Of a stretch of DNA of 64,000 bases, positions 1-64,000 are shown piece after piece. Source of the stretch: an uncultured Clostridia bacterium (GTDB lineage: Bacteria > Bacillota > Clostridia > Oscillospirales > Acutalibacteraceae); assembly GCA_945876745.1 (NCBI GenBank), contig CAMCPL010000001.1, forward strand, positions 248,001 through 312,000. Reading direction: 5' to 3'. The notes below the pieces were generated by a model. It was not told the origin of the DNA. It made no database searches and saw only the letters and a program-made list of their open reading frames with translations. Each line of letters starts with the position of its first letter. The first letter of the stretch is position 1. Made by a program: the position numbers and the translations under genes.

Positions 1-720
<720 letters not shown>

Positions 721-736
721 TAAAACAAAAAGAATT

Positions 737-765
737 GCTCTCGGCGTTTTGCCGAGAGCTTTTTT
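737..765 (+). terminator. Intrinsic terminator of gapA
   Basis: A nine-base perfect stem (GCTCTCGGC / GCCGAGAGC) with a five-base loop is followed directly by six T residues. Confidence 0.93.
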
Positions 766-826
766 AAGTGAAGTTTTGCGATAAATCGCAAAGTGAAGTT
801 TGCCTACGGCAAGATGAGGTTTGATT
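766..826. repeat. Micro-hairpin array with GTGAAGT/GATGAGGT spacers
   Basis: Short hairpins (TTGCGATAAATCGCAA, then TTGCCTACGGCAA) are separated by near-identical spacers AGTGAAGT, AGTGAAGT and GATGAGGT. The layout resembles arrays at 11214-11303, 30607-30648 and 55348-55430, which use ATGAAG or TGATGATAT spacers. It contains no coding potential. Confidence 0.6.
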
Positions 827-839
827 GATTATAGTTTGT

Positions 840-868
840 GGAATGACCGTGGGTCATTCCGTTTTTTT
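840..868 (+). terminator. Second hairpin terminator downstream of gapA
   Basis: GGAATGACC pairs with GGTCATTCC across a GTG loop and is followed by GTTTTTTT. It points in the + direction and may catch read-through from gapA before it reaches the oppositely oriented phospholipase-like gene. Confidence 0.8.
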
Positions 869-902
869 GTCCAATTGAAATGAAAATTTTAGGAATACAT
901 TC

Positions 903-1793
903 CTAAAAATTATGCGCTATGAGTTTTTCGCAAAGGGCAGGGGTTGGGAAGTCGAGGTAGATTGTGCCGTAGTATTTTTGCTTTTCAAGCGGATATTGCA
1001 TAAGCAGAGGATTGATAACGCTTGCGTTATATTTCGGACCCTTGAGCCCGCCTGCGGTTGAGGTGTAATTTATGATATACTTTCCCGAAAACTCCTGCAT
1101 ACTGTCCAAAAACGGCTTTAGGCAGTCGTTCCATCTTTGGTGCGGCTTATACTTAAACCTATCCTGAATGACAAATTCGGCGTTGTCCTCGTTGTGCGTT
1201 TTCAATATCAGAGGCTCTGGTACCGCGGTGTCCTGCTCAACCCAGCGTGAGAAGTCAATGCCGGTGTTGTCGCTGCTAAAGTCGGGATTGCTTTCGTCCA
1301 TTTTGCAACGTCTTATGAGCACGATTTTTCCCCTCGCTTCATTGAGCGTCGGGATTTTATTTTTTGTAAACCAAAAATCCTCATAGCCCTTTATGTAGGT
1401 GTAAAAAAGGTTGTTGAAGCATTTTTCGTTTTCCTTGTTGCTGTCGTTTTTGAACTGAAAAATTATTGTCTCGCTTGGATTTTCGTCTAAAAATTTATAG
1501 CAATGCTCCAAGACATCCGCCATATCCATCTGTACCCTCGGCTTTTTCGGGGAATTGAACGCCTTTGCAATACCGTGCACCATTCCGAGGCGCTCGCCAC
1601 TTGACTGAACACGGATATCAAGCGCACGAACGCCGATGCAAAGCTGCTCGTAAATATTCATATCCTGCGTATTCGAGATGTGCATAAGCTGAACATATTG
1701 GGTTACGCAGTCGTGAGTGCCGGGTATCGTGAGGGTAAACAAATCCCTTTCGCCGTCAATATTTTTCATCCAATTTCTTAAATCTGTTTTCAT
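903..1793 (-). CDS. PI-PLC X-domain phosphodiesterase-like protein
   Basis: The 296-residue product begins with the X-domain signature TIPGTHD, which carries the first catalytic histidine of bacterial phosphatidylinositol-specific phospholipases. ALDIRVQ and MVHGIAKAF (second catalytic His) follow, then PSETIIFQFKND and GKIVLIRR. The family cleaves phosphatidylinositol or GPI head groups by a cyclic-phosphate mechanism. The frame stays open further upstream, and an upstream ATG would add a hydrophobic leader. However, a consensus promoter (1810-1838) lies between that ATG and the start chosen here, so the shorter form is preferred. It has no signal peptide, which is unusual because characterised bacterial PI-PLCs are secreted. 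The substrate is unknown. Confidence 0.85.
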   Translation of the reverse strand: MKTDLRNWMKNIDGERDLFTLTIPGTHDCVTQYVQLMHISNTQDMNIYEQLCIGVRALDIRVQSSGERLGMVHGIAKAFNSPKKPRVQMDMADVLEHCYKFLDENPSETIIFQFKNDSNKENEKCFNNLFYTYIKGYEDFWFTKNKIPTLNEARGKIVLIRRCKMDESNPDFSSDNTGIDFSRWVEQDTAVPEPLILKTHNEDNAEFVIQDRFKYKPHQRWNDCLKPFLDSMQEFSGKYIINYTSTAGGLKGPKYNASVINPLLMQYPLEKQKYYGTIYLDFPTPALCEKLIAHNF

Positions 1794-1809
1794 TATTATC
1801 ACCAACAAA

Positions 1810-1838
1810 AGTATACCAAATTTGTGTAGTTTTATCAA
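1810..1838 (-). promoter_or_regulatory. Promoter of the PI-PLC-like gene
   Basis: On the minus strand TTGATA is followed after 17 bases by TATACT, about 17 bases before the ATG. The implied 5' leader is very short. On the + strand an overlapping divergent -10 (TATAAT at 1862-1867) probably serves the gene at 1897. Confidence 0.75.
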
Positions 1839-1896
1839 TAGAATACTTTTGTTCATAGTGGTATAATAAGAAAATAAAATATTTTTGAGGTAAAAT

Positions 1897-2331
1897 ATGG
1901 AATTGTTTACTAAATGCGGAGTGCTTACTCCGTCGCAAAGCAAGACAAATATTCGCTTTGATTTTGAGGTGCCCGGCGGCGTGAAGGCGTTGAGAGTTGA
2001 ATATAAATATTCTCCCAAGTACGTTGAGAATAAGGAAAAATCGGTTGAAATGATTAGCCTTGCGGCGAAAAAATACGGCGAGGAAATAAAATCGTTTGAT
2101 GATTTTCTGCCGCTGTCAAATTTAGTTACGCTTTCGTTCGACGATTGCAACGGCTATCGGGGAGCGTGTCACCGCCACCCAAACGAGCAGAACATTTATA
2201 TTTCGAGTGAGGCTTCAACGCCCGGAATTATCAATTCACCGATAACACAGGGAATGTGGAGCGTTATGCTCAATGTCCATTTTGTCGGAAGCGACGAGGT
2301 TGAGTATTCGATAAAAATTGAGGGGGAATAA
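1897..2331 (+). CDS. Conserved hypothetical protein paired with PHP hydrolase
   Basis: A 144-residue soluble protein with no recognised domain. It starts at an ATG seven bases after a GAGGT ribosome site and stops four bases before the PHP-family gene, so the two are almost certainly cotranscribed. The composition (alternating hydrophobic strands such as TNIRFDFEVPGG, LRVEYKYS, VMLNVHFVG and VEYSIKIEGE) suggests a mostly beta fold. A central polar stretch DDCNGYRGACHRHPNEQNI has a Cys/His pair that might bind metal. A role linked to the PHP enzyme is inferred from operon position only. Confidence 0.75.
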   Translation: MELFTKCGVLTPSQSKTNIRFDFEVPGGVKALRVEYKYSPKYVENKEKSVEMISLAAKKYGEEIKSFDDFLPLSNLVTLSFDDCNGYRGACHRHPNEQNIYISSEASTPGIINSPITQGMWSVMLNVHFVGSDEVEYSIKIEGE

Positions 2332-2334
2332 TTT

Positions 2335-3285
2335 ATGGCATACCTACCCTGCGAGCTTCACTGTCATACGGTGAACAGCGACGGAAAATTCACAACTAAA
2401 CAGCTTTTGCAGACTGCCGCCGACGACCACCTTGCGATTGTTGCGCTGACCGACCATAATACAATCAGCGGCTATGACGAGCTTGACGACAGCATTTTGC
2501 CGGCAATCAGGGGTGTTGAATGGACGACGTATTTCGGTCATATGCTTGTGCTGGGTGCAAAAAGCTTTGTTGACTGGCGTGACGCCGTACCCGATAATAT
2601 CGACGAAAAAATAAATCAGGTGAAATCCGTCGGCGGCGTTGTCGGAATTGCGCATCCGTTTCAGTTCGGCTCGCCTGTTTGTACCGGCGGACGTTGGGAA
2701 TTTAATATAAAGAATTGGCGTAATGTGGATTATATTGAGGTGTGGCACGGTGCATTTTCCGAAGAAAATACCGAAAACGACAGAGCGCTCGCACTTTGGA
2801 CGTCCCTGCTGGATAAGGGGTATCATATTGCCTGTACCTACGGCAGAGATTGGCATTCAAATGACGACAACGGTCATTTCGGCTGTACATATATTGATTT
2901 TGACGGCGAGATTAACGAGCAAGGTGCGCTCAAGGGAATTATGATGGGAAAGACAGTTGCGTCAACAGGCGCAAAATTCTTTTTCAGAGTTCATCAAAAG
3001 GGCAAGACATATCAAATCGGCGAAACTCTGCGCAGGGGAAACGCCGTTTTCAGCTTCTTTACGGACGTACATTCGAGGCAAAAGAATGCCGGAAACGAAT
3101 CCGTTGAGTATAAAACCGTTCGTCTTGTAACAAACGGCGGAGAATGTGTTATGCAGTCCGCTTTGTCCGAGCGTCATATAAGCGTAAGCCTAAAGAAAAA
3201 TCATTGGTACCGTGCCGAGCTTTGGGGAACGGTCAACGGAAAAGAAAGGATTTTAGCCGTTACCTCGCCCGTATATTCGGCATAA
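2335..3285 (+). CDS. PHP-domain metallohydrolase (CehA/McbA-like)
   Basis: A 316-residue protein carrying the ordered PHP metal motifs: HCHTVNSDG near residue 8, LTDHNTISGYDE near 38, RGVEWT near 61, GIAHPF near 104, and DWHSNDDNGHFG near 173. This order matches CehA/McbA-type metal-dependent phosphoesterases, which hydrolyse phosphate or ester substrates with a multinuclear centre. No signal peptide is visible, so it is probably cytosolic. A strong GGGGGA ribosome site precedes the ATG. The last ~110 residues look like a beta-rich accessory domain. The substrate cannot be read from the sequence. Confidence 0.88.
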   Translation: MAYLPCELHCHTVNSDGKFTTKQLLQTAADDHLAIVALTDHNTISGYDELDDSILPAIRGVEWTTYFGHMLVLGAKSFVDWRDAVPDNIDEKINQVKSVGGVVGIAHPFQFGSPVCTGGRWEFNIKNWRNVDYIEVWHGAFSEENTENDRALALWTSLLDKGYHIACTYGRDWHSNDDNGHFGCTYIDFDGEINEQGALKGIMMGKTVASTGAKFFFRVHQKGKTYQIGETLRRGNAVFSFFTDVHSRQKNAGNESVEYKTVRLVTNGGECVMQSALSERHISVSLKKNHWYRAELWGTVNGKERILAVTSPVYSA

Positions 3286-3377
3286 ATGATAATGAAAATA
3301 AATATTCATCATAAAAAATATTTATGACAAATTATAGATGGCTAAAAAACATTAATGTCAAAATGTTATTATGACTG

Positions 3378-3406
3378 TTGACTTTAACGCTTTTATGTGC
3401 TAAACT
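3378..3406 (+). promoter_or_regulatory. Promoter of the ABC importer operon
   Basis: TTGACT and TAAACT are separated by 17 bases, about 57 bases upstream of the lipoprotein start codon. Confidence 0.8.
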
Positions 3407-3463
3407 ATGCTTACAGATTCAGTGTAGGCTGAATATTTTCTTACAATAAGAGAGGTAATTACA

Positions 3464-4501
3464 ATGAAAAAAGCATTAAAAAGAATTGCCGCACTTGTTC
3501 TTGCAGTAGTATTGATTGCCGGAACATTCGCAGCTTGCAGCGGTTCAAAAGAAGAAACAGGCGCACAGATTGGTCTTCTGTACTGTTCGGCAGAGGCTAA
3601 CTCAAAGTACCAGGTTGAAAAGGTAAGCGAAGAGCTTGCAAAGCTCGGCTATGCAACAAAGGAATATTCCTTTGCAGACTCAAACGACCTTGCTTCGGTG
3701 CTTAACACAGCAGTTGCAGAATCAAAGGCAATCTACATTCCTACCGATAACACCTGCGCAAACAACGCAGAGCTTATCAATAACATTTGTGAGCCGGCAG
3801 GTATTCCTATCATCGCAGGTGAAGAGGGTATTTGCGAGGGCTGCGGCGTAGCAACACTTTCGATTTCCTACTATGACCTTGGTGTAGCAACCGCAAAGAT
3901 GGCTTACGACGTTCTTGTTAACGGTGCTGATATTTCAACAATGGAAATTTCTTATGTTGAACCGTCAACACTTGTAAAGAAAGCTATGCCGGAAAGAGCA
4001 CAGAAGCTCGGCATTACAATTCCCGACGGCTTTGTAGCAATCGGTGAAGAAGCTGCTGACGCAGAAAAGAATGAAGAAGAGCTTCCTAAGTACGACGGCG
4101 ACAAGGTATTCACTATCGGTATCTGCCAGCTTGTTCAGCACCCTGCACTTGACGCAGCAACACAGGGCTTCAAGGACGCACTTACAAAGATGCTCGGCGA
4201 CAAGGTTGTATTTGACGAGCAGAATGCTTCGGGCGATTCGGCTACTTGCTCAACAATCGTAAACCAATTCGTATCAAAGAATGTTGACCTTATTCTTGCA
4301 AACGCAACTCCTGCACTTCAGGCAGCTGCTTCTGCAACACAGGAAATTCCGATTCTCGGTACCTCTGTAACAGAATACGGCGTAGCACTTGACATTGCAG
4401 ATTTCAACGGCAAGACAGGCATCAACGTATCCGGTACATCAGACCTTGCTCCGCTTGATCAGCAGGCAGCACTCTTTGCAGAGCTTAATATTGCAAAGTA
4501 A
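3464..4501 (+). CDS. ABC substrate-binding lipoprotein (PF04392 type), apparently circularly permuted
   Basis: Residues 1-24 form a lipoprotein signal peptide ending in the lipobox FAAC, so the mature protein should be anchored outside the membrane. It matches the PF04392 binding-protein family, but the halves are in reverse order. The segment normally C-terminal (IGLLYCSAEANSKYQV, AIYIPTDNT, ISYYDLGVATAKMAY, KLGITIPDG) occupies roughly residues 35-195. A charged linker follows (AEKNEEELPKYDGDK). The segment normally N-terminal (IGICQLVQHPALDAATQGF, DLILANATPALQAA, IPILGTSVTEYG, VSGTSDLAPLDQQAALF) then runs to the stop. Both lobes look complete and uninterrupted. The gene heads a three-gene importer operon. 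The ligand is unknown; relatives are linked to amino acids or small organics. Confidence 0.9.
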   Translation: MKKALKRIAALVLAVVLIAGTFAACSGSKEETGAQIGLLYCSAEANSKYQVEKVSEELAKLGYATKEYSFADSNDLASVLNTAVAESKAIYIPTDNTCANNAELINNICEPAGIPIIAGEEGICEGCGVATLSISYYDLGVATAKMAYDVLVNGADISTMEISYVEPSTLVKKAMPERAQKLGITIPDGFVAIGEEAADAEKNEEELPKYDGDKVFTIGICQLVQHPALDAATQGFKDALTKMLGDKVVFDEQNASGDSATCSTIVNQFVSKNVDLILANATPALQAAASATQEIPILGTSVTEYGVALDIADFNGKTGINVSGTSDLAPLDQQAALFAELNIAK

Positions 4502-4523
4502 AAATAAAACAATTAATAATGCT

Positions 4524-4553
4524 ATGGCAACGGGATAAATCTCCTGTTGCCAT
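4524..4553 (+). promoter_or_regulatory. Intercistronic hairpin between binding protein and permease genes
   Basis: ATGGCAACGGGA pairs with TCCTGTTGCCAT (one G-T wobble) across a six-base loop, with no T-run after it. Such a hairpin between a binding-protein gene and its permease gene typically stabilises the upstream mRNA so that the binding protein is made in excess; that role is inferred. Confidence 0.6.
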
Positions 4554-4576
4554 TGTGTTCGTGAAGGAGAATTATA

Positions 4577-5503
4577 ATGGCATCATTATTAGCATCAATG
4601 CCGGGTGCTGTCGCTTACGGTATCATTTGGGGCATTATGGCAATCGGCGTGTATATAACTTTCAGAATACTCGATGTTGCCGATTTGACGGTTGACGGCT
4701 CGATGGCAACGGGCGGTATCGTGCTTGCCGTTCTTGTAAAAAACGGAACAAACATTTATCTTGCAGTTGTTATCGCGTTTATCGTTGGTTGTTTGGCGGG
4801 CTTGATAACAGGTATTTTTCATACTTTTTTCGGAATACCGGCAATTCTTGCAGGTATTTTGACACAGTTGAGCCTGTATTCGATAAATCTTCGTATTTCA
4901 AATAAAAATTCAAATGTCCCCGTAAGTGCAAGAAACATAGAAAATATTTTGCTCACCTCTGGGGATAACGTGAAATCAATTATTGTCTGTGTGATTTTTG
5001 CCGCTGTGACGATAGCTGTTTTGTATTGGTTTTTCGGAACGGAGGTTGGCTCGTCAGTACGTGCGACAGGCTGTAATCAGGCTATGTCGAGAGCAAACGG
5101 CATAAACACAAAGTTCAACATTATTTTCGGACTTGTTCTTTCAAACGGTTTAGTTGCACTTTCGGGCGCACTTTATGCACAGTATCAGGGCTTTGCAGAT
5201 ATTAATATGGGTCGTGGCGCTATCGTAATCGGTCTTGCGGCTGTTATTGTCGGCGAGGTTATCTTCGGCAAAATATTCCATAATTTTGCGCTCAAGCTCG
5301 TTGCAGTTGTCTGCGGCGGTATCATATACTATATTGTACAAAATATCGTTGTTTGGCTTGGTCTTGACGCTAACGACCTCAAGCTTCTTTCCGCAGTCGT
5401 TGTTGCAATATTCCTTGGACTTCCGTACTGGCAGAAGCAGGCAAAATCCAAATTTGGAATGAAGCAATCAAAGAATAAAAAGGGGGAAAATGTTAATGCT
5501 TAA
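4577..5503 (+). CDS. ABC transporter permease (BPD_transp_2 type)
   Basis: A 308-residue integral membrane protein with about eight to nine hydrophobic segments, beginning MASLLASMPGAVAYGIIWGI and continuing through ADLTVDGSMATGG, a motif typical of permeases paired with PF04392 binding proteins. GCNQAMSRANGINTK in the middle corresponds to the cytosolic loop that contacts the ATPase, and GRGAIVIGLAAVIVGE is a conserved late segment. It starts after an AAGGAGAA ribosome site and overlaps the ATPase gene by eight bases. It should form the membrane channel of the importer, probably as a homodimer. Confidence 0.92.
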   Translation: MASLLASMPGAVAYGIIWGIMAIGVYITFRILDVADLTVDGSMATGGIVLAVLVKNGTNIYLAVVIAFIVGCLAGLITGIFHTFFGIPAILAGILTQLSLYSINLRISNKNSNVPVSARNIENILLTSGDNVKSIIVCVIFAAVTIAVLYWFFGTEVGSSVRATGCNQAMSRANGINTKFNIIFGLVLSNGLVALSGALYAQYQGFADINMGRGAIVIGLAAVIVGEVIFGKIFHNFALKLVAVVCGGIIYYIVQNIVVWLGLDANDLKLLSAVVVAIFLGLPYWQKQAKSKFGMKQSKNKKGENVNA

Positions 5504-6293
5504 AATTAATAATGTTCACAAAACCTTTAACCCCGGCACTATTAACGAAAAAAAGGCGCTCAACGGAATTGACCTTACTCTCAACGAGGGCGATTTTGTA
5601 ACCGTTATCGGCGGTAACGGCGCAGGTAAGTCGACTATGCTCAATATGATTGCAGGCGTGTATCCTGTTGACTGCGGCAGCATTGTTATCGACGGCGTTG
5701 ACGTTACAAAGCTCCCTGAGCATAAGAGAGCAAAATATATCGGTCGTGTTTTCCAAGACCCGATGACAGGAACTGCGGCTGATATGCAGATTGTAGAAAA
5801 TCTTGCGCTTGCTTCAAGACGAGGACAGCATCGTGGCTTGGGTCCCGGTGTAAAGCATAAGGAAAAGGCAGAGTATGTTGAGCTTCTTGCAAGTCTTGAC
5901 CTCGGCTTGGAGGACAGATTGACCTCAAAAGTCGGACTCCTTTCGGGCGGTCAGCGACAGGCTGTAACGCTTCTTATGGCAACCTTGCGTAAGCCGAAGC
6001 TTTTGCTTCTTGACGAGCATACTGCCGCGCTTGACCCAAAGACTGCGAAAAAGGTGCTCGACCTTACCGAAAAAATCGTATCCGAAAATAATCTTACAAC
6101 GATTATGATTACTCATAATATGAAGGACGCCATTGCAATCGGTAACCGTCTTATTATGATGAACGACGGCAAGATTATCTACGACGTTAAGGGCGAGGAG
6201 AAAAAGGCGCTTACTACTGCCGACCTGCTTGCGAAGTTCAAGCTTACCTCAGGCGAGGAGCTTGATAACGACAGAATGTTGTTGTCGGAATAA
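5496..6293 (+). CDS. ABC transporter ATP-binding protein
   Basis: A 265-residue nucleotide-binding subunit with Walker A GGNGAGKST, a Q-loop near RVFQDPM, signature LLSGGQRQAV, Walker B LLLLDEH and the switch histidine in MITHNM. The D-loop reads AALDPKT and the residue after the Walker B glutamate is His rather than Pro, a variant also familiar from this importer subfamily. Two ATGs are possible (5490 and 5496). The second is chosen because it sits nine bases from the GGGGG ribosome site, the first only three. The start lies inside the permease gene, implying translational coupling. Confidence 0.93.
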   Translation: MLKINNVHKTFNPGTINEKKALNGIDLTLNEGDFVTVIGGNGAGKSTMLNMIAGVYPVDCGSIVIDGVDVTKLPEHKRAKYIGRVFQDPMTGTAADMQIVENLALASRRGQHRGLGPGVKHKEKAEYVELLASLDLGLEDRLTSKVGLLSGGQRQAVTLLMATLRKPKLLLLDEHTAALDPKTAKKVLDLTEKIVSENNLTTIMITHNMKDAIAIGNRLIMMNDGKIIYDVKGEEKKALTTADLLAKFKLTSGEELDNDRMLLSE

Positions 6294-6309
6294 AAAGCAA
6301 ATTAAAAAC

Positions 6310-6338
6310 TTGTAAAATAGATATAACAGGTATATAAT
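6310..6338 (+). promoter_or_regulatory. Promoter of the yeiH-like gene
   Basis: TTGTAA and TATAAT with a 17-base spacer. The -10 overlaps the first bases of the terminator stem of the upstream ABC operon. Confidence 0.75.
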
Positions 6339-6371
6339 ACGGATAGCGGATTTTCGTTGTCCGTATTTTTT
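6336..6371 (+). terminator. Terminator of the ABC importer operon
   Basis: AATACGGA pairs with TCCGTATT around an inner AGCG/CGTT stem and is followed by a run of T. It is interleaved with the promoter of the next gene. Confidence 0.75.
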
Positions 6372-6388
6372 ATTAGGAGTGACAATGT

Positions 6389-7489
6389 GTGGAATTTATA
6401 AAAAAGAAGGCGCCGGGAATTTTGGTATGTGCCTTGATTGCGGGGCTGGCAACCTTTTTGGCAAATCTCAGTATCGGCTCGTTCAGCTTGGAGGTTGTCG
6501 GCGCGCCTGTGTTTGCAATACTGATAGGTATGATAATCACTCTCGTTTTTCCGAGGCTTTCTTCGGGCGAGAGTATGAAGCAGGGCGTTACCTTTACTTC
6601 AAAAAAGATTTTGCAATGGGCGGTAATTATTCTCGGCTTCAGCCTTAATTTAGGCACTATTGCAAAGGTCGGCGCACAGTCGTTGCCTGTTATTATTTCG
6701 ACAATTCTCGTGTCGCTTTTGGTTGCAATGCTTTTGATGAGGGTTATGAAAATCGACAAAAAGGTTGCCTGCCTTATCGGCGTGGGCTCGTCGATATGCG
6801 GCGGCTCGGCTATTGCGGCGACTGCTCCTGTTATTGACGCAGACGACGAGGAGGTTGCGCAGAGTATCAGCGTAATCTTTTTGTTCAATGTTGTTGCGGC
6901 GTTGATATTTCCGACTCTCGGCTATAACATTTTAGGTCTCGGCTCGGAGGGCTTTGCGATTTTTGCAGGTACTGCGGTAAACGATACCTCGTCCGTTACT
7001 GCGGCGGCTTCAACTGCTGAGGGCTTGTATGGCGTTGAGGGTATTTTGTCCTCTGCCGTAACTGTAAAATTAACGAGAACGCTCGCCATTATTCCGATTA
7101 CTCTTGTGCTTGCTTTCATTCGCACAAAAAGAGCGAAGAAAAACGGCGGCAATGCTTCGAGTGTTTCGCTTAAAAAGATTTTTCCGTTTTTCATTATTTA
7201 TTTTGTAATAGCTTCGGTTATTACAACACTTGTCGGTATTATGGCTCAAAACGGCGTTGCGGCGGCGTTTTGCGAATTTTATAACGGCAGCTTTGTTGCG
7301 TGGGCAAAGTGGCTTGCGAAATTTTTTATTGCAATGGCTATGTGCGCAATCGGACTTAATACGAATATCGTAAATTTGATTAAAAAGGGCGGCAAGCCGA
7401 TTTTGCTGGGCTTTTGCTGCTGGGTTGCGATTACCGGCGTTTCACTCGGCGTTCAAATGCTCACCGGTATTTATTCAACGAATCTGTAA
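6389..7489 (+). CDS. YeiH/PSE-type putative sulfate exporter family membrane protein
   Basis: A 366-residue membrane protein with about ten hydrophobic helices. The glycine-rich motif GVGSSICGGSAIAATAPVI followed by DDEEVAQSI and a later FAGTAVNDTSSVTAA are hallmarks of the YeiH (PF03601) family. Members are annotated as putative sulfate or sulfonate exporters, but transport has rarely been shown. The start is a GTG nine bases after AGGAG; no in-frame ATG fits. The gene has its own promoter and is followed 12 bases later by a DUF4250 gene, probably in the same transcript. Confidence 0.88.
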   Translation: MEFIKKKAPGILVCALIAGLATFLANLSIGSFSLEVVGAPVFAILIGMIITLVFPRLSSGESMKQGVTFTSKKILQWAVIILGFSLNLGTIAKVGAQSLPVIISTILVSLLVAMLLMRVMKIDKKVACLIGVGSSICGGSAIAATAPVIDADDEEVAQSISVIFLFNVVAALIFPTLGYNILGLGSEGFAIFAGTAVNDTSSVTAAASTAEGLYGVEGILSSAVTVKLTRTLAIIPITLVLAFIRTKRAKKNGGNASSVSLKKIFPFFIIYFVIASVITTLVGIMAQNGVAAAFCEFYNGSFVAWAKWLAKFFIAMAMCAIGLNTNIVNLIKKGGKPILLGFCCWVAITGVSLGVQMLTGIYSTNL

Positions 7490-7501
7490 AGGGGTGACAA
7501 T

Positions 7502-7678
7502 ATGGCATTACCGAATGATGCGTTTATGCTGTTGAGCGTGGTTAATACAAAGCTGAGGGATAATTACGACAGCTTGGATGCGCTTTGCGATGACTTGGGC
7601 GAGGATAAAGAAAGGATTGTTTCAACGCTCGCTTCAATTGGTTTTGAATATATTGAGGAACTAAACAGCTTTAAGTAA
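7502..7678 (+). CDS. DUF4250 family protein
   Basis: A 58-residue protein too short for most gene callers but clearly real: it follows an AGGGGTGACA ribosome site and carries the family pattern LPNDAFMLLSVVNTKLRDNYDSL-x-LC with the C-terminal SIGFEY and NSF segments. DUF4250 proteins are small and cytosolic, and are common in Clostridia. Their function is unknown; the fold looks like a small helical bundle. Cotranscription with the upstream exporter gene is likely from the 12-base gap. Confidence 0.88.
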   Translation: MALPNDAFMLLSVVNTKLRDNYDSLDALCDDLGEDKERIVSTLASIGFEYIEELNSFK

Positions 7679-7730
7679 AAATACAATAAGCATATTTTAC
7701 TACTATTTCACTCAAAAATTATTACAAACT

Positions 7731-7766
7731 TGTACAACTATGGACAGTCCATAGTTGTACATTTTT
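7731..7766 (+). terminator. Intrinsic terminator after DUF4250 gene
   Basis: A 14-bp perfect stem, TGTACAACTATGGA / TCCATAGTTGTACA, with a CAG loop and TTTTT. The stem could also act as a DNA operator, as it resembles the GTAC-containing palindrome at 7966-7979. Confidence 0.85.
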
Positions 7767-7772
7767 ATTTAT

Positions 7773-7899
7773 AAACCACCAAAGGGGACGGTTCCTATTG
7801 TTGGTTTTATAGGGCTAAAAGCCGCATAAATACTGCATTTTTTAATTTTTGTTCTTATACTAAAACCAACAAGGGGAACCGTCCCCTTTGTTGGTTTTG
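7773..7899. repeat. Palindromic GGGGACGG repeat, paired copy A
   Basis: Two inverted palindromic units with the core AGGGGACGGTTCC flanked by CCACC/CCAAC and GGTGG/GTTGG, separated by about 70 bases. The spacer (GGGCTAAAAGCCGCATAAAT and on to TACTGCATTTTTT) recurs, reverse-complemented, in copy D at 46433-46561. It looks like a REP/BIME or MITE-type element; no transposase is present in the window. Confidence 0.85.
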
Positions 7900-7920
7900 G
7901 GTGGGAGTGGAAATTTTTTG

Positions 7921-7979
7921 TTGACAAAAGTTTTAAGATGTGGTATATATAAAGTGCAACAACTGTACTATGCATAGTA
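7921..7979 (+). promoter_or_regulatory. Promoter and palindromic operator of the GntR-ABC operon
   Basis: TTGACA-17-TATATA (7921-7949) is followed at 7966-7979 by the perfect palindrome TACTATGCATAGTA, itself within TGTAC...GTACA. A palindrome just downstream of the -10 and ahead of a GntR gene is the expected place for an autoregulatory operator. Confidence 0.75.
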
Positions 7980-8018
7980 GTACAGATAGTACAATAAATC
8001 GGAAAGGAAGAACGCTCT

Positions 8019-8387
8019 ATGATTTCGATAGACACAAGAAGCAGGGTGCCGATTTACACCCAGCTTGAAAAACAAATCATCAAGCTGATAAATCTCGGCG
8101 TTTACGAAACGGACAGTCCTCTGCCGTCGGTACGCAGTATGGCTTGCGAGCTCGGAATAAATCCGAACACCGTTGCAAAAGCGTATAAAGAGCTTGAGCA
8201 ACAGGGTGTGGTTTACACCGTAACGGGCAAAGGGCTTTTCGTAAGCTCGTCGGATTTATCATCGGTTCACAAGCTGACAATCAAAGCCGCGAAAAGTGCC
8301 TTGATTGACGCAAAAAATTCAGGAATTGACAAAGCAACCATTGTCAAAATCATCAATGAAATATGGGAGGAGGCAAACAATGATTAA
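8019..8387 (+). CDS. GntR-family transcriptional regulator, YtrA-like
   Basis: A 122-residue regulator. The first ~70 residues form the winged helix (RVPIYTQLEKQIIKLI, LPSVRSMACELGINPNTVAKAY, LEQQGVVYTVTGKGLFV). Only a short helical tail follows, as in the YtrA subfamily rather than full-length FadR or HutC types. YtrA-like proteins repress adjacent ABC transporter operons and often respond to cell-envelope stress. It overlaps the next gene by eight bases (ATGATTAA). The likely operator is the palindrome upstream. The inducer is not evident. Confidence 0.93.
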   Translation: MISIDTRSRVPIYTQLEKQIIKLINLGVYETDSPLPSVRSMACELGINPNTVAKAYKELEQQGVVYTVTGKGLFVSSSDLSSVHKLTIKAAKSALIDAKNSGIDKATIVKIINEIWEEANND

Positions 8388-9279
8388 AATAAGCAATGCC
8401 ACAAAGTGCTTCGGCGACAAAAAAGCACTTGATAACATATCGTTTAATATCGAGGACGGCTCCGTTTTCGGACTTGTCGGTTCAAACGGTGCAGGAAAGA
8501 GTACGCTTCTTCGTGTTCTTGCAGGCGTTTACAGTCTTGAGGGCGGACAGGTGTTTATTAACGGCGAGGCTCCGTTTGAAAATAAAGCAATAAAGCAGCA
8601 AACGGCATTCGTCTCCGATTATCCGTATTTTGATTCGGGCTCAACGCTTTTGAAAACGGCGAGCTTTTACAGAGCACTTTATCCGACTTGGGATCAAGAA
8701 AGATTCACAGCACTTTGCAACACGTTTCCGATTAATCCGCAGCAAAAGATTTCGACTATGAGCAAGGGTATGCAAAGGCAGACTGCAATAATTCTTGCAC
8801 TCAGCTTCAACCCAAGAGTGATTTTGTTTGATGAAATTTTTGACGGACTTGACCCGGTTATTCGTGAGCTTGTAAAGAAAATACTTATTGAATATGTTGA
8901 CGAAACAAAGGCGAGCATAGTCATTGCTTCCCATAATCTGCGTGAGCTTGAGGGCTTTTGCGACCATATCGGTCTTTTGCACAACGGTGGCATACTTATG
9001 GAGCGTGACATTGACGGTGACGCAATCGGTCTTTATCGCTTGCAGTTTGTTATGAGCGACGAGGACTACAACGAAATAAAAGGTTCGCTCAATATCACAA
9101 AGGAAAATAGACAGGGCAAGGTAATCGAAATTACCGTAAAGGGCGAGCAGGAAAGAATTGAAGAGATAATCAACAGTAAAAATCCGATATTCTTTGAGGC
9201 TCTGCCGTTAACACTTGAGGAATTATTTATCAGCGAAATGGAGGTAGCAGGATATGACATCAACAGCTTCAAAGCCTAA
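8380..9279 (+). CDS. ABC transporter ATP-binding protein (YtrB/BcrA-like)
   Basis: A 299-residue ATPase: Walker A GSNGAGKST, signature-like MSKGMQRQ in place of LSGGQ, Walker B VILFDEIFDGLDP and switch His in IASHNL. The SKGM variant is common in BcrA/YtrB-type exporter ATPases. The C-terminal ~90 residues form an extra domain (LQFVMSDEDYNEIKG and on to ALPLTLEELFI) found in these export ATPases. The start follows GGGAGGAGG and overlaps the regulator gene. It pairs with the permease at 9254, overlapping it by 26 bases, in an antibiotic- or stress-response-type export operon. Confidence 0.92.
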   Translation: MIKISNATKCFGDKKALDNISFNIEDGSVFGLVGSNGAGKSTLLRVLAGVYSLEGGQVFINGEAPFENKAIKQQTAFVSDYPYFDSGSTLLKTASFYRALYPTWDQERFTALCNTFPINPQQKISTMSKGMQRQTAIILALSFNPRVILFDEIFDGLDPVIRELVKKILIEYVDETKASIVIASHNLRELEGFCDHIGLLHNGGILMERDIDGDAIGLYRLQFVMSDEDYNEIKGSLNITKENRQGKVIEITVKGEQERIEEIINSKNPIFFEALPLTLEELFISEMEVAGYDINSFKA

Positions 9280-11212
9280 AAACTACACTTCTCTTGCATT
9301 TAAGCGAGCCTTCAAGGAAACGCTTGTCAATACCGTTCTTGCACTCGGTGCGTCCATAGTATCGGTTATTATCGCATTCAGCTCAACGGCGGCGGACATA
9401 GCCTTAAGCGGTGCGAATTATAACCACGACAGCGAGTATTTCACTGTTGAAATTATGCCGCCGGTAGTCTTTGTTCTTGCGCTTATTACAGGTTTTTTCA
9501 GTCTTACGACCGTACCGAGAATGTTCAGGCAGATATACAAAAAGCAGTCGTGCGACAGCTATTTTTCAGTACCGATAAAGCGTGAGGAATACTTCGTTGC
9601 AAATTATTTTTACGGATTCTTGGTAAATATTGTATGCTTTATTCTACCGCTTGCCGTTTATTTAGGCGCAATTCAGACAATGAAGTCAAACTTGATTGAT
9701 TTAGGATATGTTTTGAAGTTTGCGTCGGTTTTTATGCTTGCGGTTCTTGCGATGTATTCGGCGTTTGTCGTATGCGCCGTAATCTCGGGCAAGAGAATAC
9801 AATATTTGATTTTGAGTCTTATTTGTCTTTTTTGCACCTCGACAATGCTCACAGGCATTGCAACAAAAATCTGCTCAATTTGGGGATTTTCGGGCGACTT
9901 GACATTATTGAATGCGCTCAGCCCCATTGACAACGCCATAGCAGGCGCATATTTCTACGAGGGTGTTGAGGCTGACAATGTTATCCCGCTTATAATAATT
10001 TCGCTTGTTGAGATTATCGGCTTGTTTATTGCAGGATACATTGCGTTCAAAAAGAGAAAGGCAGAGACTGCCGAGAGCTCGCTTTCGGGTAAGGTTATTC
10101 CCTATGTTATTCTTGCGATTTTAGTCGGCGCCGCATTCTTCTTCAGCGCAACGGGAACCGGTGCAGTTGATATCGTTGTCGGCATTGTTCTTGCAACCTT
10201 GATGGCAATGGCGTTCGGCGGCATTTTCTACAAAAAGGTGTTTACAAAGCAGACGTTAATTACGCTTATCGGTGTTTGCACAGTATTTACAACTCTTTCG
10301 ATAGTGGTTACACTTCCTATTTTCAACGGCTATGTAAAATACGTACCCGAGGCAAGCGAGGTTGACAGCATAGAATTCAGCTCGGTTGCGAATTACGGAA
10401 GCTACACAACGGGAATAAACGAGCTTCTCGGCACGAGCGTGGGTTATACGGATTTCGGCGATGCAATAACTTTTGTTGAGCAAGAGAATATCGAAAAGGT
10501 AATTGCGCTTCATAACAAATCTATTGAGGACGAAGCAATCAAGACGACGAGAAAAAAGAATAATGTTTCGTTGTTGAGAACGATGCTTTTCATGGACAGC
10601 TATTATGACGATGCGTATATAAGCGATGCGTCCTACAGAATTAAATATAACCTTGCAGACGGCTCAACGGTAGAGCGAGTTTATTCCGTATCCAATAACC
10701 TCGTAACAAAGGAATATTACGATGTTTTCCAAAATGAGGAGGCACTCTGGCAATTAGAACCTATGAAATACGATAACGAAAAGTTTTTGGGAGTAGAGTG
10801 TTCGGTATATAACAATGGTGACGAGTACTCAGAGGAAAGCGTTGAGCTTGTCAATTTCGACATTGAGCAATACAAAAAGGCACTTGTAAAGGATTATCTC
10901 TCAATGCAGCGTACTACCTTTATTTCGGAATTTGACAGCTTTGAGTCTTCATATTACGGTATGTATTATGGTAAGTACTACGACTATGACGAATACTATC
11001 CCGTATGTAACGTCGACCTGTATTTTGCAAATGACGATATAACCGACGAGGAGCTTGCAGAATATAAGAAGATGCCGACGTCACGTCTGTTAAACGCTAT
11101 TTACGAGGACTATGATAAGAATTATAAGGCGTGGTATTTCTCTCGTGACTTTTCAAATGATTATACGAATACCGTGGAATACCTCAATTCCTGCGGAGCG
11201 GGCTTGAATTAA
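9254..11212 (+). CDS. ABC transporter permease with large extracytoplasmic C-terminal domain
   Basis: A 652-residue protein. Residues ~1-370 contain about nine hydrophobic segments in ABC-2-like arrangement. The remaining ~280 residues are soluble, acidic and rich in tyrosine (for example YYGMYYGKYYDYDEYY near residues 572-587), presumably outside the membrane. The combination resembles clostridial permeases carrying a DUF6449-type tail, though that assignment is from memory. The start at 9254 follows GGAGG by nine bases and lies inside the ATPase gene, indicating tight coupling. The substrate is unknown; context with a YtrA-like regulator suggests lipid- or envelope-stress-related export. 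Confidence 0.85.
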   Translation: MTSTASKPKNYTSLAFKRAFKETLVNTVLALGASIVSVIIAFSSTAADIALSGANYNHDSEYFTVEIMPPVVFVLALITGFFSLTTVPRMFRQIYKKQSCDSYFSVPIKREEYFVANYFYGFLVNIVCFILPLAVYLGAIQTMKSNLIDLGYVLKFASVFMLAVLAMYSAFVVCAVISGKRIQYLILSLICLFCTSTMLTGIATKICSIWGFSGDLTLLNALSPIDNAIAGAYFYEGVEADNVIPLIIISLVEIIGLFIAGYIAFKKRKAETAESSLSGKVIPYVILAILVGAAFFFSATGTGAVDIVVGIVLATLMAMAFGGIFYKKVFTKQTLITLIGVCTVFTTLSIVVTLPIFNGYVKYVPEASEVDSIEFSSVANYGSYTTGINELLGTSVGYTDFGDAITFVEQENIEKVIALHNKSIEDEAIKTTRKKNNVSLLRTMLFMDSYYDDAYISDASYRIKYNLADGSTVERVYSVSNNLVTKEYYDVFQNEEALWQLEPMKYDNEKFLGVECSVYNNGDEYSEESVELVNFDIEQYKKALVKDYLSMQRTTFISEFDSFESSYYGMYYGKYYDYDEYYPVCNVDLYFANDDITDEELAEYKKMPTSRLLNAIYEDYDKNYKAWYFSRDFSNDYTNTVEYLNSCGAGLN

Positions 11213-11213
11213 A

Positions 11214-11303
11214 ATGAAGCACTCGCTAAAGCGAGTATGAAGCATCAGCAAAGCCGACATGAAGCATTGACTTCGTCAATATGAAGCAGCTACGCTGTGA
11301 AAA
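11214..11303. repeat. Micro-hairpin array with ATGAAGC spacers
   Basis: Four consecutive units each start with ATGAAGC and carry a small hairpin: ACTCGCTAAAGCGAGT, ATCAGCAAAGCCGAC (imperfect), ATTGACTTCGTCAAT, and AGCTACGCTGTG. The third unit is identical to one at 30607-30648. The array sits directly after the permease stop codon. Confidence 0.75.
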
Positions 11304-11308
11304 ATGAA

Positions 11309-11436
11309 TCCCTCAGTCGGCAAAGCCGCCAGCTCCCCTTACCATAAGGGGAGCTAAAGTTCAAGACGGAGTGCTTATCCAACCAATACAGGCTCCCCTT
11401 ATGGTAAGGGGAGCTGTCACGAAGTGACTGAGGGGA
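11309..11436. repeat. MITE-like element with CCCTCAGTC termini
   Basis: A roughly 128-bp unit bounded by TCCCTCAGTC and GACTGAGGGGA in inverted orientation. Inside are two copies of the palindromic block AGCTCCCCTTA...TAAGGGGAGCT, which can also pair with each other. The structure fits a miniature inverted-repeat element; no transposase is encoded. Confidence 0.8.
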
Positions 11437-11440
11437 TAAG

Positions 11441-11611
11441 AAAAAACAAAGGGGACGGTTCCTATTGGTGGTAAAACAGGCTTGAAAGCCGCTGAAATAC
11501 AGCATTTCTGAATTTTGCAAAATTGAAAAAACCAACAAGGAGAACCGTCCCCCTTGTTGGTTTTGTTAAATAAAAGCCACCAAAGAGAACCGTCCCCTTT
11601 GGTGGTTTTTG
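11441..11611. repeat. Palindromic GGGGACGG repeat, triple copy B
   Basis: Three palindromic units with the core GGGGACGGTTC (one forward, two reversed). The spacer between the first two (CAGGCTTGAAAGCCGCTGAA...) is related to the spacers of copies A and D. The last unit abuts the stop codon of the amidohydrolase on the minus strand, where CCACCAAAGGGG / CTTTGGTGG followed by CTTTTATTT could serve as its terminator. Confidence 0.85.
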
Positions 11612-12337
11612 TTATAATTTCAGTAGTTTTTTTGCGTTGTTGTAAAAGACGTCCTCCTGCTCCTTTTGATTAAGTCCGCAGGTCAAAACCTTTTGAATTT
11701 CTACTGTCGGGTGGTGGAACGGAGAGTCGATACCAAACATAATTCTGTCGCTTCCGACCTCTCTGTAAGCCTCAAGAATCTTGCTTCCCATCGGCATACC
11801 GCTCATTTCAAGATACAGATTCGGATAGCGCTTCGCCATTTTTATTGAAGCGTCAATATAAACTCCGTGACCGTGTCCCATATGAATCATTGTAACATTT
11901 ACATCGGGATATTTTTCCGCAAGCAATGCAATGCTCCACGGCAGAGAAAACGGCGGATGTCCGCAATGAATGAAAACAGGAACGTCATTCTCTCTTGCAA
12001 AATCCATAACGGGGTAAACACACGGGTCGTCTGCAACAAATGCATCGAACAACGGCTGCATTTTTATTCCCGCAAAGCCCTCTTTGTTGATATATCTTTC
12101 GAGCTTTTCTTCAACATTGTCAAGTGCCGGATTTACCCAAACAAACGGCACGACCTTTTCAGGATATGACTGAAAAGCGTCTACAACCTCGTCGTTTCCC
12201 TGAAAAGAGGACGCTGTCAAAAACGTCTTTTCAATCTCATACTCCTCCATTTGCTCAACAAGGCGTTGCTTGTTGAAATCAACACCTGCCCAGCCTCCGA
12301 ATTTTCCTATGTGTGAATGTGCGTCGATTTTTTTCAT
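11612..12337 (-). CDS. Amidohydrolase-family metal-dependent hydrolase
   Basis: A 241-residue TIM-barrel hydrolase of the amidohydrolase 2 (PF04909) type. Motifs in order are DAHSHIG at the N terminus (metal His-x-His), GFAGIKMQP, FIHCGHPPFS, MIHMGHG and the C-terminal catalytic aspartate in FGIDSPF. The substrate is unknown; relatives act on decarboxylation or hydrolysis of small carboxylates and amides. It ends in a palindromic repeat that may terminate transcription. The ECF S-component gene lies ten bases upstream on the same strand, so transport and hydrolysis of a shared compound is a plausible inference. Confidence 0.88.
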   Translation of the reverse strand: MKKIDAHSHIGKFGGWAGVDFNKQRLVEQMEEYEIEKTFLTASSFQGNDEVVDAFQSYPEKVVPFVWVNPALDNVEEKLERYINKEGFAGIKMQPLFDAFVADDPCVYPVMDFARENDVPVFIHCGHPPFSLPWSIALLAEKYPDVNVTMIHMGHGHGVYIDASIKMAKRYPNLYLEMSGMPMGSKILEAYREVGSDRIMFGIDSPFHHPTVEIQKVLTCGLNQKEQEDVFYNNAKKLLKL

Positions 12338-12347
12338 AATGCTCTCC

Positions 12348-12866
12348 TTACTGCGCCATTGATTTAAGCTTCTTACCTGCGCCTGTTGAATTGAGAACAG
12401 AAATCAAAACAATTCCGAGAACTGCGCCGATAACTGTTTGAAGCACAAGCGGAACTATTGCGCCTGCCAATCCTGCCTTGCCGCCGATTATGAGCCAGGA
12501 TACGCTGTACCCTGCGATATGCACGATTGCGCCTGCGGTAATGCCGATAATGTAACCGGTGGTTTTACTGCCAAATAGCTTTTCGGCAACCAAGAATATC
12601 GTAACCGCCATAAGCGTTTTTACTATTGCAGTGGGCACTATCCACATAACGTAGCCTGCGGCGAAATCCGCTAATGCCGCACCGAGCGCAGCAGGGAACC
12701 ACGCCTGCTTACCGCCTAAAATCCATACTGCAATGATGATGAATGCATCTCCTAAATGTGCATAGCCAAGCGGACCTATCGGAATTTTGAACGTGAATGT
12801 AAAAACGAACACCATAGCCGCCATAAGACCTGCAAGGCACACCTGCTTTACCTTGTTGTTTTTCAT
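12348..12866 (-). CDS. ECF transporter S component, substrate unknown
   Basis: A 172-residue, six-helix membrane protein. YAHLGDAFIIIAVWILGG and WFPAALGAALADFAAGY are typical of ECF-type vitamin-binding S components (PF07155-like). The start is the ATG of MKNNKVKQVCLAG, which follows an AGGAAAGG ribosome site; the longer open frame upstream is AT-rich leader. No energising EcfA/EcfT genes are nearby, so it probably uses a shared module elsewhere. No riboswitch is recognisable upstream. The companion amidohydrolase hints that the ligand is a hydrolysable vitamin-like amide, which is only inference. Confidence 0.85.
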   Translation of the reverse strand: MKNNKVKQVCLAGLMAAMVFVFTFTFKIPIGPLGYAHLGDAFIIIAVWILGGKQAWFPAALGAALADFAAGYVMWIVPTAIVKTLMAVTIFLVAEKLFGSKTTGYIIGITAGAIVHIAGYSVSWLIIGGKAGLAGAIVPLVLQTVIGAVLGIVLISVLNSTGAGKKLKSMAQ

Positions 12867-12977
12867 AGTTAATATTTCCTTTCCTGTGATATGGACAATT
12901 CTACCATATAATTGTACATTAAAAAATATATAATTTTGAATATTTTTTAGTGTACAGATACAGTCGCAAAATTTCAT

Positions 12978-13410
12978 ATTCCAAAAGGGAATATTTCATA
13001 CGGCGAAAGCCGCATTTGTTTGAACACAGGAGAACAACCGTCCGTGTCGGCGATTTGCTATATAATATATTATAATTTATATATTAAATACATATTATTA
13101 TATTCGCCGGAGTGGAAATTATACTTGTTTCTTTTTGAAAAAATATTTTGTGCAATTCTATATATGGGCGTGATTTTCAGAGAATTGCAAATATTACACT
13201 ATATGTTGCCGATTGTAACCGAAACGCGCCCCAAAAGTTACAATTTGTAACAACTCACAGAGCAAACTTTGTATGTTCACCCAAAAAATTGATTTAGCAA
13301 AGTAAAGTGTGAAAGTAAAAAACCACAATATATAGATTGCAAAATGGGGATTGGCTGAATATACAAATTGCTCTTTGTGCAAAATAACTAAAAAATCATA
13401 TCTTTGCCAT
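12978..13410. other. AT-rich intergenic stretch
   Basis: I see no gene here. At 13022-13050 there is a degenerate relative of the GGGGACGG palindrome family (GAACACAGGAGAAC...CCGTCCGTGTC). At 13237-13251 there is a perfect palindrome GTTACAATTTGTAAC. The rest is AT-rich, with runs such as TATATAATATATTATAAT. No riboswitch consensus was recognised. Confidence 0.5.
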
Positions 13411-13438
13411 TTGACTGGTTGTGAATTAGTGCTATAAT
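13411..13438 (+). promoter_or_regulatory. Promoter of the yabE-like gene
   Basis: TTGACT and TATAAT with a 16-base spacer, about 87 bases before the start codon. Confidence 0.8.
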
Positions 13439-13524
13439 AGGCTTCGTTTTGAGGCAATGCTATATGTGTAAACAAAATTTTCAAGTGTTTGCACCGAAGG
13501 TTTGCCAAGAAAGGGAGATATAAG

Positions 13525-14757
13525 ATGACTAACCAATCAAATGCAGTCAAGCGTAATTTAAGACGCTTCCTGCTCGTGGTAACGGCAGTCGTTTTCTTCG
13601 TAACGATTTTTGTAAATACTGCTTATGCGGATTCTGCAAAGAAGTATGATGTTACAATCGTTGACGGACAAAGCAGCTTTGCGGTAACCACAACTGAGAC
13701 GGAACCTATCGAAATTCTCAATGAAGCAGGAATTACCGTTACGACCGATGACAAGTTAGATATTACAGGCTTTGTCGAGTCAAAGGGCGGCGTAATAGTA
13801 ATTGACAGGTTTAACAAAATTTATTTGGAAATTAAGGATTCGATTACCGTATACGGAGTTTATTCCGATACTGTCGGAGCGGCGCTTAAGGAGATTGGAT
13901 TTTTTGTCGGTGAAAACGACAGACTCAATTATGCACTTGACGAGGCTGTAACGGACGGTATGGTAATTCGTCTTGAAAATGCAGTTTATGCAACTGTTAA
14001 TTCAGACGGTGAAAGCAAGGAATTTGCAATGCTCGGCGGTACGGTTGAGGATTTGCTTGCACTTGCAGGCGTCGAGCTCGGAGAGGATGACTATACCTCG
14101 CATTCACTTGACGCGGCAGTTGAAGACGGCTTGAGCGTCAGCGTTTACCGCGTTGAATACAAAGAGGAGACGGTAAGCGAGGAAATTAAGTATTCTACCG
14201 AAAAAATTGACGACAGCTCAATGGAAATCGGCACACAGTCGGTTGTCAGAAGCGGCGCAAACGGTAAAGCGGACGTTACTTATAAAATCAAGTACGTTAA
14301 CGGCGAATATGATTCAAGAACCGAAATCGGCAGAAACGTAACGCAGATGCCGATAAATGAGCAGATAAAGGTCGGCACAAAAATTCCCGAGGGATATTAC
14401 GATGTTGAGCCAAACGGCGTAACCTCGTGGAACGGATATAATGTCGGCGACACCATAAGCGGCAGATATTCTCACTACTGCGCTTGTTCAAAATGTAACG
14501 GCAACTCAAGAGGCATTACTACCTCCGGTCTTAAGGTACAAAACGGTATGGCAGACCCACATTATGTTGCGTGCAACTGGTTGCCGCTTGGCTCGGTAAT
14601 TAACGTTGACGGTCAGAATTACACCGTTGCCGACAGAGGCGGAAGCGGATTGTCGAAAAAAGGCAGAATAGATATTTTTACACCGCAGGGACATGCAATG
14701 TGCTACAAATTGGGCGTTGGAAACTGTTCGATAAAAATCGTTCGTCTCGGTTGGTAA
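13525..14757 (+). CDS. YabE-like protein with DUF348, G5 and 3D domains
   Basis: A 410-residue cell-wall-type protein. An N-terminal hydrophobic segment (FLLVVTAVVFFVTIFVNTAYA) acts as signal peptide or anchor. Two or three DUF348 repeats (each around ...ILNEAGI..., ALKEIGF, LLALAGV) lie at residues ~45-215. A G5 domain occupies ~220-290 (KEETVSEEIKYST and on to VTQMPI). The C-terminal 3D domain includes VADRGGSGL and GRIDIF. Family members such as YabE/Rpf relatives cleave or bind peptidoglycan. The start ATG follows AAAGGGAG by eight bases; an in-frame TTG upstream is rejected. Confidence 0.9.
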   Translation: MTNQSNAVKRNLRRFLLVVTAVVFFVTIFVNTAYADSAKKYDVTIVDGQSSFAVTTTETEPIEILNEAGITVTTDDKLDITGFVESKGGVIVIDRFNKIYLEIKDSITVYGVYSDTVGAALKEIGFFVGENDRLNYALDEAVTDGMVIRLENAVYATVNSDGESKEFAMLGGTVEDLLALAGVELGEDDYTSHSLDAAVEDGLSVSVYRVEYKEETVSEEIKYSTEKIDDSSMEIGTQSVVRSGANGKADVTYKIKYVNGEYDSRTEIGRNVTQMPINEQIKVGTKIPEGYYDVEPNGVTSWNGYNVGDTISGRYSHYCACSKCNGNSRGITTSGLKVQNGMADPHYVACNWLPLGSVINVDGQNYTVADRGGSGLSKKGRIDIFTPQGHAMCYKLGVGNCSIKIVRLGW

Positions 14758-14768
14758 ACAGAATAACA

Positions 14769-14805
14769 AACAGCGTTGAAGAAAACAACCTTCGACGCTG
14801 TTTTT
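14769..14805 (+). terminator. Terminator of the yabE-like gene
   Basis: AACAGCGTTGAAG pairs with CTTCGACGCTGTT (one G-T wobble) and runs into TTTTTATTTT. Confidence 0.9.
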
Positions 14806-14855
14806 ATTTTGTGATAATTACTGTGCTTTTGAGGAATAATATTACAGGTGGTTTT

Positions 14856-15755
14856 GTGTATTATGTTTTTGATGACGAGCCGATGTCCGTCGGACTTGAC
14901 GAAACCGACGCTTCACGCCTAACCTTTGCGTATGTTTCGCTCGGTGAGATGCAAAGTGCCGCTTCGTATTTTTCACTCCCCGAAAATACGGTAAGTCGCA
15001 TAAGCTGTGCCGACGGCTTTTCGCAGGAGGTATGGGCGTACGACGACTGCGTTTTTGCTATTTTGAGCCTCGGCAGTACGCAGCTTGCCGTGTTTGTGAG
15101 AAAAAATTTGTTTCTCGTTGTGCCTGTTTCGGATGAGCTTCACGAAATTCGCGATATATGCATTTTGCCGTCAAGAATTGAAGACGCTTCACTCGAAAAG
15201 CTGATTTACATTTTTTTCGACAGGCTGATTACCTCGCAGTCGAATTGCGTTTCAACGCTTCGCCGCAATATTGACGCAATGGAAAAGCAGCTTTTGTCGA
15301 AAACCGATATGAGGGATTTCAATCTTGAATTGTTCAAGCTCAAGCAGGATTTGTCCGAGCTTTATAACGGTTACGACAGGCTTCTTGATTTGCTTTCTCT
15401 CTTTGTGAATGACGAGGAAGGCTCGCTTGAGATTAATGATTCAAGGCGTATCGGTCAGCTTTGTGAGCGTGCGGGAAGATTAAAGGACAGCGTTAAAATG
15501 CTTTGCGACAGCGTTGTTCATCTGCGTGACGCATATCAGTCGAGCATAGATTTGAGGCTCAATCAAATTATGAAAATCTTTACTGTTTTCACCGTGATTT
15601 TTTCGCCGCTTTCTTTCATAACAGGCTGGTACGGAATGAATTTCAAATATATGCCGGAGCTTTCCTCACGCTTCGGATATATCGGCGTCGGAATTGTCGT
15701 TGTGTGCGTTGCGGCAGTCCTGCTTGCGTGGTTTAAGCATAAAAGGTGGATATAA
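14856..15755 (+). CDS. corA: CorA-family divalent metal transporter
   Basis: A 299-residue protein: an N-terminal cytosolic alpha/beta domain, a long helical stalk (residues ~150-240) and two C-terminal transmembrane helices separated by YGMNFKYMPEL, which contains the GMN selectivity motif. CorA forms a pentameric Mg2+ (or Co2+/Ni2+) channel. The open frame extends upstream through the yabE terminator. The start is placed at GTG 14856, giving VYYVFDDEPMSVGLDE, which aligns with clostridial CorA N termini and follows AGGTGG closely. The ribosome-site spacing is short, so ATG 14883 remains possible. No separate promoter was identified. Confidence 0.88.
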   Translation: MYYVFDDEPMSVGLDETDASRLTFAYVSLGEMQSAASYFSLPENTVSRISCADGFSQEVWAYDDCVFAILSLGSTQLAVFVRKNLFLVVPVSDELHEIRDICILPSRIEDASLEKLIYIFFDRLITSQSNCVSTLRRNIDAMEKQLLSKTDMRDFNLELFKLKQDLSELYNGYDRLLDLLSLFVNDEEGSLEINDSRRIGQLCERAGRLKDSVKMLCDSVVHLRDAYQSSIDLRLNQIMKIFTVFTVIFSPLSFITGWYGMNFKYMPELSSRFGYIGVGIVVVCVAAVLLAWFKHKRWI

Positions 15756-15779
15756 TTCATATTATTCTACGGTGATAGT

Positions 15780-16034
15780 ATGAAGAAAATATCTATGTCC
15801 TGCGATACGGTAACGGGTTATACCGCGTCACCTCATATTCATCTTGTCGGCTCGGGGCAATGCGTAATCGACGGCTTAAAGGGCGTTAAGCAGTATACCG
15901 GCGACAGTATTGTCATTGACGTTGGGTCGTACTGCGTTCATATTGTCGGAGCAGGGCTTTGCATAAATGAGTTTTCGCCGGAGGGTGCGATAATCGAGGG
16001 CGATATTCTTTGCTTGGAGCTTGAAAATGCTTAA
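15780..16034 (+). CDS. yqfC: YqfC/YabP-family sporulation protein
   Basis: An 84-residue protein with the YabP/YqfC pattern: HIHLVGSGQCVIDGLKGVKQY, then SIVIDVGSYCVHIVGAGLCI and EGAIIEGDILCLELE. In Bacillus, YqfC is a small mother-cell protein of the sigma-E regulon, encoded upstream of yqfD, exactly the arrangement here. It overlaps yqfD by eight bases, implying translational coupling. Together with the SleB-like gene at 21783 it argues that the host belongs to an endospore-forming lineage; whether it still sporulates cannot be told. Confidence 0.88.
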   Translation: MKKISMSCDTVTGYTASPHIHLVGSGQCVIDGLKGVKQYTGDSIVIDVGSYCVHIVGAGLCINEFSPEGAIIEGDILCLELENA

Positions 16035-17202
16035 TAGGCTTTTGCGATTTATTTTAGGTTATGTTACTTTTTCGTTTCAAAAGGGCTTTTGCAACGATTT
16101 TTTGAACGACTGCTTTAAGTCGGGCGTTGCGCTTCGTAATGTCAGAATGAACGGGGAAACGCTTTTTGCCGATTGTACTGCGAGTGAATACAAGAAGCTT
16201 CACAAAATAGCATATTCACACGGCGGCGTTGTTAAAATCGAAAAGCGACGAGGAATTATGCTCGCCTTGTCTAAATATTCAAGCAGGGTAGGGCTTGCGG
16301 TCGGCGGATTGATTTGTATAATACTGTTTTGTCTGCTGTCGGGCTTTGTTTGGAACATAGAAATTGTCGGAACCGAAAGCCTGACGAAAAGCGAGATTTC
16401 GAATTTCTTGGAGCAAAACGGCTTTTTCGAGGGCGTGTTTTGGAGGAGTGTAGATAAGGGCGTTCTTGAGGATTTGATGATGGCGAGCTTCGACGAAATC
16501 GCGTGGGTACATATTAATCGCTTCGGAACGAGTGCGAGGGTTGAAATTGAGGAAAGCACCGCAAAGCCGAAAATTATAAACAGCACCGGCTGCGCTAACC
16601 TAAAAGCGAAAAAGGACGGCGTTATTGTTTCTGCCGTTACATACGAGGGCTGGCAGAATGTTGCAGTCGGTGAAAGCGTGAGGGCAGGCGATATCCTTGT
16701 CAGCGGCGTTTACGAAAGCGAGCAGACGAAGCAAAATCTCTTTGCTTATGCAAGAGGCGATTTTATCGCCTGCGTTGAGGAAAAGGTTGATTATACCGTT
16801 TTAAGAAAGGAAAAGCGCAAGGCGTATTATCGTGATTTAACCTTGCGTTCAATTTATTTTTTCGGTCTTAATATTCCGCTTTATGTAGGACGTTTGCCGA
16901 AGCAAAACGCCGATATTTCAAGTCGCACAAGCCTCGTTAAAATCAACGCCCAGAGCGTTCCCGTGGGCATTATTACTTATGATGTTTGCCTTTATAACAC
17001 CGAGGAATATTCCCTTACCGACAGCGAGCTGAATGAAAAAATCAACTCCTCTCTTGAACAAATGCTTGATGATGAATACGGTGCCGATAATATTCTTTCA
17101 CGTGATATAAGTATTAGCCTTGAATCCGATTCGGCTCGTGCCGTGGGCAGTATTAAGGTCTTGGAAAATATTGGCGAGGAAGTAATCATTCAAAAAGAGT
17201 AA
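16027..17202 (+). CDS. yqfD: YqfD-family sporulation protein
   Basis: A 391-residue protein with one clear transmembrane helix around residues 92-112 (VGLAVGGLICIILFCLLSGF) followed by a POTRA-like beginning WNIEIVGTESLTKSEI, a typical YqfD layout. The long extracytoplasmic part includes AKKDGVIVSAVTYEGWQNV and GESVRAGDILVSGVYES, a motif conserved in the family. YqfD is needed for efficient sporulation in Bacillus, with an unknown molecular role. ATG 16027 is chosen over TTG 16021 because it is seven bases from GGAG. It is coupled to yqfC by overlap. Confidence 0.88.
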   Translation: MLNRLLRFILGYVTFSFQKGFCNDFLNDCFKSGVALRNVRMNGETLFADCTASEYKKLHKIAYSHGGVVKIEKRRGIMLALSKYSSRVGLAVGGLICIILFCLLSGFVWNIEIVGTESLTKSEISNFLEQNGFFEGVFWRSVDKGVLEDLMMASFDEIAWVHINRFGTSARVEIEESTAKPKIINSTGCANLKAKKDGVIVSAVTYEGWQNVAVGESVRAGDILVSGVYESEQTKQNLFAYARGDFIACVEEKVDYTVLRKEKRKAYYRDLTLRSIYFFGLNIPLYVGRLPKQNADISSRTSLVKINAQSVPVGIITYDVCLYNTEEYSLTDSELNEKINSSLEQMLDDEYGADNILSRDISISLESDSARAVGSIKVLENIGEEVIIQKE

Positions 17203-17212
17203 TAATTTACAG

Positions 17213-17241
17213 TTGAACATTTATTGAAAGTATGGTAAAAT
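17213..17241 (+). promoter_or_regulatory. Promoter of uxuA-uxuB
   Basis: TTGAAC-17-TAAAAT, just after the yqfD stop codon and 32 bases before the uxuA start. Confidence 0.75.
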
Positions 17242-17273
17242 TAGTTGAATAATAAAATTAAGGAGGTTTGTCT

Positions 17274-18338
17274 ATGCAAATGACTTTTCGTTGGTTTGGC
17301 AAGGAGAAGGATACCGTTACTCTTGAACAAATCAAGCAAATTCCGAATGTTGTCGGCGTTGTTCCTGCGCTTCACGATTTGCCGGCAGGCGAGGCGTGGA
17401 CTATGGACAGAGTTCAGGCTATGTATGACGAGATTACTGCCGCAGGGCTGACTATGGAATGTATCGAGAGCGTGAATGTTCACGAGGATATCAAAATCGG
17501 TTTGCCTACCAGAGACAAGTATATCGAAAACTACAAGACTTCTATTCGCAATCTTGCAAAGGTCGGAGTTAAGGTTATATGCTATAACTTTATGCCGGTG
17601 TTTGACTGGACAAGAACTGATTTGTATATGCCGCTTGAGGACGGCTCCACCTGTCTGTGCTACGACGGCAAGCAGGTTGAGGGTAAGTCGCCTGAGGATA
17701 TGTTCAAGGAGATAGACGATAATTCAAACGGTTATGCAATGCCCGGCTGGGAAACCGAAAGGATGGGCGAAATCAAGGAGCTGTTTGAAAAATATAAGGG
17801 CGTTACCGCAGACGATTTGTGGGAAAATCTTAAATATTTCCTTGAGGCAATTATGCCTGTTTGCGAGGAATGTGACGTTAAAATGGCTATTCATCCGGAC
17901 GATCCGCCCTGGAGCATTTTCGGTCTTCCTCGTATAATCACAGGCAAGGATGCTATTGAAAAGCTGCTTAATATGGTGCCGTCGAAGTATAACGGAATTA
18001 CACTTTGCACAGGTTCTTTGGGTGCAAGTCCGAATAATGATATGGTTGAGATTATTAAGACGGCGAAGGATAGAATTTATTTTGCTCATCTTCGCAATGT
18101 TCAGATTAATAATCAATGGTTTAACGAAACCTCTCACGAAAGCAATGCAGGCTCGCTCGATATGTACGAGATTGTAAAGGCTTTGCAGGAGGTTGGATTT
18201 GACGGCTATATCCGTCCCGACCACGGCAGAATGATTTGGGGCGAGGTTGCAAGACCGGGCTACGGACTTTTCGACAGAGCGCTCGGCGTATCGTATCTCA
18301 ACGGTCTTTGGGAAGCAGTTGAAAAAAGCAGAAAATAA
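17274..18338 (+). CDS. uxuA: Mannonate dehydratase
   Basis: A 354-residue enzyme that dehydrates D-mannonate to 2-keto-3-deoxygluconate in hexuronate catabolism. It begins MQMTFRWFGKEKDTVTL, as UxuA proteins do. It carries the metal- and substrate-binding segments ESVNVHEDIK, AIHPDDPPWSIFGLPRI, LCTGSLGA, YFAHLRNVQ and GYIRPDHGRMIWGE. The start ATG is seven bases after a perfect AAGGAGG; the upstream in-frame TTG is discarded. The partner oxidoreductase follows after 27 bases. The other enzymes of the pathway (uxaC, kdgK, kdgA) are at 56.7-60 kb. Confidence 0.95.
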   Translation: MQMTFRWFGKEKDTVTLEQIKQIPNVVGVVPALHDLPAGEAWTMDRVQAMYDEITAAGLTMECIESVNVHEDIKIGLPTRDKYIENYKTSIRNLAKVGVKVICYNFMPVFDWTRTDLYMPLEDGSTCLCYDGKQVEGKSPEDMFKEIDDNSNGYAMPGWETERMGEIKELFEKYKGVTADDLWENLKYFLEAIMPVCEECDVKMAIHPDDPPWSIFGLPRIITGKDAIEKLLNMVPSKYNGITLCTGSLGASPNNDMVEIIKTAKDRIYFAHLRNVQINNQWFNETSHESNAGSLDMYEIVKALQEVGFDGYIRPDHGRMIWGEVARPGYGLFDRALGVSYLNGLWEAVEKSRK

Positions 18339-18365
18339 AAATCAGATTGTAAAAAAGGTGATATT

Positions 18366-19214
18366 ATGACACACGAGAACTTAAAAGGCAGAGTTGCGGT
18401 TGTAACAGGCGGCGGCGGTGTTCTTTGCGGAAGCTTTGCAAAGACCTTGGCAAAGCAGGGCTGCAAGGTTGCCGTGCTTGATTTGAACGAGCAAGCGGCT
18501 CAAAAATGTGCTGACGAAATTATTGCCGACGGCGGCGAGGCTATTGCGGTAGGCTGTAATGTTTTGGAAATTGAGTCGATGCAAAAGGCAAGAGATATTA
18601 TTGCCGAAAAGCTCGGCACCTGCGATATTCTTCTTAACGGCGCAGGCGGCAACAACCCAAAGGGAACGACAACAAAGGACACTCTTGAAAAGATTGACCT
18701 TGTTCAAAAGGACGAGAATATCAAGACATTTTTCGACCTTGATCCCAACGGTATTTCGTTTGTGTTCAATTTGAACTTCCTCGGAACTCTTATTCCTACA
18801 CAGGTTTTTGCAAGAGATATGGTTGAAAAGGAAAATGCCTGCATAGTTATGGTAACTTCAATGAATGCATTTCGTCCGCTTACACGTATCCCTGCATATT
18901 CAGCGGCAAAGGCGGCTGTTAAGAACTTTACCGAGTGGATGGCTGTGCATTTTGCACCGATGGGTATAAGAGTAAACGCCATTGCTCCCGGCTTTTTCTC
19001 AACAAAGCAGAATGCAGCTCTTCTTTGGAACGAGGACGGTACTCCGACAGCACGTACGGAAAAAATTCTTGCGGCAACTCCGATGGATCGCTTCGGCGAG
19101 CCCGAAGAGCTTGACGGAACGCTTCTGTTCCTTTGCGACGAAGCATATTCCGGCTTTATCACCGGCGTAAACATTCCGGTTGACGGTGGCTTTAACGCAT
19201 ATTCGGGCGTATAA
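18366..19214 (+). CDS. uxuB: SDR-type D-mannonate oxidoreductase (fructuronate reductase)
   Basis: A 282-residue short-chain dehydrogenase: Rossmann glycine motif TGGGGVLCG near residue 18, LLNGAGGNNP, catalytic YSAAK (Tyr/Lys) near residue 179, and APGFFSTKQN. The position directly after uxuA indicates fructuronate reduction to mannonate, the role of SDR-type UxuB enzymes in Firmicutes and Thermotoga. This is not the long-chain UxuB of E. coli, so the symbol marks function rather than homology. Gluconate 5-dehydrogenase-like activity is the main alternative. It starts after AGGTGAT and ends at a strong bidirectional terminator. Confidence 0.85.
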   Translation: MTHENLKGRVAVVTGGGGVLCGSFAKTLAKQGCKVAVLDLNEQAAQKCADEIIADGGEAIAVGCNVLEIESMQKARDIIAEKLGTCDILLNGAGGNNPKGTTTKDTLEKIDLVQKDENIKTFFDLDPNGISFVFNLNFLGTLIPTQVFARDMVEKENACIVMVTSMNAFRPLTRIPAYSAAKAAVKNFTEWMAVHFAPMGIRVNAIAPGFFSTKQNAALLWNEDGTPTARTEKILAATPMDRFGEPEELDGTLLFLCDEAYSGFITGVNIPVDGGFNAYSGV

Positions 19215-19233
19215 AATAAACTCAAATTAAACT

Positions 19234-19269
19234 AAAATCGGGATTCACTTAAGGGTGAATCCCGATTTT
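19234..19269. terminator. Bidirectional terminator between uxuB and the histidine kinase gene
   Basis: A 15-bp stem (AAAATCGGGATTCAC / GTGAATCCCGATTTT) with a six-base loop. It is A-rich on one side and T-rich on the other, between convergent genes. Confidence 0.93.
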
Positions 19270-19280
19270 GTTGCGTTTAA

Positions 19281-20939
19281 TTAATTTTTTGGGAATGTTA
19301 CGGTTATTGTCGTTCCCTGAGATACAACGCTTTCGGTTGTTATTGAAGCGTTGTGAAGCATTGCGGCGTGCTTTACGATTGAAAGACCCAAGCCTGTGCC
19401 GCCGATTTGCTTTGAACGGCTTTTGTCAACGCAGTAAAAGCGTTCAAAAACTCTGTCAATATGCTCCTTGGGTATGCCGATTCCCGTGTCCGCAACCGTG
19501 AGCGTAACTGTGTCGGTGTTGTCTGTTACGGTTATGTCAACCTTACCGTCTGCACGGTTATACTTGATAGCATTGTCGCACAGGTTGTAGATTATCTGCG
19601 TTAGCATTGCAGGGTAACCGCTGATTACTGCATTGTCGCCTGAAACGGATATTTTTACATCGGCTTGTGTTGCTTCGTTCGATAGTGACAAAGCAACGTC
19701 GTTTGCCGCATCAAGCAGATTAACCTGCTCCTTTTTCATATTCTCAACGCCCTCGTCGAGATGCGAAAGATTGATAATATCCTCAACAAGCGTTATCATT
19801 CTTTGAGCCTGAGTATAAATTTTGTTTGCAAATTCGGGCACGTCCTCGCTTTTGACCATATTGTTCGACATAAGCTCGGCACAGCCTGCAATGGTATGAA
19901 GCGGCGTTTTCAGCTCGTGGGAAACATTTGCCGTAAACTCTCTGCGAAGCTGCTGGGCTTTTTCCTTTTGAGTGACGTTCATCAGCAGTAATACTGTTCC
20001 CGATACGTTTGAATGGGATATAATCGGGCTTGCGTTGAGCTGGTATTTTTCACCAGACAGCTCAATGATTTTTTCGCAGTATTCGCCCTTGCCCGATTTC
20101 AAAAGCAGCTCCTGAAGCTCCTGACTTGAATAAACGGAGAGTATGAATTTTCCGATACAAAACGGGTTGGTGTTCAGTATTTTTTGCGCCGAAGGGTTTA
20201 TGCTCAATATCTCACATTCGCTGTTGAGCAGGATTATTCCCTCTGCCATACCCTGCGTTACGGCGTCAAATTCCTTTTGCTTTTGCTTTAGCTCGTCGCG
20301 TTGGAGCTTTATTTGTCGCTTTTGAGCGTTGAGCCTTTCCAATACAGGAGTAAGCTCCTCGTATTCCTTGTTGTTCATCGGCTCGTCAAGGTCAAGACTG
20401 TTCAGCGGTTCGACTATTTTTTTCGACAGTCTGTATGCCAAAATCAGCGACAAAACAAGCGCTATTACAAATACTATCAACAGCGGCTGAAGCATACTCA
20501 AAAGCAGAGTGAAAACTGTTTTTTGTGCAACCGAAAGGCGAAGCACTGTGCCGTCGTTCATTTTCTTCGCACAGTAAAGCGAGCGTTGAAGCAGAGTTTT
20601 TGAATATCTTGTGCTTTCTCCCATTCCGTTGCTTAAAGCCTGCTTGACCTCTTCGCGCTCAAGGTGATTTTCCATATTGCTAAGGTCACCCTGACTGTCA
20701 TACAAAACCGTGCCGTCGGTATCAATCCAGGTTATACGAAGCGAGTCTGCCTTGAGATTTTCAAAATATCCTGCACCCTCGTTTGCTACACCCTGCGCCG
20801 CAAGATTTGTTTGAGCCTGAAGCTGTGTTTGCTGAACGCCGGTGAAATAGTTATAAAGCGCACCCATAATGCATATTGCCGACGCAACGAAAACACCGAG
20901 CGCAACTATGTATATACTTCTGAAAATTCGCTTTGTCAT
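19281..20939 (-). CDS. PhoR-type sensor histidine kinase
   Basis: A 552-residue membrane kinase. One transmembrane helix is near residues 8-30. An extracytoplasmic sensor of about 130 residues follows, then a second helix near 165-190. A linker helix with LAYRLSKKIVEPLNSL leads to a PAS domain (GMAEGIILLNSECEILSINPSA...). HisKA follows with the phospho-acceptor in VSHELKTPLHTIAG, then HATPase with NLCDNAIKYN, DTGIGIPKEH and GGTGLGLSIVKH. The domain order matches PhoR/WalK-type kinases. It overlaps its response regulator gene by four bases (ATGA). Phosphate sensing is suggested by resemblance only; no pst genes are nearby. Confidence 0.93.
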   Translation of the reverse strand: MTKRIFRSIYIVALGVFVASAICIMGALYNYFTGVQQTQLQAQTNLAAQGVANEGAGYFENLKADSLRITWIDTDGTVLYDSQGDLSNMENHLEREEVKQALSNGMGESTRYSKTLLQRSLYCAKKMNDGTVLRLSVAQKTVFTLLLSMLQPLLIVFVIALVLSLILAYRLSKKIVEPLNSLDLDEPMNNKEYEELTPVLERLNAQKRQIKLQRDELKQKQKEFDAVTQGMAEGIILLNSECEILSINPSAQKILNTNPFCIGKFILSVYSSQELQELLLKSGKGEYCEKIIELSGEKYQLNASPIISHSNVSGTVLLLMNVTQKEKAQQLRREFTANVSHELKTPLHTIAGCAELMSNNMVKSEDVPEFANKIYTQAQRMITLVEDIINLSHLDEGVENMKKEQVNLLDAANDVALSLSNEATQADVKISVSGDNAVISGYPAMLTQIIYNLCDNAIKYNRADGKVDITVTDNTDTVTLTVADTGIGIPKEHIDRVFERFYCVDKSRSKQIGGTGLGLSIVKHAAMLHNASITTESVVSQGTTITVTFPKN

Positions 20940-21610
20940 AATGCTTTCTCCATTCTGTAACCGACTCCACGTACCGTTTGAATATAATCGGAGCAGGACT
21001 TCAGCTTTGTGCGAAGCGTGCCGATATGAACGTCGACGGTTCTTGTTTCTCCGAGATACTCCGTTCCCCAAACCGATTTGAGTAGTTCGTCACGGCTGAA
21101 AACAATTCCCGGATTTTCCATAAAAATCTTGAGCAGGTCGTATTCCTTTAGCGTCAGTTCAACTCTCTCACCGGCTGAAAAAACGGTGTGCTCGCTTGTG
21201 TTAAGCGTCAAAAGACCGATTTTTATTTCTGTCGACGATACTGCGCCTTTGCTTCTTCTCAAAACCGCCTTTACTCTTGAAACCATTTCGAGCATACCGA
21301 ACGGCTTTGCAAGGTAATCGTCGGCGCCGAGGTCAAGACCGACAACCTTGTCGTATTCCGTGCCCTTTGCAGTTGCCATAATAATCGGAATATCGGCGGT
21401 TGACGGATTTGAACGAAGCTTTGTAAGAATAGAAATTCCGTCCTCGTCGGGCAGCATAATGTCAAGCATAATAAGCTCGGGGCATTGCTGAGTCAACGCA
21501 TCATACAAGCCTTGGGCATTATCAAAGCCGCAAGCTTTGAAGCCGGAGGTATTAAGCGCATATATCATTAAATCACGAATTGAGCTGTCGTCTTCTACAC
21601 AATAAATCAT
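20936..21610 (-). CDS. PhoB/OmpR-family response regulator
   Basis: A 224-residue regulator: receiver domain starting MIYCVEDDSS with phospho-acceptor Asp in MLDIMLPDEDG and the K in YLAKPFGMLE, then a winged-helix DNA-binding domain (LTLKEYDLLKIF, FSRDELLKSVWG, RTVDVHIGTLRTKL, VRGVGYRME). This matches the PhoB/PhoP class. The ATG at 21610 follows AGGAG; the longer open frame upstream crosses the palindromic repeat and is rejected. The kinase gene is translationally coupled downstream. Confidence 0.95.
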   Translation of the reverse strand: MIYCVEDDSSIRDLMIYALNTSGFKACGFDNAQGLYDALTQQCPELIMLDIMLPDEDGISILTKLRSNPSTADIPIIMATAKGTEYDKVVGLDLGADDYLAKPFGMLEMVSRVKAVLRRSKGAVSSTEIKIGLLTLNTSEHTVFSAGERVELTLKEYDLLKIFMENPGIVFSRDELLKSVWGTEYLGETRTVDVHIGTLRTKLKSCSDYIQTVRGVGYRMEKAL

Positions 21611-21740
21611 ATTTTTACTCCTGCTTGATAAAAAAGCATAAAAACTTACAATATACCTTATGAGCTTATTATACAACAGATTGTTAAAATTGATAAGCAT
21701 AATATTGTAAAATTCTTGTAAAGCAAAATCCCAAAACCCA

Positions 21741-21773
21741 AAACCACCAAAGGGGACGGTTCCCTTTGGTGGT
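21741..21773. repeat. Palindromic GGGGACGG repeat, single copy C
   Basis: One palindromic unit, ACCACCAAAGGGG...CCCTTTGGTGGT, located ten bases beyond the sleB-like stop codon and 130 bases upstream of the response regulator. It can form a 14-bp hairpin in RNA of either strand and may terminate the sleB-like transcript. Confidence 0.85.
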
Positions 21774-21782
21774 GACAAGGCT

Positions 21783-22487
21783 CTATATGCAGAATTTGTG
21801 GTTTCCGATAACCTTTATTACCGTTCGGGAGTGCATAAAGGCGTCGTTTGTTTTGGAAGCGTTGAAGTAGTAGATTGCGCCGCCCGACGGATCCCAGCCG
21901 TTGAGAGCGTCACGAGCCGCACGCTTTGACGATTCGGCTACCGGCTGATACCAGTTCGAGTCATTAACGCAGGAAAACGCACCCTTTTGATAAACAACGC
22001 CCGAAAGTGTATCGGGAAATGACGGATGGGCTACTCTGTTGAGTATAACTGCGCCTACGGCAACCTGTCCCTCGTAGCTTTCGCCTCTTGCCTCTGCGGA
22101 AATAACCTTTGCCAAAAGCTCAACATCTGCATTGCTGTATGAGCCGCTTCCCGTACCGCCGGAATTTGTGATACCGAGATACAAAAGCGTTGTTTTTCCG
22201 CATATTCCGTCAGCCGTTATTCCGCAGTTTCTCTGAAAGGAGGTGACGGCGTTTTTTGTTTGTGTTCCGTAAATGCCGTCGACCGAGCCTTTGTAGTAGC
22301 CGAGAGATTTTAGCTTTTGTTGAATTTGCTTAACCTCGCTGCCGCTTGAGCCGAGCCTTGAAAGCGCAAAAACGCTCTCTTCCTTAATAAAATTATCGTA
22401 TACCGCACGGCTTGAAGCCGCAATACCGATAATAACAACAACCGCAAGCAGTATTGCAAGCAGGTTTTTCGTAGCCTTTTTTGACAT
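21783..22487 (-). CDS. SleB-like spore cortex-lytic / cell wall hydrolase
   Basis: A 234-residue protein: N-terminal hydrophobic segment (LLAILLAVVVIIGIAASS), a peptidoglycan-binding domain at ~45-105 (GSEVKQIQQKLKSLGYY, GIYGTQTKNAVTSFQ), a Ser/Gly linker, and a C-terminal Hydrolase_2 domain with AKVISAEARGESYEGQ, GAVILNRVAHPSFP and KGAFSCV. This is the domain layout of SleB germination lytic transglycosylases; close relatives are also called CwlJ-like. The start follows AGAGGG. A small membrane-protein gene lies upstream where ypeB might be expected, but it is not YpeB. Confidence 0.9.
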   Translation of the reverse strand: MSKKATKNLLAILLAVVVIIGIAASSRAVYDNFIKEESVFALSRLGSSGSEVKQIQQKLKSLGYYKGSVDGIYGTQTKNAVTSFQRNCGITADGICGKTTLLYLGITNSGGTGSGSYSNADVELLAKVISAEARGESYEGQVAVGAVILNRVAHPSFPDTLSGVVYQKGAFSCVNDSNWYQPVAESSKRAARDALNGWDPSGGAIYYFNASKTNDAFMHSRTVIKVIGNHKFCI

Positions 22488-22501
22488 TGTATCGCCCTCT
22501 T

Positions 22502-22774
22502 TTAGGAAATAATTAAGTTCAACATAAATACAACTGCAACGCCTGCCATAGCAGAAAGCAGTGCCGAGCAAACGGCAGAAATGATTTGGCGTTTTGTTTT
22601 TCTTGATTTCGGAGGCTTGACGGCGGTTGAAGCGCTGATTTTTTCTGCTTCGGCTCTCAGCTTTCGCTCGTCTGTATCGCTTGATGACGAACGTACGAAA
22701 AATATGATTTTTTCAAAATACGGTGAGTCGGTGTTTGTGATTTCGAGTATTTGCTTGTTAACTCCTTTTAGCAT
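22502..22774 (-). CDS. Small membrane protein upstream of sleB-like gene
   Basis: A 90-residue protein of unknown family. The N-terminal half is soluble (MLKGVNKQILEITNTDSPYF), the middle is basic and polar (PPKSRKTKRQ), and the last ~25 residues form one transmembrane helix (AVCSALLSAMAGVAVVFMLN). It starts after AAAGGAAA and ends 14 bases before the SleB-like start, so cotranscription is likely. An association with the cell wall hydrolase at the membrane is inferred. Confidence 0.75.
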   Translation of the reverse strand: MLKGVNKQILEITNTDSPYFEKIIFFVRSSSSDTDERKLRAEAEKISASTAVKPPKSRKTKRQIISAVCSALLSAMAGVAVVFMLNLIIS

Positions 22775-23265
22775 TGCAATTTTCCTTTCGTGTAAAAAAT
22801 CTATGTTTGAAATTATACAAATAGTGTTTGAAAATTTTTTCGTTTTTATTCAAAAACAGGAAAATTGATTTTGTTGAAAATGAGCATAAAAAAGTTCTTG
22901 ACAAGGCTGTTGTATAACGATTCGTAATATAAATGCCCGGTGCAAAAATGTGGAAAACTCGGTGGAAAATGTGCAAAAGTCGGCTCAAAGCGGCTGAAAA
23001 TGGGGATTTTTCTATGTTGAAAACTAAAAAATGGGTAAGGTTTCAACATTTTACACATAGTTTTCAACAATTACATCATTTGTAACTTTTTGTGAAATAT
23101 GCCGAAAATGAGAAAAATTTGCCTCGGATTTTTTATTTTTGACAATAATTTATCAATCTGTTTCAAACGCCCTAAAACAGGCGGTTTTGTCGAAATTTGA
23201 CAAAATCGGCGAGGTATACGGTGTGTAAAGAGAATTAACGAATTTTGAAAAATATTATTATCCTC
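22775..23265. other. AT-rich intergenic region with DnaA-box-like and Spo0A-box-like motifs
   Basis: I see no gene in this divergent intergenic space. It contains degenerate DnaA-box-like words (TGTGGAAAA at 22949, TTTTACACA at 23049) and a 12-bp inverted repeat TGTTGAAAACTA / TAGTTTTCAACA (23015-23026, 23058-23069). There is also a word matching the Spo0A box, TTTTGTCGAAAT (23185-23196), itself within TTTTGTC...GACAAAA. Confidence 0.45.
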
Positions 23266-23294
23266 TTTCATTGTCAACAAAAAAATGTTATAAT
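23266..23294 (+). promoter_or_regulatory. Probable promoter of the DNA glycosylase gene
   Basis: A perfect TATAAT at 23289-23294 with a weak -35 (TTTCAT) 17 bases upstream, ending 35 bases before the start codon. Confidence 0.55.
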
Positions 23295-23328
23295 CAACAA
23301 AGAGCAAAATCAAAAAACGGAGCTTGTG

Positions 23329-24147
23329 ATGAGAGTAGAAAGAATTGAAAATAATATAGTTGTAAGCGGTGTTCGTTGCTTCGACCTTGACCTGACTCTC
23401 GACTGCGGTCAGGCGTTTAGGTGGCAAAGGCAGGAGGATTCCTCGTACTGCGGAGTTGCGGGCGGACGTTTTCTGCATATTTCAAAGCAGGATGACAACC
23501 TGATTTTTGAAAACACAACAGATGAAGATTTTTACGGCTTTTGGGTTGACTATTTCGATTTGGAAAAGGATTATGACGAAATTTGTCAAAGGCTGAAAAG
23601 CGATACGCTTTTGTCGTCTACCATTGATGAGTACTACGGAATACGAATACTCAATCAGGAAAGCTGGGAGGCGCTTTGTTCGTTTGTAATCAGCCAGCAA
23701 AATAATATAAAAAGAATTAAGCTGATTATATCCCGTCTTTGCGAAAAATACGGAGACGAATTAGGAAACGGATATTACACTTTTCCGTCAGCTCAAAGAC
23801 TGTCGGAGCTTTCAGTTGAGGATTTCGCCGAGCTTGGAGCAGGGTACAGAGCAAAGTATCTTGAACGCCTTGCAAAAGCCGTTGCCGGCGGTGAAATTGA
23901 TTTGCAGGCGATAAAGGCAATGCCGCTTGAGCAGGCGAAAAAGGAGCTTTTGAAAATTTACGGCGTAGGAACAAAGGTTGCCGACTGTGTTTTGCTTTTC
24001 GGAATGAGATTTTATTCGTGCTGTCCGCTTGATGTTTGGATGAAGCGCGTTATGGAGTATTATCCCGACGGCTTCCCGAAATGTTTTGAGGGAATTGAGG
24101 GAATTGCCCAGCAATATCTTTTCCATTGGGCGAGAAACAATTTATAA
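23329..24147 (+). CDS. 8-oxoguanine DNA glycosylase (OGG1 family)
   Basis: A 272-residue base-excision repair enzyme. The N-terminal domain has DLTLDCGQAFRWQ. The helix-hairpin-helix region reads IYGVGTKVADCVLLFG, with the catalytic lysine (GTK) positioned as in OGG1, and PLDVWMKRVM holds the catalytic aspartate about 19 residues later. SFVISQQNNIKRI is also family-typical. It removes 8-oxo-guanine and nicks the strand by beta-elimination. It starts at ATG after GGAG; upstream in-frame starts lack a ribosome site. It is followed ten bases later by rsmE, probably in the same transcript. Confidence 0.93.
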   Translation: MRVERIENNIVVSGVRCFDLDLTLDCGQAFRWQRQEDSSYCGVAGGRFLHISKQDDNLIFENTTDEDFYGFWVDYFDLEKDYDEICQRLKSDTLLSSTIDEYYGIRILNQESWEALCSFVISQQNNIKRIKLIISRLCEKYGDELGNGYYTFPSAQRLSELSVEDFAELGAGYRAKYLERLAKAVAGGEIDLQAIKAMPLEQAKKELLKIYGVGTKVADCVLLFGMRFYSCCPLDVWMKRVMEYYPDGFPKCFEGIEGIAQQYLFHWARNNL

Positions 24148-24156
24148 GAGGTAATT

Positions 24157-24879
24157 ATGCAAAAATTATTTGTTGACGAAGTAAACGGAGAAAAAATTCT
24201 TCTTGACGGCGAAAGCGCAAGACATATTGCAAAATCCCTGCGTATGAGAGTAGGCGATATGCTTACGGTGACAGACGGCAGGGGCATCGACTACGGTTGT
24301 CAGATAAGTGCGATAGACAGGGAATGCGTTGAGCTGAAAATATGCTATGAAAAGCCGAATACGAGCGAGCCGTCGTGTAGGGTTACGATTTATCAGGGTA
24401 TACCGAAGGGTCAAAAGTTAGAGGATATTATACAAAAATGCGTTGAGCTCGGCGTGTACGAGATTGTGCCGACGCTGACGACGAGGTGCGTCAGCCGTCC
24501 GGAAGAAAAATCCGCTGCTAAAAAAATTCAGCGTTATCAAAAAATTGCGCTCGAAGCCTCACAGCAAAGCGGCAGAGGAATAGTGCCGAAAATATCAGAG
24601 GTTAAGACTATCGCACAGGCTGTTGAAAATGATGAAAGCGAGCTGAAAATCGTCTTTTACGAGGGCGGCGGAGAGCCGCTTCGAGATATTATTTTGCCCG
24701 ATGTTAAGAGCGTTTCGATATATATCGGACCGGAGGGCGGCTTTGAGCACAGCGAGGTTGAGCTGATAGAAAGCGTCGGCGGTGTTCGTGCAACGCTCGG
24801 CAAAAGAATACTTCGCACCCAAACCGCACCCGTCGCCGCCCTCGCTTCAATTATGCTCCTTACCGGCAATCTTGATTGA
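24157..24879 (+). CDS. rsmE: 16S rRNA m3U1498 methyltransferase
   Basis: A 240-residue SPOUT-type methyltransferase. The N-terminal PUA-like part reads MQKLFVDEV and HIAKSLRMRVGD. The catalytic trefoil-knot segments are QGIPKGQKLEDIIQKCVELGV, YIGPEGGFEHSE and LGKRILRTQTAPVAAL. RsmE methylates N3 of U1498 in the decoding centre of 16S rRNA using SAM. Length and motif order are normal. The AGAGG ribosome site precedes the ATG. Confidence 0.96.
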   Translation: MQKLFVDEVNGEKILLDGESARHIAKSLRMRVGDMLTVTDGRGIDYGCQISAIDRECVELKICYEKPNTSEPSCRVTIYQGIPKGQKLEDIIQKCVELGVYEIVPTLTTRCVSRPEEKSAAKKIQRYQKIALEASQQSGRGIVPKISEVKTIAQAVENDESELKIVFYEGGGEPLRDIILPDVKSVSIYIGPEGGFEHSEVELIESVGGVRATLGKRILRTQTAPVAALASIMLLTGNLD

Positions 24880-24907
24880 CGTATTCACATTAATATGTAT
24901 TTCAGTT

Positions 24908-25012
24908 AAAACTTAGGGAACAATTACCCTAAGTTTTAATTATATACTTGATTTTTTTCAAAAGCATTGGTATAATGAGTTAAAAGTTAGGGAACAATAC
25001 ACCTAAATTTTA
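24908..25012. repeat. Duplicated imperfect palindrome flanking a promoter
   Basis: AAAACTTAGGG / CCCTAAGTTTT (24908-24937, loop AACAATTA) is a perfect 11-bp stem that could also terminate rsmE. A second, imperfect copy AAAGTTAGGGAACAAT...CCTAAATTTTAA lies at 24982-25012. The shared word TTAGGGAACAAT in the same orientation marks a direct repeat of one element. Between them lies a promoter, TTGATT-17-TATAAT (24948-24976), so the second copy is at the transcript start. Confidence 0.7.
24948..24976 (+). promoter_or_regulatory. Promoter of the AAA/DUF4143 ATPase gene
   Basis: TTGATT-17-TATAAT, placed between the two palindrome copies described at 24908-25012. Confidence 0.8.
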
Positions 25013-25028
25013 AGTAAGGATGACTGAT

Positions 25029-26318
25029 ATGGTTAGGGAAATAAAGCGAGACGTATATTTGCAAAGACTTATTGATAAAAAAGAAAACGGGCTCATAAAG
25101 GTTATAACAGGCATAAGAAGGTGCGGAAAAAGCTATCTTTTGTTTTATATTTATCACGATTATCTTATTTCGCAAGGCGTTGACGAAAAACAGATTATTC
25201 AAATTCCGCTTGATGATGATTTGTTTACGAAATATCGAGACCCGACCGAACTTTCGAAATATATCCGTTCAAAAATCATCGACGGCAAGATGAACTATAT
25301 ATTTATCGACGAGGTTCAGTATGCAATTTCAAAGGAAGAGTTAAGAAATCCTGATGAAATAAGATTGTACAATGTATTGAACGGATTGTTGAGATTTCGC
25401 AATGTTGATATTTATGTTACAGGCAGTAATTCAAAGCTTTTAACAAAAGATGTTTTGACAGCGTTTAGAGGTCGGGGAGATGAAGTAAGAGTATATCCGC
25501 TTTCGTTCAAAGAGTATTACGATTTTGTCGGCGGAGAAAAAGCCGAGGCTTACGAAGAATATGCCTTGTATGGCGGAATGCCCTTGGTTTTGTCAAAGAA
25601 AAATGAAATAGACAAAATGCAATATCTAAAAACTCTGTTTAACGAGGTATATTTTAAGGATATCGGTGAGAGGTATGATATTGAACTAACGGATGTGCTT
25701 GAAGAATTAACGGATGACTTATGCTCGTCTATCGGTTCGCTTACAAATTCGTCAAAAATTGCAAGAACGCTTGAATCTGTAAAGAAAATAAAGGTTTCAT
25801 CTAACACCATTTCAAAATATTTGGATTATCTCATTGAGTCATTTTTGTTTAATGTTGCAAAGAGGTATGATATTAAAGGTAAAAAATATTTTGAATATCC
25901 GTCAAAATACTATTGCACAGATATCGGACTTCGTAACGCAAGGCTGAATTTCAGACAGCAAGAGGAAACGCATATTATGGAGAATATAATTTACAATGAA
26001 TTGCTTTGCAGAGGATATTCGGTTGATGTCGGCGTTGTAGAAATAGTAAACAGTAAAAACGGCAACAGAACAAAATCACAGATTGAAATAGATTTTGTAG
26101 TTAATGCCGGGTCAAAGAAGTACTATATTCAATCTGCTTTGAATGTTTCCGATGGAGAAAAGATGAATACAGAGCTTCGACCTCTTAAAAACACAAACGA
26201 CTTTTTCAAAAAAATCATTGTCACAAAAACAACAGCGAAGCCTTGGAATGACGAAGACGGAATTTTGCACTTAGGCTTGTATGATTTTTTGCTTTACGAA
26301 AACTCACTTGATTATTAG
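25029..26318 (+). CDS. AAA ATPase with DUF4143 domain
   Basis: A 429-residue protein of the AAA_14/DUF4143 family. Walker A is GIRRCGKSYLL near residue 27 and Walker B is YIFIDEVQ near 95; sensor-like TGSNSKLL is near 136. A winged-helix-like middle includes SLTNSSKIARTLES and VSSNTISKYLDYL. The C-terminal ~120 residues resemble a PD-(D/E)XK-like nuclease fold (ENIIYNELLCRGY, KSQIEIDFVV). The family is abundant in gut anaerobes but its function is unknown. ATG 25029 is chosen because AAGG lies nine bases upstream; ATG 25020 directly abuts that site. It is transcribed alone. Confidence 0.9.
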   Translation: MVREIKRDVYLQRLIDKKENGLIKVITGIRRCGKSYLLFYIYHDYLISQGVDEKQIIQIPLDDDLFTKYRDPTELSKYIRSKIIDGKMNYIFIDEVQYAISKEELRNPDEIRLYNVLNGLLRFRNVDIYVTGSNSKLLTKDVLTAFRGRGDEVRVYPLSFKEYYDFVGGEKAEAYEEYALYGGMPLVLSKKNEIDKMQYLKTLFNEVYFKDIGERYDIELTDVLEELTDDLCSSIGSLTNSSKIARTLESVKKIKVSSNTISKYLDYLIESFLFNVAKRYDIKGKKYFEYPSKYYCTDIGLRNARLNFRQQEETHIMENIIYNELLCRGYSVDVGVVEIVNSKNGNRTKSQIEIDFVVNAGSKKYYIQSALNVSDGEKMNTELRPLKNTNDFFKKIIVTKTTAKPWNDEDGILHLGLYDFLLYENSLDY

Positions 26319-26349
26319 CTTCGATAAGATGATATTAATCAAAAAAATG

Positions 26350-26378
26350 TTGACAAATTGCAATAACGGTATTATTAT
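26350..26378 (+). promoter_or_regulatory. Promoter of the FMN riboswitch-ribU transcript
   Basis: TTGACA-17-TATTAT, ending about 15 bases before the aptamer. Confidence 0.85.
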
Positions 26379-26392
26379 AGATTTACAAATTA

Positions 26393-26502
26393 TTTCAGGG
26401 CGAGGCGAAATTCCTCACCGGTGGTAAAGTCCACGACCTATCGTAAGATAGCTGACTCGGTGAAATTCCGAGACCGACGGTTAAAGTCCGGATGAGAGAA
26501 AT
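26393..26502 (+). ncRNA. FMN riboswitch (RFN element)
   Basis: The conserved RFN words appear in order: CAGGGCGAGGCGAAATTCC, CACCGGTGGTAAAGTCCACG, a variable hairpin (CTATCGTAAGATAG), CTGACTCGGTGAAATTCCGA, GACCGACGGTTAAAGTCCGG and ATGAGAG. It binds flavin mononucleotide and switches off the downstream riboflavin transporter gene, here apparently through the terminator at 26541-26575. Confidence 0.98.
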
Positions 26503-26540
26503 ATATATTTATTTTTGCATTTTGCAGGATATGATTATTC

Positions 26541-26575
26541 GCCCTAATATAGAGATATATTAGGGCTTCTCTTTT
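26541..26575 (+). terminator. Riboswitch-controlled terminator
   Basis: GCCCTAATATA pairs with TATATTAGGGC (GAGA loop), followed by a pyrimidine-rich run ending in TTTT. It lies between aptamer and start codon, as expected for transcriptional attenuation. Confidence 0.88.
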
Positions 26576-26596
26576 GCCCGAAAAGGAGGAAAAATT

Positions 26597-27217
26597 ATGT
26601 CAAAATCAGTTGAACCAAAAACAAAATCAAACAAAACCCGCCGTATTGTCGGCTGCGGTGTGCTGACCGCCGTTGCGGTTGTATTGCAGTATATCGAGAT
26701 TTCAATCCCGATTGTACCGAGCTTCATTAAGCTCGATTTCTCCGATTTGCCGGAGCTTATCGGCGCATTTGCTTACGGTCCGGTTGTCGGCGTTTTGATT
26801 GCGTTGCTCAAAAATCTCATTCATATGGCGGTTAGCCAAAGCGGATTTGTCGGCGAACTTTCAAACTTCATTTTAGGCGCTGTTTTTGCAGGCGTTGCAG
26901 GTCTTATTTACAGCCGTAAAAAGACGAAGAAAAATGCACTTATTGCAGGTGTTGTCAGTGCTGTTGTTATGGCGCTTGTAAGTCTGCCGAGCAACTATTT
27001 CCTTATTTATCCTCTTTATTATTCCGTGCTCGGCTTTCCGGAGGAAGCAGTTTTCGGTATGTACAAGGCGCTTTTGCCGAGCGTAAAGAATATGGTAGAA
27101 TGTCTTCTTATTTTCAACGTTCCGTTCACTCTCGTTAAGGGATTAATCAGCGTTGCGGTAACTATGCTTGTATATCAGCCGCTTCGACCGTTTCTTAAAG
27201 GAAAAAATAACAAATAA
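26597..27217 (+). CDS. ribU: Riboflavin ECF transporter S component
   Basis: A 206-residue six-helix membrane protein. KLDFSDLPELIGAFAYGPVVG and ALLKNLIHM are the RibU-type riboflavin-binding segments. The FMN riboswitch in its leader independently supports riboflavin as substrate. It works with a shared EcfA/EcfA'/EcfT module that is not encoded here. The start follows AAAGGAGG. Length is normal for the family, with a slightly extended basic N terminus. Confidence 0.96.
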   Translation: MSKSVEPKTKSNKTRRIVGCGVLTAVAVVLQYIEISIPIVPSFIKLDFSDLPELIGAFAYGPVVGVLIALLKNLIHMAVSQSGFVGELSNFILGAVFAGVAGLIYSRKKTKKNALIAGVVSAVVMALVSLPSNYFLIYPLYYSVLGFPEEAVFGMYKALLPSVKNMVECLLIFNVPFTLVKGLISVAVTMLVYQPLRPFLKGKNNK

Positions 27218-27242
27218 AATTCGACAAAATAACAAATAACTA

Positions 27243-27318
27243 TTGAAAAGTTCTTCTCCTTACTCTATAATAGATAGGTACAGACAGGTGTTTTGTACGC
27301 CTGTCTGTACTTATTTTT
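27243..27318 (+). promoter_or_regulatory. Promoter and terminator-like leader hairpin of the DUF1846 gene
   Basis: TTGAAA-17-TATAAT (27243-27271) is followed at the predicted start site by GTACAGACAGG / CCTGTCTGTAC (27278-27310, 11-bp perfect stem) and TTATTTTT. The hairpin looks like an intrinsic terminator at the very 5' end of the message. Confidence 0.7.
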
Positions 27319-27340
27319 GAGAGGGAAGTGTTTTTTCGGT

Positions 27341-28795
27341 ATGTATAAAATCGGCTTTGATAATGATAAATATTTATCTATGCAGTCAAGCAGAATTAAG
27401 GAGAGAATTTCCGAATTTGGCGGAAAGCTATATCTTGAATTCGGCGGAAAGCTGTTTGACGATTATCACGCAAGCAGGGTTTTGCCCGGATTTCTGCCCG
27501 ACAGTAAGCTGCAAATGCTTCTTCAGCTCAAGGACGAGGCTGAAATAGTTTTGGTAATCAGCGCCGCGGATATAGAAAAAAACAAAATTCGAGGAGACCT
27601 CGGAATCACTTATGATGTCGACGTTTTCCGTCTTATCAACGCATTCGAGAGTAAGGGTCTTTTTGTAGGAAGCGTGTGCCTTACAAAATATACTGCGACT
27701 CCGAAGGTTGTCGCATTTGAGGAAAAGCTCGGCGAGGCGGGAATTAAGGCTTATCATCATTATCTTATCGACGGCTATCCAAATAATATTTCAAAGATTG
27801 TCTCCGACGAGGGCTACGGAAAGAACGATTATATCGAAACGTCACGCCGACTTGTGATTATTACTGCGCCGGGTCCGGGAAGCGGTAAGATGGCGACCTG
27901 CCTTTCACAGCTTTATCACGAGAATAAACGCGGAATTAAGGCGGGCTATGCGAAGTTTGAAACATTCCCGATTTGGAATTTGCCTCTTAATCACGCAGTC
28001 AATATTGCATACGAAGCCGCAACCGCCGATTTGAACGACGTTAATATGATTGACCCGTGGCACTTGGAGGCTTACGGCAAAACGACTGTAAATTATAACC
28101 GTGACGTCGAGATATTCCCTGTTTTGAAGGCGACGTTTGACAAGATTTACGGCGAATGTCCGTATAAATCGCCGACGGATATGGGCGTTAATATGGCGGG
28201 AAACTGCATTTTTGACGACGAAGCGGTGACGAGTGCCTCAAAGGACGAGATTATTCGCAGATACTTTACGGCAAAGATAAATAAAAAGCGCGGTGCGAAG
28301 AATGATGATGAAATCTATAAGCTCGAACTTTTGCTTAATAATGCCGGCATTACCTCCGAAGACAGAAAGTGCGTTGCCCTTGCGGAAAATCTTGCGTCAA
28401 AGACAAATGCGCCTGCGGCGGCTATCGAGCTTGCCGACGGCAGACTGATTACAGGTAAGACTTCAAAAATTATGGGCTGTGCGAGCGCATTGCTTCTTAA
28501 CAGCTTAAAGACGCTTGCAGGGATTGATGATATTACGCTTATCGACCCAGAGGTTATCCGTCCTATCGAGAGCTTGAAAACCGAGCATCTCGGCGCAAAA
28601 AATCCCCAGCTTCATATAAACGAAATTTTGATTGCACTTTCGATTTCAGCCGTTACGGATAATAACGCAAAGCTCGCACTTGAGCAGCTGGGCAACCTGA
28701 AAAACAGCGAAATGCATTGCAGCGTTATGCTTTCGTCGGTTGATGAAAAGGTGATAAAGCAGTTTGGTATTCGCCTTAGCTGTAACGACAGATAA
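27341..28795 (+). CDS. DUF1846 (UPF0371) family protein
   Basis: A 484-residue protein, close to the usual family length. The N terminus MYKIGFDNDKYLSMQSSRI and the motifs GKLYLEFGGKLFDDYHASR, TAPGPGSGKMATCLSQ and AKFETFPIWNLPLNHAVN are family signatures. Structures of the family exist, but no enzyme activity is settled; a nucleotide-binding-like loop (GPGSGKMAT) is visible. The ATG at 27341 is chosen because it matches the conserved N terminus, although the GAGGG ribosome site is rather distant. The leader carries a possible attenuator. Confidence 0.9.
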   Translation: MYKIGFDNDKYLSMQSSRIKERISEFGGKLYLEFGGKLFDDYHASRVLPGFLPDSKLQMLLQLKDEAEIVLVISAADIEKNKIRGDLGITYDVDVFRLINAFESKGLFVGSVCLTKYTATPKVVAFEEKLGEAGIKAYHHYLIDGYPNNISKIVSDEGYGKNDYIETSRRLVIITAPGPGSGKMATCLSQLYHENKRGIKAGYAKFETFPIWNLPLNHAVNIAYEAATADLNDVNMIDPWHLEAYGKTTVNYNRDVEIFPVLKATFDKIYGECPYKSPTDMGVNMAGNCIFDDEAVTSASKDEIIRRYFTAKINKKRGAKNDDEIYKLELLLNNAGITSEDRKCVALAENLASKTNAPAAAIELADGRLITGKTSKIMGCASALLLNSLKTLAGIDDITLIDPEVIRPIESLKTEHLGAKNPQLHINEILIALSISAVTDNNAKLALEQLGNLKNSEMHCSVMLSSVDEKVIKQFGIRLSCNDR

Positions 28796-28813
28796 TATTT
28801 TTTAATAAAACTA

Positions 28814-28905
28814 TTGATTTTATGAAAAAATGGGTTTATAATATTTAAGTACAGATGGTTGTACAACTCTATCGAGTTTCGTAGGGTGGTACTGCCGTCT
28901 TTTTT
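28814..28905 (+). promoter_or_regulatory. pyrG promoter and structured leader
   Basis: TTGATT-17-TATAAT (28814-28842) precedes a leader with AACTC-TATC-GAGTT (28864-28878), the T-box-like word AGGGTGGTAC (28883-28892) and TCTTTTTTG. An outer AGTAC...GTACT pairing is possible. It looks like an attenuator, but the sensed signal is unclear. Confidence 0.55.
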
Positions 28906-28987
28906 GTTTTTATAAAATCAATCGGGCAGTATATTAATGAAATAATATATAAAATAACAAACATATTCATAAGAAGGAGAGGTAGTT

Positions 28988-30604
28988 ATGAATAAGGCGA
29001 AATACATTTTTATTACAGGCGGCGTTGTTTCGGGACTCGGAAAGGGAATTACTGCGGCTTCACTCGGAAGATTGCTTAAGGCGAGAGGCTTAAAGGTTAC
29101 TGCTCAAAAGCTTGACCCGTATTTGAACGTTGACCCCGGAACTATGAATCCCGTTCAGCACGGCGAGGTTTTCGTTACCGACGACGGCGCAGAAACGGAT
29201 TTGGATTTGGGACATTACGAAAGATTTATTGACGAAAATTTGGGCAAGCACTCAAATCTTACATCGGGTAAGGTTTACTGGAAGGTAATCAGCGACGAGC
29301 GTAAGGGCGTTTACGGCGGTCAGACTATCCAGATTATTCCTCACGTTACGAATGAAATCAAAAGATACATACGCCAAAATGCCGAAAACGGCGCAGACGT
29401 CTGTCTCGTAGAAATCGGCGGTACAATCGGCGATATCGAAAGTCAGCCGTTTTTGGAGGCTATTCGTCAGTTTGCGACAGAGTACGGCCGTGAAAACTGC
29501 CTTTTCGTTCACGTAACGCTCGTTCCGTATCTTGCGGCGTCCGACGAGCTGAAAAGTAAGCCGACGCAACATTCCGTTAAGGAAATGCTCTCTCTCGGTA
29601 TTCACCCCGATATTATCGTTTGTCGTTGCGAGCATCATATGTCGGACGATATCAAAAACAAAATTTCGCTTTTTTGCAATGTTGACAAGGAATGTGTTAT
29701 TGAAAACAATAACTGCGATATTCTTTATGCCGTGCCAATGATGCTAAAAGAACAGAATATGGATGGCGTTGTGCTTAAAAAATTGGGAATTGAAGCACCC
29801 GAGCAGGATTTGACCGATTGGGAACAAATGCTTTGGGCTTTGAGAAATCCGCAAAGAACGGTAAAAATTGCAATGGTAGGCAAGTATGTTGAGCTTCACG
29901 ACAGCTATATCAGCGTAAACGAAGCACTCAAGCACGGCGGTATTCCGACAAGAAGTGCAGTTGATATTCATTGGATAGACAGCGAAAGTCTTGAGGGTGA
30001 CGACGTTGACGTTGATGCAGTTTTGGGCGATATGGACGGCATTCTTGTTCCCGGCGGCTTCGGCAGCAGAGGAACGCAGGGTAAGATTATCGCTTGTAAT
30101 TATGCAAGAACTCACAATATTCCGTATCTCGGAATTTGTCTCGGTATGCAGATTGCAATTATCGAGTTTGCAAGAAATGTGCTCGGACTTGACGGCGCAA
30201 ATTCGGCGGAAATCGACCCCGAAACGCCGTATCCGGTTATTGATATTCTGCCTGAAAAGAAAAATCTTTCCGATTTGGGCGGCACGCTTCGTCTGGGTGA
30301 ATATCCCTGCGTGCTGAATAAGGAATCAAAGTCGTATGCGCTTTACGGCAAAGAGGAGATTAAGGAACGTCACCGCCACAGATATGAGGTCAATAACGAT
30401 TTTCGTCAGCAGCTTCTTGACGGCGGTATGATTTTTGCAGGTACAAGTCCGGATAATCACATTGTTGAAATGGTTGAAATACCCGACCACCCGTGGTTTG
30501 TCGCAGGTCAGTTCCATCCTGAATTTAAGTCAAGACCGAATAAGCCGCACCCGCTTTTCAAGGGCTTTGTTACAGCGTGCGCAGAGCATAACGAAAGTAA
30601 ATGA
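28988..30604 (+). CDS. pyrG: CTP synthase
   Basis: A 538-residue enzyme converting UTP to CTP with glutamine and ATP. The N-terminal synthetase domain begins [20 protein letters not shown] and includes [20 protein letters not shown]. The C-terminal class I glutamine amidotransferase domain has the nucleophile in [14 protein letters not shown] and the His-Glu pair in [11 protein letters not shown]. Full length and uninterrupted. It starts after AGAAGGAGAGG. It has its own promoter with a structured leader and ends at a strong terminator downstream. Confidence 0.98.
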
Positions 30605-30606
30605 AA

Positions 30607-30648
30607 AATGAAGCATTGACTTCGTCAATATGAAGTCGCTTCGCTATG
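30607..30648. repeat. Micro-hairpin array with ATGAAG spacers
   Basis: Two units, ATGAAGC + ATTGACTTCGTCAAT and ATGAAGT + CGCTTCGCT. The first unit is identical to one at 11214-11303. It begins only bases after the pyrG stop codon. Confidence 0.75.
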
Positions 30649-30682
30649 AAAAATGCAGTTGTGTCATTTATGTGACATTTCG

Positions 30683-30712
30683 TACGGACGAGCATTGCTC
30701 GTCCGTATTTTT
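30683..30712 (+). terminator. Terminator of pyrG
   Basis: TACGGACGAGC pairs with GCTCGTCCGTA over a three-base loop, followed by TTTTT. Confidence 0.9.
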
Positions 30713-30760
30713 ATAATATTTTTTTGTAAAAATCAACAAAAATGTACATACAGTATTATG

Positions 30761-30789
30761 TTGACAATTCTGCTTTCAGGGTATACAAT
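30761..30789 (+). promoter_or_regulatory. Promoter of the EamA-trxA-vanY cluster
   Basis: TTGACA-17-TACAAT, ending 39 bases before the EamA start codon. Confidence 0.82.
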
Positions 30790-30828
30790 AAAACCATAGA
30801 AAATGTCAAAATGAGGCGAAGTAATGTT

Positions 30829-31245
30829 ATGAGCTGGTTTGTTTTTGCACTTCTTTCGGCAGTTTTTGCCGCCGCAACTTCAATTCTTGCAAAGGTCGGT
30901 ATCGACGGAGTTAATTCTAATTTGGCAACTGCCATAAGAACGGTTGTTGTCGTTGTACTTTCGTGGGGTATTGTGTTTATTACAAACGCTCAAACGGGGC
31001 TAACGTCAATAAGCAAGAAAAGCTGGATTTTTTTGATACTGTCGGGAATTGCAACAGGTCTTTCGTGGATATGCTATTACCGTGCATTGCAGATAGGCGA
31101 CGCGTCGAAGGTTGTGCCGATTGATAAATTGAGCATAATATTTACGTTGATTTTTGCAGTAATATTTTTGCACGAGGAATTTACCGTAAAAACGCTTATT
31201 GCAACCCTGCTTATTGCCGCAGGCGCGCTCGTTTTGGTTTTGTAA
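30829..31245 (+). CDS. EamA-family half-size transporter
   Basis: A 138-residue protein with five hydrophobic helices and a single EamA domain: SWFVFALLSAVFAAATSILA, RTVVVVVLSWGI, ISKKSWIFLILSGIATGLSW and FLHEEFTVKTLIATLLIAAG. Full-size DMT transporters have two such domains; these half-size forms are thought to dimerise. The substrate is unknown. ATG 30829 gives the usual MSW-type N terminus; an in-frame ATG at 30811 is the alternative. The following genes are spaced 15, 2 and 10 bases apart, suggesting one operon. Confidence 0.88.
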   Translation: MSWFVFALLSAVFAAATSILAKVGIDGVNSNLATAIRTVVVVVLSWGIVFITNAQTGLTSISKKSWIFLILSGIATGLSWICYYRALQIGDASKVVPIDKLSIIFTLIFAVIFLHEEFTVKTLIATLLIAAGALVLVL

Positions 31246-31260
31246 TTCGGAGGAAATTGT

Positions 31261-31494
31261 ATGAATCCTATGGCACTACTAAAAATAAAAGAAATGGCTG
31301 ACGGCTTTAACGCAAGACATCCGAAGCTTGGATTGTTTTTCCGCAACGCAGGAAGTAAAATCGACACGGGAGCAGTTTTGGAGCTCAGCGTTACAACGCC
31401 GAACGGCGAAAAAATAAGAACAAATTTCAAAGTAACAGACGAGGATAAGGAACTTTTGCAGGCGATTTCATCACTCGTCGGAAAGAGGGATTAA
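31261..31494 (+). CDS. Small conserved clostridial protein
   Basis: A 77-residue soluble protein after a GGAGG ribosome site. Its pattern (N-terminal helix LLKIKEMADGFNARHPKL, then a beta segment GAVLELSVTTPNGEKIRTNFKVT, then a short helix ending LLQAI) is one I recognise from other Clostridia, but no function is known. It is two bases upstream of the thioredoxin gene, so they should be co-translated. Confidence 0.75.
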   Translation: MNPMALLKIKEMADGFNARHPKLGLFFRNAGSKIDTGAVLELSVTTPNGEKIRTNFKVTDEDKELLQAISSLVGKRD

Positions 31495-31496
31495 TT

Positions 31497-31805
31497 ATGG
31501 TTTTAGATGTTAACAGAGATAATTTTGATGAAGAGGTATTGAATTTTGACGGCAGAGTGCTTGTTGATTTTTGGGCTGAATGGTGCGGTCCTTGTATGAT
31601 GCTGTCGCCGCTTGTTGACGAGGTGTCGGACGAGCTTGACGACGTTAAGTTTTGCAAGGTGAACTGCGACGAAGCGAGGGATTTGGCGCTTGAATACGGA
31701 ATTATGACTATTCCGAATTTGCTCCTTTTTGAAAACGGCGAGCTTATTAATCAATCGGTGGGCTATATCGAAAAGCAGGATATAATTGATTTTGTGACAA
31801 AATAA
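31497..31805 (+). CDS. trxA: Thioredoxin
   Basis: A 102-residue thioredoxin with active site WAEWCGPC at residues ~27-34, the cis-proline region MTIPNLLLF and a compact single-domain length. It reduces protein disulfides in the cytosol, recycled by thioredoxin reductase (not in this window). It has a GAGGGA ribosome site within the previous gene. A Cys in KVNCDEA near residue 58 is additional to the active-site pair. Confidence 0.96.
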   Translation: MVLDVNRDNFDEEVLNFDGRVLVDFWAEWCGPCMMLSPLVDEVSDELDDVKFCKVNCDEARDLALEYGIMTIPNLLLFENGELINQSVGYIEKQDIIDFVTK

Positions 31806-31815
31806 GGAAAAGCGA

Positions 31816-32592
31816 ATGGATAAATTAAAGCTTACAAAAAAGGAAATAATAATCATTTGCACAGTAGCGGTTGTGTTAGTCGTTGCGGCGGTAACAACAA
31901 TTATTGTTGTTAATCACAATAAAGCAAAGGCTGAAAGCCTTACCGAACAAACTACAACAAGTGAAACAACAACGGAATCGACAACAGAATCGACAACCGA
32001 GTCGACAACTAAAGCTACGACCTATGACAACTCCACGGCAGATTGGAATTTGATTTTGGTTAATCCGTGGAACAAAATGCCCGAGGGATATTCCGTTTCT
32101 TTAACCCAGCTTAAAAACGGTCAGTCGGTTGATTCGAGGTGCTATCCTGCTTTGCAGGAAATGATGGACGATTGCCGTGCGGCAGGCTATGACCCGGTTA
32201 TCTGCTCGTCCTACCGTTCAAACGATACTCAGACCTCTTTGTACAACAGAAAGGTTAATCAGTTTAAGGATAAGGGCTACTCCGACGCCGACGCAAAGGT
32301 TGAAGCAGGCAAGATAGTTGCCATTCCAGGAACAAGCGAGCATCAGCTCGGTCTTGCGGTTGATATTGTAGACACAGACTATCAGGTTCTTGATGAGGGT
32401 CAGGAGAACAGACCTACTCAAAAATGGCTTATGCAAAACAGCTACAAGTACGGCTGGATTTTGAGATATCCGAACAGTAAAAGCAGTATCACGGGCATAA
32501 TTTACGAGCCGTGGCACTACCGCTATGTCGGCAAGGAGGCCGCAAAGGAAATCTATGAAAGAGGCATCTGCCTTGAGGAATATTTGCAATAA
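31816..32592 (+). CDS. VanY/DacB-type D-alanyl-D-alanine carboxypeptidase (M15B)
   Basis: A 258-residue protein with an N-terminal signal-anchor (EIIIICTVAVVLVVAAVTTI), a Thr/Ser/Glu-rich linker built on TTES repeats (residues ~42-68), and a peptidase M15B domain. The catalytic and zinc motifs are ICSSYRS, PGTSEHQLGLAVDI and EPWHYRYVG. It should trim D-Ala from cell-wall stem peptides outside the membrane. The repeat linker is probably a flexible wall-spanning stalk. It is followed by a strong terminator. Confidence 0.94.
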   Translation: MDKLKLTKKEIIIICTVAVVLVVAAVTTIIVVNHNKAKAESLTEQTTTSETTTESTTESTTESTTKATTYDNSTADWNLILVNPWNKMPEGYSVSLTQLKNGQSVDSRCYPALQEMMDDCRAAGYDPVICSSYRSNDTQTSLYNRKVNQFKDKGYSDADAKVEAGKIVAIPGTSEHQLGLAVDIVDTDYQVLDEGQENRPTQKWLMQNSYKYGWILRYPNSKSSITGIIYEPWHYRYVGKEAAKEIYERGICLEEYLQ

Positions 32593-32601
32593 TTACTGTT
32601 G

Positions 32602-32635
32602 ATAAATGCCGAAGCCCTTTCGGCATTTATTTTTT
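32602..32635 (+). terminator. Terminator after the VanY-type gene
   Basis: A 12-bp perfect stem ATAAATGCCGAA / TTCGGCATTTAT followed by TTTTT. Confidence 0.93.
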
Positions 32636-32746
32636 CAAAAAACAGAAGACATTCTAAACAATAAAGCATAATTTCTTAATAGTTTTAAGCGGATTTATGA
32701 TAAAATAAAACCGATATACCGTAACAAAATAACAGGAGTGAGATTT

Positions 32747-32944
32747 ATGACGGTTAACGAATACTTAAAGCAGATTGACAATGTGATTGCAAACGGAAAA
32801 TACAAGGATAATTGGCAGTCGCTTGCAAACCATAAAACACCAGATTGGTACTATAAGGGTAAGTTAAAGGCATTCCGTGAGGAAAAGGAAAGACGTGAAA
32901 TTGAGGAGTTAAACAGATTAGCACAGGAAACAGAGGTTAAATAA
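32747..32944 (+). pseudogene. N-terminal remnant of a GH29 alpha-L-fucosidase
   Basis: A 65-codon open frame after a good AGGAGTGAG ribosome site. Its first ~40 residues (EYLKQIDNVIANGKYKDNW, SLANHKTPDWYYKGKL) match the N terminus of clostridial GH29 alpha-L-fucosidases, just up to where the conserved FGIFIHWG would follow. Instead the frame continues with a highly charged helix (KAFREEKERREIEELNR) and stops. This is best read as a fucosidase whose body was deleted. The frame ends one base before the next gene and could still be translated. The fucose operon at 46.8-51.2 kb fits such an ancestry. Confidence 0.65.
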
Positions 32945-32945
32945 T

Positions 32946-34271
32946 ATGAAAAAAGGTAAAAAAATTATGATTACTGTTATATCAATAGTGCTTGTTATCG
33001 TATTAGGCTTTGGCATTGGAGTAGGCTCCTTATATGCCTTTGGTGATAAAACCATTATCGGTAAAACCGAGGTTAAGGAATTTACAACACAAAACGAAGG
33101 CTTCAAGGTCGGCGTTATTTCCGACACTCAACTTCCGCCTACCGAGGAAGCGCTGAAAAATGACGATAAATATGTAGAGCATTTAAGGAATGCTCTGATT
33201 GCAATGAAAAATAACGATGTAGATATGATTTTGTTTGCAGGCGATATAGGTGATTTGGGTACATATTTTGCGTTTGAGCTATATGAAAAAACGATTGATG
33301 AGGTTTACGGCGAGGACAGACCGATTATTCAAACTGTTATGGGTAACCATGATTTTTGGGGTAAAACCGCAACAAACCACATAAAGGCGTTTAAGCAGGT
33401 TATGGGTGAGTCGCCGTGGACGCATTATGTTGTAAACGGCTATCATTTTATCGGCGCATCGCCAAACTGCGGAATGATGAGGCGCGATTATGTTTTGACT
33501 TCAAGATGGCTTGAAAAGGAGCTTGAAAAAGCGTCGGCTCAATCACAGGGAAAGCCTATATTTGTAACAACTCACAGCCAACCAAAAGATACCTGCTACG
33601 GAAGTGACGAATGGGGCGACTCTTCGCTCAACGAGGTTTTGGAAAAATATCCTAACGTTGTTCTTTTCGGCGGACACAGTCATTATTCGGTACTTGACGA
33701 ACGCACAATTTGGCAGGGAGAGTATACGGTTATTCAAACTCAATCACTTTCGTATATCGAGCTTGAAACAGGCAAGGAAAACGGCACTGTACCGCCTAAT
33801 GCCGACAAAACTCCCATGGGTTATATAATGGACCTTACCGACAGCGAAATTCAAATTCACCGTGTTTTATTCGACGGCTCGGAAATGGGCATTGAGCAAA
33901 AAGCAGATATGCTTTGGAGCTTGCCGCTTCCTTACGAAAACAACGGCAAATATAGTTTTGAAAGCAGAAAAGCGAGCAACAAAGCACCTATTATAACCGA
34001 CACAACGGGTACGGCAAGTATTAACGGTGAAAATATCGAATTAACATTTACTGCCGGTGAGGATGACGACTTTGTTCATTCTTATGAGGTTGTTGTTGAC
34101 GACAAGGATAGCTTCCTGTTTTTCAGCGACTTCTATAACGGCTTGGAAAATATGAGCGATACAGTCACTCTTTCGCTTAAATCGGACGGAGAAAATCACA
34201 GCTATAAGATTTATTCCGTTGACAGCTGGGGCGAAAAAAGCGAAAACTTTGTTACAATAGGAGAGAACTGA
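32946..34271 (+). CDS. Membrane-anchored calcineurin-like metallophosphoesterase
   Basis: A 441-residue protein: N-terminal transmembrane helix (IMITVISIVLVIVLGFGIGV), then a metallophosphoesterase domain with VGVISDTQ, FAGDIGDLG, MGNHDFWG, FVTTHSQ and GGHSHYS in canonical order, then a ~110-residue beta-rich C-terminal domain (ASINGENIELTFTAGEDDD...). It should hydrolyse a phosphoester or phosphodiester outside the membrane. It is placed directly upstream of an alpha-galactosidase with one base between them, so they are cotranscribed. The natural substrate is unknown. Confidence 0.9.
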   Translation: MKKGKKIMITVISIVLVIVLGFGIGVGSLYAFGDKTIIGKTEVKEFTTQNEGFKVGVISDTQLPPTEEALKNDDKYVEHLRNALIAMKNNDVDMILFAGDIGDLGTYFAFELYEKTIDEVYGEDRPIIQTVMGNHDFWGKTATNHIKAFKQVMGESPWTHYVVNGYHFIGASPNCGMMRRDYVLTSRWLEKELEKASAQSQGKPIFVTTHSQPKDTCYGSDEWGDSSLNEVLEKYPNVVLFGGHSHYSVLDERTIWQGEYTVIQTQSLSYIELETGKENGTVPPNADKTPMGYIMDLTDSEIQIHRVLFDGSEMGIEQKADMLWSLPLPYENNGKYSFESRKASNKAPIITDTTGTASINGENIELTFTAGEDDDFVHSYEVVVDDKDSFLFFSDFYNGLENMSDTVTLSLKSDGENHSYKIYSVDSWGEKSENFVTIGEN

Positions 34272-34272
34272 A

Positions 34273-35925
34273 ATGAACACTTTGATTAGAATAGTATACG
34301 AGGTAAACGGTGAGATTTTTAAGGCTTCGAGCCTTGAAACAGAACATTTTATAATAAAAACACAAAATGACAATAACTCATTTTCGGCGCATATCAATGC
34401 TTTTGTTCCGCTTAAAATTAAGGATTTCAGCATAAAAACGCCTTATAAATATTCGGCGTCTGACAAAATTTTTGTCAACGGCTACCAAAGCTGGACTGAC
34501 AGCCTTGAATACTCGATTGATGAAAAAATGAGCGAGCAATCAAAGCTTACCGAATTTATGCTTATGAAAAGTCCGCTTAAATTAATCGGAATGAACAAAT
34601 CGGGCGACAATCTTTTTCATCAATTCCCAAGACAGCAGGGCGTTTTTTACGGCTGGTCTTACGGTTATGTGAGAAACGGCGACAGCGTAGATTTGTTTGC
34701 TTCCCTTGACGAGAGGTGCGGCTATACTCTTGTGACCTTTGATGTGAACGGCGGCTGTGTTACTTTCGGCAAGGAGCTTGAGGGCGTTACCTTTGAGGGT
34801 GAGAAAAAGCTCGCAGAATTTGTTAAGCTAAGCGGCGGATATGACGAGGTGTTCGACAAATATTTCGATATGCTCGGCGTAGAATGTCGTGAGAGCAAAA
34901 GAAGAAACGGCTATACAACCTGGTACAATTATTACGGCGGCGTTACTCAAAAGGACGTTGTGCGTGATTTGAACAGTATTTCGGAGATTGATGCGGAAAT
35001 TGACTGCTTCCAGATTGACGACGGTTATCAGACGAAGGTCGGCGACTGGCTCAGCACCGATAAAAAGAAGTTCCCCGACGGTATGAAAAGCATTGCCGAC
35101 AGTATTCATTCAAAGGGTATGACGGCAGGCTTGTGGCTTGCTCCGTTTGCGGCTGTGCCGTCCTCGCAGGTTTTCAAAAATCACAGGGACTGGTTTATTA
35201 AAGACGAAAACGGCAAACCGTACAAGACAGGTCATAACTGGGGCGGATTTTATTCGCTTGATATTTATAACGAGGGTGCAAGGGAATATATCAAGCACGT
35301 TTTTGATGTTGTGCTCAATGACTGGGGCTATGATTTGGTTAAGCTCGATTTCCTTTACGGTGCGTGCGTTTTGCCTATGCACAACAAGACAAGGGGCGAA
35401 ATTATGTGCGACGCTATGGATTTGCTTCGTGAATGCGTTGGCGACAAGTTGATTTTAGGTTGCGGAGTTCCGCTTATGCCTGCGTTCGGCAAGGTCGATT
35501 ATTGCCGTATCGGTTCGGATATTGCACTTGATTGGAGACATAAAAAGCATATGATGAGAGAGGATGTTTCAACCCCTCACGCAGTATGCAACGCAATTTT
35601 CCGCCGTCATCTTGATGGCAGAGCGTGGCTCAATGACCCCGATGTATTCCTTTTGAGAGATACTAATATAAAAACAACGCTTGAGCAAAGAAAGCTGCTT
35701 GCTAAACTCAATTCAATTTTTGGCAATTTGCTGTTTACTTCGGACGACGTTGCGCAGTACAACGGCGAGCAGCTGACGGCGCTTCTTGAAGCGTTCGATA
35801 AAAAGCAGTATACGGTAAGCCGTGCGGAATTTGTCGATAAAAATATTATGGAAATAGACTATTCGGAAAACGGCGAAGCGGCACATTTGAAATTTAACAC
35901 CGCAACAGGTGAAAGGTTAGACTGA
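34273..35925 (+). CDS. GH36-type alpha-galactosidase
   Basis: A 550-residue cytosolic glycoside hydrolase. The N-terminal beta domain contains VNGYQSWTDS. The catalytic barrel has FQIDDGYQTKVGDWL, the nucleophile in YDLVKLDFLYGA, LILGCGVPLMPAFG and the acid/base in RIGSDIALDW, characteristic of GH36/melibiase. It should release alpha-galactose from raffinose-type sugars or glycans. No signal peptide is seen, so the substrate must be imported. Downstream it overlaps the ATG of a GH38-like remnant by one base (TGATG). It looks intact within an otherwise decayed glycan cluster. Confidence 0.9.
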   Translation: MNTLIRIVYEVNGEIFKASSLETEHFIIKTQNDNNSFSAHINAFVPLKIKDFSIKTPYKYSASDKIFVNGYQSWTDSLEYSIDEKMSEQSKLTEFMLMKSPLKLIGMNKSGDNLFHQFPRQQGVFYGWSYGYVRNGDSVDLFASLDERCGYTLVTFDVNGGCVTFGKELEGVTFEGEKKLAEFVKLSGGYDEVFDKYFDMLGVECRESKRRNGYTTWYNYYGGVTQKDVVRDLNSISEIDAEIDCFQIDDGYQTKVGDWLSTDKKKFPDGMKSIADSIHSKGMTAGLWLAPFAAVPSSQVFKNHRDWFIKDENGKPYKTGHNWGGFYSLDIYNEGAREYIKHVFDVVLNDWGYDLVKLDFLYGACVLPMHNKTRGEIMCDAMDLLRECVGDKLILGCGVPLMPAFGKVDYCRIGSDIALDWRHKKHMMREDVSTPHAVCNAIFRRHLDGRAWLNDPDVFLLRDTNIKTTLEQRKLLAKLNSIFGNLLFTSDDVAQYNGEQLTALLEAFDKKQYTVSRAEFVDKNIMEIDYSENGEAAHLKFNTATGERLD

Positions 35926-36134
35926 TGAAAAAGGTTATCGTTGTATCGAAAACACATTTGGATTTAGGCTTTACCGACTATGCCGAAAATATAAGACAAA
36001 AGTATATAAACAAGTTTATTCCCGAAGCAGCTGACCTTGCAAACGAGGTTAATACACAAAGCAAAAAATCATTTATTTGGACAACAGGCTCGTTTCCTGT
36101 GAGATTAAAAATATCGGCGGTGAACAATGCGTAA
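35925..36134 (+). pseudogene. N-terminal remnant of a GH38/DUF5054-like gene
   Basis: The first ~57 codons (KKVIVVSKTHLDLGFTDYAE, INKFIPEAADLANEVN, FIWTTGSF) match the N terminus of GH38-like/DUF5054 enzymes, in which the THLD motif binds metal. Just after WTTGSF the similarity ends and the frame runs into foreign sequence (VRLKISAVNNA) and a stop. The body of the enzyme is missing. The start overlaps the alpha-galactosidase stop (TGATG), so the intact ancestor was part of the same operon. Confidence 0.72.
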
Positions 36135-36500
36135 GCACCGTATATGATTTTGTCACAAGGAGCATTGTTGTTCTTGCGAGGGCGCAGGTTAACTATTTCT
36201 TTGAGAAAACGGGCAAAATGAGAATTGCAGTATCGCTCAAAAAGGTATTTCCTCTCACTGACCAGCTTCCTCGTTTCGGCGTTTAACTTTAATGCTAATC
36301 ACTTCACAATCGGTCAGCTTAAAAAAGCAAAGCATATCGAGGATTTGCCCGATACCGCAACAACCTTTGCCGCTGTTGACGGCTTTGTAAGAGGCACCGG
36401 TTCGGGAAGCTGCGGACCTATTCCGTCAAAGGAGTATCAAATAAAATTCGGCTACCTTTCACCGCTTGAATATTCATTCGAGGTTGAGCCGATTAAATAA
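36101..36500 (+). pseudogene. C-terminal remnants of a GH2 beta-galactosidase
   Basis: Two frames carry adjacent pieces of the LacZ small domain. One ends with MRIAVSLKKVFPLTDQLPRFGV (split here: AVSLKKVFPLTDQ, LPRFGV), matching the internal LPRFG region. After a frame change at about 36286 the other continues FNFNANHFTIGQLKKAKH, GFVRGTGSGSCGP and YSFEVEPIK, matching the extreme C terminus. Roughly a hundred residues that normally separate them are absent. The sequence is therefore a doubly deleted gene fused behind the GH38-like remnant. Confidence 0.75.
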
Positions 36501-36520
36501 GTATATAATTTGATTTTATA

Positions 36521-36557
36521 ATAAATGTTGGGCGGGAACTCCAACATTTATTTTTTG
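36521..36557 (+). terminator. Terminator of the decayed glycan operon
   Basis: ATAAATGTTGG pairs with CCAACATTTAT over a nine-base loop, followed by TTTTT. It lies just after the beta-galactosidase remnant, so it is probably the original operon end. Confidence 0.88.
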
Positions 36558-36584
36558 CATAAAAAATTTTAAGACAGGAAAAAC

Positions 36585-36775
36585 CGTTTCTGTGTGTTTA
36601 TAAATGTTTTTTAGATTATTTTCATCTAAAAAGCATTTCAAATCCTCGCTGAACTGCTCAATGGTAAACGGCGCAGAGCCTCTCGGAGAGTTGCCGTGAT
36701 CCCGTGTGTCGAGCGCAAGGACACGATAGTATTTTGAAAAAATTTCAAAAAAAATAAAAAAATTTGCAAAATCCT
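36585..36775 (-). pseudogene. Alpha/beta-hydrolase fragment
   Basis: Translated on the minus strand, this stretch reads FSKYYRVLALDTRDHGNS, PRGSAPFTIEQFSEDL, KCFLDENNLKNIYK. It matches the region of alpha/beta-hydrolases around the oxyanion-side DTRGHGKS motif. The upstream part and the nucleophile elbow are missing and no start codon with a ribosome site is present. It is a remnant, sitting in the ~400-base leader of the sigma factor gene. Confidence 0.65.
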
Positions 36776-36897
36776 GTAAGGTTTTGGGCGAGTTATGGTA
36801 CTATATAGTAGAGACAGCTCAAAATCAACCGTGATTTTGAAGTCTTACACCGTTGTTATTTTATTAAACAACGAATGGAAAGGGGGTGTGATGCTCG

Positions 36898-37422
36898 GTG
36901 GATAAAAAACAAAATAATGCCAAAGAGGTGTTCAAGCAGGCGTTTGACAGGTATTATTCAGGTGTTTACAGATTTTGTCTGTCGCGTTTACCTAACGACA
37001 GCGCTTCTGCCGAGGATTGCACCCAAGAAGCTTTTGTAGTCCTCTATAAAAAGTATTGCGACGGTGAGAAGATAGAAAACACATATGCTTTTCTTCTTCA
37101 AACCGCGCGATACTATATTCTTAAACAACTTCGTCAGCTTGAAAAACAGCAGGGCGTAGTTAATATAAACGAAGTAATACATATTCCGTCTCAAAGCGAG
37201 GATATAGATGACAGATTGACCTTTGAGCAGTATTCAAGAGAAATCAGCGCCGCCTTGAGCGACCGAGAAGCCGAAACCTTTAAGTTCAGATACATAGACG
37301 AGCTGACGGCGGACGCCATCGCAGATATTCAAAACAGGAATGTCGCGGCGGTATATACGGAGCTTAGCCGTATAAGACAAAAATTAAGAAAAATATTCCC
37401 AAGGGATTATTTCAGCTCGTAA
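36898..37422 (+). CDS. ECF-type RNA polymerase sigma factor
   Basis: A 174-residue sigma factor with region 2 (FDRYYSGVYRFCLSRL, AEDCTQEAFVVLYKKY, AFLLQTARYYILKQLRQ) and region 4 (LSDREAETFKFRYIDELTADAIADI, TELSRIRQKLRKIF), and no region 1 or 3, as in extracytoplasmic-function sigmas. The start is GTG after GGGGGTG. It lies 25 bases upstream of a single-pass membrane protein that looks like its anti-sigma partner, and is probably cotranscribed with the giant LRR gene. Region 4 is somewhat divergent (NRNVAAVYTELSRI). Self-regulation is likely but its promoter is not recognisable. Confidence 0.88.
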   Translation: MDKKQNNAKEVFKQAFDRYYSGVYRFCLSRLPNDSASAEDCTQEAFVVLYKKYCDGEKIENTYAFLLQTARYYILKQLRQLEKQQGVVNINEVIHIPSQSEDIDDRLTFEQYSREISAALSDREAETFKFRYIDELTADAIADIQNRNVAAVYTELSRIRQKLRKIFPRDYFSS

Positions 37423-37447
37423 CCCTTTTATTTTTCGGAAAGGAAAG

Positions 37448-39379
37448 ATGATGACGAATATCAGACTTGACTGTCGTGTAATGTCAAATATTAAAAATGA
37501 AAATTTAATATCGCTTCTCAATGCCGTAATCGACAGAGAGCTTGACAAGGATGTAAGTCAAGTTAACACATCACTTGTTGAGGAATGTATAGATTTGGTA
37601 TTGAAGCTCGAACAAGAGGAAAACAGCGATTTTCGCGCGTTTGTTCCGCTTATTACGAGTGATGAATTTCTAAAAAGAATTGCGCCTGAAAATAAGGGTT
37701 GGTTCAAGGGGCTCAACGTTTTTGCACGTGCGGCGGTTGTTGCGGCAATTGTTGCAACAGGTACTTTGACGGTAAATGCAACGATAAGGGCAATAACCGA
37801 CTACGATATTTTGGGCGAGTTAAATAAAAGAATTGTTTCAATTTTCAGCAATGATAAATACGAAAGGCTTGAGGATAATACCTATGTTCAAAGCGAGAAC
37901 GAGGATTTTGAGCAGGTAAGCGAAAGCTCCGACGAGCCTTTGGAAAACGAAAATAAAGCCGTAAATAAAAATGCAGGCTCAACACAAGTGTCTAATAATA
38001 CGTCGCTTGAGGAAAAAACAGAAAGCGGCGTAATTAAAGACTTCGGTAATCATCCGAACAAGGTCGTTATTCCGAGCGTGCCGTTAGGCGTTGAGCTACC
38101 GCAGGAGGGCGGTAAAACGCTTGTAGGCGTTTATCTGGACAGCAGCAATATGAAAACGAATTATATATACGGTGAGACGTTTTCGTATGACGGACTTGAG
38201 CTTTACCGCGTATATAGTGACGGCAGTCGCAGGGCGCTCGATTATTCAAGCTGTGACAGGACGGCGGATATTGATACTTCCAAAACAGGGGATTACGTTG
38301 TAAAGCTCGTTTATCTCAATACGGTTGTTGAGATTGATGTGACCGTCAGACCGAACGAGGAAACGAGGTACAGCGCTGTTTGCACGAATGGCAAGTACGA
38401 TTATCTCTTGACAGACGAGGGCGCATACATTACGGCGTACAGCGGCAACGAGGATAATATCGTGCTTGACAGCGTGGATAATAAGCCCGTTTTGTCGATT
38501 GAAAACGGCGTGTTTGAGGGCAGGAATATAAAATCCTTTTCGTCTTCGAGCCTGAAAAAGGTCGGAGTAGGAGCATTTGCAAATTGCACGAAGCTCAAGA
38601 CGGTTAATATTCCGTCGGTAAGCGTTGTCGAGAGCAGGGCGTTCGAGAAGACAGCCGTTGAAAAAATGACGCTTTCAAGCAATACGAAGGCAATCGGCGA
38701 CTACGCATTTAACGGCTGTGAGGCGTTGAAGAAGATTGACCTCGGCGGCAATGTCGAAAAGATAGGTCGCCTTGCGTTCAACGAGTGTTATTTGCTTGAG
38801 GATGTATACGGCTCGCAGAATATCAAGCGAGTGGGGGATTTCGCATTCTATGACGACAGCGAAATGACTGTTGACAGCAGTCTTGATAAGCTTTGCTACG
38901 TCGGTGATTATGCGTTTGCATATTGCAACACCGTTGTTATCAACGATATAGACCATATGGAGCATATCGGCGACGGCGCATTTATGATGTGCTACAACAT
39001 CATAAGCGTTCATATAACATCGAACATCAAGAGCGTTTCGTATTCTGCGTTCAAGGGCGCAAGAATAAAGGAGCTTACCGTTGACTACGGCGTTGAGAGA
39101 ATAGAGGATTACGCTTTTATGAGCACGATGATTACTACTCTGAAGCTACCCGATTCTGTGAAATATATCGGCGACTACGCATTTTATACAAGTAGGCTTA
39201 CGTCTGTTTCGGGCGCAGAACATGCCGAAGAAATAGGAACGCTCGCATTTTATCCGAGCAAGCGGCTCGTGATGTATGTTCTTTATCCGTCGGCAATGCT
39301 CGATTACGCAAAGCAAAACAATATCGAATATGTCGCTCACGACGAGCGCGGCGCAATTGTTCTGCCCGACCTTGAATAA
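37448..39379 (+). CDS. Membrane anti-sigma-like protein with Ig-like and LRR ectodomain
   Basis: A 643-residue protein. Residues 1-90 are cytosolic, helical and charged (LISLLNAVIDRELDKDVS, VEECIDLVLKLEQEE), about the size of an anti-sigma domain. A single transmembrane helix follows at ~92-110 (FARAAVVAAIVATGTLTV). Outside lie an acidic linker, a bacterial Ig-like segment (residues ~220-300) and BspA-type leucine-rich repeats (LR_5) from ~360 to the end, built on IGDYAFNGCEALKKIDL-like units. The last ~30 residues resemble the caps of the giant protein downstream. Position behind an ECF sigma gene suggests a transmembrane sigma regulator, analogous to RsgI-type receptors; this is inference. 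Confidence 0.8.
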   Translation: MMTNIRLDCRVMSNIKNENLISLLNAVIDRELDKDVSQVNTSLVEECIDLVLKLEQEENSDFRAFVPLITSDEFLKRIAPENKGWFKGLNVFARAAVVAAIVATGTLTVNATIRAITDYDILGELNKRIVSIFSNDKYERLEDNTYVQSENEDFEQVSESSDEPLENENKAVNKNAGSTQVSNNTSLEEKTESGVIKDFGNHPNKVVIPSVPLGVELPQEGGKTLVGVYLDSSNMKTNYIYGETFSYDGLELYRVYSDGSRRALDYSSCDRTADIDTSKTGDYVVKLVYLNTVVEIDVTVRPNEETRYSAVCTNGKYDYLLTDEGAYITAYSGNEDNIVLDSVDNKPVLSIENGVFEGRNIKSFSSSSLKKVGVGAFANCTKLKTVNIPSVSVVESRAFEKTAVEKMTLSSNTKAIGDYAFNGCEALKKIDLGGNVEKIGRLAFNECYLLEDVYGSQNIKRVGDFAFYDDSEMTVDSSLDKLCYVGDYAFAYCNTVVINDIDHMEHIGDGAFMMCYNIISVHITSNIKSVSYSAFKGARIKELTVDYGVERIEDYAFMSTMITTLKLPDSVKYIGDYAFYTSRLTSVSGAEHAEEIGTLAFYPSKRLVMYVLYPSAMLDYAKQNNIEYVAHDERGAIVLPDLE

Positions 39380-39395
39380 CGAAAGGAGAAAAGCA

Positions 39396-42300
39396 ATGAA
39401 AAAGGCATTGAAATATATAAATAAAGCAGTAAGCGTTTTGCTCTGCGTAATTCTCGTAACATCCTGTATTCCGATAACGACGCTTGCGTCTTCATTCCCG
39501 CACCAAACGGCAAATATATCCGCATCGGGCGAAAATGAAAACTGCGTTTGGAATTACGACAGCGAAACGAAAACACTCTATCTTGACGCAAAGACTATCA
39601 AGGGCTATAATTCGTCGAACGGTTCTCATCCGTATTTGCCGGCTTATACCGTTCAAAGCAGCGGCAGTATTCTTTATTGCTACACAGGGTTTGAGCATTT
39701 GGTTTTCGGCAAAAATGTTGAAGAGATTGTCGATATCGAGTGTACGAGAGGATATTACCCAAGCCTGAAAACCATTGAGTTTGAGGAAGGCTCGGCGCTG
39801 AAATTTGTCGGCGACTATACATTTTCGGAATCCTCGGTTGAAAGCGTTACGCTTCCGAGCGGCGTTGAGGAGATAGGCTATTCCGCCTTTGCAAGCACCG
39901 AAATCAGAGAGATTACAATACCTGCTTCGGTAAAGAAGCTCAACGATTTTGCGTTTAGCAGTCATAAACTTGAGAGCATCGTCTTTGAGCCGAGAGATAC
40001 TATGATTGAGTATCACTATGCTCCGTTTGCCGAAACCGCAATTACCTCGTTCGATTTTAACGAGTGCTATTTTGACGGCGACACCGTTCCCGAGCAGTTC
40101 TTTACAGGCTGCGGAAATCTTACAAGCGTTACGCTTACGGACAAGATTACGAAGGTCGGTCCGTTTGCATTTAATAGCTGCTACTCGCTTGAGAGCTTCG
40201 ATTTCGGTAATATCGTGTCTATCGGCATCAATGCATTTGAAAATACGGGACTTACGAGCGTTGAGGCAGAAAAGGTGACGGAGCTCGGCGATGGTGCATT
40301 TATGGATTGTACGCTTCTTTCGAGTGTTACTATTCCGAACTGTACATATATTTCATCTGACGCATTTTATAACTGTTCGTTGCTTGACGGCTTCGATTTC
40401 AGCAATGTTGAGTATGTCTGTGATTCTGCATTTGAAGACACTTCGATATCGCAGGTTAGTAGCGAAACAATTTTGGAGCTTGGCTGGGGCGCATTTCGAG
40501 GATGTACAAATCTCGTAAGCGTTGATGTGCCGAATTGTACATATATCGGCGATTATGCGTTTATAAGTTGTCATAGTCTTGAAAGCGTTAACATTCCTAA
40601 AATTACCGTTATAAATGACAATACATTTTCAAATACATATAAGCTGACCGAATTTGATTTCGGCAATATTACAAGTATCGGAAGATATGCATTCAAAAAC
40701 GGTGGAATTGAGTCTTTTAATGCTCCTAATGTAACTTCGATAGGTTATCAGGCATTTTATAATGCAACATCGCTTAAAGAGGTTACTTTCGGAGATAAGC
40801 TGACAACTATTGGAACCGGAGCATTTATAAATTGTTCGGATACCGAGTTTTCCGCAATTCCCGACAGCGTAACGTCGGTGGGCGAATGGGCGTTCCAAAA
40901 CAGCGGTATAAGACAAGTACATATGAAAGCCGGCACAAGCTACGGCAAAGGTGTGTTCAGTAACTGTACAAGGCTGACGAGTGCAACAATGGATGAACTC
41001 GTGACATTTATCCCCGACAATACATTTGACGGTTGCACCTCGCTTAAAGAGGTTATCGTTTATCCGTATGTTTCAACTGTCGGAGCGGAAGCGTTTGCAA
41101 ACTGTACCTCGCTTGAAAGAGTTGTGTTTACAAAATTCTATTTCAGCGCAGGCGCAAGAATGTTCAAAAATTCAAATCCCGTTTTGTACGGTGCAAACGG
41201 CTCAACCGCCTATAAATATGCACGCAGTAACGACCTTGAGTTTAAGGCAAAGGGAAGCGGCGACTTGAGTGACGAGCTTGAAGCACTCATTCAGGAAGAG
41301 GACGAAAAGGGCACAAGCTCAGGTACATGGAAAAACGGCACATGGGAGTACAACTACGACAAGACCGTGCTTTATATCAACGGCACAGGCGAGCTTGTCA
41401 GCAGTAATGTTAAAAACAGCGACGGCACTTCGGCTACGAGCTTTGCCGTTGTCTTGGGCAAGAGCGACTCTCAAAAGGTCGACGTCGTTATCGGCGAGGG
41501 TATTACCTCGATTTCATCGTCGTCGAATATAGGCAATTCTAAGCAAATCGGAACTCTCTCACTTCCCGATTCGCTGACCTCGATAGGTCAAAACACATTT
41601 TATAACGCAAAGATTGACACGGTTGAATTTGGCTCAGGGCTTACAATGATTGACGAAAAGGCGTTTTACGGCTGTCAACTCAAGCAGGCTTATTTCCCCG
41701 GCGATTCGGCGCTTGAATATATCGGTGCATTCGCATTTTACGATAACAGATTTGAGGATTTCAATTTCCCGAAGAGTGTAACGCATTTCGGTGCTTCGTC
41801 GCTTTACGGTGCAAAGTATACTGAGATTGACCTTACAGGATTTTCACCCGATACATTTTTCGGCAGTCAGTTGTTTAGATATTGCCCGATAACAAAAGTT
41901 GATTTCGGCAATGTCAAAACGCTTGGCGCATATATGTTTGCAAATACGAACATTGAAAGCGTTGAGATACCGTCTACTGTTGAACGGCTTGAGGTTTGTG
42001 CGTTTGCTAATTGCAACAGTCTTAAAACAGTTGTTTTGCCGGATAGCATTAGTGCGATACCGGATAACTGTTTTTACGGTTGCAAGGTGCTTGATAGCAT
42101 TAACCTTGATAATATTGTCGAGGTCGGCGTTAATGCGTTTGCATATTGCAGTGCGATTGTAAATGTCAGTCTGCCTAATATGATGAGAATGGGCAAAGGC
42201 GCATTTTTTAATTGTAATTATCTGCAATCTGCTTCAATGCCGAAAATGACATACTTATCTGAAAACGCATTTAGAGATTGTACAAGACTTGAGGGCGTTA

Positions 42301-45300
42301 TTGTTCCGCTTGTTACAACGATTGGCAAATCGGCATTTGAAAGCTGTAATAAATACGACGGCTTGGAAAGAGATTTCAACATTGATCAAATAACCGCAAT
42401 AGGTACAAATGCATTTAGATACACAGGTATAACAAGCGTTCATATGTACGACTACATAGAATACGGGGGTAGCTGCTTTGAACTGTGCAACAATCTTACT
42501 GAGGTTACGGTTGATAGCGGGGTTGAGGTAATACCTACGGAGATGTTTTATAATTGCGGAAATTTGAAGACGGTTAATATTGATAATGACGGTGCGCTGA
42601 GGGTAATTAAAACAGGTGCATTTTACAACTGTGACGACCTTGAATATTTTCTTGCACCGAAGAATTTGGAAACGATAGAGGAATATGCGTTCGGCGATTG
42701 CTACGGACTTAAAACAGTCGTTTTGGGCAACAAGGTAAGCTATATCGGAAGCTACGCCTTTGACGGCTGTCGCAACCTTAAATACGCCGTTATCGCAAAG
42801 CACAATGTTAACCTGACTGACGCTTTTGAAACGAATTTCAGCAACAAGGACTATCCTGTTCTTACGATTATCAGCGGCATTAATTCAACCGCCGACGAAT
42901 ATTGCAGAGAAAATGCGGCGCAGTTTGTTTGCGGCAACGGTGATGAATATATCGAGACTTACAGCGAGGACTTGGGCTACGTTGCGCAGTACAATACCGA
43001 CGGCACATATAATATTGAGCAACAAAGTATAATGACCTACGGCACCTGGGAAAACGGTGTATGGGAGTATTCGGCAGATTTGCAAAATCTGTATTTCAGA
43101 GGAATAGGCACGCTTACCGATACGCTCGTAGCCGCAACAGGCGAAAGCATGCGCTTTGACGATATCATCGCAAAGGGCAACGGAAATATCAAGGTTTATA
43201 TCGGCTACGGCATTACCGCAATAGACGACGGCTTTGCGCAGGATTGCGAAAATACCGACATTAATTCGTTAGTTCTTGAAGCAGGTGTTGAGAGTGTAGG
43301 GAACAACGCATTTGACGGTATTGAAATTTATGCGCTGACCTTGGACAGCGAGCTGGAAACGATAGGCGATTATGCGTTTAATTCCTGCAATATTGCGAAT
43401 GTTTACAACAACTCGCAGATAATTACTTCAATCGGCGACTACGCCTTTGCAAACAACAGACTGAATAATTATATCTATTGCAACACGCTAAAAGAAATCG
43501 GCGCTCACGCATATGAAAACAACAAAATCAGCGCATTTACACAAATCGGAACGGACATCACTATCGGCGACTACGCCTTTGCAGGAAACAAAATTGAGAA
43601 TGTTACACTCTCAACTGCAAACAAATTCGGCAATTATGTTTTTGCAAATTCAACTGCGATTAAGCTGACTGCCACCGTTGAGGACGGTATGGAGAAAATT
43701 CCGAACGGTGTTTTCTGCGGCTGTACCGGCTTAAAGGAAATTGTAATTCCGCAGAGTGTAAAAATAATCGGTGACGGCGCATTTTCGGGCACATCAATTC
43801 CGAGCGTTGCTTTCGGCGACAATATCGAGCAAATCGGCTCTAAGGCTTATTACGATTGCTACAAGCTCGAAAAGGTCGAGATAAGCGAAAATGTTAAGAG
43901 CATCGGCTCGGCGGCATTCGGAAAATGTATAAAGCTCGGTCAGGTTGTGTTCAATAACGAAACTGCTTCGATTTACGCAGATACTGTCGATAAGTCAAAG
44001 GCGGCTATCGGCTTTGACGAATACGGTACAATTAATCCGTATACCGTTATTTACGCAAAGGGCAACAGTACGGCGTTTGAATACGCAACGAGAATGGGCG
44101 TAAACTTCTCTGCGCTGGATATAGACAGTGAATTTTCGGGCTATATTGCTTCGAGCCTAAAGGATATTGAGCTCGGCAACTGTGTTACTTGGGTTTATTA
44201 CGAAAATACGGATTCGTTGTTTATCTACGGCAAGACCTTGATGAAGGGCGACTTCTACGACAGAGATAAGGTGCTTATGTCCGCGCCACCTACGGCAAGC
44301 AAAATCGTTATCGCAAGCGGCGTTACGGGACTTTATACGTCTCTTGCTCCGATAGGTGCAAGCGAGGTTATTATTCCTGTTTCGGTCGGCGCTATCGAAA
44401 GAGCGTTTAAGAATTGCGACAGGCTTGAATATCTCAACATTCCCGATAGCGTAACCGAAATTACCTCGGAGGCATTTATGGGCTGTACCTCGCTTAAGTC
44501 ACTTTCGATAGGCAAGGGCGTTAAGAAGATACCGAAGAGTATGGCTGACGGTTGCGTTAACCTTAAATTCCTTTATATCTACGGAGCAAAGACAATCGGC
44601 GAATTTGCTTTTCGCAACTGCTCGTCGCTTTCAACCATTTCTCTTCCCGACACAGTTGAGGAAATCAGACAAAATGCATTTGAAAAATGCCTCGGCGTGT
44701 TCAAGGTTCAGCTTGGCGCGAATGTCAGAAAGATAGGTTCGAGAGCGTTTGCGGATTTGCCGCTTCTTGACACCGTTGAATACAGCGGAAATATCGGCTT
44801 TACGGACGAAACGGCGTTTGATAATTCGTCAAGTGCAACAAGCGGTATGACCGTTATTCTCGGCGACGAAGTTCAGTCGGGAACGTTGGGCGGCTACAAA
44901 AACGCTTATTTGAAGCGCATTGAAATCGGCAGGAGCTTCGAGGGCTTCAGCTACCGCTTCGACGCCTTAAATCTTGAAGAATTTGTTGTCAGCGACTACA
45001 ACGAGCACGGACTGAACACGTATGACGGTTGTCTGTATATCGGCTCAACGCTTTGCGCCGCACCGCAAAACAGAGACAGTATTGAAATTAAGCAGGGTAC
45101 GACTGCAATCGGCGACGAAGCATTTTCGTCCTGCAAGGTCAATATCATAAAAATTACCGACAGCGTGGCAACTATCGGTAATTACTGCTTCTCAAATGCA
45201 AAACAGCTTAAAGCGGTCAGAATGTCAAACGGCATTGAAAGTATAGGCGAATACGCATTTTACGGCTGTGAAAAATTAAAGACAGTCAGCATTCCGACAA

Positions 45301-46424
45301 CCTGCCGCAGTATCGGAAAGTGTGCGTTTAAGGCTTGCTCAAGACTTGCGAGCGTAAATATGAGCGAGGGACTTTTGACAATCGGCGAGGACTGCTTCAG
45401 CCAGACGGTTATTGACAGCGTTGTTGTTCCGAGAAGTGTTACCTATGTTGATTCGGGTGCGTTTGGATATAACGATAAGCTGACTGCGGTTTATATTTGG
45501 GACAGCGAGCTCGGATATAACGTATTCAACAACTCGTCGCCTACCGTATATACAATGGCTTCAAGTCCTGCTTATGCACAGGCAAGACAGTACGGCATTT
45601 CTTACAGCGCATATACCGACGAGGAATTGTTTACGCAGATTTGTCTTGAAGCAAGGGAAATAATTTCCGGTTATCTCGGCTACTGCGCAGACGGTCACGG
45701 CGATATTGAGTGGCTTACCGTTTACGAGGGCGACTGCGAGCACGACGGCTACGAAATCGGCGTTTGCGAATATTGCAGTGAAATTTTGGACGAACGCCAT
45801 TATGACGCCGAGGGTCACCGCTACGTTCAGGTTGCGTATATCGAGGAGAGTGAAACGGACTACGGTATTCGTGTTTTGAAGTGCAACAAGTGCGCACAGA
45901 TTTACACCGTTTATTATGAGCCACTTGGGGAATATGTACCGAGTGTCGGCGTTTACACGGTATCGGGTAAGATTGAAGCGGACAACGGCAGGTTCGTAAA
46001 CTACGAGGATACGGCTATTGAGAATGCGGATATTTTCATTAACGGAGCACTCGTTGCAAGCACCGACGAAAACGGACATTTCAGATTTAAGATGAAGTCG
46101 GGTTCGTACATTATGGAAATAAGATATGCCTACGGCTTCACTCGTTATGTCGGACTTTCAATAACCGACCAAGATATTGTGCTTGACGATAAGCAGGCAA
46201 TAAAGATGATTGCCTGTGATTTCAACAAGGACGGCAAAATCGACGCCGCAGACCAAAGTCTGTTTACGCTTGTCATATTCTCGAAAAAGGGCGACGCTTC
46301 GTATTTGAAGTTCGTTGATTTGAATAATGACGGATGTATCAACGCAAAGGATTATATAATAATCGAAAAGCTCATAGGAACGGACAGCCTGACGTACAGC
46401 TATCCGGAGCTTACAATAGCATAA
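39396..46424 (+). CDS. Giant secreted BspA-type LRR protein with C-terminal dockerin
   Basis: A 2,342-residue protein with a signal peptide (residues 1-31). Four modules follow, each with a head strand (W-x-Y...L-x-I-x-G pattern near residues 50, 640, 1213 and 1592), a long array of ~23-residue LRR_5 units (IGxxAFxxCxxLxxVxIP) and a cap (like GNSTAFEYATRMGVNF). After residue ~2085 come a Cys/His segment with paired C-x2-C motifs (CEYCSE, CNKCAQ), a carboxypeptidase-regulatory-like beta domain, and a type I dockerin with two calcium loops, DFNKDGKIDAADQ and DLNNDGCINAKDY. The dockerin should dock it onto a cohesin scaffold or cell surface. ATG 39396 follows AGGAGAA, 16 bases after the receptor gene, so one operon is expected. 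Confidence 0.92.
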   Translation: MKKALKYINKAVSVLLCVILVTSCIPITTLASSFPHQTANISASGENENCVWNYDSETKTLYLDAKTIKGYNSSNGSHPYLPAYTVQSSGSILYCYTGFEHLVFGKNVEEIVDIECTRGYYPSLKTIEFEEGSALKFVGDYTFSESSVESVTLPSGVEEIGYSAFASTEIREITIPASVKKLNDFAFSSHKLESIVFEPRDTMIEYHYAPFAETAITSFDFNECYFDGDTVPEQFFTGCGNLTSVTLTDKITKVGPFAFNSCYSLESFDFGNIVSIGINAFENTGLTSVEAEKVTELGDGAFMDCTLLSSVTIPNCTYISSDAFYNCSLLDGFDFSNVEYVCDSAFEDTSISQVSSETILELGWGAFRGCTNLVSVDVPNCTYIGDYAFISCHSLESVNIPKITVINDNTFSNTYKLTEFDFGNITSIGRYAFKNGGIESFNAPNVTSIGYQAFYNATSLKEVTFGDKLTTIGTGAFINCSDTEFSAIPDSVTSVGEWAFQNSGIRQVHMKAGTSYGKGVFSNCTRLTSATMDELVTFIPDNTFDGCTSLKEVIVYPYVSTVGAEAFANCTSLERVVFTKFYFSAGARMFKNSNPVLYGANGSTAYKYARSNDLEFKAKGSGDLSDELEALIQEEDEKGTSSGTWKNGTWEYNYDKTVLYINGTGELVSSNVKNSDGTSATSFAVVLGKSDSQKVDVVIGEGITSISSSSNIGNSKQIGTLSLPDSLTSIGQNTFYNAKIDTVEFGSGLTMIDEKAFYGCQLKQAYFPGDSALEYIGAFAFYDNRFEDFNFPKSVTHFGASSLYGAKYTEIDLTGFSPDTFFGSQLFRYCPITKVDFGNVKTLGAYMFANTNIESVEIPSTVERLEVCAFANCNSLKTVVLPDSISAIPDNCFYGCKVLDSINLDNIVEVGVNAFAYCSAIVNVSLPNMMRMGKGAFFNCNYLQSASMPKMTYLSENAFRDCTRLEGVIVPLVTTIGKSAFESCNKYDGLERDFNIDQITAIGTNAFRYTGITSVHMYDYIEYGGSCFELCNNLTEVTVDSGVEVIPTEMFYNCGNLKTVNIDNDGALRVIKTGAFYNCDDLEYFLAPKNLETIEEYAFGDCYGLKTVVLGNKVSYIGSYAFDGCRNLKYAVIAKHNVNLTDAFETNFSNKDYPVLTIISGINSTADEYCRENAAQFVCGNGDEYIETYSEDLGYVAQYNTDGTYNIEQQSIMTYGTWENGVWEYSADLQNLYFRGIGTLTDTLVAATGESMRFDDIIAKGNGNIKVYIGYGITAIDDGFAQDCENTDINSLVLEAGVESVGNNAFDGIEIYALTLDSELETIGDYAFNSCNIANVYNNSQIITSIGDYAFANNRLNNYIYCNTLKEIGAHAYENNKISAFTQIGTDITIGDYAFAGNKIENVTLSTANKFGNYVFANSTAIKLTATVEDGMEKIPNGVFCGCTGLKEIVIPQSVKIIGDGAFSGTSIPSVAFGDNIEQIGSKAYYDCYKLEKVEISENVKSIGSAAFGKCIKLGQVVFNNETASIYADTVDKSKAAIGFDEYGTINPYTVIYAKGNSTAFEYATRMGVNFSALDIDSEFSGYIASSLKDIELGNCVTWVYYENTDSLFIYGKTLMKGDFYDRDKVLMSAPPTASKIVIASGVTGLYTSLAPIGASEVIIPVSVGAIERAFKNCDRLEYLNIPDSVTEITSEAFMGCTSLKSLSIGKGVKKIPKSMADGCVNLKFLYIYGAKTIGEFAFRNCSSLSTISLPDTVEEIRQNAFEKCLGVFKVQLGANVRKIGSRAFADLPLLDTVEYSGNIGFTDETAFDNSSSATSGMTVILGDEVQSGTLGGYKNAYLKRIEIGRSFEGFSYRFDALNLEEFVVSDYNEHGLNTYDGCLYIGSTLCAAPQNRDSIEIKQGTTAIGDEAFSSCKVNIIKITDSVATIGNYCFSNAKQLKAVRMSNGIESIGEYAFYGCEKLKTVSIPTTCRSIGKCAFKACSRLASVNMSEGLLTIGEDCFSQTVIDSVVVPRSVTYVDSGAFGYNDKLTAVYIWDSELGYNVFNNSSPTVYTMASSPAYAQARQYGISYSAYTDEELFTQICLEAREIISGYLGYCADGHGDIEWLTVYEGDCEHDGYEIGVCEYCSEILDERHYDAEGHRYVQVAYIEESETDYGIRVLKCNKCAQIYTVYYEPLGEYVPSVGVYTVSGKIEADNGRFVNYEDTAIENADIFINGALVASTDENGHFRFKMKSGSYIMEIRYAYGFTRYVGLSITDQDIVLDDKQAIKMIACDFNKDGKIDAADQSLFTLVIFSKKGDASYLKFVDLNNDGCINAKDYIIIEKLIGTDSLTYSYPELTIA

Positions 46425-46432
46425 CAAAAACC

Positions 46433-46561
46433 AAAAACCAACAAAGGGGACGGTTCCCTTTGTTGGTTTTTGTGATTTATATGAAACTAAAAAATGCAGT
46501 ATTTATGCGGCTTTGAGCCTTGTGAAACCACCAATAGGAACCGTCCCTTTTGGTGGTTTTT
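46433..46561. repeat. Palindromic GGGGACGG repeat, paired copy D
   Basis: Two inverted palindromic units enclosing the spacer ATGCAGTATTTATGCGGCTT, which is the reverse complement of the copy A spacer at near identity. Copies A and D are therefore the same ~127-base element in opposite orientations. Confidence 0.87.
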
Positions 46562-46582
46562 GCGTAAGGTCGAGGACGCAAT

Positions 46583-46617
46583 CCCCTACGATATGTTGTT
46601 GCAACGATTTGTAGGGG
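46583..46617. repeat. CCCCTAC/GTAGGGG inverted repeat
   Basis: CCCCTAC (46583-46589) and GTAGGGG (46611-46617) are perfect inverted arms over a 21-base loop, followed by TTGGCATCCCTGACAACCCG. It has the look of a common intergenic repeat of gut Clostridia; no coding potential. Confidence 0.55.
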
Positions 46618-46677
46618 TTGGCATCCCTGACAACCCGTTATGTAATTAATATTTTCTTTTCCTGCCGTCGAAGCGAG

Positions 46678-46706
46678 CCTTTGTGCAATTTGCACAAGGG
46701 TTTTTT
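46678..46706 (+). terminator. Terminator downstream of the giant LRR gene
   Basis: CCTTTGTGCA pairs with TGCACAAGGG and is followed by TTTTTT. It lies 250 bases beyond the stop codon, behind the repeats. Confidence 0.82.
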
Positions 46707-46743
46707 GAAATAATCTGCGTTGACACAACAAATTAACAATTAT

Positions 46744-46772
46744 TTGTCTTGCATATAGCATTTTTTTATAAT
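46744..46772 (+). promoter_or_regulatory. Promoter of the fucose operon
   Basis: TTGTCT-17-TATAAT, 51 bases before the fucA start. A second overlapping pair, TTGCAT-17-TATACT, begins a few bases later. No obvious operator palindrome or cre-like site was recognised. Confidence 0.7.
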
Positions 46773-46823
46773 ATACTATAACTGAATAACATATTAATAA
46801 TGTGATATCAACGGAGGTACGAT

Positions 46824-47540
46824 ATGCAAAACATAGACGAAATAAAAGCGCAGATATGTGATGTTTGTCATAAGACGTGGCAGCTCGGCTGGGTTGCGGC
46901 TAATGACGGAAATGTCAGCGTAAAATTAGAGGACGGCACAATTCTTGCAACTCCTACCGGAATGAGCAAGTCGTTTATCACACCCGACAAGCTCATTCGC
47001 ATAGACAGCGAGGGTAATGTTCTTGAAGCCGCCGAGGGTTTAAGACCGTCAAGCGAGATAAAAATGCATCTTCGCTGCTACGAAAAAAGAGACGACGTGT
47101 TCAGCGTAATTCACGCTCACCCGCCCGGAGCAACCGGCTTTGCGGTAGCGCACAAGGCAATGGATATGTACAATATGATTGAGGACGTTGCTGTTATCGG
47201 AAGCGTTCCGCTTACCCCGTACGGCACTCCGTCAACTATTGAAGTTCCTAATGCTATTGAGCCGTATTTGGAGGAGCACGATGTAATGCTTCTTGAAAAT
47301 CACGGCGCGCTCGCTGTCGGAAGCGACGTAATTACTGCTTTTTACAGAATGGAAAGCCTTGAGCTTTGGGCAAAGATTACGATTAACGCCGTTATTCTCG
47401 GCGGAAGCCACGATATCAGCCCAGAGAATATCCAAAAGCTCATCGACCTCAGAGGCTATTACAGAGTAACAGGTCGTCACCCCGGCTATAAGGTATTTAA
47501 TCCCGACGACGAGGTGCTTCATAAAAAGGAGGAAGACTGA
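46824..47540 (+). CDS. fucA: L-fuculose-phosphate aldolase (class II)
   Basis: A 238-residue zinc aldolase. DGNVSVKLEDG, LATPTGMSK, SSEIKMH (catalytic Glu), VIHAHPPGATGFA (two zinc His) and LENHGALAVG (third zinc His) follow the class II aldolase/adducin pattern. It splits L-fuculose-1-phosphate into DHAP and L-lactaldehyde. The assignment over rhamnulose- or ribulose-type aldolases rests on the adjacent fucU and fucI genes. It starts after GGAGGT and its stop overlaps the fucU ATG by one base. Confidence 0.93.
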   Translation: MQNIDEIKAQICDVCHKTWQLGWVAANDGNVSVKLEDGTILATPTGMSKSFITPDKLIRIDSEGNVLEAAEGLRPSSEIKMHLRCYEKRDDVFSVIHAHPPGATGFAVAHKAMDMYNMIEDVAVIGSVPLTPYGTPSTIEVPNAIEPYLEEHDVMLLENHGALAVGSDVITAFYRMESLELWAKITINAVILGGSHDISPENIQKLIDLRGYYRVTGRHPGYKVFNPDDEVLHKKEED

Positions 47541-47977
47541 TGCTTAAAGGAATACCCCCGATTTTGTCGCCCGAGCTTTTGTGCGCTCTCGACCAAATGG
47601 GACACGGCGACGAGCTTGTTATCGCAGACGGAAACTTTCCGTGTCACTCGGTAGGTAAAAACAGTATTGTCATTCGTGCCGACGGTCACGGAGTACCTGA
47701 AATTCTTGACGCAATTCTGACACTTATGCCGCTTGATACATACACCGAAAAACCTGTCGGACTTATGCAGGTTGTACCCGGTGATACCTGCCCCAGACCT
47801 GAAATTTGGGACACCTACGAGGAAATCCTTTCAAAGCACGAGCCGGAGCATCACGATATAGAATTTATCGAACGCTTCGATTTTTATGAAAGAGCAAAGG
47901 GCGCATATCTCATAATTGCAACCGGAGAGGGTGCTATTTACGCAAATGTGCTCCTGAAAAAGGGAGTGGTTAAGTGA
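47540..47977 (+). CDS. fucU: L-fucose mutarotase
   Basis: A 145-residue RbsD/FucU-family protein. MLKGIPPILSPELLCALDQM and GHGDELVIADGNFP are signature sequences; the conserved histidine at GHGDE and the downstream FYERAKGAYLIIATGE complete the pattern. It interconverts alpha and beta L-fucose anomers so that the isomerase receives its preferred form. It overlaps the upstream aldolase by one base and the kinase by four. Confidence 0.95.
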   Translation: MLKGIPPILSPELLCALDQMGHGDELVIADGNFPCHSVGKNSIVIRADGHGVPEILDAILTLMPLDTYTEKPVGLMQVVPGDTCPRPEIWDTYEEILSKHEPEHHDIEFIERFDFYERAKGAYLIIATGEGAIYANVLLKKGVVK

Positions 47978-49404
47978 AAACGGCAGTTGCATTTGACTTC
48001 GGTGCCTCGTCGGGCAGAGCGATAAAGGCGGTTTTTGAAAACGGCAAAATCAGCTACGAGGAAATTCACCGCTTCGACAATATCCCCATTGAGCGTGACG
48101 GTCATATTCAGCACAATGTTGATATGATTGTCGGCGAAATAAAAAAAGCGCTTGATAAGGCGGGTAAAATCGACTCCTTTGCGTTTGATACTTGGGGAGT
48201 TGATTACGGAATTATCGGCGAGGACGAAAAGCTCGTTGATATGCCGTATCATTACAGAGACAGCCGAACAAACGGTATGCTTGCAAATGCAAGAAAAATT
48301 ATGAGTGAGCAGGAGCTGTATTTTGAAACAGGAAATCAGATTATGCAAATCAATACCCTGTTTCAGCTTATGAGTGAAAAATCTCTCGACAAGGCTCAAG
48401 GTATTTTGTTTATGCCCGACCTTTTCGCTTATCTTTTTACGGGCAACAAAAATTGCGAATATACAATTGCTTCAACCTCGCAAATGCTCAACCCTGTTAC
48501 AAAGCAGTGGAGCAACGAGGTTACAAAGCGCTTCAAAATAGAAAAGTCGCTTTTTGCGCCGCTTTGCAAAACGGCAAGCGTTGTGGGTGAATACAACGGT
48601 GCAAAGGTTATTGCCGTTGCAGGTCACGATACACAGTGCGCCGTTGCGGCTATGCCTGTTCTTGACGGCGAAAATCCTGCGTTTTTGTCGTGCGGAACGT
48701 GGTCGCTTATCGGTTGTGAGCTTGACGAGCCGATATTGACGGCTGAAAGCAACGCTCTTGAATTATCAAACGAGCTTGGCGCAAACGGCAGGGTGAATTA
48801 TCTTAAAAACATCAGCGGCTTGTGGCTCATTCAGGAGCTTCGCCGCAATCTCAACGCGCAGGGCAATGCGTATTCCTATAACGACCTTGAACAGGCGGCG
48901 AGAAAGAGTGAAGCGTTTAAGTGCTTCATCGACCCCGACGCACCGTCGCTTTCTTCACCCGGCGGATTGTGGGACAAGATCAAGTCTTATTGCGAAAAAA
49001 CGCAGCAGCCGATACCCGAAACAGTCGGCGAAGTCGTAAGATGTATTTACGAAAGCCTTGCACTTAAATACAGATACGCAATTTCTCAAATCAGCCGTGT
49101 GACGGGTAAGGATTTTGATGTGCTTCATCTTTTGGGCGGCGGAACAAAGGATAATTTCCTTTGTGAAATGACGGCGAATTGCCTTAATATTCCTGTTTCG
49201 GCAGGACCTGTTGAAGCAACTGCGCTGGGCAATATCATTTTGCAGTTTATTGCACTCGGCGAGATTGAAAGCGTCGAGCAGGGCAGAAAAATAATTGCAC
49301 AAAACGAAAAAATAACGAATTACGCTCCGTCGGGCAACGGTGCTTGGGACGAAGCGTACGAAAGATATGTAAATGTTATTGAAAATTATAAGGAGGAAAA
49401 TTAA
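47974..49404 (+). CDS. fucK: L-fuculokinase, rhamnulokinase-like FGGY kinase
   Basis: A 476-residue FGGY-family sugar kinase. The N-terminal phosphate loop is [26 protein letters not shown] and [10 protein letters not shown] form the sugar site; [21 protein letters not shown] and [16 protein letters not shown] belong to the second ATPase half. Sequence style is nearer RhaB than E. coli FucK, a frequent situation in Firmicutes. The role is assigned by its place between fucU and fucI. It starts with GTG overlapping the fucU stop (GTGA). Confidence 0.9.
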
Positions 49405-49405
49405 T

Positions 49406-51190
49406 ATGTTATATCCTAAAATCGGCATAAGACCTGTAATTGACGGCAGATGGGGCGGCGTTCGTGAAAGCCTTGAGGAGCAGACGATGAATATGGCAAA
49501 AGCTGCCGCGGCTCTTATCGAGGGAAGCCTTAAATACCCAGATGGTACACCTGTTCAATGCGTTATCAGCAATACAACCATAGGCGGCGGTGCAGAAGCG
49601 GCAAAGTGCGCCGAGCAGTTTGCAACCGAAAATGTTGTTGCAACGCTTTCCGTAACTCCGTGTTGGTGCTACGGCTCGGAAACCTTTGATATGGATCCGC
49701 AGACAATTAAAGCGGTTTGGGGCTTTAACGGAACAGAAAGACCGGGCGCAGTTTATCTTGCGGCTGTTATGGCGGCGTATGCGCAAAAGGGTATGCCTGC
49801 GTTTTCTATCTATGGTCATGATGTTCAGGATATGACCGATAAGGAAATTCCCGAGGATGTATCCGAAAAGATTTTGCGCTTTGCACAATGTGCGGTTGCA
49901 GTCGGCTGGATGAAGAATAAGTCATACGTTAATCTTGGCAGCATCGCAATGGGTATAGCAGGTAGCTTCTGCAATGCCGAAATGTTCCAAAAGTATCTCG
50001 GTATTCGTGCAGAGTGGGTTGATATGACAGAGATTGTCAGACGAATTAAGCTCGAAATTTACGACCACGACGAGTACGAAAGAGCAATCAAGTGGGTCAA
50101 AGAAAACTGTCCAGAGGGCTTCGACTGCAACGCAGGCAAGGATTTGCCGGAAATTATAAGAAAATCAAAGGTTGTTGACCCCGATAAGGATTGGGAATTT
50201 GTAACGAAAATGACTATGATTTTCCGTGACATTCTCTTCGGCAACAAGAAGCTTGACGAAATGGGCTGGCACGAGGAGGCACTCGGCAAAAATGCAGTTG
50301 CAGGCGGCTTCCAGGGTCAGAGAAACTGGACTGACTGGCTTCCTAACGCTGACTTCTCCGAGGCTATTATGGCAAGCTCGTTCGACTGGAACGGTCCGAA
50401 AATGCCGACAGCCTTTGCAACCGAAAACGATACTCTCAACGGCGTTGCCATGCTTTTAGGCAATCTTGTTTCAAATACTGCGCCGTGCTTCCACGATGTT
50501 CGTACATACTGGAGCCCCGAAGCTTGCGAGAGAGTTACCGGCGTTAAGCCGACAGGCAGAGCCGCAAACGGCTTTATTCACCTCATCAATTCGGGCGCAA
50601 CCGCACTTGACGGTAGCGGCGCAAGCAAAAATGCAAACGGCGAGGGTTGTATGAAGCCGTTCTGGGAGATGACCGACGCTGACATTAAGGCTTGCCTTAA
50701 TGCAACAGATTGGTGCCGTGCAAACTATGAGTATTTCAGAGGCGGCGGATTTTCAAGCCATTTCCGTTGCAGTGCAGAAATGCCTGTTACAATGCTTCGT
50801 GTGAATATGATTGACGGTATCGGTCCTGTTATCCAAATTGCAGAGGGCTACACCGTTGATTTGCCGGACGAAATTCACAACACAATTGATGTCCGTACTG
50901 ACCGCACCTGGCCGACAACTTGGTTTGTTCCTAATCTTACGGGTGAAGGTGCTTTCAAGGATGTATACAGTGTTATGGCAAATTGGGGCGCAAATCACGG
51001 CGTAACCGTTTACGGTCACGTCGGCGCAGAGCTGATTACACTTGCTTCTATGCTTCGTATTCCTGTTAATATGCACAATGTTGACGGCGGCAGGGTATTC
51101 CGTCCGCATTGCTGGTCGGCATTCGGAACACAGGACGCACAGGCGGCAGATTATCAGGCCTGCAAGACCTACGGACCGCTTTACAAATAA
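49406..51190 (+). CDS. fucI: L-fucose isomerase
   Basis: A 594-residue isomerase, close to the ~590-residue family size, converting L-fucose to L-fuculose with a manganese ion. [20 protein letters not shown] opens the protein. Family segments include [59 protein letters not shown] and the C-terminal [20 protein letters not shown]. The ATG is chosen after AAGGAGG inside the end of fucK; the longer open frame upstream is spurious. It closes the fuc operon, followed by a strong terminator. No fucose permease is present in the window. Confidence 0.96.
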
Positions 51191-51225
51191 GGCGTGTATG
51201 TAAATAATAGCGTATAATAACTATG

Positions 51226-51264
51226 TCGGCAGTACGGTTTTTTGTACTGCCGATCTTTATTTTT
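51226..51264 (+). terminator. Terminator of the fucose operon
   Basis: TCGGCAGTAC pairs with GTACTGCCGA over an eight-base loop, followed by TCTTTATTTTT. Confidence 0.92.
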
Positions 51265-51294
51265 GAAAATATCGCACAAATACTTTGACTTTTG

Positions 51295-51323
51295 TTGACG
51301 TTAAAATCAACGCCTGCTAATAT
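51295..51323 (+). promoter_or_regulatory. Promoter of the phage-type cassette
   Basis: TTGACG-17-TAATAT, 95 bases before the first cassette gene. Confidence 0.7.
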
Positions 51324-51370
51324 AAAAACCGTCCAACGACACCACCGAACAAAAATTTAATACGGCAAAG

Positions 51371-51396
51371 GAGTGGCAAAATCAGCCACTCTTTTT
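51371..51396 (+). terminator. Terminator-like leader hairpin before the cassette
   Basis: GAGTGGC pairs with GCCACTC over a seven-base loop and is followed by TTTTT, between promoter and first gene. It could be an attenuator. Confidence 0.65.
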
Positions 51397-51417
51397 CTGT
51401 TAGAAAGGGAAAATATT

Positions 51418-52605
51418 ATGGTAAGAAAAAATATTACGCTTGATGTCGGCAAGTCGGGCGTTCAAAGTACAATTTTTGTATCGCAGGGGGACACGAACTC
51501 ACGCACGGTTGTTATCGGTCTTGTCAATAACGGCGCAGGTCTTGCGCTTGACGAATCTATGACCGCCTTTGCAATGGGCAGGATAGGCGAAAACGATTTC
51601 ACAACCGCCTGTAAAATCGAAAATAACAGAGTTGTGTTTGAGCTTAAATCGGCGCATACGCAGACAGTCGGTGACTTTGAGGTCAATATTCGACTTCAGC
51701 AGGGTGATAAAATTCTTTATTCACCACGCATAAAAATCGTTGTTTCATCATCACTTAATAATGAGGGCATTGTGATTGACGAAAGCGAGTACACGGATTT
51801 TTCGCAGGCAATCGCAAAAATGCAGGAGTACCAAAAGCGCAATATCTCGTCTGTTGTCGTAAGCGAAGCTGTTGTAGACGGCAAGGCGGCACAAAGGGTT
51901 GAGATTTCTTTTGTCGGCGAGGATATCGAGCCTATTTCATTCACCGTTTGCAACGGTGCCGACGGCGAAAAGGGCGAGCAGGGCGTACAAGGCGAACGAG
52001 GCGTGCAGGGCTTAAAGGGCGACAAAGGCGACAAAGGTGAAAAAGGCGACCGTGGTGAGCAAGGAATACAGGGTATTCAGGGCTTGCCGGGTGAAAAAGG
52101 TGAACAGGGAATACAGGGCGTTCAAGGCGAAAAGGGCGAAAAAGGTGAGCCGGGAACAACCGACTATAATGAATTAGCAAATGTTCCGATTAAAAATATC
52201 AATTTTACGTTACAGAATTATACGTTTCTCGCTGATATTGAAGACGGAATGTATTTTGTTCAGTCAACAGGATATATCAAAACAACAGGCGGAAGAGTTG
52301 TTGCAATCGGTGTAGGTACGGAAATTATTGTCGTTACATACTCCGGGGTCAAGTCTATGACCTATCAAACAGGTAAAACTGTCTCTTTTCTTAATGACAG
52401 TATGACATCGGACGACAAGGTGTATTCGTGGCTTAATACTTCTCACAAGGACTTGTCAATTTCATCAGCCGCAACAGATGATACGCTCCCGACAAGCAAG
52501 GCTGTTTATGATTTTGTCAGCGCCCAAGTTTCGCAAAAGCAAAATGCCTTTACAGTAGGCGAAGGGTTGAAATTAGTAAACGGCGTACTGTCGCTTGATG
52601 TTTAA
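51418..52605 (+). CDS. Phage-type BppU-like fibre protein with collagen-like repeats
   Basis: A 395-residue protein. Residues ~1-120 resemble the N-terminal domain of phage baseplate upper proteins (ITLDVGKSGVQSTIFVSQGD, MTAFAMGRIGENDF, GDFEVNIRLQQGDKILYS). Residues ~180-245 are collagen-like Gly-x-y triplets (GEKGEQGVQGERGVQGLKG style). The C-terminal ~150 residues form a probable receptor-binding or trimerising tip. Such proteins are host-recognition fibres of siphoviruses or tailocins. It has its own promoter and heads a four-gene cassette with holin and endolysin, but no tail or head genes are nearby. Confidence 0.82.
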   Translation: MVRKNITLDVGKSGVQSTIFVSQGDTNSRTVVIGLVNNGAGLALDESMTAFAMGRIGENDFTTACKIENNRVVFELKSAHTQTVGDFEVNIRLQQGDKILYSPRIKIVVSSSLNNEGIVIDESEYTDFSQAIAKMQEYQKRNISSVVVSEAVVDGKAAQRVEISFVGEDIEPISFTVCNGADGEKGEQGVQGERGVQGLKGDKGDKGEKGDRGEQGIQGIQGLPGEKGEQGIQGVQGEKGEKGEPGTTDYNELANVPIKNINFTLQNYTFLADIEDGMYFVQSTGYIKTTGGRVVAIGVGTEIIVVTYSGVKSMTYQTGKTVSFLNDSMTSDDKVYSWLNTSHKDLSISSAATDDTLPTSKAVYDFVSAQVSQKQNAFTVGEGLKLVNGVLSLDV

Positions 52606-52625
52606 TGCCGTTGAGGAGGTAGTAA

Positions 52626-52853
52626 ATGAATGATACAGTAATTGTTGCCATTGTATCGCTTTTCGGCACATTGGCAGGAACCTTCGGCGGTATACTGACC
52701 TCAAGTAAGCTGACGAATTACCGCCTTGAACAGCTTGAAAAAAAGGTTGATAAGCACAATAATTTTGCCGAGCGTATACCTGTTATGGAACAGTCAATCA
52801 AGGTTGCAAACCATCGAATCGAAGACCTCGAACACGAATTTGAAAGGAAGTGA
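52626..52853 (+). CDS. Small phage-type membrane/coiled-coil protein
   Basis: A 75-residue protein: N-terminal hydrophobic helix (IVAIVSLFGTLAGTFGGIL), then a coiled-coil of about 40 residues (LTNYRLEQLEKKVDKHN..., VANHRIEDLEHEFER). This XhlA-like layout is common immediately upstream of holin genes in Firmicute prophages. It probably assists the holin or anchors at the membrane. It has an AGGAGGT ribosome site. Confidence 0.8.
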   Translation: MNDTVIVAIVSLFGTLAGTFGGILTSSKLTNYRLEQLEKKVDKHNNFAERIPVMEQSIKVANHRIEDLEHEFERK

Positions 52854-52857
52854 TACT

Positions 52858-53070
52858 GTGGAAAAGGTAAAGAAGTATTCAAAGTATTTGCTCAACATTC
52901 TGACTATCGTAAACGCCTTGCTTGTCGGAATTTCTCCCATTTGGAATATCCCTGCCGACAGAGTGATTGAGACTATATCCGTTATTATGGCGGTGATTTC
53001 AACATATCTTTTAGGCAATAAGGCGTACAAATCAATGTGTGAAAGGGGAAACGGCAATGACGCTGAATGA
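52858..53070 (+). CDS. Phage holin
   Basis: A 70-residue protein with two hydrophobic segments (LLNILTIVNALLVGISPIW and IETISVIMAVISTYLLG) separated by a short loop and a polar C terminus, the pattern of small Firmicute phage holins of the PF04531 type. It starts with GTG, well spaced after AAAGGAAG, and overlaps the endolysin gene by 14 bases. Holins permeabilise the membrane to release endolysin at a set time. Confidence 0.82.
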   Translation: MEKVKKYSKYLLNILTIVNALLVGISPIWNIPADRVIETISVIMAVISTYLLGNKAYKSMCERGNGNDAE

Positions 53071-53707
53071 ATGGAAGGAATCGGTTAAAAACAACAAGGG
53101 TGTTGATTATGACGGATATTACGGCAAGCAATGTGTTGACCTTGTAAACGACTTTGCAAACAGGGTTTTGGGAATTAAGGACTGCTTTTACGGTTTGACA
53201 TATGCTTATGAAATCTACACAAGGTATTCGAGTCTTTCAAAAATCAACTCGAATTTCAGCCGAATTTACGTTAACGAGCCCGGCGAATATCCAAAGGTTG
53301 GTGACGTTATTGTGTGGGGCAAGGAGAAAAACGGCTACGCAGGACATACGGCAGTTTGTATTGAAAACGGCTCAACGGACGGCTTTAAGGTTTTTGAACA
53401 GAACTATGACGGAAAGGGTGGTATCAGAGAATACACTTACATAGGCTATAAATATGTGTTGGGCTGGCTCCACCCCAACAATCAATCTAATCTTAAGCAA
53501 GCGACAAAGCCGTACGGTAACGCAAGAATGAAGTCGGCGCAAACGGTTTATGCCGACAGTGACCTTGAAATGAAGGTCGGCTCGGTATCAAAAAACGAGC
53601 GCGTATACTACGAGGGCGAGGGTGAAAGCCACCCGATTATCGTCTACCGTACTTCAAAAGGCTATAAATGCGGCTTCGTTGCTTCAAACTCCGTCGCTGT
53701 GGATTAA
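53057..53707 (+). CDS. CHAP-domain endolysin with SH3-like C terminus
   Basis: A 216-residue protein. The CHAP amidase domain (residues ~1-140) has its catalytic Cys in YYGKQCVDLVNDFA and His in YAGHTAVCIENG, with KVGDVIVWG between. The C-terminal ~65 residues (ARMKSAQTVYADSDLEMKVG, RVYYEGEGE, YKCGFVASNSVAVD) resemble a bacterial SH3 wall-binding domain. It has no signal peptide, consistent with holin-dependent release. ATG 53057 is preferred to GTG 53039 because AAAGGGG lies eight bases upstream. The cassette ends at a strong terminator. Confidence 0.9.
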   Translation: MTLNEWKESVKNNKGVDYDGYYGKQCVDLVNDFANRVLGIKDCFYGLTYAYEIYTRYSSLSKINSNFSRIYVNEPGEYPKVGDVIVWGKEKNGYAGHTAVCIENGSTDGFKVFEQNYDGKGGIREYTYIGYKYVLGWLHPNNQSNLKQATKPYGNARMKSAQTVYADSDLEMKVGSVSKNERVYYEGEGESHPIIVYRTSKGYKCGFVASNSVAVD

Positions 53708-53710
53708 AAA

Positions 53711-53748
53711 ATCCCACCTTGACCAAACGTCAGGGTGGGATAATTTTG
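53711..53748. terminator. Terminator between endolysin and HipA-like genes
   Basis: ATCCCACCTTGAC pairs with GTCAGGGTGGGAT (one wobble) with A-rich and T-rich flanks, between convergent genes. Confidence 0.88.
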
Positions 53749-53780
53749 TTTACAGTAGCTGTATCGGATTTATTAAATCA

Positions 53781-55166
53781 TTACCTTTTAATCGGAGGAA
53801 TAGCAAGCAATTCTTTTACTCTGTCATTGATATGATTTTCTATGGCGATTAATCTTTCCTCCGGTAAATTTATTGAAGGATGGCGTTTGAATTTGAAGCC
53901 TATCAACCTACGAAGCTGAGCCTTTTGCTTTACTCCCATAACCTCACTGCATATACTTTCAAATGTAACTCCGTAAGGATTTGAACGGGTTTTTGCATAT
54001 CTTGATAAATCTTTAATATCATCGTCCATTGCATAGTTAAAAAGAGAAATACCGTTGTCAAATATCGGAGCAGGAGCAATGATTTCACCTGTGTGATTAT
54101 TCCGCAATATACCGAAATTTCCAAAATGCCTGTCCTCGTTATATATAACCGAATCAAACACAAGCATACTTCTTATCTGCTCTGAAAATTCATTGCCAAG
54201 CTTATCATAATAGTCAATACAAGCCTTGATACCGCCTGATTTAACTATTCTGCCGATAGGGATATATGATGTGTTTATATCAGTAAACAGCTTGCATTTT
54301 GAAGCAAGAATATCCTTCCAATTTTCCAAATCATACGAAACGCAGTTAAGCCCCATTTTGTCTGCAATTTGGCAAGCGTAGTATTCACTGTACGGCTCGT
54401 TACCTGCATTTGCGGCACCCTCTGTACCGCCTTTATATAAATAAATTCCGTCATCTTCAATATATCTCCATGCCTTACGAAGCATACCGTTAGTAGTAAG
54501 CTCCGGAGATGTTGAAAATGCCTGTTCACTTGCACCTGCACCTGTATATGCAACCAACGATAAAGCCTCTGAAAATCGGTTTTCATACAGATTATAATCT
54601 TCATACTTGCCGTTAAAATCAGCAGGAACTACCCAATAACTGTCATTAAGTGACAAGCCCTTACAGACGTCTATAATGCCTTTTGTATTATTAACACTAA
54701 GTCCAAGTGTTTTTAGTATTTCATCAACAAACTGCCTGTTTTTTGGGATAACCCGGCGTTCGAGCCATTTCAAAATACCGTTTTCGGTTAATTCAAGGTC
54801 AAGCGGAAACAACTCGTTCATATCTGTATTGACATTTAGAATTGACACCTGCAAGCCTTCTAAGCCTTTTTCTTCAAGAGAAAATGTTATCAGCTCATCA
54901 TCATAAAGCCTTAAGCTATATATATTCATTGGTACACTCCTTTCCTCCAAAAGCATACTTACATCTTTGCCAAGTGCTTTTGAAATTTTGATTAACATAT
55001 CAAGAGAGAGATTTTGTGTGCCACTTTCAATTCGGCAAATATTAGACCTCTTTGTTCCGATTAACTCGGCAAGCTGTTCCTGTGACAATCCTTTTTCAAG
55101 CCTTGCCTGTGTAAGCTGAGAAATAATACTTTGTCTTGATTTCACTATTTCTTTATCTAATTCCAA
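53781..55166 (-). CDS. HTH-HipA-like kinase fusion
   Basis: A 461-residue protein. Residues ~10-75 form an XRE-type helix-turn-helix (LTQARLEKGLSQEQLAELIG, RSNICRIESGTQNLSLDML), as in HipB antitoxins. The rest is a HipA-like kinase: YLYKGGTEGAANAGNEPY at the nucleotide site, catalytic loop FDSVIYNEDRHFGNFG and metal-binding IFDNGISL. HipA kinases phosphorylate translation factors or aminoacyl-tRNA synthetases; their HipB repressors are usually separate proteins. The start is a TTG next to AGGTGAG. The longer ATG forms begin inside the promoter/operator at 55193-55220 and are rejected. Autorepression through that palindrome is likely. Confidence 0.87.
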   Translation of the reverse strand: MELDKEIVKSRQSIISQLTQARLEKGLSQEQLAELIGTKRSNICRIESGTQNLSLDMLIKISKALGKDVSMLLEERSVPMNIYSLRLYDDELITFSLEEKGLEGLQVSILNVNTDMNELFPLDLELTENGILKWLERRVIPKNRQFVDEILKTLGLSVNNTKGIIDVCKGLSLNDSYWVVPADFNGKYEDYNLYENRFSEALSLVAYTGAGASEQAFSTSPELTTNGMLRKAWRYIEDDGIYLYKGGTEGAANAGNEPYSEYYACQIADKMGLNCVSYDLENWKDILASKCKLFTDINTSYIPIGRIVKSGGIKACIDYYDKLGNEFSEQIRSMLVFDSVIYNEDRHFGNFGILRNNHTGEIIAPAPIFDNGISLFNYAMDDDIKDLSRYAKTRSNPYGVTFESICSEVMGVKQKAQLRRLIGFKFKRHPSINLPEERLIAIENHINDRVKELLAIPPIKR

Positions 55167-55192
55167 AACTCTCACCTCATTTCTGACTTGTG

Positions 55193-55220
55193 AATATGTT
55201 ATCATATATGATAACATATT
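55193..55220 (-). promoter_or_regulatory. 28-bp perfect palindromic operator over the hipA-like promoter
   Basis: The 28 bases centred on 55206/55207 are a perfect palindrome (half-site AATATGTTATCATA). On the minus strand TTGACA overlaps its upstream edge and TAACAT lies 18 bases on, within it, so bound regulator would block RNA polymerase. The N-terminal HTH of the fusion protein is the obvious ligand. Confidence 0.82.
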
Positions 55221-55287
55221 GTCAATAGTATATTTTGCTTCTTGCTTTTTTCATAGTTTATATAATCAAAAACCGATTCCCTTATAG

Positions 55288-55347
55288 GACACACGGGGAC
55301 GGTTCTCTTGTGTTGAAATCATCACAGTAGAACCGTCTCCGTGTGTC
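55288..55347. repeat. GGGGACGG-type palindromic repeat, variant copy E
   Basis: GACACACGGGGACGGTTCT and its inverted partner AGAACCGTCTCCGTGTGTC flank a ~20-base spacer. The core GGGACGGTTC matches the other copies but the arms are GACACACG/CGTGTGTC instead of CCAACAAAG-type. Confidence 0.8.
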
Positions 55348-55430
55348 GTGTTATGAGATACAACTTGCTTTGCGAGTTGATGATATACACGCAAAAGCGT
55401 GATGATATGCCAAGCCTGTCGGCTTGAATA
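55348..55430. repeat. Micro-hairpin array with TGATGATAT spacers
   Basis: CAACTTGCTTTGCGAGTTG, ACACGCAAAAGCGTG and GCCAAGCCTGTCGGCTTG hairpins are separated by ATGATAT spacers. The arrangement parallels the ATGAAG arrays at 766, 11214 and 30607. Confidence 0.65.
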
Positions 55431-55462
55431 AAAAAATCTCGTTGCGAAGAACGAGATTTTTT
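55431..55462 (-). terminator. Terminator of the tRNA-Pro pair
   Basis: AAAAAATCTCGTT pairs with AACGAGATTTTTT over a six-base loop, immediately 3' of the second tRNA on the minus strand. Confidence 0.85.
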
Positions 55463-55537
55463 GGTCGGAGTGACAAGACTTGAACTTGCGACCCCCAGAC
55501 CCCCAGTCTGGTGCGCTACCACCTGCGCTACACCCCG
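55462..55537 (-). tRNA. tRNA-Pro (anticodon GGG)
   Basis: On the minus strand the acceptor stem CGGGGTG pairs with CACTCCG, the anticodon stem-loop is CCAGA-CTGGGGG-TCTGG (anticodon GGG), and the T arm carries GTTCAAGTC. CCA is encoded. It lies 52 bases from the second proline tRNA. Confidence 0.93.
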
Positions 55538-55589
55538 AAACGAGATTTTGTTTTTCAAAAAAATTATTACGTCTTGCATAATAAAAAAG

Positions 55590-55666
55590 TGGTCGAGGTG
55601 ACAGGACTTGAACCTGCGGCCTCTGCGTCCCGAACGCAGCGCTCTACCAAACTGAGCCACACCTCG
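55590..55666 (-). tRNA. tRNA-Pro (anticodon CGG)
   Basis: On the minus strand acceptor CGAGGTG pairs with CACCTCG; the anticodon stem-loop is CTGCG-TTCGGGA-CGCAG (anticodon CGG); the T arm has GTTCAAGTC and CCA is encoded. It is transcribed ahead of tRNA-Pro(GGG). Confidence 0.94.
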
Positions 55667-55750
55667 ATACAATTATTATTTAGAACGAGTAACATTATAG
55701 CACAAAAAATCTCGGTTGTATAGTCCTAAATTGAAAAAAATTAAAAAAAT

Positions 55751-55783
55751 CTGCACAAAGCACGTGAGAGGCGCTCTGTGCAG
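55751..55783. terminator. Terminator downstream of the TM2-domain gene
   Basis: CTGCACAAAGC pairs with GCTCTGTGCAG (one wobble). The minus strand continues into a long T-rich run, and the + side also has TTTTTT, so it could act both ways. Confidence 0.82.
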
Positions 55784-55814
55784 GATATTTTTTATTGTTT
55801 AAGCAATTTAACAG

Positions 55815-56483
55815 TTACTTATTTTTTTTTGACTGTACCCAAGCGATTTCTTCAGCAAGCGTCATAATTTTGTAGCCGTTTGCGTCTGAATCAACTTTTT
55901 CTGTAAGGAGCTGTACTGTTTCAACAATAACCCAAATGCTTGTTGCAACCATGCCGAGTCCGAACAAAAGTGAGCCGAGAGTAGTCAACAAAATCTGTGC
56001 AACGGCTTTTGAATTGTTGCCGAGATAGAAATTATGTATACCGAAAATACCGAGTGCATACGCTAAAAGCACGGCAACATATCTTTTTTTCGGCTTGTAG
56101 TCGTCGGGATAATCGGTGCTTGCGCTCGGCATAATGACCGGTGCATAATACGGAATCTGCTGCTCGGTAGGAGCGTAATACTGATTATTCTGTTCCGGTG
56201 AATAATATGGTTGCCCGGGTTGGTTCATATATTGATTTTGATAAGGCTCGCTTTCAGCCTGCGGAGAGTGAGGCTCGATTACGTTTTCGCTTGGCTGATA
56301 ATACGGCTGTTCGTTAGTCGGTGCTTGAACAGGCTCTTGAACAGGCTCTTGTGCGTTTTCCTGAACAGGTTCTTGTACAGCTTCCTGAATAGGCTCAACC
56401 GGCGCTTGTACAGGCTCAGTCGAAGCAGTACAGGTGCAAATCTCGCCCTCGTTTAATATTTTTCCGCAGTTAGGACAAATCAT
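55815..56483 (-). CDS. TM2-domain protein with zinc ribbon and Pro/Glu/Gln-rich linker
   Basis: A 222-residue protein. An N-terminal zinc ribbon uses C-x2-C (MICPNCGKIL) and CTC. A low-complexity linker of degenerate EPVQ repeats (residues ~20-60) leads into a Pro/Tyr/Gln-rich region. A C-terminal TM2 domain has two helices with LGIFGIHNFYLGN between (residues ~130-200). TM2 proteins are widespread small membrane proteins of unknown function. The start follows GGAAG. Confidence 0.85.
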   Translation of the reverse strand: MICPNCGKILNEGEICTCTASTEPVQAPVEPIQEAVQEPVQENAQEPVQEPVQAPTNEQPYYQPSENVIEPHSPQAESEPYQNQYMNQPGQPYYSPEQNNQYYAPTEQQIPYYAPVIMPSASTDYPDDYKPKKRYVAVLLAYALGIFGIHNFYLGNNSKAVAQILLTTLGSLLFGLGMVATSIWVIVETVQLLTEKVDSDANGYKIMTLAEEIAWVQSKKNK

Positions 56484-56618
56484 AATACTAACTTCCTTTC
56501 GTTTGTTGTTATAAATATTATACCACTATGCAAAATAATGTCAAATAAAATACGATGAAAATTGTTATTTTTTTATCAATTTTGGTAAATATTTATTAAA
56601 TTTTTATTGTTAAAGCGG

Positions 56619-56647
56619 TTGAAATATCTAAAACGAGGGTATATAAT
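56619..56647 (+). promoter_or_regulatory. Promoter of uxaC
   Basis: TTGAAA-17-TATAAT, 53 bases before the uxaC start. Confidence 0.82.
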
Positions 56648-56700
56648 AACTGTGATTACACAAAAATATATTACCGTTACCCTAAGTAAAGGAGGATTTT

Positions 56701-58101
56701 ATGAATAGCTTTATGGACAGGGATTTTTTGCTTGATACGCAAAGCGCAAGGCATCTTTTTCATGACTTTGCCGAGAAAATGCCGATTTGCGACTATCATT
56801 GTCATTTAAGTCCTAAAGAGATTTACGAAAATAATCAGCCTGAGGATATTTCACAGCTTTGGCTCAGCGGCGACCATTACAAATGGCGTGCAATGAGAAG
56901 TGCGGGAGTTGAGGAAAAGTACTGCACAGGCGACGCAAGCGGCGAAGAAAAGTTCGTTAAATTCGGCGAAGCGCTTCAGTATTGCATAGGCAATCCGCTT
57001 TATCATTGGGCACATATCGAGCTTCAAAGGTATTTCGGAATTGACACTCCGCTTAATGCAAAGACTGCGGCTGATATATACAAAAGGGCAAACGAAGCTA
57101 TAAAAAACGGTGATTTTCGTCCTCAAAGTCTCATAACAAGGAGCAATGTAAAGGTTGTTTGTACGACCGACGACCCTATCGACGACTTGAATTATCACAA
57201 GCTGCTTAAGGACGTTGACGGCTTTGACTGTAAGGTTTTGCCGAGCTTTCGTCCCGACAAGGCGTTGAATATCCATCTCGACGGCTTCGCAGAATATATC
57301 AAGGCTTTGGGCAAGGCGGCAGATATTGAAATTAATTCATATAAGGATGTGATTGCGGCACTCCTTAAAAGATGTGATTATTTCGACGAGGTTGGCTGTA
57401 AGGTCAGCGACCAGGCGTTTGATTATGTTCCGTTTGCAACGGCAAGTGATGACGAAATTGAAGCTGTATTCAAAAAAGCAATGAACGGAGAAGTGCCTAC
57501 TCAAGCACAGGGCGACGTATACAGAACAGCCGTTTTGCTTGCGCTGGGAGAAAAGTACCATTCTCTCGGATGGGCTATGGAAATTCATATCGGCGCAATG
57601 CGCAATAATTCAACAAGAATGTTCAATAAGCTCGGTGCGGACACAGGCTTTGACAGTATCGGCGACTGCGAGATTGCACATACGCTTTCAAGATTTCTTG
57701 ACGCACTTGATGTAAAATCGGCTTTGCCGAAGACGATATTGTTCAATCTTAACGACAAGGACAATGTTGTTTTGGCTACTATGCTGGGCAACTTCCAAAG
57801 CAGTGAGGCTGAAAGTAAAATTCAGTTTGGACCTGCGTGGTGGTTCCTTGATACAATGGACGGTATGACAAACCAGATGAAGACGCTCGGAAATTTGGGC
57901 GTGCTTGGAAAATTTGTCGGTATGGAAACGGACTCACGCTCCTTTACTTCCTACGGCAGACACGAATATTTCAGGAGAATTATGTGCCGTCTGCTCGGCA
58001 GGTGGGTTGAGGACGGCTGGTATGCAAATGATGATGAGGTATTAGAGGAAATCGTCAAGGGTATCAGTTTTGATAACGCAATGAAATATTTTGGATTTTA
58101 A
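56701..58101 (+). CDS. uxaC: Glucuronate isomerase
   Basis: A 466-residue amidohydrolase-fold isomerase. ICDYHCHLSPKEIYEN (metal HxH), WLSGDHYKWRAMRSAGV, CTTDDPIDDLNYH, VLPSFRPDKALNI, EIHIGAMRNNSTRMF and FTSYGRHEYFRR are UxaC signatures. It converts D-glucuronate to D-fructuronate (and galacturonate to tagaturonate), the first step of the pathway. Length is normal. The start follows AAAGGAGG. It is followed after 21 bases by the KDG kinase gene. Confidence 0.97.
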   Translation: MNSFMDRDFLLDTQSARHLFHDFAEKMPICDYHCHLSPKEIYENNQPEDISQLWLSGDHYKWRAMRSAGVEEKYCTGDASGEEKFVKFGEALQYCIGNPLYHWAHIELQRYFGIDTPLNAKTAADIYKRANEAIKNGDFRPQSLITRSNVKVVCTTDDPIDDLNYHKLLKDVDGFDCKVLPSFRPDKALNIHLDGFAEYIKALGKAADIEINSYKDVIAALLKRCDYFDEVGCKVSDQAFDYVPFATASDDEIEAVFKKAMNGEVPTQAQGDVYRTAVLLALGEKYHSLGWAMEIHIGAMRNNSTRMFNKLGADTGFDSIGDCEIAHTLSRFLDALDVKSALPKTILFNLNDKDNVVLATMLGNFQSSEAESKIQFGPAWWFLDTMDGMTNQMKTLGNLGVLGKFVGMETDSRSFTSYGRHEYFRRIMCRLLGRWVEDGWYANDDEVLEEIVKGISFDNAMKYFGF

Positions 58102-58122
58102 TTAATTATAGGAGAGGTAATT

Positions 58123-59220
58123 ATGAACTTGAATTTAAGACCTAAAGAGGAATGTATGTTTGACGAGGTTTCACTCGGTGAAATTATGCTCAGACTTGAT
58201 CCGGGCGAGGGCAGAATAAAAACTGCTCGCTCGTTCAGAGCCTGGGAAGGCGGCGGAGAATATAATGTTGCAAGAGGACTTCGCCGTTGCTTCGGTATGA
58301 AAACCTCGGTTATTACTGCCTTTGCGGAGAATGAAATCGGCTATCTTATGGAGGATTTGATTTTGCAGGGCGGTGTTGACACCTCGCTTATTAAGTGGGT
58401 ACCATACGACGGTATCGGCAGAACTGTAAGAAACGGAATTAACTTTACGGAAAGAGGCTTCGGTATTCGCGGTGCCGTCGGTGCTTCGGACAGAGGCAAT
58501 ACCGCCGCTTCACAGCTGAAGCCTGAGGATATTGATTGGGATTACATTTTCGGAACTCTCGGCGTTAGATGGCTCCACACAGGCGGCATTTATGCGGCAC
58601 TTTCCGAAACTGCGGCTCAAACTGTTATTCATGCAGTAAAGAAAGCGAAGCAGTACGGTACAATCGTTTCCTACGACCTTAACTACCGCCCGTCACTTTG
58701 GAAAGGTATCGGCGGTCAGGCAAAGGCGCAGGAGGTTAACCGCGAAATCGCAAAGTATGTTGACGTTATGATAGGCAATGAGGAGGATTTCACCGCTTCT
58801 CTCGGCTTTGAGGTTGAGGGCAACGACGCCGACCTTAAGGAGCTTAATATGGACGGCTACTACAAGATGATTGAAACCGTAACAAAGGCATATCCGAACT
58901 TCAAGGTTATTGCAACGACCTTGCGTACAGTAAAAACTGCAACAGTAAACGACTGGAAAGCAATCTGCTGGGCTGACGGAAAAATTTATAATTCTCTTGA
59001 ATTTCCGGGTCTTGAAATACTCGACAGAGTCGGCGGCGGCGACAGCTTTGCTTCGGGACTTATCTATGGTCTTATGACATACGAGGACGCGCAAAAGGCT
59101 GTAAACTACGGCGTTGTTCACGGCGCACTCGCTATGACAACACCTGGCGACACATCCATGGCTTCGCTAAAAGAAGTTGAGGCAAAGGTGAACGGCGCCG
59201 GCGCACGTGTACAACGCTGA
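58123..59220 (+). CDS. kdgK: 2-keto-3-deoxygluconate kinase (PfkB family)
   Basis: A 365-residue PfkB sugar kinase. The N-terminal substrate region has GEIMLRLDPGEGRI and WEGGGEYNVARGLRRCFG. The C-terminal PfkB signature DRVGGGDSFASGLIYG carries the catalytic aspartate; Gly replaces the usual Ala of GAGD. The position between uxaC and kdgA supports KDG as substrate; fructokinase-like activity is the alternative. It starts after GGAGAGG. Confidence 0.93.
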   Translation: MNLNLRPKEECMFDEVSLGEIMLRLDPGEGRIKTARSFRAWEGGGEYNVARGLRRCFGMKTSVITAFAENEIGYLMEDLILQGGVDTSLIKWVPYDGIGRTVRNGINFTERGFGIRGAVGASDRGNTAASQLKPEDIDWDYIFGTLGVRWLHTGGIYAALSETAAQTVIHAVKKAKQYGTIVSYDLNYRPSLWKGIGGQAKAQEVNREIAKYVDVMIGNEEDFTASLGFEVEGNDADLKELNMDGYYKMIETVTKAYPNFKVIATTLRTVKTATVNDWKAICWADGKIYNSLEFPGLEILDRVGGGDSFASGLIYGLMTYEDAQKAVNYGVVHGALAMTTPGDTSMASLKEVEAKVNGAGARVQR

Positions 59221-59231
59221 TTATGGCGTCT

Positions 59232-59331
59232 TTTTCCGTTATGCTTCGTTACTGAATTAATTTAACTCGGTCACATACCAAATGTATGCTCCCGTCGATT
59301 AAATTAATTCAAAGCCTTGCCTAACGAAAAA
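59232..59331. repeat. Long imperfect inverted repeat between kdgK and kdgA
   Basis: Nested arms: TTTTTCCGTTA / TAACGAAAAA outside and the perfect GAATTAATTTAA / TTAAATTAATTC inside (59254-59265 with 59299-59310). It can fold into one extended hairpin in the intercistronic mRNA. It resembles a mobile palindromic element more than a terminator. Confidence 0.65.
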
Positions 59332-59394
59332 ACTCGCTCATAATCTCTAAAAAATCACATCTTAAATGGAGATAAATCAAAGGGAGATACTATT

Positions 59395-60051
59395 ATGGCA
59401 AATAAAATTGAAACACTTGCAAAAATTCAGGAGGTCGGTATCGTTGCCGTTGTTCGTGCAACCTCTATTGAGCAAGCAGAAAAGATTACAGACGCTTGTA
59501 TTGCAGGCGGCGTTGCGGCTATCGAGCTTACATTTACCGTACCGCACGCAGATAAGCTCATCGAAGCTATGAGAGCGAAGTACAATTCGGGCGAAATCAT
59601 CATCGGCGCAGGAACGGTTATGGACGCCGCTACTGCAAGAATCGCTATTCTTGCAGGCGCAGAGTACATCGTTTCGCCGTATTTTGACCCTGAAACAGTT
59701 AAGTGTTGTAATCGTTACGGCGTACCGTCAATGCCGGGTATTTACACACCGACCGAGGCTGTTCACGCAATGGAATGTGGTGCAGACGTGCTAAAGGTAT
59801 TTCCGGGCGATATTGCAGGTCCTGCTTTCATTAAGGATATTCACGGTCCTATCCCGAACGCAGTTATGATGCCGTCGGGCGGCGTTAATGTTGACAACGT
59901 AAAGGACTGGATTAAGGCAGGTGCGATTGCTTGCGGCGCCGGCTCGTCCTTAATCGCAGGTGCAAAGACAGGCGACTACGAAAAGATTACTGAAACAGGT
60001 AAGCTTTTCGTTCAGCGCATTAAGGAAGCAAGAGCCGAAATGAAAAAATAA
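59395..60051 (+). CDS. kdgA: KDPG aldolase
   Basis: A 218-residue class I aldolase of the Eda family. GIVAVVRATSIEQA, AIELTFTVPHA (catalytic Glu), GAGTVMDAATA, EYIVSPYFDPE, VLKVFPGDIAGP (Schiff-base Lys) and MPSGGVNVDN are in the expected order. It cleaves 2-keto-3-deoxy-6-phosphogluconate to pyruvate and glyceraldehyde-3-phosphate, finishing the hexuronate route. It starts after AAAGGGAG. A 4-hydroxy-2-oxoglutarate aldolase side activity is typical of the family. Confidence 0.96.
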   Translation: MANKIETLAKIQEVGIVAVVRATSIEQAEKITDACIAGGVAAIELTFTVPHADKLIEAMRAKYNSGEIIIGAGTVMDAATARIAILAGAEYIVSPYFDPETVKCCNRYGVPSMPGIYTPTEAVHAMECGADVLKVFPGDIAGPAFIKDIHGPIPNAVMMPSGGVNVDNVKDWIKAGAIACGAGSSLIAGAKTGDYEKITETGKLFVQRIKEARAEMKK

Positions 60052-60068
60052 AATATAAAAAAATACGA

Positions 60069-60115
60069 GTTAAGGGGGTATTCGGCACGATTTTTGTGCT
60101 GAATACCCCCTTAAC
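60069..60115. terminator. Large hairpin between kdgA and the M20 peptidase gene
   Basis: A 20-bp stem with one wobble joins GTTAAGGGGGTATTCGGCAC to its downstream partner ending CCCCCTTAAC, with a seven-base loop. It separates convergent genes and probably acts as a terminator for both, although the T-run on the + strand is delayed. Confidence 0.75.
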
Positions 60116-60124
60116 TGTTGATTT

Positions 60125-61594
60125 TTATGCCTTATCTGTCATTTCCTTTATGTAGCGTTTGAAAAATTCAACTGCAACATCAAGCTGCTCAACAGGGCAA
60201 CGCTCGTTTGTGCCGTGAGTTGTGAGCATAATGGATGCGTCGATTATAAACGGTGAAAAGCGGTACATATTGTCACAGATTTCCTCGTAGTGATACGAAT
60301 CCGTACCGCCCATAACAAGAAACGGAGCGACAATATTTTTACTGTCGATTTGCATTGCGAGTTTTTCGATTGTCTTAAATGCTTTTGAGTCGGTTGAAGA
60401 AACCTTTGAGGCTTCCTTGCCTTTGAGAAATTCGATTTCGATATCCTTATTCCTTACAACCTTGCGGATATGTTCCTCGGTGTCCTTGAGAGTATCGCCG
60501 GGCAGCTCACGGAAATTGACCGTTACGCTCGCCGTTTGAGGCAAAACATTGGACGCAGGACTGCCCGAAAGCATTGTGCAGGCGGTAGTTGTTCTGATAA
60601 ACGTTGCGGCAGGCGGAAATTTCTTCATTATTGCGAAAAACACCGGCTTCAAGAAACGCAGATTACACATTATCATTCTCGCAGGGAATGAGGTGTGAGC
60701 GCCGACTCCCTTGAATAAATTATAAACAGACGGCAACATTCTTGCCTTGAACTGATGCTTTTCAAGGTCACGCACAACGTCGCTGATTTGTCCTACTGCG
60801 GTGTGCTTCGGCGGTTGTGAGGAATGACCGCCCTTTGCCTTTACGCTGATTTTGTAGTCGGCATAGCCCTTTTCTGCGATTCCCACGCCTGCGAGATTGC
60901 CCTCAATTAAGCCCTTTACATTTGCCTTGATTATTGCACCGCCCTCGTCAAGCGTTGAATCGAGGTGAACTCCTCTCTCCTTGAGCGCAGTCATAATGGC
61001 GTTTGCGCCGTTGTTGCTTCCTGCAACAATTTCCTCGTTGTGACCGAAGCAAAGATAAACGGTGCGTTCGGGCGTATAGCCCTCTTCGAGAAGCTCCTCA
61101 ACTGCCTCCATAACGCAGATGAGGTGGTTTTTCATATCAACTGCGCCTCTGCCCCAAATGAACTCGCCGTCATTGAAGCCTTCAAACGGGTCGTGCTTCC
61201 AGTCGCCGAGTGTACCGCTTGAAACCGGAACAACATCTTGGTGAGAGAGCAGGGCAATCGGGTCTAAATCGGGATTTGTACCCTGCCATGTATACAATAG
61301 TGAAGCCTGTGAAATATCCTCTTTTTTCAAATTTTTGAAAACAAGCGGAAATTCATCATCGAGGAATTTATGAAATCTGTCAAATTCCGACCAGTCAACC
61401 TTGCTGTCATCGGGATTTGAAATCGTCTTTATTTGAATTGCCTGTGAAAGGCGCTGTTGAACTCGCTTTGAGTTTACATTTTCCTTCGGCATTTCGGGAA
61501 TTTCAATAGGCTTTGCCTTGTAAAGCGCCGCCTTAATTGCGGTTATGAGTATTAATGCAACGATTATTGTGAGTATAATAAGAAAAATTTTCAT
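60125..61594 (-). CDS. Membrane-anchored M20-family peptidase
   Basis: A 489-residue zinc peptidase with an N-terminal transmembrane anchor (FLIILTIIVALILITAI). Metal motifs follow the M20/PM20D1 pattern: LLSHQDVVPV, WGRGAVDMKNH, FGHNEEIVAGSN (catalytic Glu pair), TLDEGG and the late HGTNERCPV. The central dimerisation domain includes KGGHSSQPPKHTAVG. Relatives hydrolyse dipeptides or N-acyl amino acids. It overlaps the stop of the upstream membrane-protein gene by one base (TGATG) and is part of a three-gene operon. Whether the active site faces inside or out is not certain. Confidence 0.92.
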   Translation of the reverse strand: MKIFLIILTIIVALILITAIKAALYKAKPIEIPEMPKENVNSKRVQQRLSQAIQIKTISNPDDSKVDWSEFDRFHKFLDDEFPLVFKNLKKEDISQASLLYTWQGTNPDLDPIALLSHQDVVPVSSGTLGDWKHDPFEGFNDGEFIWGRGAVDMKNHLICVMEAVEELLEEGYTPERTVYLCFGHNEEIVAGSNNGANAIMTALKERGVHLDSTLDEGGAIIKANVKGLIEGNLAGVGIAEKGYADYKISVKAKGGHSSQPPKHTAVGQISDVVRDLEKHQFKARMLPSVYNLFKGVGAHTSFPARMIMCNLRFLKPVFFAIMKKFPPAATFIRTTTACTMLSGSPASNVLPQTASVTVNFRELPGDTLKDTEEHIRKVVRNKDIEIEFLKGKEASKVSSTDSKAFKTIEKLAMQIDSKNIVAPFLVMGGTDSYHYEEICDNMYRFSPFIIDASIMLTTHGTNERCPVEQLDVAVEFFKRYIKEMTDKA

Positions 61595-62253
61595 CAGTCA
61601 AGCCAGCCTTTCTTAAACATAATATGTGCGCCCAAAAGCGAAATAACAACGCCGATGGGAATGAGAACGCCTGTTCCCAATTTTCCGCTGAACAGTAAAA
61701 CGACAACGAGCGACAGTATCGGCAAAATGGATATTTTCCAATGTTTTGCAAGATATGACGCACAAAGCGCGCCGAATAATGCAGGAGTTACCTGCTGAAA
61801 AGCCGGTGCAAAAACAGAGTCCTTATCGGTGATGTTGTGCAAAACAGGTCTAAACGCAAGCACGCATACGGCGATAATCACGGTTGTAACTATCGACGAT
61901 ACGGCTATTGAAATAGTCGATATAACCTCGCCCTTTTCCGTGTTCGGCTCAACCTCGGCACTCTCCATAGCGTTAAGCGCAACAGGCAATTTCAGGTTTG
62001 TGATGTTGCCGGTTACGAAGCCGAGATATGTTCCGCCCGTGCCTAAAAGCGGCGAATATGTCAGAACCTCAAGAACGGCTGTCGGATAAAAGACAACTGC
62101 AACCGTTGCAAGTCCCTTGAACACCATTTCTGCTTTCGGAAAAACATCAAGGTGGTAGCATATCAGCGCAGGTATGCACAAAAAGAGTGCCAGCGTTACG
62201 AATATCCACACTCTGCCGTAGGTGTGGGTTTTGTCTATGTATCTGCTGTTCAT
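61594..62253 (-). CDS. Membrane protein of peptidase operon
   Basis: A 219-residue protein with about six hydrophobic helices, including VWIFVTLALFLCIPALICYH near the N terminus and ILSLVVVLLFSG and GVLIPIGVVISLLGAHIMF at the C terminus. A glycine-rich segment SPLLGTGGTYLGFVTGNITNLK followed by LPVALNAME may line a transport path. I do not recognise a named family, but it is one base from a DUF5058-like gene and overlaps the M20 gene, so it probably forms a transporter with the former. The start follows GGAGGGG. Confidence 0.8.
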   Translation of the reverse strand: MNSRYIDKTHTYGRVWIFVTLALFLCIPALICYHLDVFPKAEMVFKGLATVAVVFYPTAVLEVLTYSPLLGTGGTYLGFVTGNITNLKLPVALNAMESAEVEPNTEKGEVISTISIAVSSIVTTVIIAVCVLAFRPVLHNITDKDSVFAPAFQQVTPALFGALCASYLAKHWKISILPILSLVVVLLFSGKLGTGVLIPIGVVISLLGAHIMFKKGWLD

Positions 62254-62254
62254 A

Positions 62255-63025
62255 CTAACCCCTCCATTCCAAAAACGCAATTGATTCAGGCAGAAGCTGT
62301 GCAAGCAGCATAACGAGTGCCATTGCGCCTATCATTGAAAACGGCATTGCAAACGAGTCGAGCCATTTTAGATTTTTTGCGCTCGCGATTTTTTGAATTA
62401 TCAGCATAAGCACTACCGAGAAAATCAGCGCCGCAACCGACAAAACGCCTGCACCGTCGCCGATTATATCGGGTTCGCCCTTGCCTGCGATAGCCCTTGC
62501 AACAAATGCGGCAATAAGTCCGATAAACGCCGCCGCACTCATAACCGACGACCATTTTGAGTTTTTCGATACGGTTTTGCCTATTTTCTTTTGAACGGTT
62601 TTGAGCAAAAACGGAATGAGAAGCAGGGGCATTATTGAGCCTAATGTCATTACCCACGCAACTGTGCCGAAAACCTCTTTGTCGGTTATGGCGTTTGCTA
62701 TGCCGCCGCTTAGTCCGTACGCTTCGATAGCGTTCGTTGCCGCAGTTACCTCATACGAAATATTGCCGATAACCGTCAGCCTTATCCACGGCAATACATA
62801 TCCCAAGCCTGCCGCAAGAGTAAGCACCGTTGCAACTATTCCGATAGCGGGAGCTACTGTAAATAATCCCGACGATACTATTGTGCTTTTTATTGTTGAT
62901 TTTTCAATGCCGAGCTGTCTTGCTCTTTTTATTGCACGAACCAAAAAGAACATCGCCTGAACGATAACGAATGCAACTACAACAAGCGCCAAGGTCAGCA
63001 TAAAGCCGTCTTCCTTGAAATCCAC
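62255..63025 (-). CDS. DUF5058-like membrane protein
   Basis: A 256-residue protein with about seven hydrophobic helices: LTLALVVVAFVIVQAMFFLV, then the basic loop AIKRARQLGIEK, then APAIGIVATVLTLAAGLGYV and others. The pattern matches DUF5058 family proteins as I remember them. GTG 63025 is chosen as start because AGGAAG lies seven bases upstream; the ATGs further up lack a ribosome site. It heads the operon with a second membrane protein and an M20 peptidase. A role in taking up small peptides or acyl-amino acids is inferred. Confidence 0.82.
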   Translation of the reverse strand: MDFKEDGFMLTLALVVVAFVIVQAMFFLVRAIKRARQLGIEKSTIKSTIVSSGLFTVAPAIGIVATVLTLAAGLGYVLPWIRLTVIGNISYEVTAATNAIEAYGLSGGIANAITDKEVFGTVAWVMTLGSIMPLLLIPFLLKTVQKKIGKTVSKNSKWSSVMSAAAFIGLIAAFVARAIAGKGEPDIIGDGAGVLSVAALIFSVVLMLIIQKIASAKNLKWLDSFAMPFSMIGAMALVMLLAQLLPESIAFLEWRG

Positions 63026-63088
63026 TTCATCACTTCCTAAATTTTTTCTAAATAAATACATCATACCATAAAACTAAATAAAAATAAA

Positions 63089-63107
63089 CCCCTGCTTTTG
63101 ACAGGGG
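63089..63107 (-). terminator. Terminator of the Cys-rich protein gene
   Basis: On the minus strand CCCCTG pairs with CAGGGG over a seven-base loop and continues TTTATTTTTATTT. Confidence 0.82.
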
Positions 63108-63113
63108 CAAAAA

Positions 63114-63941
63114 TCATTCGTTTTCATTATCCGACGGTGTTGCTTCGTTACAGCATGACGGGCAATCGCTGTCGCGTTCCGGAGGGAAGAATTGCTCAAC
63201 AGGGAAGTCGATGCCTTGAAACGCAGTGCAGGGGTCTTGCGTTGAGCAGGTACATTCACGTTCAGGTATGCAAAAATCGTATGCGCCGACTGTCATCTGA
63301 ACATCACGCTCCATTTGGACTATCGAAAACAGACCGAGCGTTACCAAAACCGCCTTGTCGTGATGTGGCGGCATTGACGGTTGAGTGATGTTCGTCAGCA
63401 CTCCCTGCGGAAAGCTTGTGCAAAACGGCACTCGGCAATCGCAAGCCTTTACGACGTCGCACGAAAGTACTATCGGGTCAACCGCCTGTACCTTTGCCGT
63501 CGGGTTTGCGTACTGCGGTGCTTCGGGGCAGTCGCCCTTTTTGTCGCAAACGCTTGAGGTAAAGATTTTTACATTACCCTGCGAGCCGTAGAGTATGCAA
63601 CGCTTTGTAAAGGTTGCAAAGCCGACCGCTGTTTGCGGCGGAGTGCACGGTGCGGTAAAGCAATCGAATTTCAGCATAAAATAATACTGCACGTCAACGC
63701 TGTAATATCCCTTGTTAAACGGTACCTCGTCGACGTCAATGCTGACCGCCTTAATCATACAGTCCCTGCATTTAACCGTGCTTGCTTCGTCAATGAGTGC
63801 TTGGCTTTCGCCGAAAAATGTAACTCTTAAATCCTCCAAGCAGTCCTTGCTTACACAACTGTCGTAAATTCTTTTTGTGTCAATGCAAACTGCTTCCTTA
63901 ATTTTTGAACAACCGTTTTGAATAATAGGCTTATCGGGCAT
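63114..63941 (-). CDS. Conserved cysteine-rich protein of unknown function
   Basis: A 275-residue soluble protein with 22 or so cysteines. The N-terminal pattern IKEAVCIDTKRIYDSCVSKDCLEDLRV and later VPFNKGYYSVDVQYYFML and CILYGSQGNVKIFTSSV recur in related Clostridia proteins I have seen, but no function is established. Cys clusters (CDVVKACDCRVPFC, CIPERECTC, CPSCC) suggest metal binding or disulfide cross-linking, as in spore or surface layers. It has no signal peptide. ATG 63941 follows AAGGAG by about eight bases; a TTG six bases upstream is rejected. Confidence 0.82.
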   Translation of the reverse strand: MPDKPIIQNGCSKIKEAVCIDTKRIYDSCVSKDCLEDLRVTFFGESQALIDEASTVKCRDCMIKAVSIDVDEVPFNKGYYSVDVQYYFMLKFDCFTAPCTPPQTAVGFATFTKRCILYGSQGNVKIFTSSVCDKKGDCPEAPQYANPTAKVQAVDPIVLSCDVVKACDCRVPFCTSFPQGVLTNITQPSMPPHHDKAVLVTLGLFSIVQMERDVQMTVGAYDFCIPERECTCSTQDPCTAFQGIDFPVEQFFPPERDSDCPSCCNEATPSDNENE

Positions 63942-64000
63942 AAACAAAACTCCTTCATAAGTATAAAATCGGCTAAGAACCGTTACCCTATACTATGAAG

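Follow-up and report, generated by a model that had tools for sequence, protein, structure and literature searches.

A PF04392 substrate-binding lipoprotein with its halves in swapped order in an uncultured Clostridia bacterium, and recurrence of the arrangement among its relatives

The open frame at positions 3464 to 4501 (plus strand) of the window, the whole 64,000-nucleotide stretch of DNA analyzed here, very probably encodes a functional substrate-binding lipoprotein with a natural circular permutation. It would belong to an ABC importer of the aromatic-amino-acid type (probably tyrosine) and would have been born by duplication, fusion, and trimming. Directly observed are the order of the halves and its conservation, with no ordinary copy found alongside; purifying selection; an operon context; repeated occurrence of the swap; and a fused relative with the order A-B-A-B.

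RESULTS AND DISCUSSION

Order of the halves

The frame encodes a lipoprotein of 345 amino acids and runs without an internal stop, in agreement with the earlier note, which had found no frameshift. Its layout is signal peptide, lipobox, half B, linker, half A, and stop, all on the plus strand. A probable ribosome-binding site (GAGAGG, 3450 to 3455), judged from sequence, lies ahead of the signal peptide (residues 1 to 24; 3464 to 3535), which aligned in 11 permuted proteins. The lipobox cysteine, Cys25 (FAAC), and a short tether (residues 25 to 34; 3536 to 3565) follow, and Cys25 is invariant in 11 of the 11 aligned permuted proteins. Half B, the canonical second half or C-lobe, now comes first (residues 35 to 192; 3566 to 4039), and half A, the canonical first half or N-lobe, now comes last and ends at the hinge (residues 214 to 345; 4103 to 4498). 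The joining linker proposed in the earlier note is present (residues 193 to 213; 4040 to 4102), but its description as short did not hold, as about 20 residues is not very short.

Against PF04392, the whole protein scored 158.9 bits in two stretches (cut-off, 25.9), the best of which aligned residues 35 to 191 with profile positions 133 to 286. In a search of the whole genome, the profile matched with positions 133 to 286 (82.1 bits) and then, downstream, with positions 2 to 126 (81.1 bits), and each half alone exceeded the cut-off of 25.9. No colinear match to profile positions 1 to 293 was obtained; the order was 133 to 286 followed by 2 to 126, and the protein is therefore a permuted PF04392 member. 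These matches bear out the earlier claims that the second half stands ahead of the first with both complete and that the cut lies at the interlobe boundary (between profile positions 126 and 133), and the separate profile check of each half that had been proposed returned the swapped order. The profile order also rules out the reading that both halves belong to a single non-permuted family. The three PDB sequences found, 6hni (CD0873), 3lft (SP1069), and 3lkv (VC_1101) (protein names from PMC6816091), support the same assignments of both halves, all aligning as two swapped stretches with i-Evalues of 1.3e-21 to 6.1e-10. Chance is excluded as the source of the swapped order.

The end of the permuted protein corresponds to the helix that leads into the hinge in ordinary relatives (AELNIAK-stop here; AELLPDAKTVGLLYCSAE in L023), and after the tether the permuted chain opens with the strand that comes after the hinge. 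The TrpX profile (NF041285) matched at 200.2 bits, again in two stretches, and did not reach its equivalog cut-off of 390 bits.

Operon and neighborhood

An ABC permease (BPD_transp_2; 4577 to 5503, plus strand; PF02653, 105.3 bits) and an ABC ATPase (5490 to 6293, plus strand; PF00005, 101.5 bits) follow the receptor gene, and their matches across 4577 to 6293 agree with the earlier description of both genes as intact. Permease and ATPase genes are also directly downstream in nine of the nine further loci of the window's type, perm1 (L004 to L012), and in L013. The same is true of all three loci (L114 to L116) of a second permuted type, perm2; for a third type, perm3, the two genes lie directly downstream in all three loci fetched with wide flanks.

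No T-box or other RNA regulator was found near 3464 by Rfam search at the gathering score; a trpX system under T-box control has been reported from Streptococcus suis (PMC9382623). No conserved chromosomal position was found: the window neighbors at 184 to 720, 1897 to 2331, 2335 to 3285 (PHP), and 6389 to 7489 (PF03601) were unmatched in the other permuted loci searched, many of which are short. As to phage carriage, 12 stretches of viral contigs matched a pattern, and none of them encoded a relative. Elsewhere in the window, an FMN riboswitch (RF00050) was found at 26387 to 26507 (112.4 bits). The later part of the minus-strand frame at 903 to 2150 presumably resembles a phosphatidylinositol phospholipase C-type domain.

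Distribution and selection within the genus

Of 84 related loci recovered from contigs of GTDB genomes, the best 80 were kept; 67 of these had the order A-B and 10 (L004 to L013) had B-A in one open frame, while L065 and L067 scored for half A only and L016 for half B only. L016 (ONXZ01000100.1, 4865 to 5827) has the start of a permuted-type receptor whose homology ends after about residue 150; beyond that point come permease-like sequence of no relation to the receptor and a stretch of N, and the locus looks like a chimeric join.

A census of 80 genomes of the genus used a profile built on the B-to-A junction (E ≤ 1e-34), and order was then verified with profiles of the halves. Perm1 was present in 10 of the 80 genomes and perm2 in 7; 16 of the 80 held perm1 and/or perm2, and G935 holds both, separately permuted (G935:C91 and G935:C22). 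Contig coordinates show that L004 to L012 account for nine of the ten perm1 genomes; they were not counted twice. In G936 and G011, the census match spans ordinary genes in tandem that are separated by stops. The B-A order thus recurs in the related genomes, where the earlier note had suggested looking for it, and within a clade it has become fixed. The 10 perm1 genomes yielded no ordinary copy of the window's subfamily, their other matches to the window protein (E ≤ 1e-5) being at most 37% identical, an absence weakened by the completeness of 6 of the 10 assemblies (67 to 90%).

Both halves of perm1 are under purifying selection. Across 10 perm1 sequences (Nei-Gojobori), median dN/dS was 0.073 for half A and 0.090 for half B (45 of 45 pairs usable for each), compared with 0.32 for the linker (29 of 45 pairs) and 0.41 for the signal peptide plus tether (44 of 45 pairs). 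Medians for perm2 (0.063; 6 sequences, 7 of 15 pairs usable) and perm3 (0.12; 10 sequences, 27 of 45 pairs usable) are rough owing to saturation.

These distributions bear on two other readings of the gene. A collapsed or misjoined tandem repeat could in principle create a B-A order during assembly; the window lies within one contig of an 18-contig assembly, and relatives do have tandem genes for substrate-binding proteins. However, the identical order occurs in 10 of the 80 genomes of the genus, the perm1 linkers are all 20 to 21 residues long and yet have diverged in sequence, and dN/dS is low. We regard the chance of such an artifact as negligible, and an assembly rearrangement at 3464 to 4501 is ruled out by the B-A order in 10 genomes. 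The frame might instead be decaying and of no further use to the transporter, which is extremely unlikely given that purifying selection acts on both halves, that no other copy of the subfamily was found in any of the 10 perm1 genomes, and that the operon is intact; the dN/dS values led us to reject a pseudogene.

Further permuted types

Perm2 (e.g., L114 to L116 and L166 to L168) is a different subfamily, 23 to 30% identical to perm1, that carries the same swap, with its cut near PF04392 position 131; the corresponding cut points are near 126/133 in perm1 and near 207 in perm3. The second PF04392 gene of the window genome is an ordinary A-B relative of perm2. Among 39 genomes of a sister genus, an open B-to-A junction was detected in 13 (E ≤ 1e-34): 11 with complete B-A perm2 genes, one whose gene is cut at a contig end (G998), and one whose gene is altered further (G986). 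The cut perm2 gene (L248; G998:C28) ends in a short tail that seems to resemble sequencing-adapter sequence.

Perm3 (e.g., L129, L138, and L141) has the order B2-A-B1, with the cut inside the second lobe. Of 146 genomes sampled from the family, 27 matched perm3 at E ≤ 1e-35, but only 10 of the 146 (that of the query included) gave near-full-length matches to the permuted query; the other 17 matched over the ordinary-order part only. More broadly, an open B-to-A junction was found in 7 of 394 genomes sampled from the order (E ≤ 1e-30; one perm1, three perm2, and three perm3), and 10 of 398 genomes sampled from the phylum matched at E ≤ 1e-27, with a permuted gene only in the window's own genome. 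In the phylum sample, matches spanning the junction in G624 and G620 were tandem ordinary genes with stops, and that in G669 was a fused A-B-A-B frame. The junction cut-offs were chosen to suppress half matches, and weaker permuted relatives may escape these counts.

The altered gene of G986 is complete and has the order A2-B-A1 (L244:1016-2143, minus strand; G986:C104). The perm2 linker still joins B to A1 in its protein. Past the lipobox and its tether, the chain starts at the region of the fourth strand in the first lobe (IPVIFSAVSDP), and it terminates once the helix preceding that region is complete (QSATEEA-stop). The moved piece is present once only, and a permease gene lies downstream. 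The nearest relative of the protein, from G987, has the plain perm2 order, and the two share 94% identity across B, linker, and A1. Most simply, the perm2 swap would have been followed by a second permutation. The order may instead be a chimera, as it was seen in one assembly among the 39 sister-genus genomes, 85% complete and in about 130 contigs.

Phylogeny and number of origins

For phylogenetic analysis, halves were reordered to A+B and then aligned. The 232 frames comprised 189 AB, 24 BA, 16 BAB, 1 ABAB, 1 A only, and 1 B only. Removal of short (L028, L078, L125, and L187), incomplete (L016 and L067), and duplicate sequences left 193 rows, which clustering reduced to 85 tree rows, 25 of them permuted; the G986 gene was found afterwards and is absent from the tree. 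Permuted rows fell in four places, and the starred branches force at least four order changes. Perm1 (9 rows; support, 100/100), perm2 (5 rows; 100/94), and perm3 (10 rows; 100/100) each formed a group, and L013 adjoined an ordinary Bacilli protein, L057 (99/84), in a tree whose bootstrap had not fully settled (0.989 versus the 0.99 wanted).

Approximately unbiased (AU) tests were run on a set of 36 rows. A single clade of perm1 and perm2 was rejected (P = 1.9e-60), as was one of L013 and perm2 (P = 1e-4). Rejection of perm1 with L013 was less firm (P = 0.014), this group having been named after the tree was seen, and with half A alone the group was not rejected (P = 0.67). With half B alone, a starred branch united L013 with a single ordinary row, and its nearest row was L057. 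Since the tests on L013 are weaker, three separate origins of permutation in the family are firmly indicated, and a fourth, that of L013, a Bacilli protein, is probable. PF04392 has been permuted several times and at more than one cut point.

One ancient permutation followed by reversions to A-B would account for the shared cut of perm1, L013, and perm2 at the same hinge and for the clade of L013 and perm1 left standing by half A alone, and G986 suggests that permutation can strike an already permuted gene. Against such a history, perm1 and perm2 are only 23 to 30% identical to each other, yet their closest ordinary relatives reach 71% (perm1) and 76% (perm2) identity; a joint perm1 and perm2 clade is rejected at the P value given above; perm3 is cut at another place; and reversion would require several precise repermutations. 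We therefore consider a single event very unlikely and continue with several separate permutations.

Route of origin

Perm1 may have arisen through tandem duplication of an ancestral A-B gene, fusion of the two copies into one frame, and loss of the outer halves and the second signal peptide, which would leave signal, B, linker, and A, with the old C terminus joined to the old N terminus through the 20-residue linker. This route, put forward in the earlier note as tandem duplication and trimming, is supported by inference from three kinds of evidence: an A-B-A-B fusion, tandem genes, and linkers that look like a tail plus a tether. The fusion, in G669, is a single open frame (L260:2763-4712) with two full PF04392 stretches in about 640 residues; its protein has one N-terminal hydrophobic segment without an obvious lipobox, and permease and ATPase genes lie downstream. 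Like perm1, it belongs to PF04392 and holds a B-A junction ahead of a permease and an ATPase, but its outer halves are still present. It shows that fusions of this kind exist, not that one was the perm1 intermediate, and its genome is distant from perm1.

Tandem ordinary receptor genes were found at nine loci in eight genomes (L117 and L109, from one genome, G011:C35, and L153, L154, L069, L052, L146, L212, and L218), among 179 loci with an A-B frame that include some repeats of a genome and many short flanks. Such genes could serve as the starting point for permutation through duplication. The perm2 linker, of about 45 residues, retains a tail (PFCQAIKPITTAEAFED in L114) that ordinary relatives carry at their C terminus (L216 has PFCTKVNSITTAESFDDLK). 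In the perm1 linker the retained tail is acidic and resembles those of L023 and other ordinary relatives. By comparison with unpermuted relatives, the linkers, including that of the window protein, may be read as the old C-terminal tail (acidic in perm1) followed by the old N-terminal tether. No remnants of the lost halves were found beside the window gene (window 1 to 12000; remaining tblastn matches at E ≥ 0.067), and no A-B-A-B intermediate was seen inside any permuted lineage.

Fold, ligand, and function

Fold, ligand, and any effect of the moved anchor are, like the route, inferred. Homology to 6hni, 3lft, and 3lkv suggests a type I two-lobed fold, and the permuted chain should fold into the usual flytrap. 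One of the three hinge crossings would be cut, because the hinge of CD0873 is reported to have three loops (PMC6816091) and the cut falls at the lobe boundaries; in three dimensions, hinge connectivity would thus be swapped, and the lipid anchor would now stand ahead of the other lobe. Alternatively, the lobes might not close within one chain, and the functional unit might be a dimer, with lobes exchanged between two or more chains. A linker of some 20 residues (45 or so in perm2), with each half close to a lobe, could favor this, but TpMglB-2, a known permuted type I receptor, is reported to fit a monomer that changes shape on ligand binding (PMC4990184), and we consider the dimer unlikely.

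The PF04392 receptors of known structure are described as binding tyrosine (CD0873; 6hni), phenylalanine (VC_1101; 3lkv), and tryptophan (SP1069; 3lft) (PMC6816091). In CD0873, tyrosine is reportedly bound via Glu263, which bonds its hydroxyl, and Tyr279 excludes tryptophan (PMC6816091). By alignment, Glu120 (3821 to 3823, plus strand) and Tyr136 (3869 to 3871, plus strand) of the window protein are the equivalents, and each is kept in 10 of 10 perm1 rows. The pair also occurs in L013 and in 10 of 10 perm3 rows, whereas perm2 has Ala/Tyr in six of six rows, as in the phenylalanine-binding VC_1101. Since Glu/Tyr is also found in 140 of 166 unpermuted rows, it is the common state of the family and does not single out the window protein. 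A tyrosine-type importer is our best guess for the window protein, though not a specific one.

Precedent and implications

The window protein resembles CD0873, VC_1101, and SP1069 in the homology of both halves and CD0873 in its Glu/Tyr selectivity residues, but these receptors run A-B, whereas it runs B-A with a new linker and the anchor ahead of the other lobe. Permutation of two-lobed receptors as such is already known. The closest precedent in the sources available to us is TpMglB-2 (Tp0684) of Treponema pallidum, a crystallized, naturally permuted type I glucose receptor and lipoprotein ("Type Ic / Cluster Bc") that is described as changing shape on binding glucose and as having relatives in Gram-positive gut bacteria (PMC4990184). 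It belongs to a sugar family and is reported to be cut in the N-lobe after the third strand, with a fourth crossing added (PMC4990184), whereas the PF04392 proteins are cut at the first hinge crossing (perm1 and perm2) or inside the C-lobe (perm3). The window protein does not have the TpMglB-2-type cut but one at the lobe boundary, positions 126/133; the additional cut in G986 is inside the N-lobe, apparently at the same place as that of TpMglB-2, going by an inferred strand count. Against the sugar-receptor profile PF13407, to which we assume TpMglB-2 belongs, the window protein scored 23.3 bits, below the cut-off of 35.1. Glycine-betaine and molybdate receptors have likewise been related by permutation, through structure comparison at <24% identity, but are different two-lobed ABC receptors (PMC2395249).

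No report of a permuted PF04392 protein was found in a literature search of titles and the openings of abstracts, mostly outside subscription journals. The earlier statement that no permutation is described in this family stands to that extent, while a permuted type I receptor of another family, TpMglB-2, has been published. As far as the same search reaches, what is new is permutation in PF04392, with several origins in one order and more than one cut point, together with what is probably a serial permutation, a genus in which some genomes have the swap and others lack it, and a fused A-B-A-B relative.

More speculatively, PF04392 may be a permutation hot spot in gut Bacillota, with at least four separate permutations and one serial permutation at three cut points, one of them as in TpMglB-2. 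Tandem genes would supply the raw material, and swaps would be fixed because the moved anchor or ends alter docking or opening on the permease. We offer this proposal tentatively and consider it rather doubtful. In published cases, as far as the accounts available describe them, permuted receptors were compared only with distant relatives (PMC4990184 and PMC2395249). Here, identity between permuted and ordinary proteins reaches 66 to 76% for perm1, L013, and perm2 and 44 to 48% for perm3, and one genus holds two permuted types plus ordinary members. These close permuted and ordinary pairs, together with repeated permutation, provide a natural experiment on the birth of such swaps, and may also serve to address how well a flytrap tolerates a cut hinge crossing and whether it matters for import which lobe bears the anchor.
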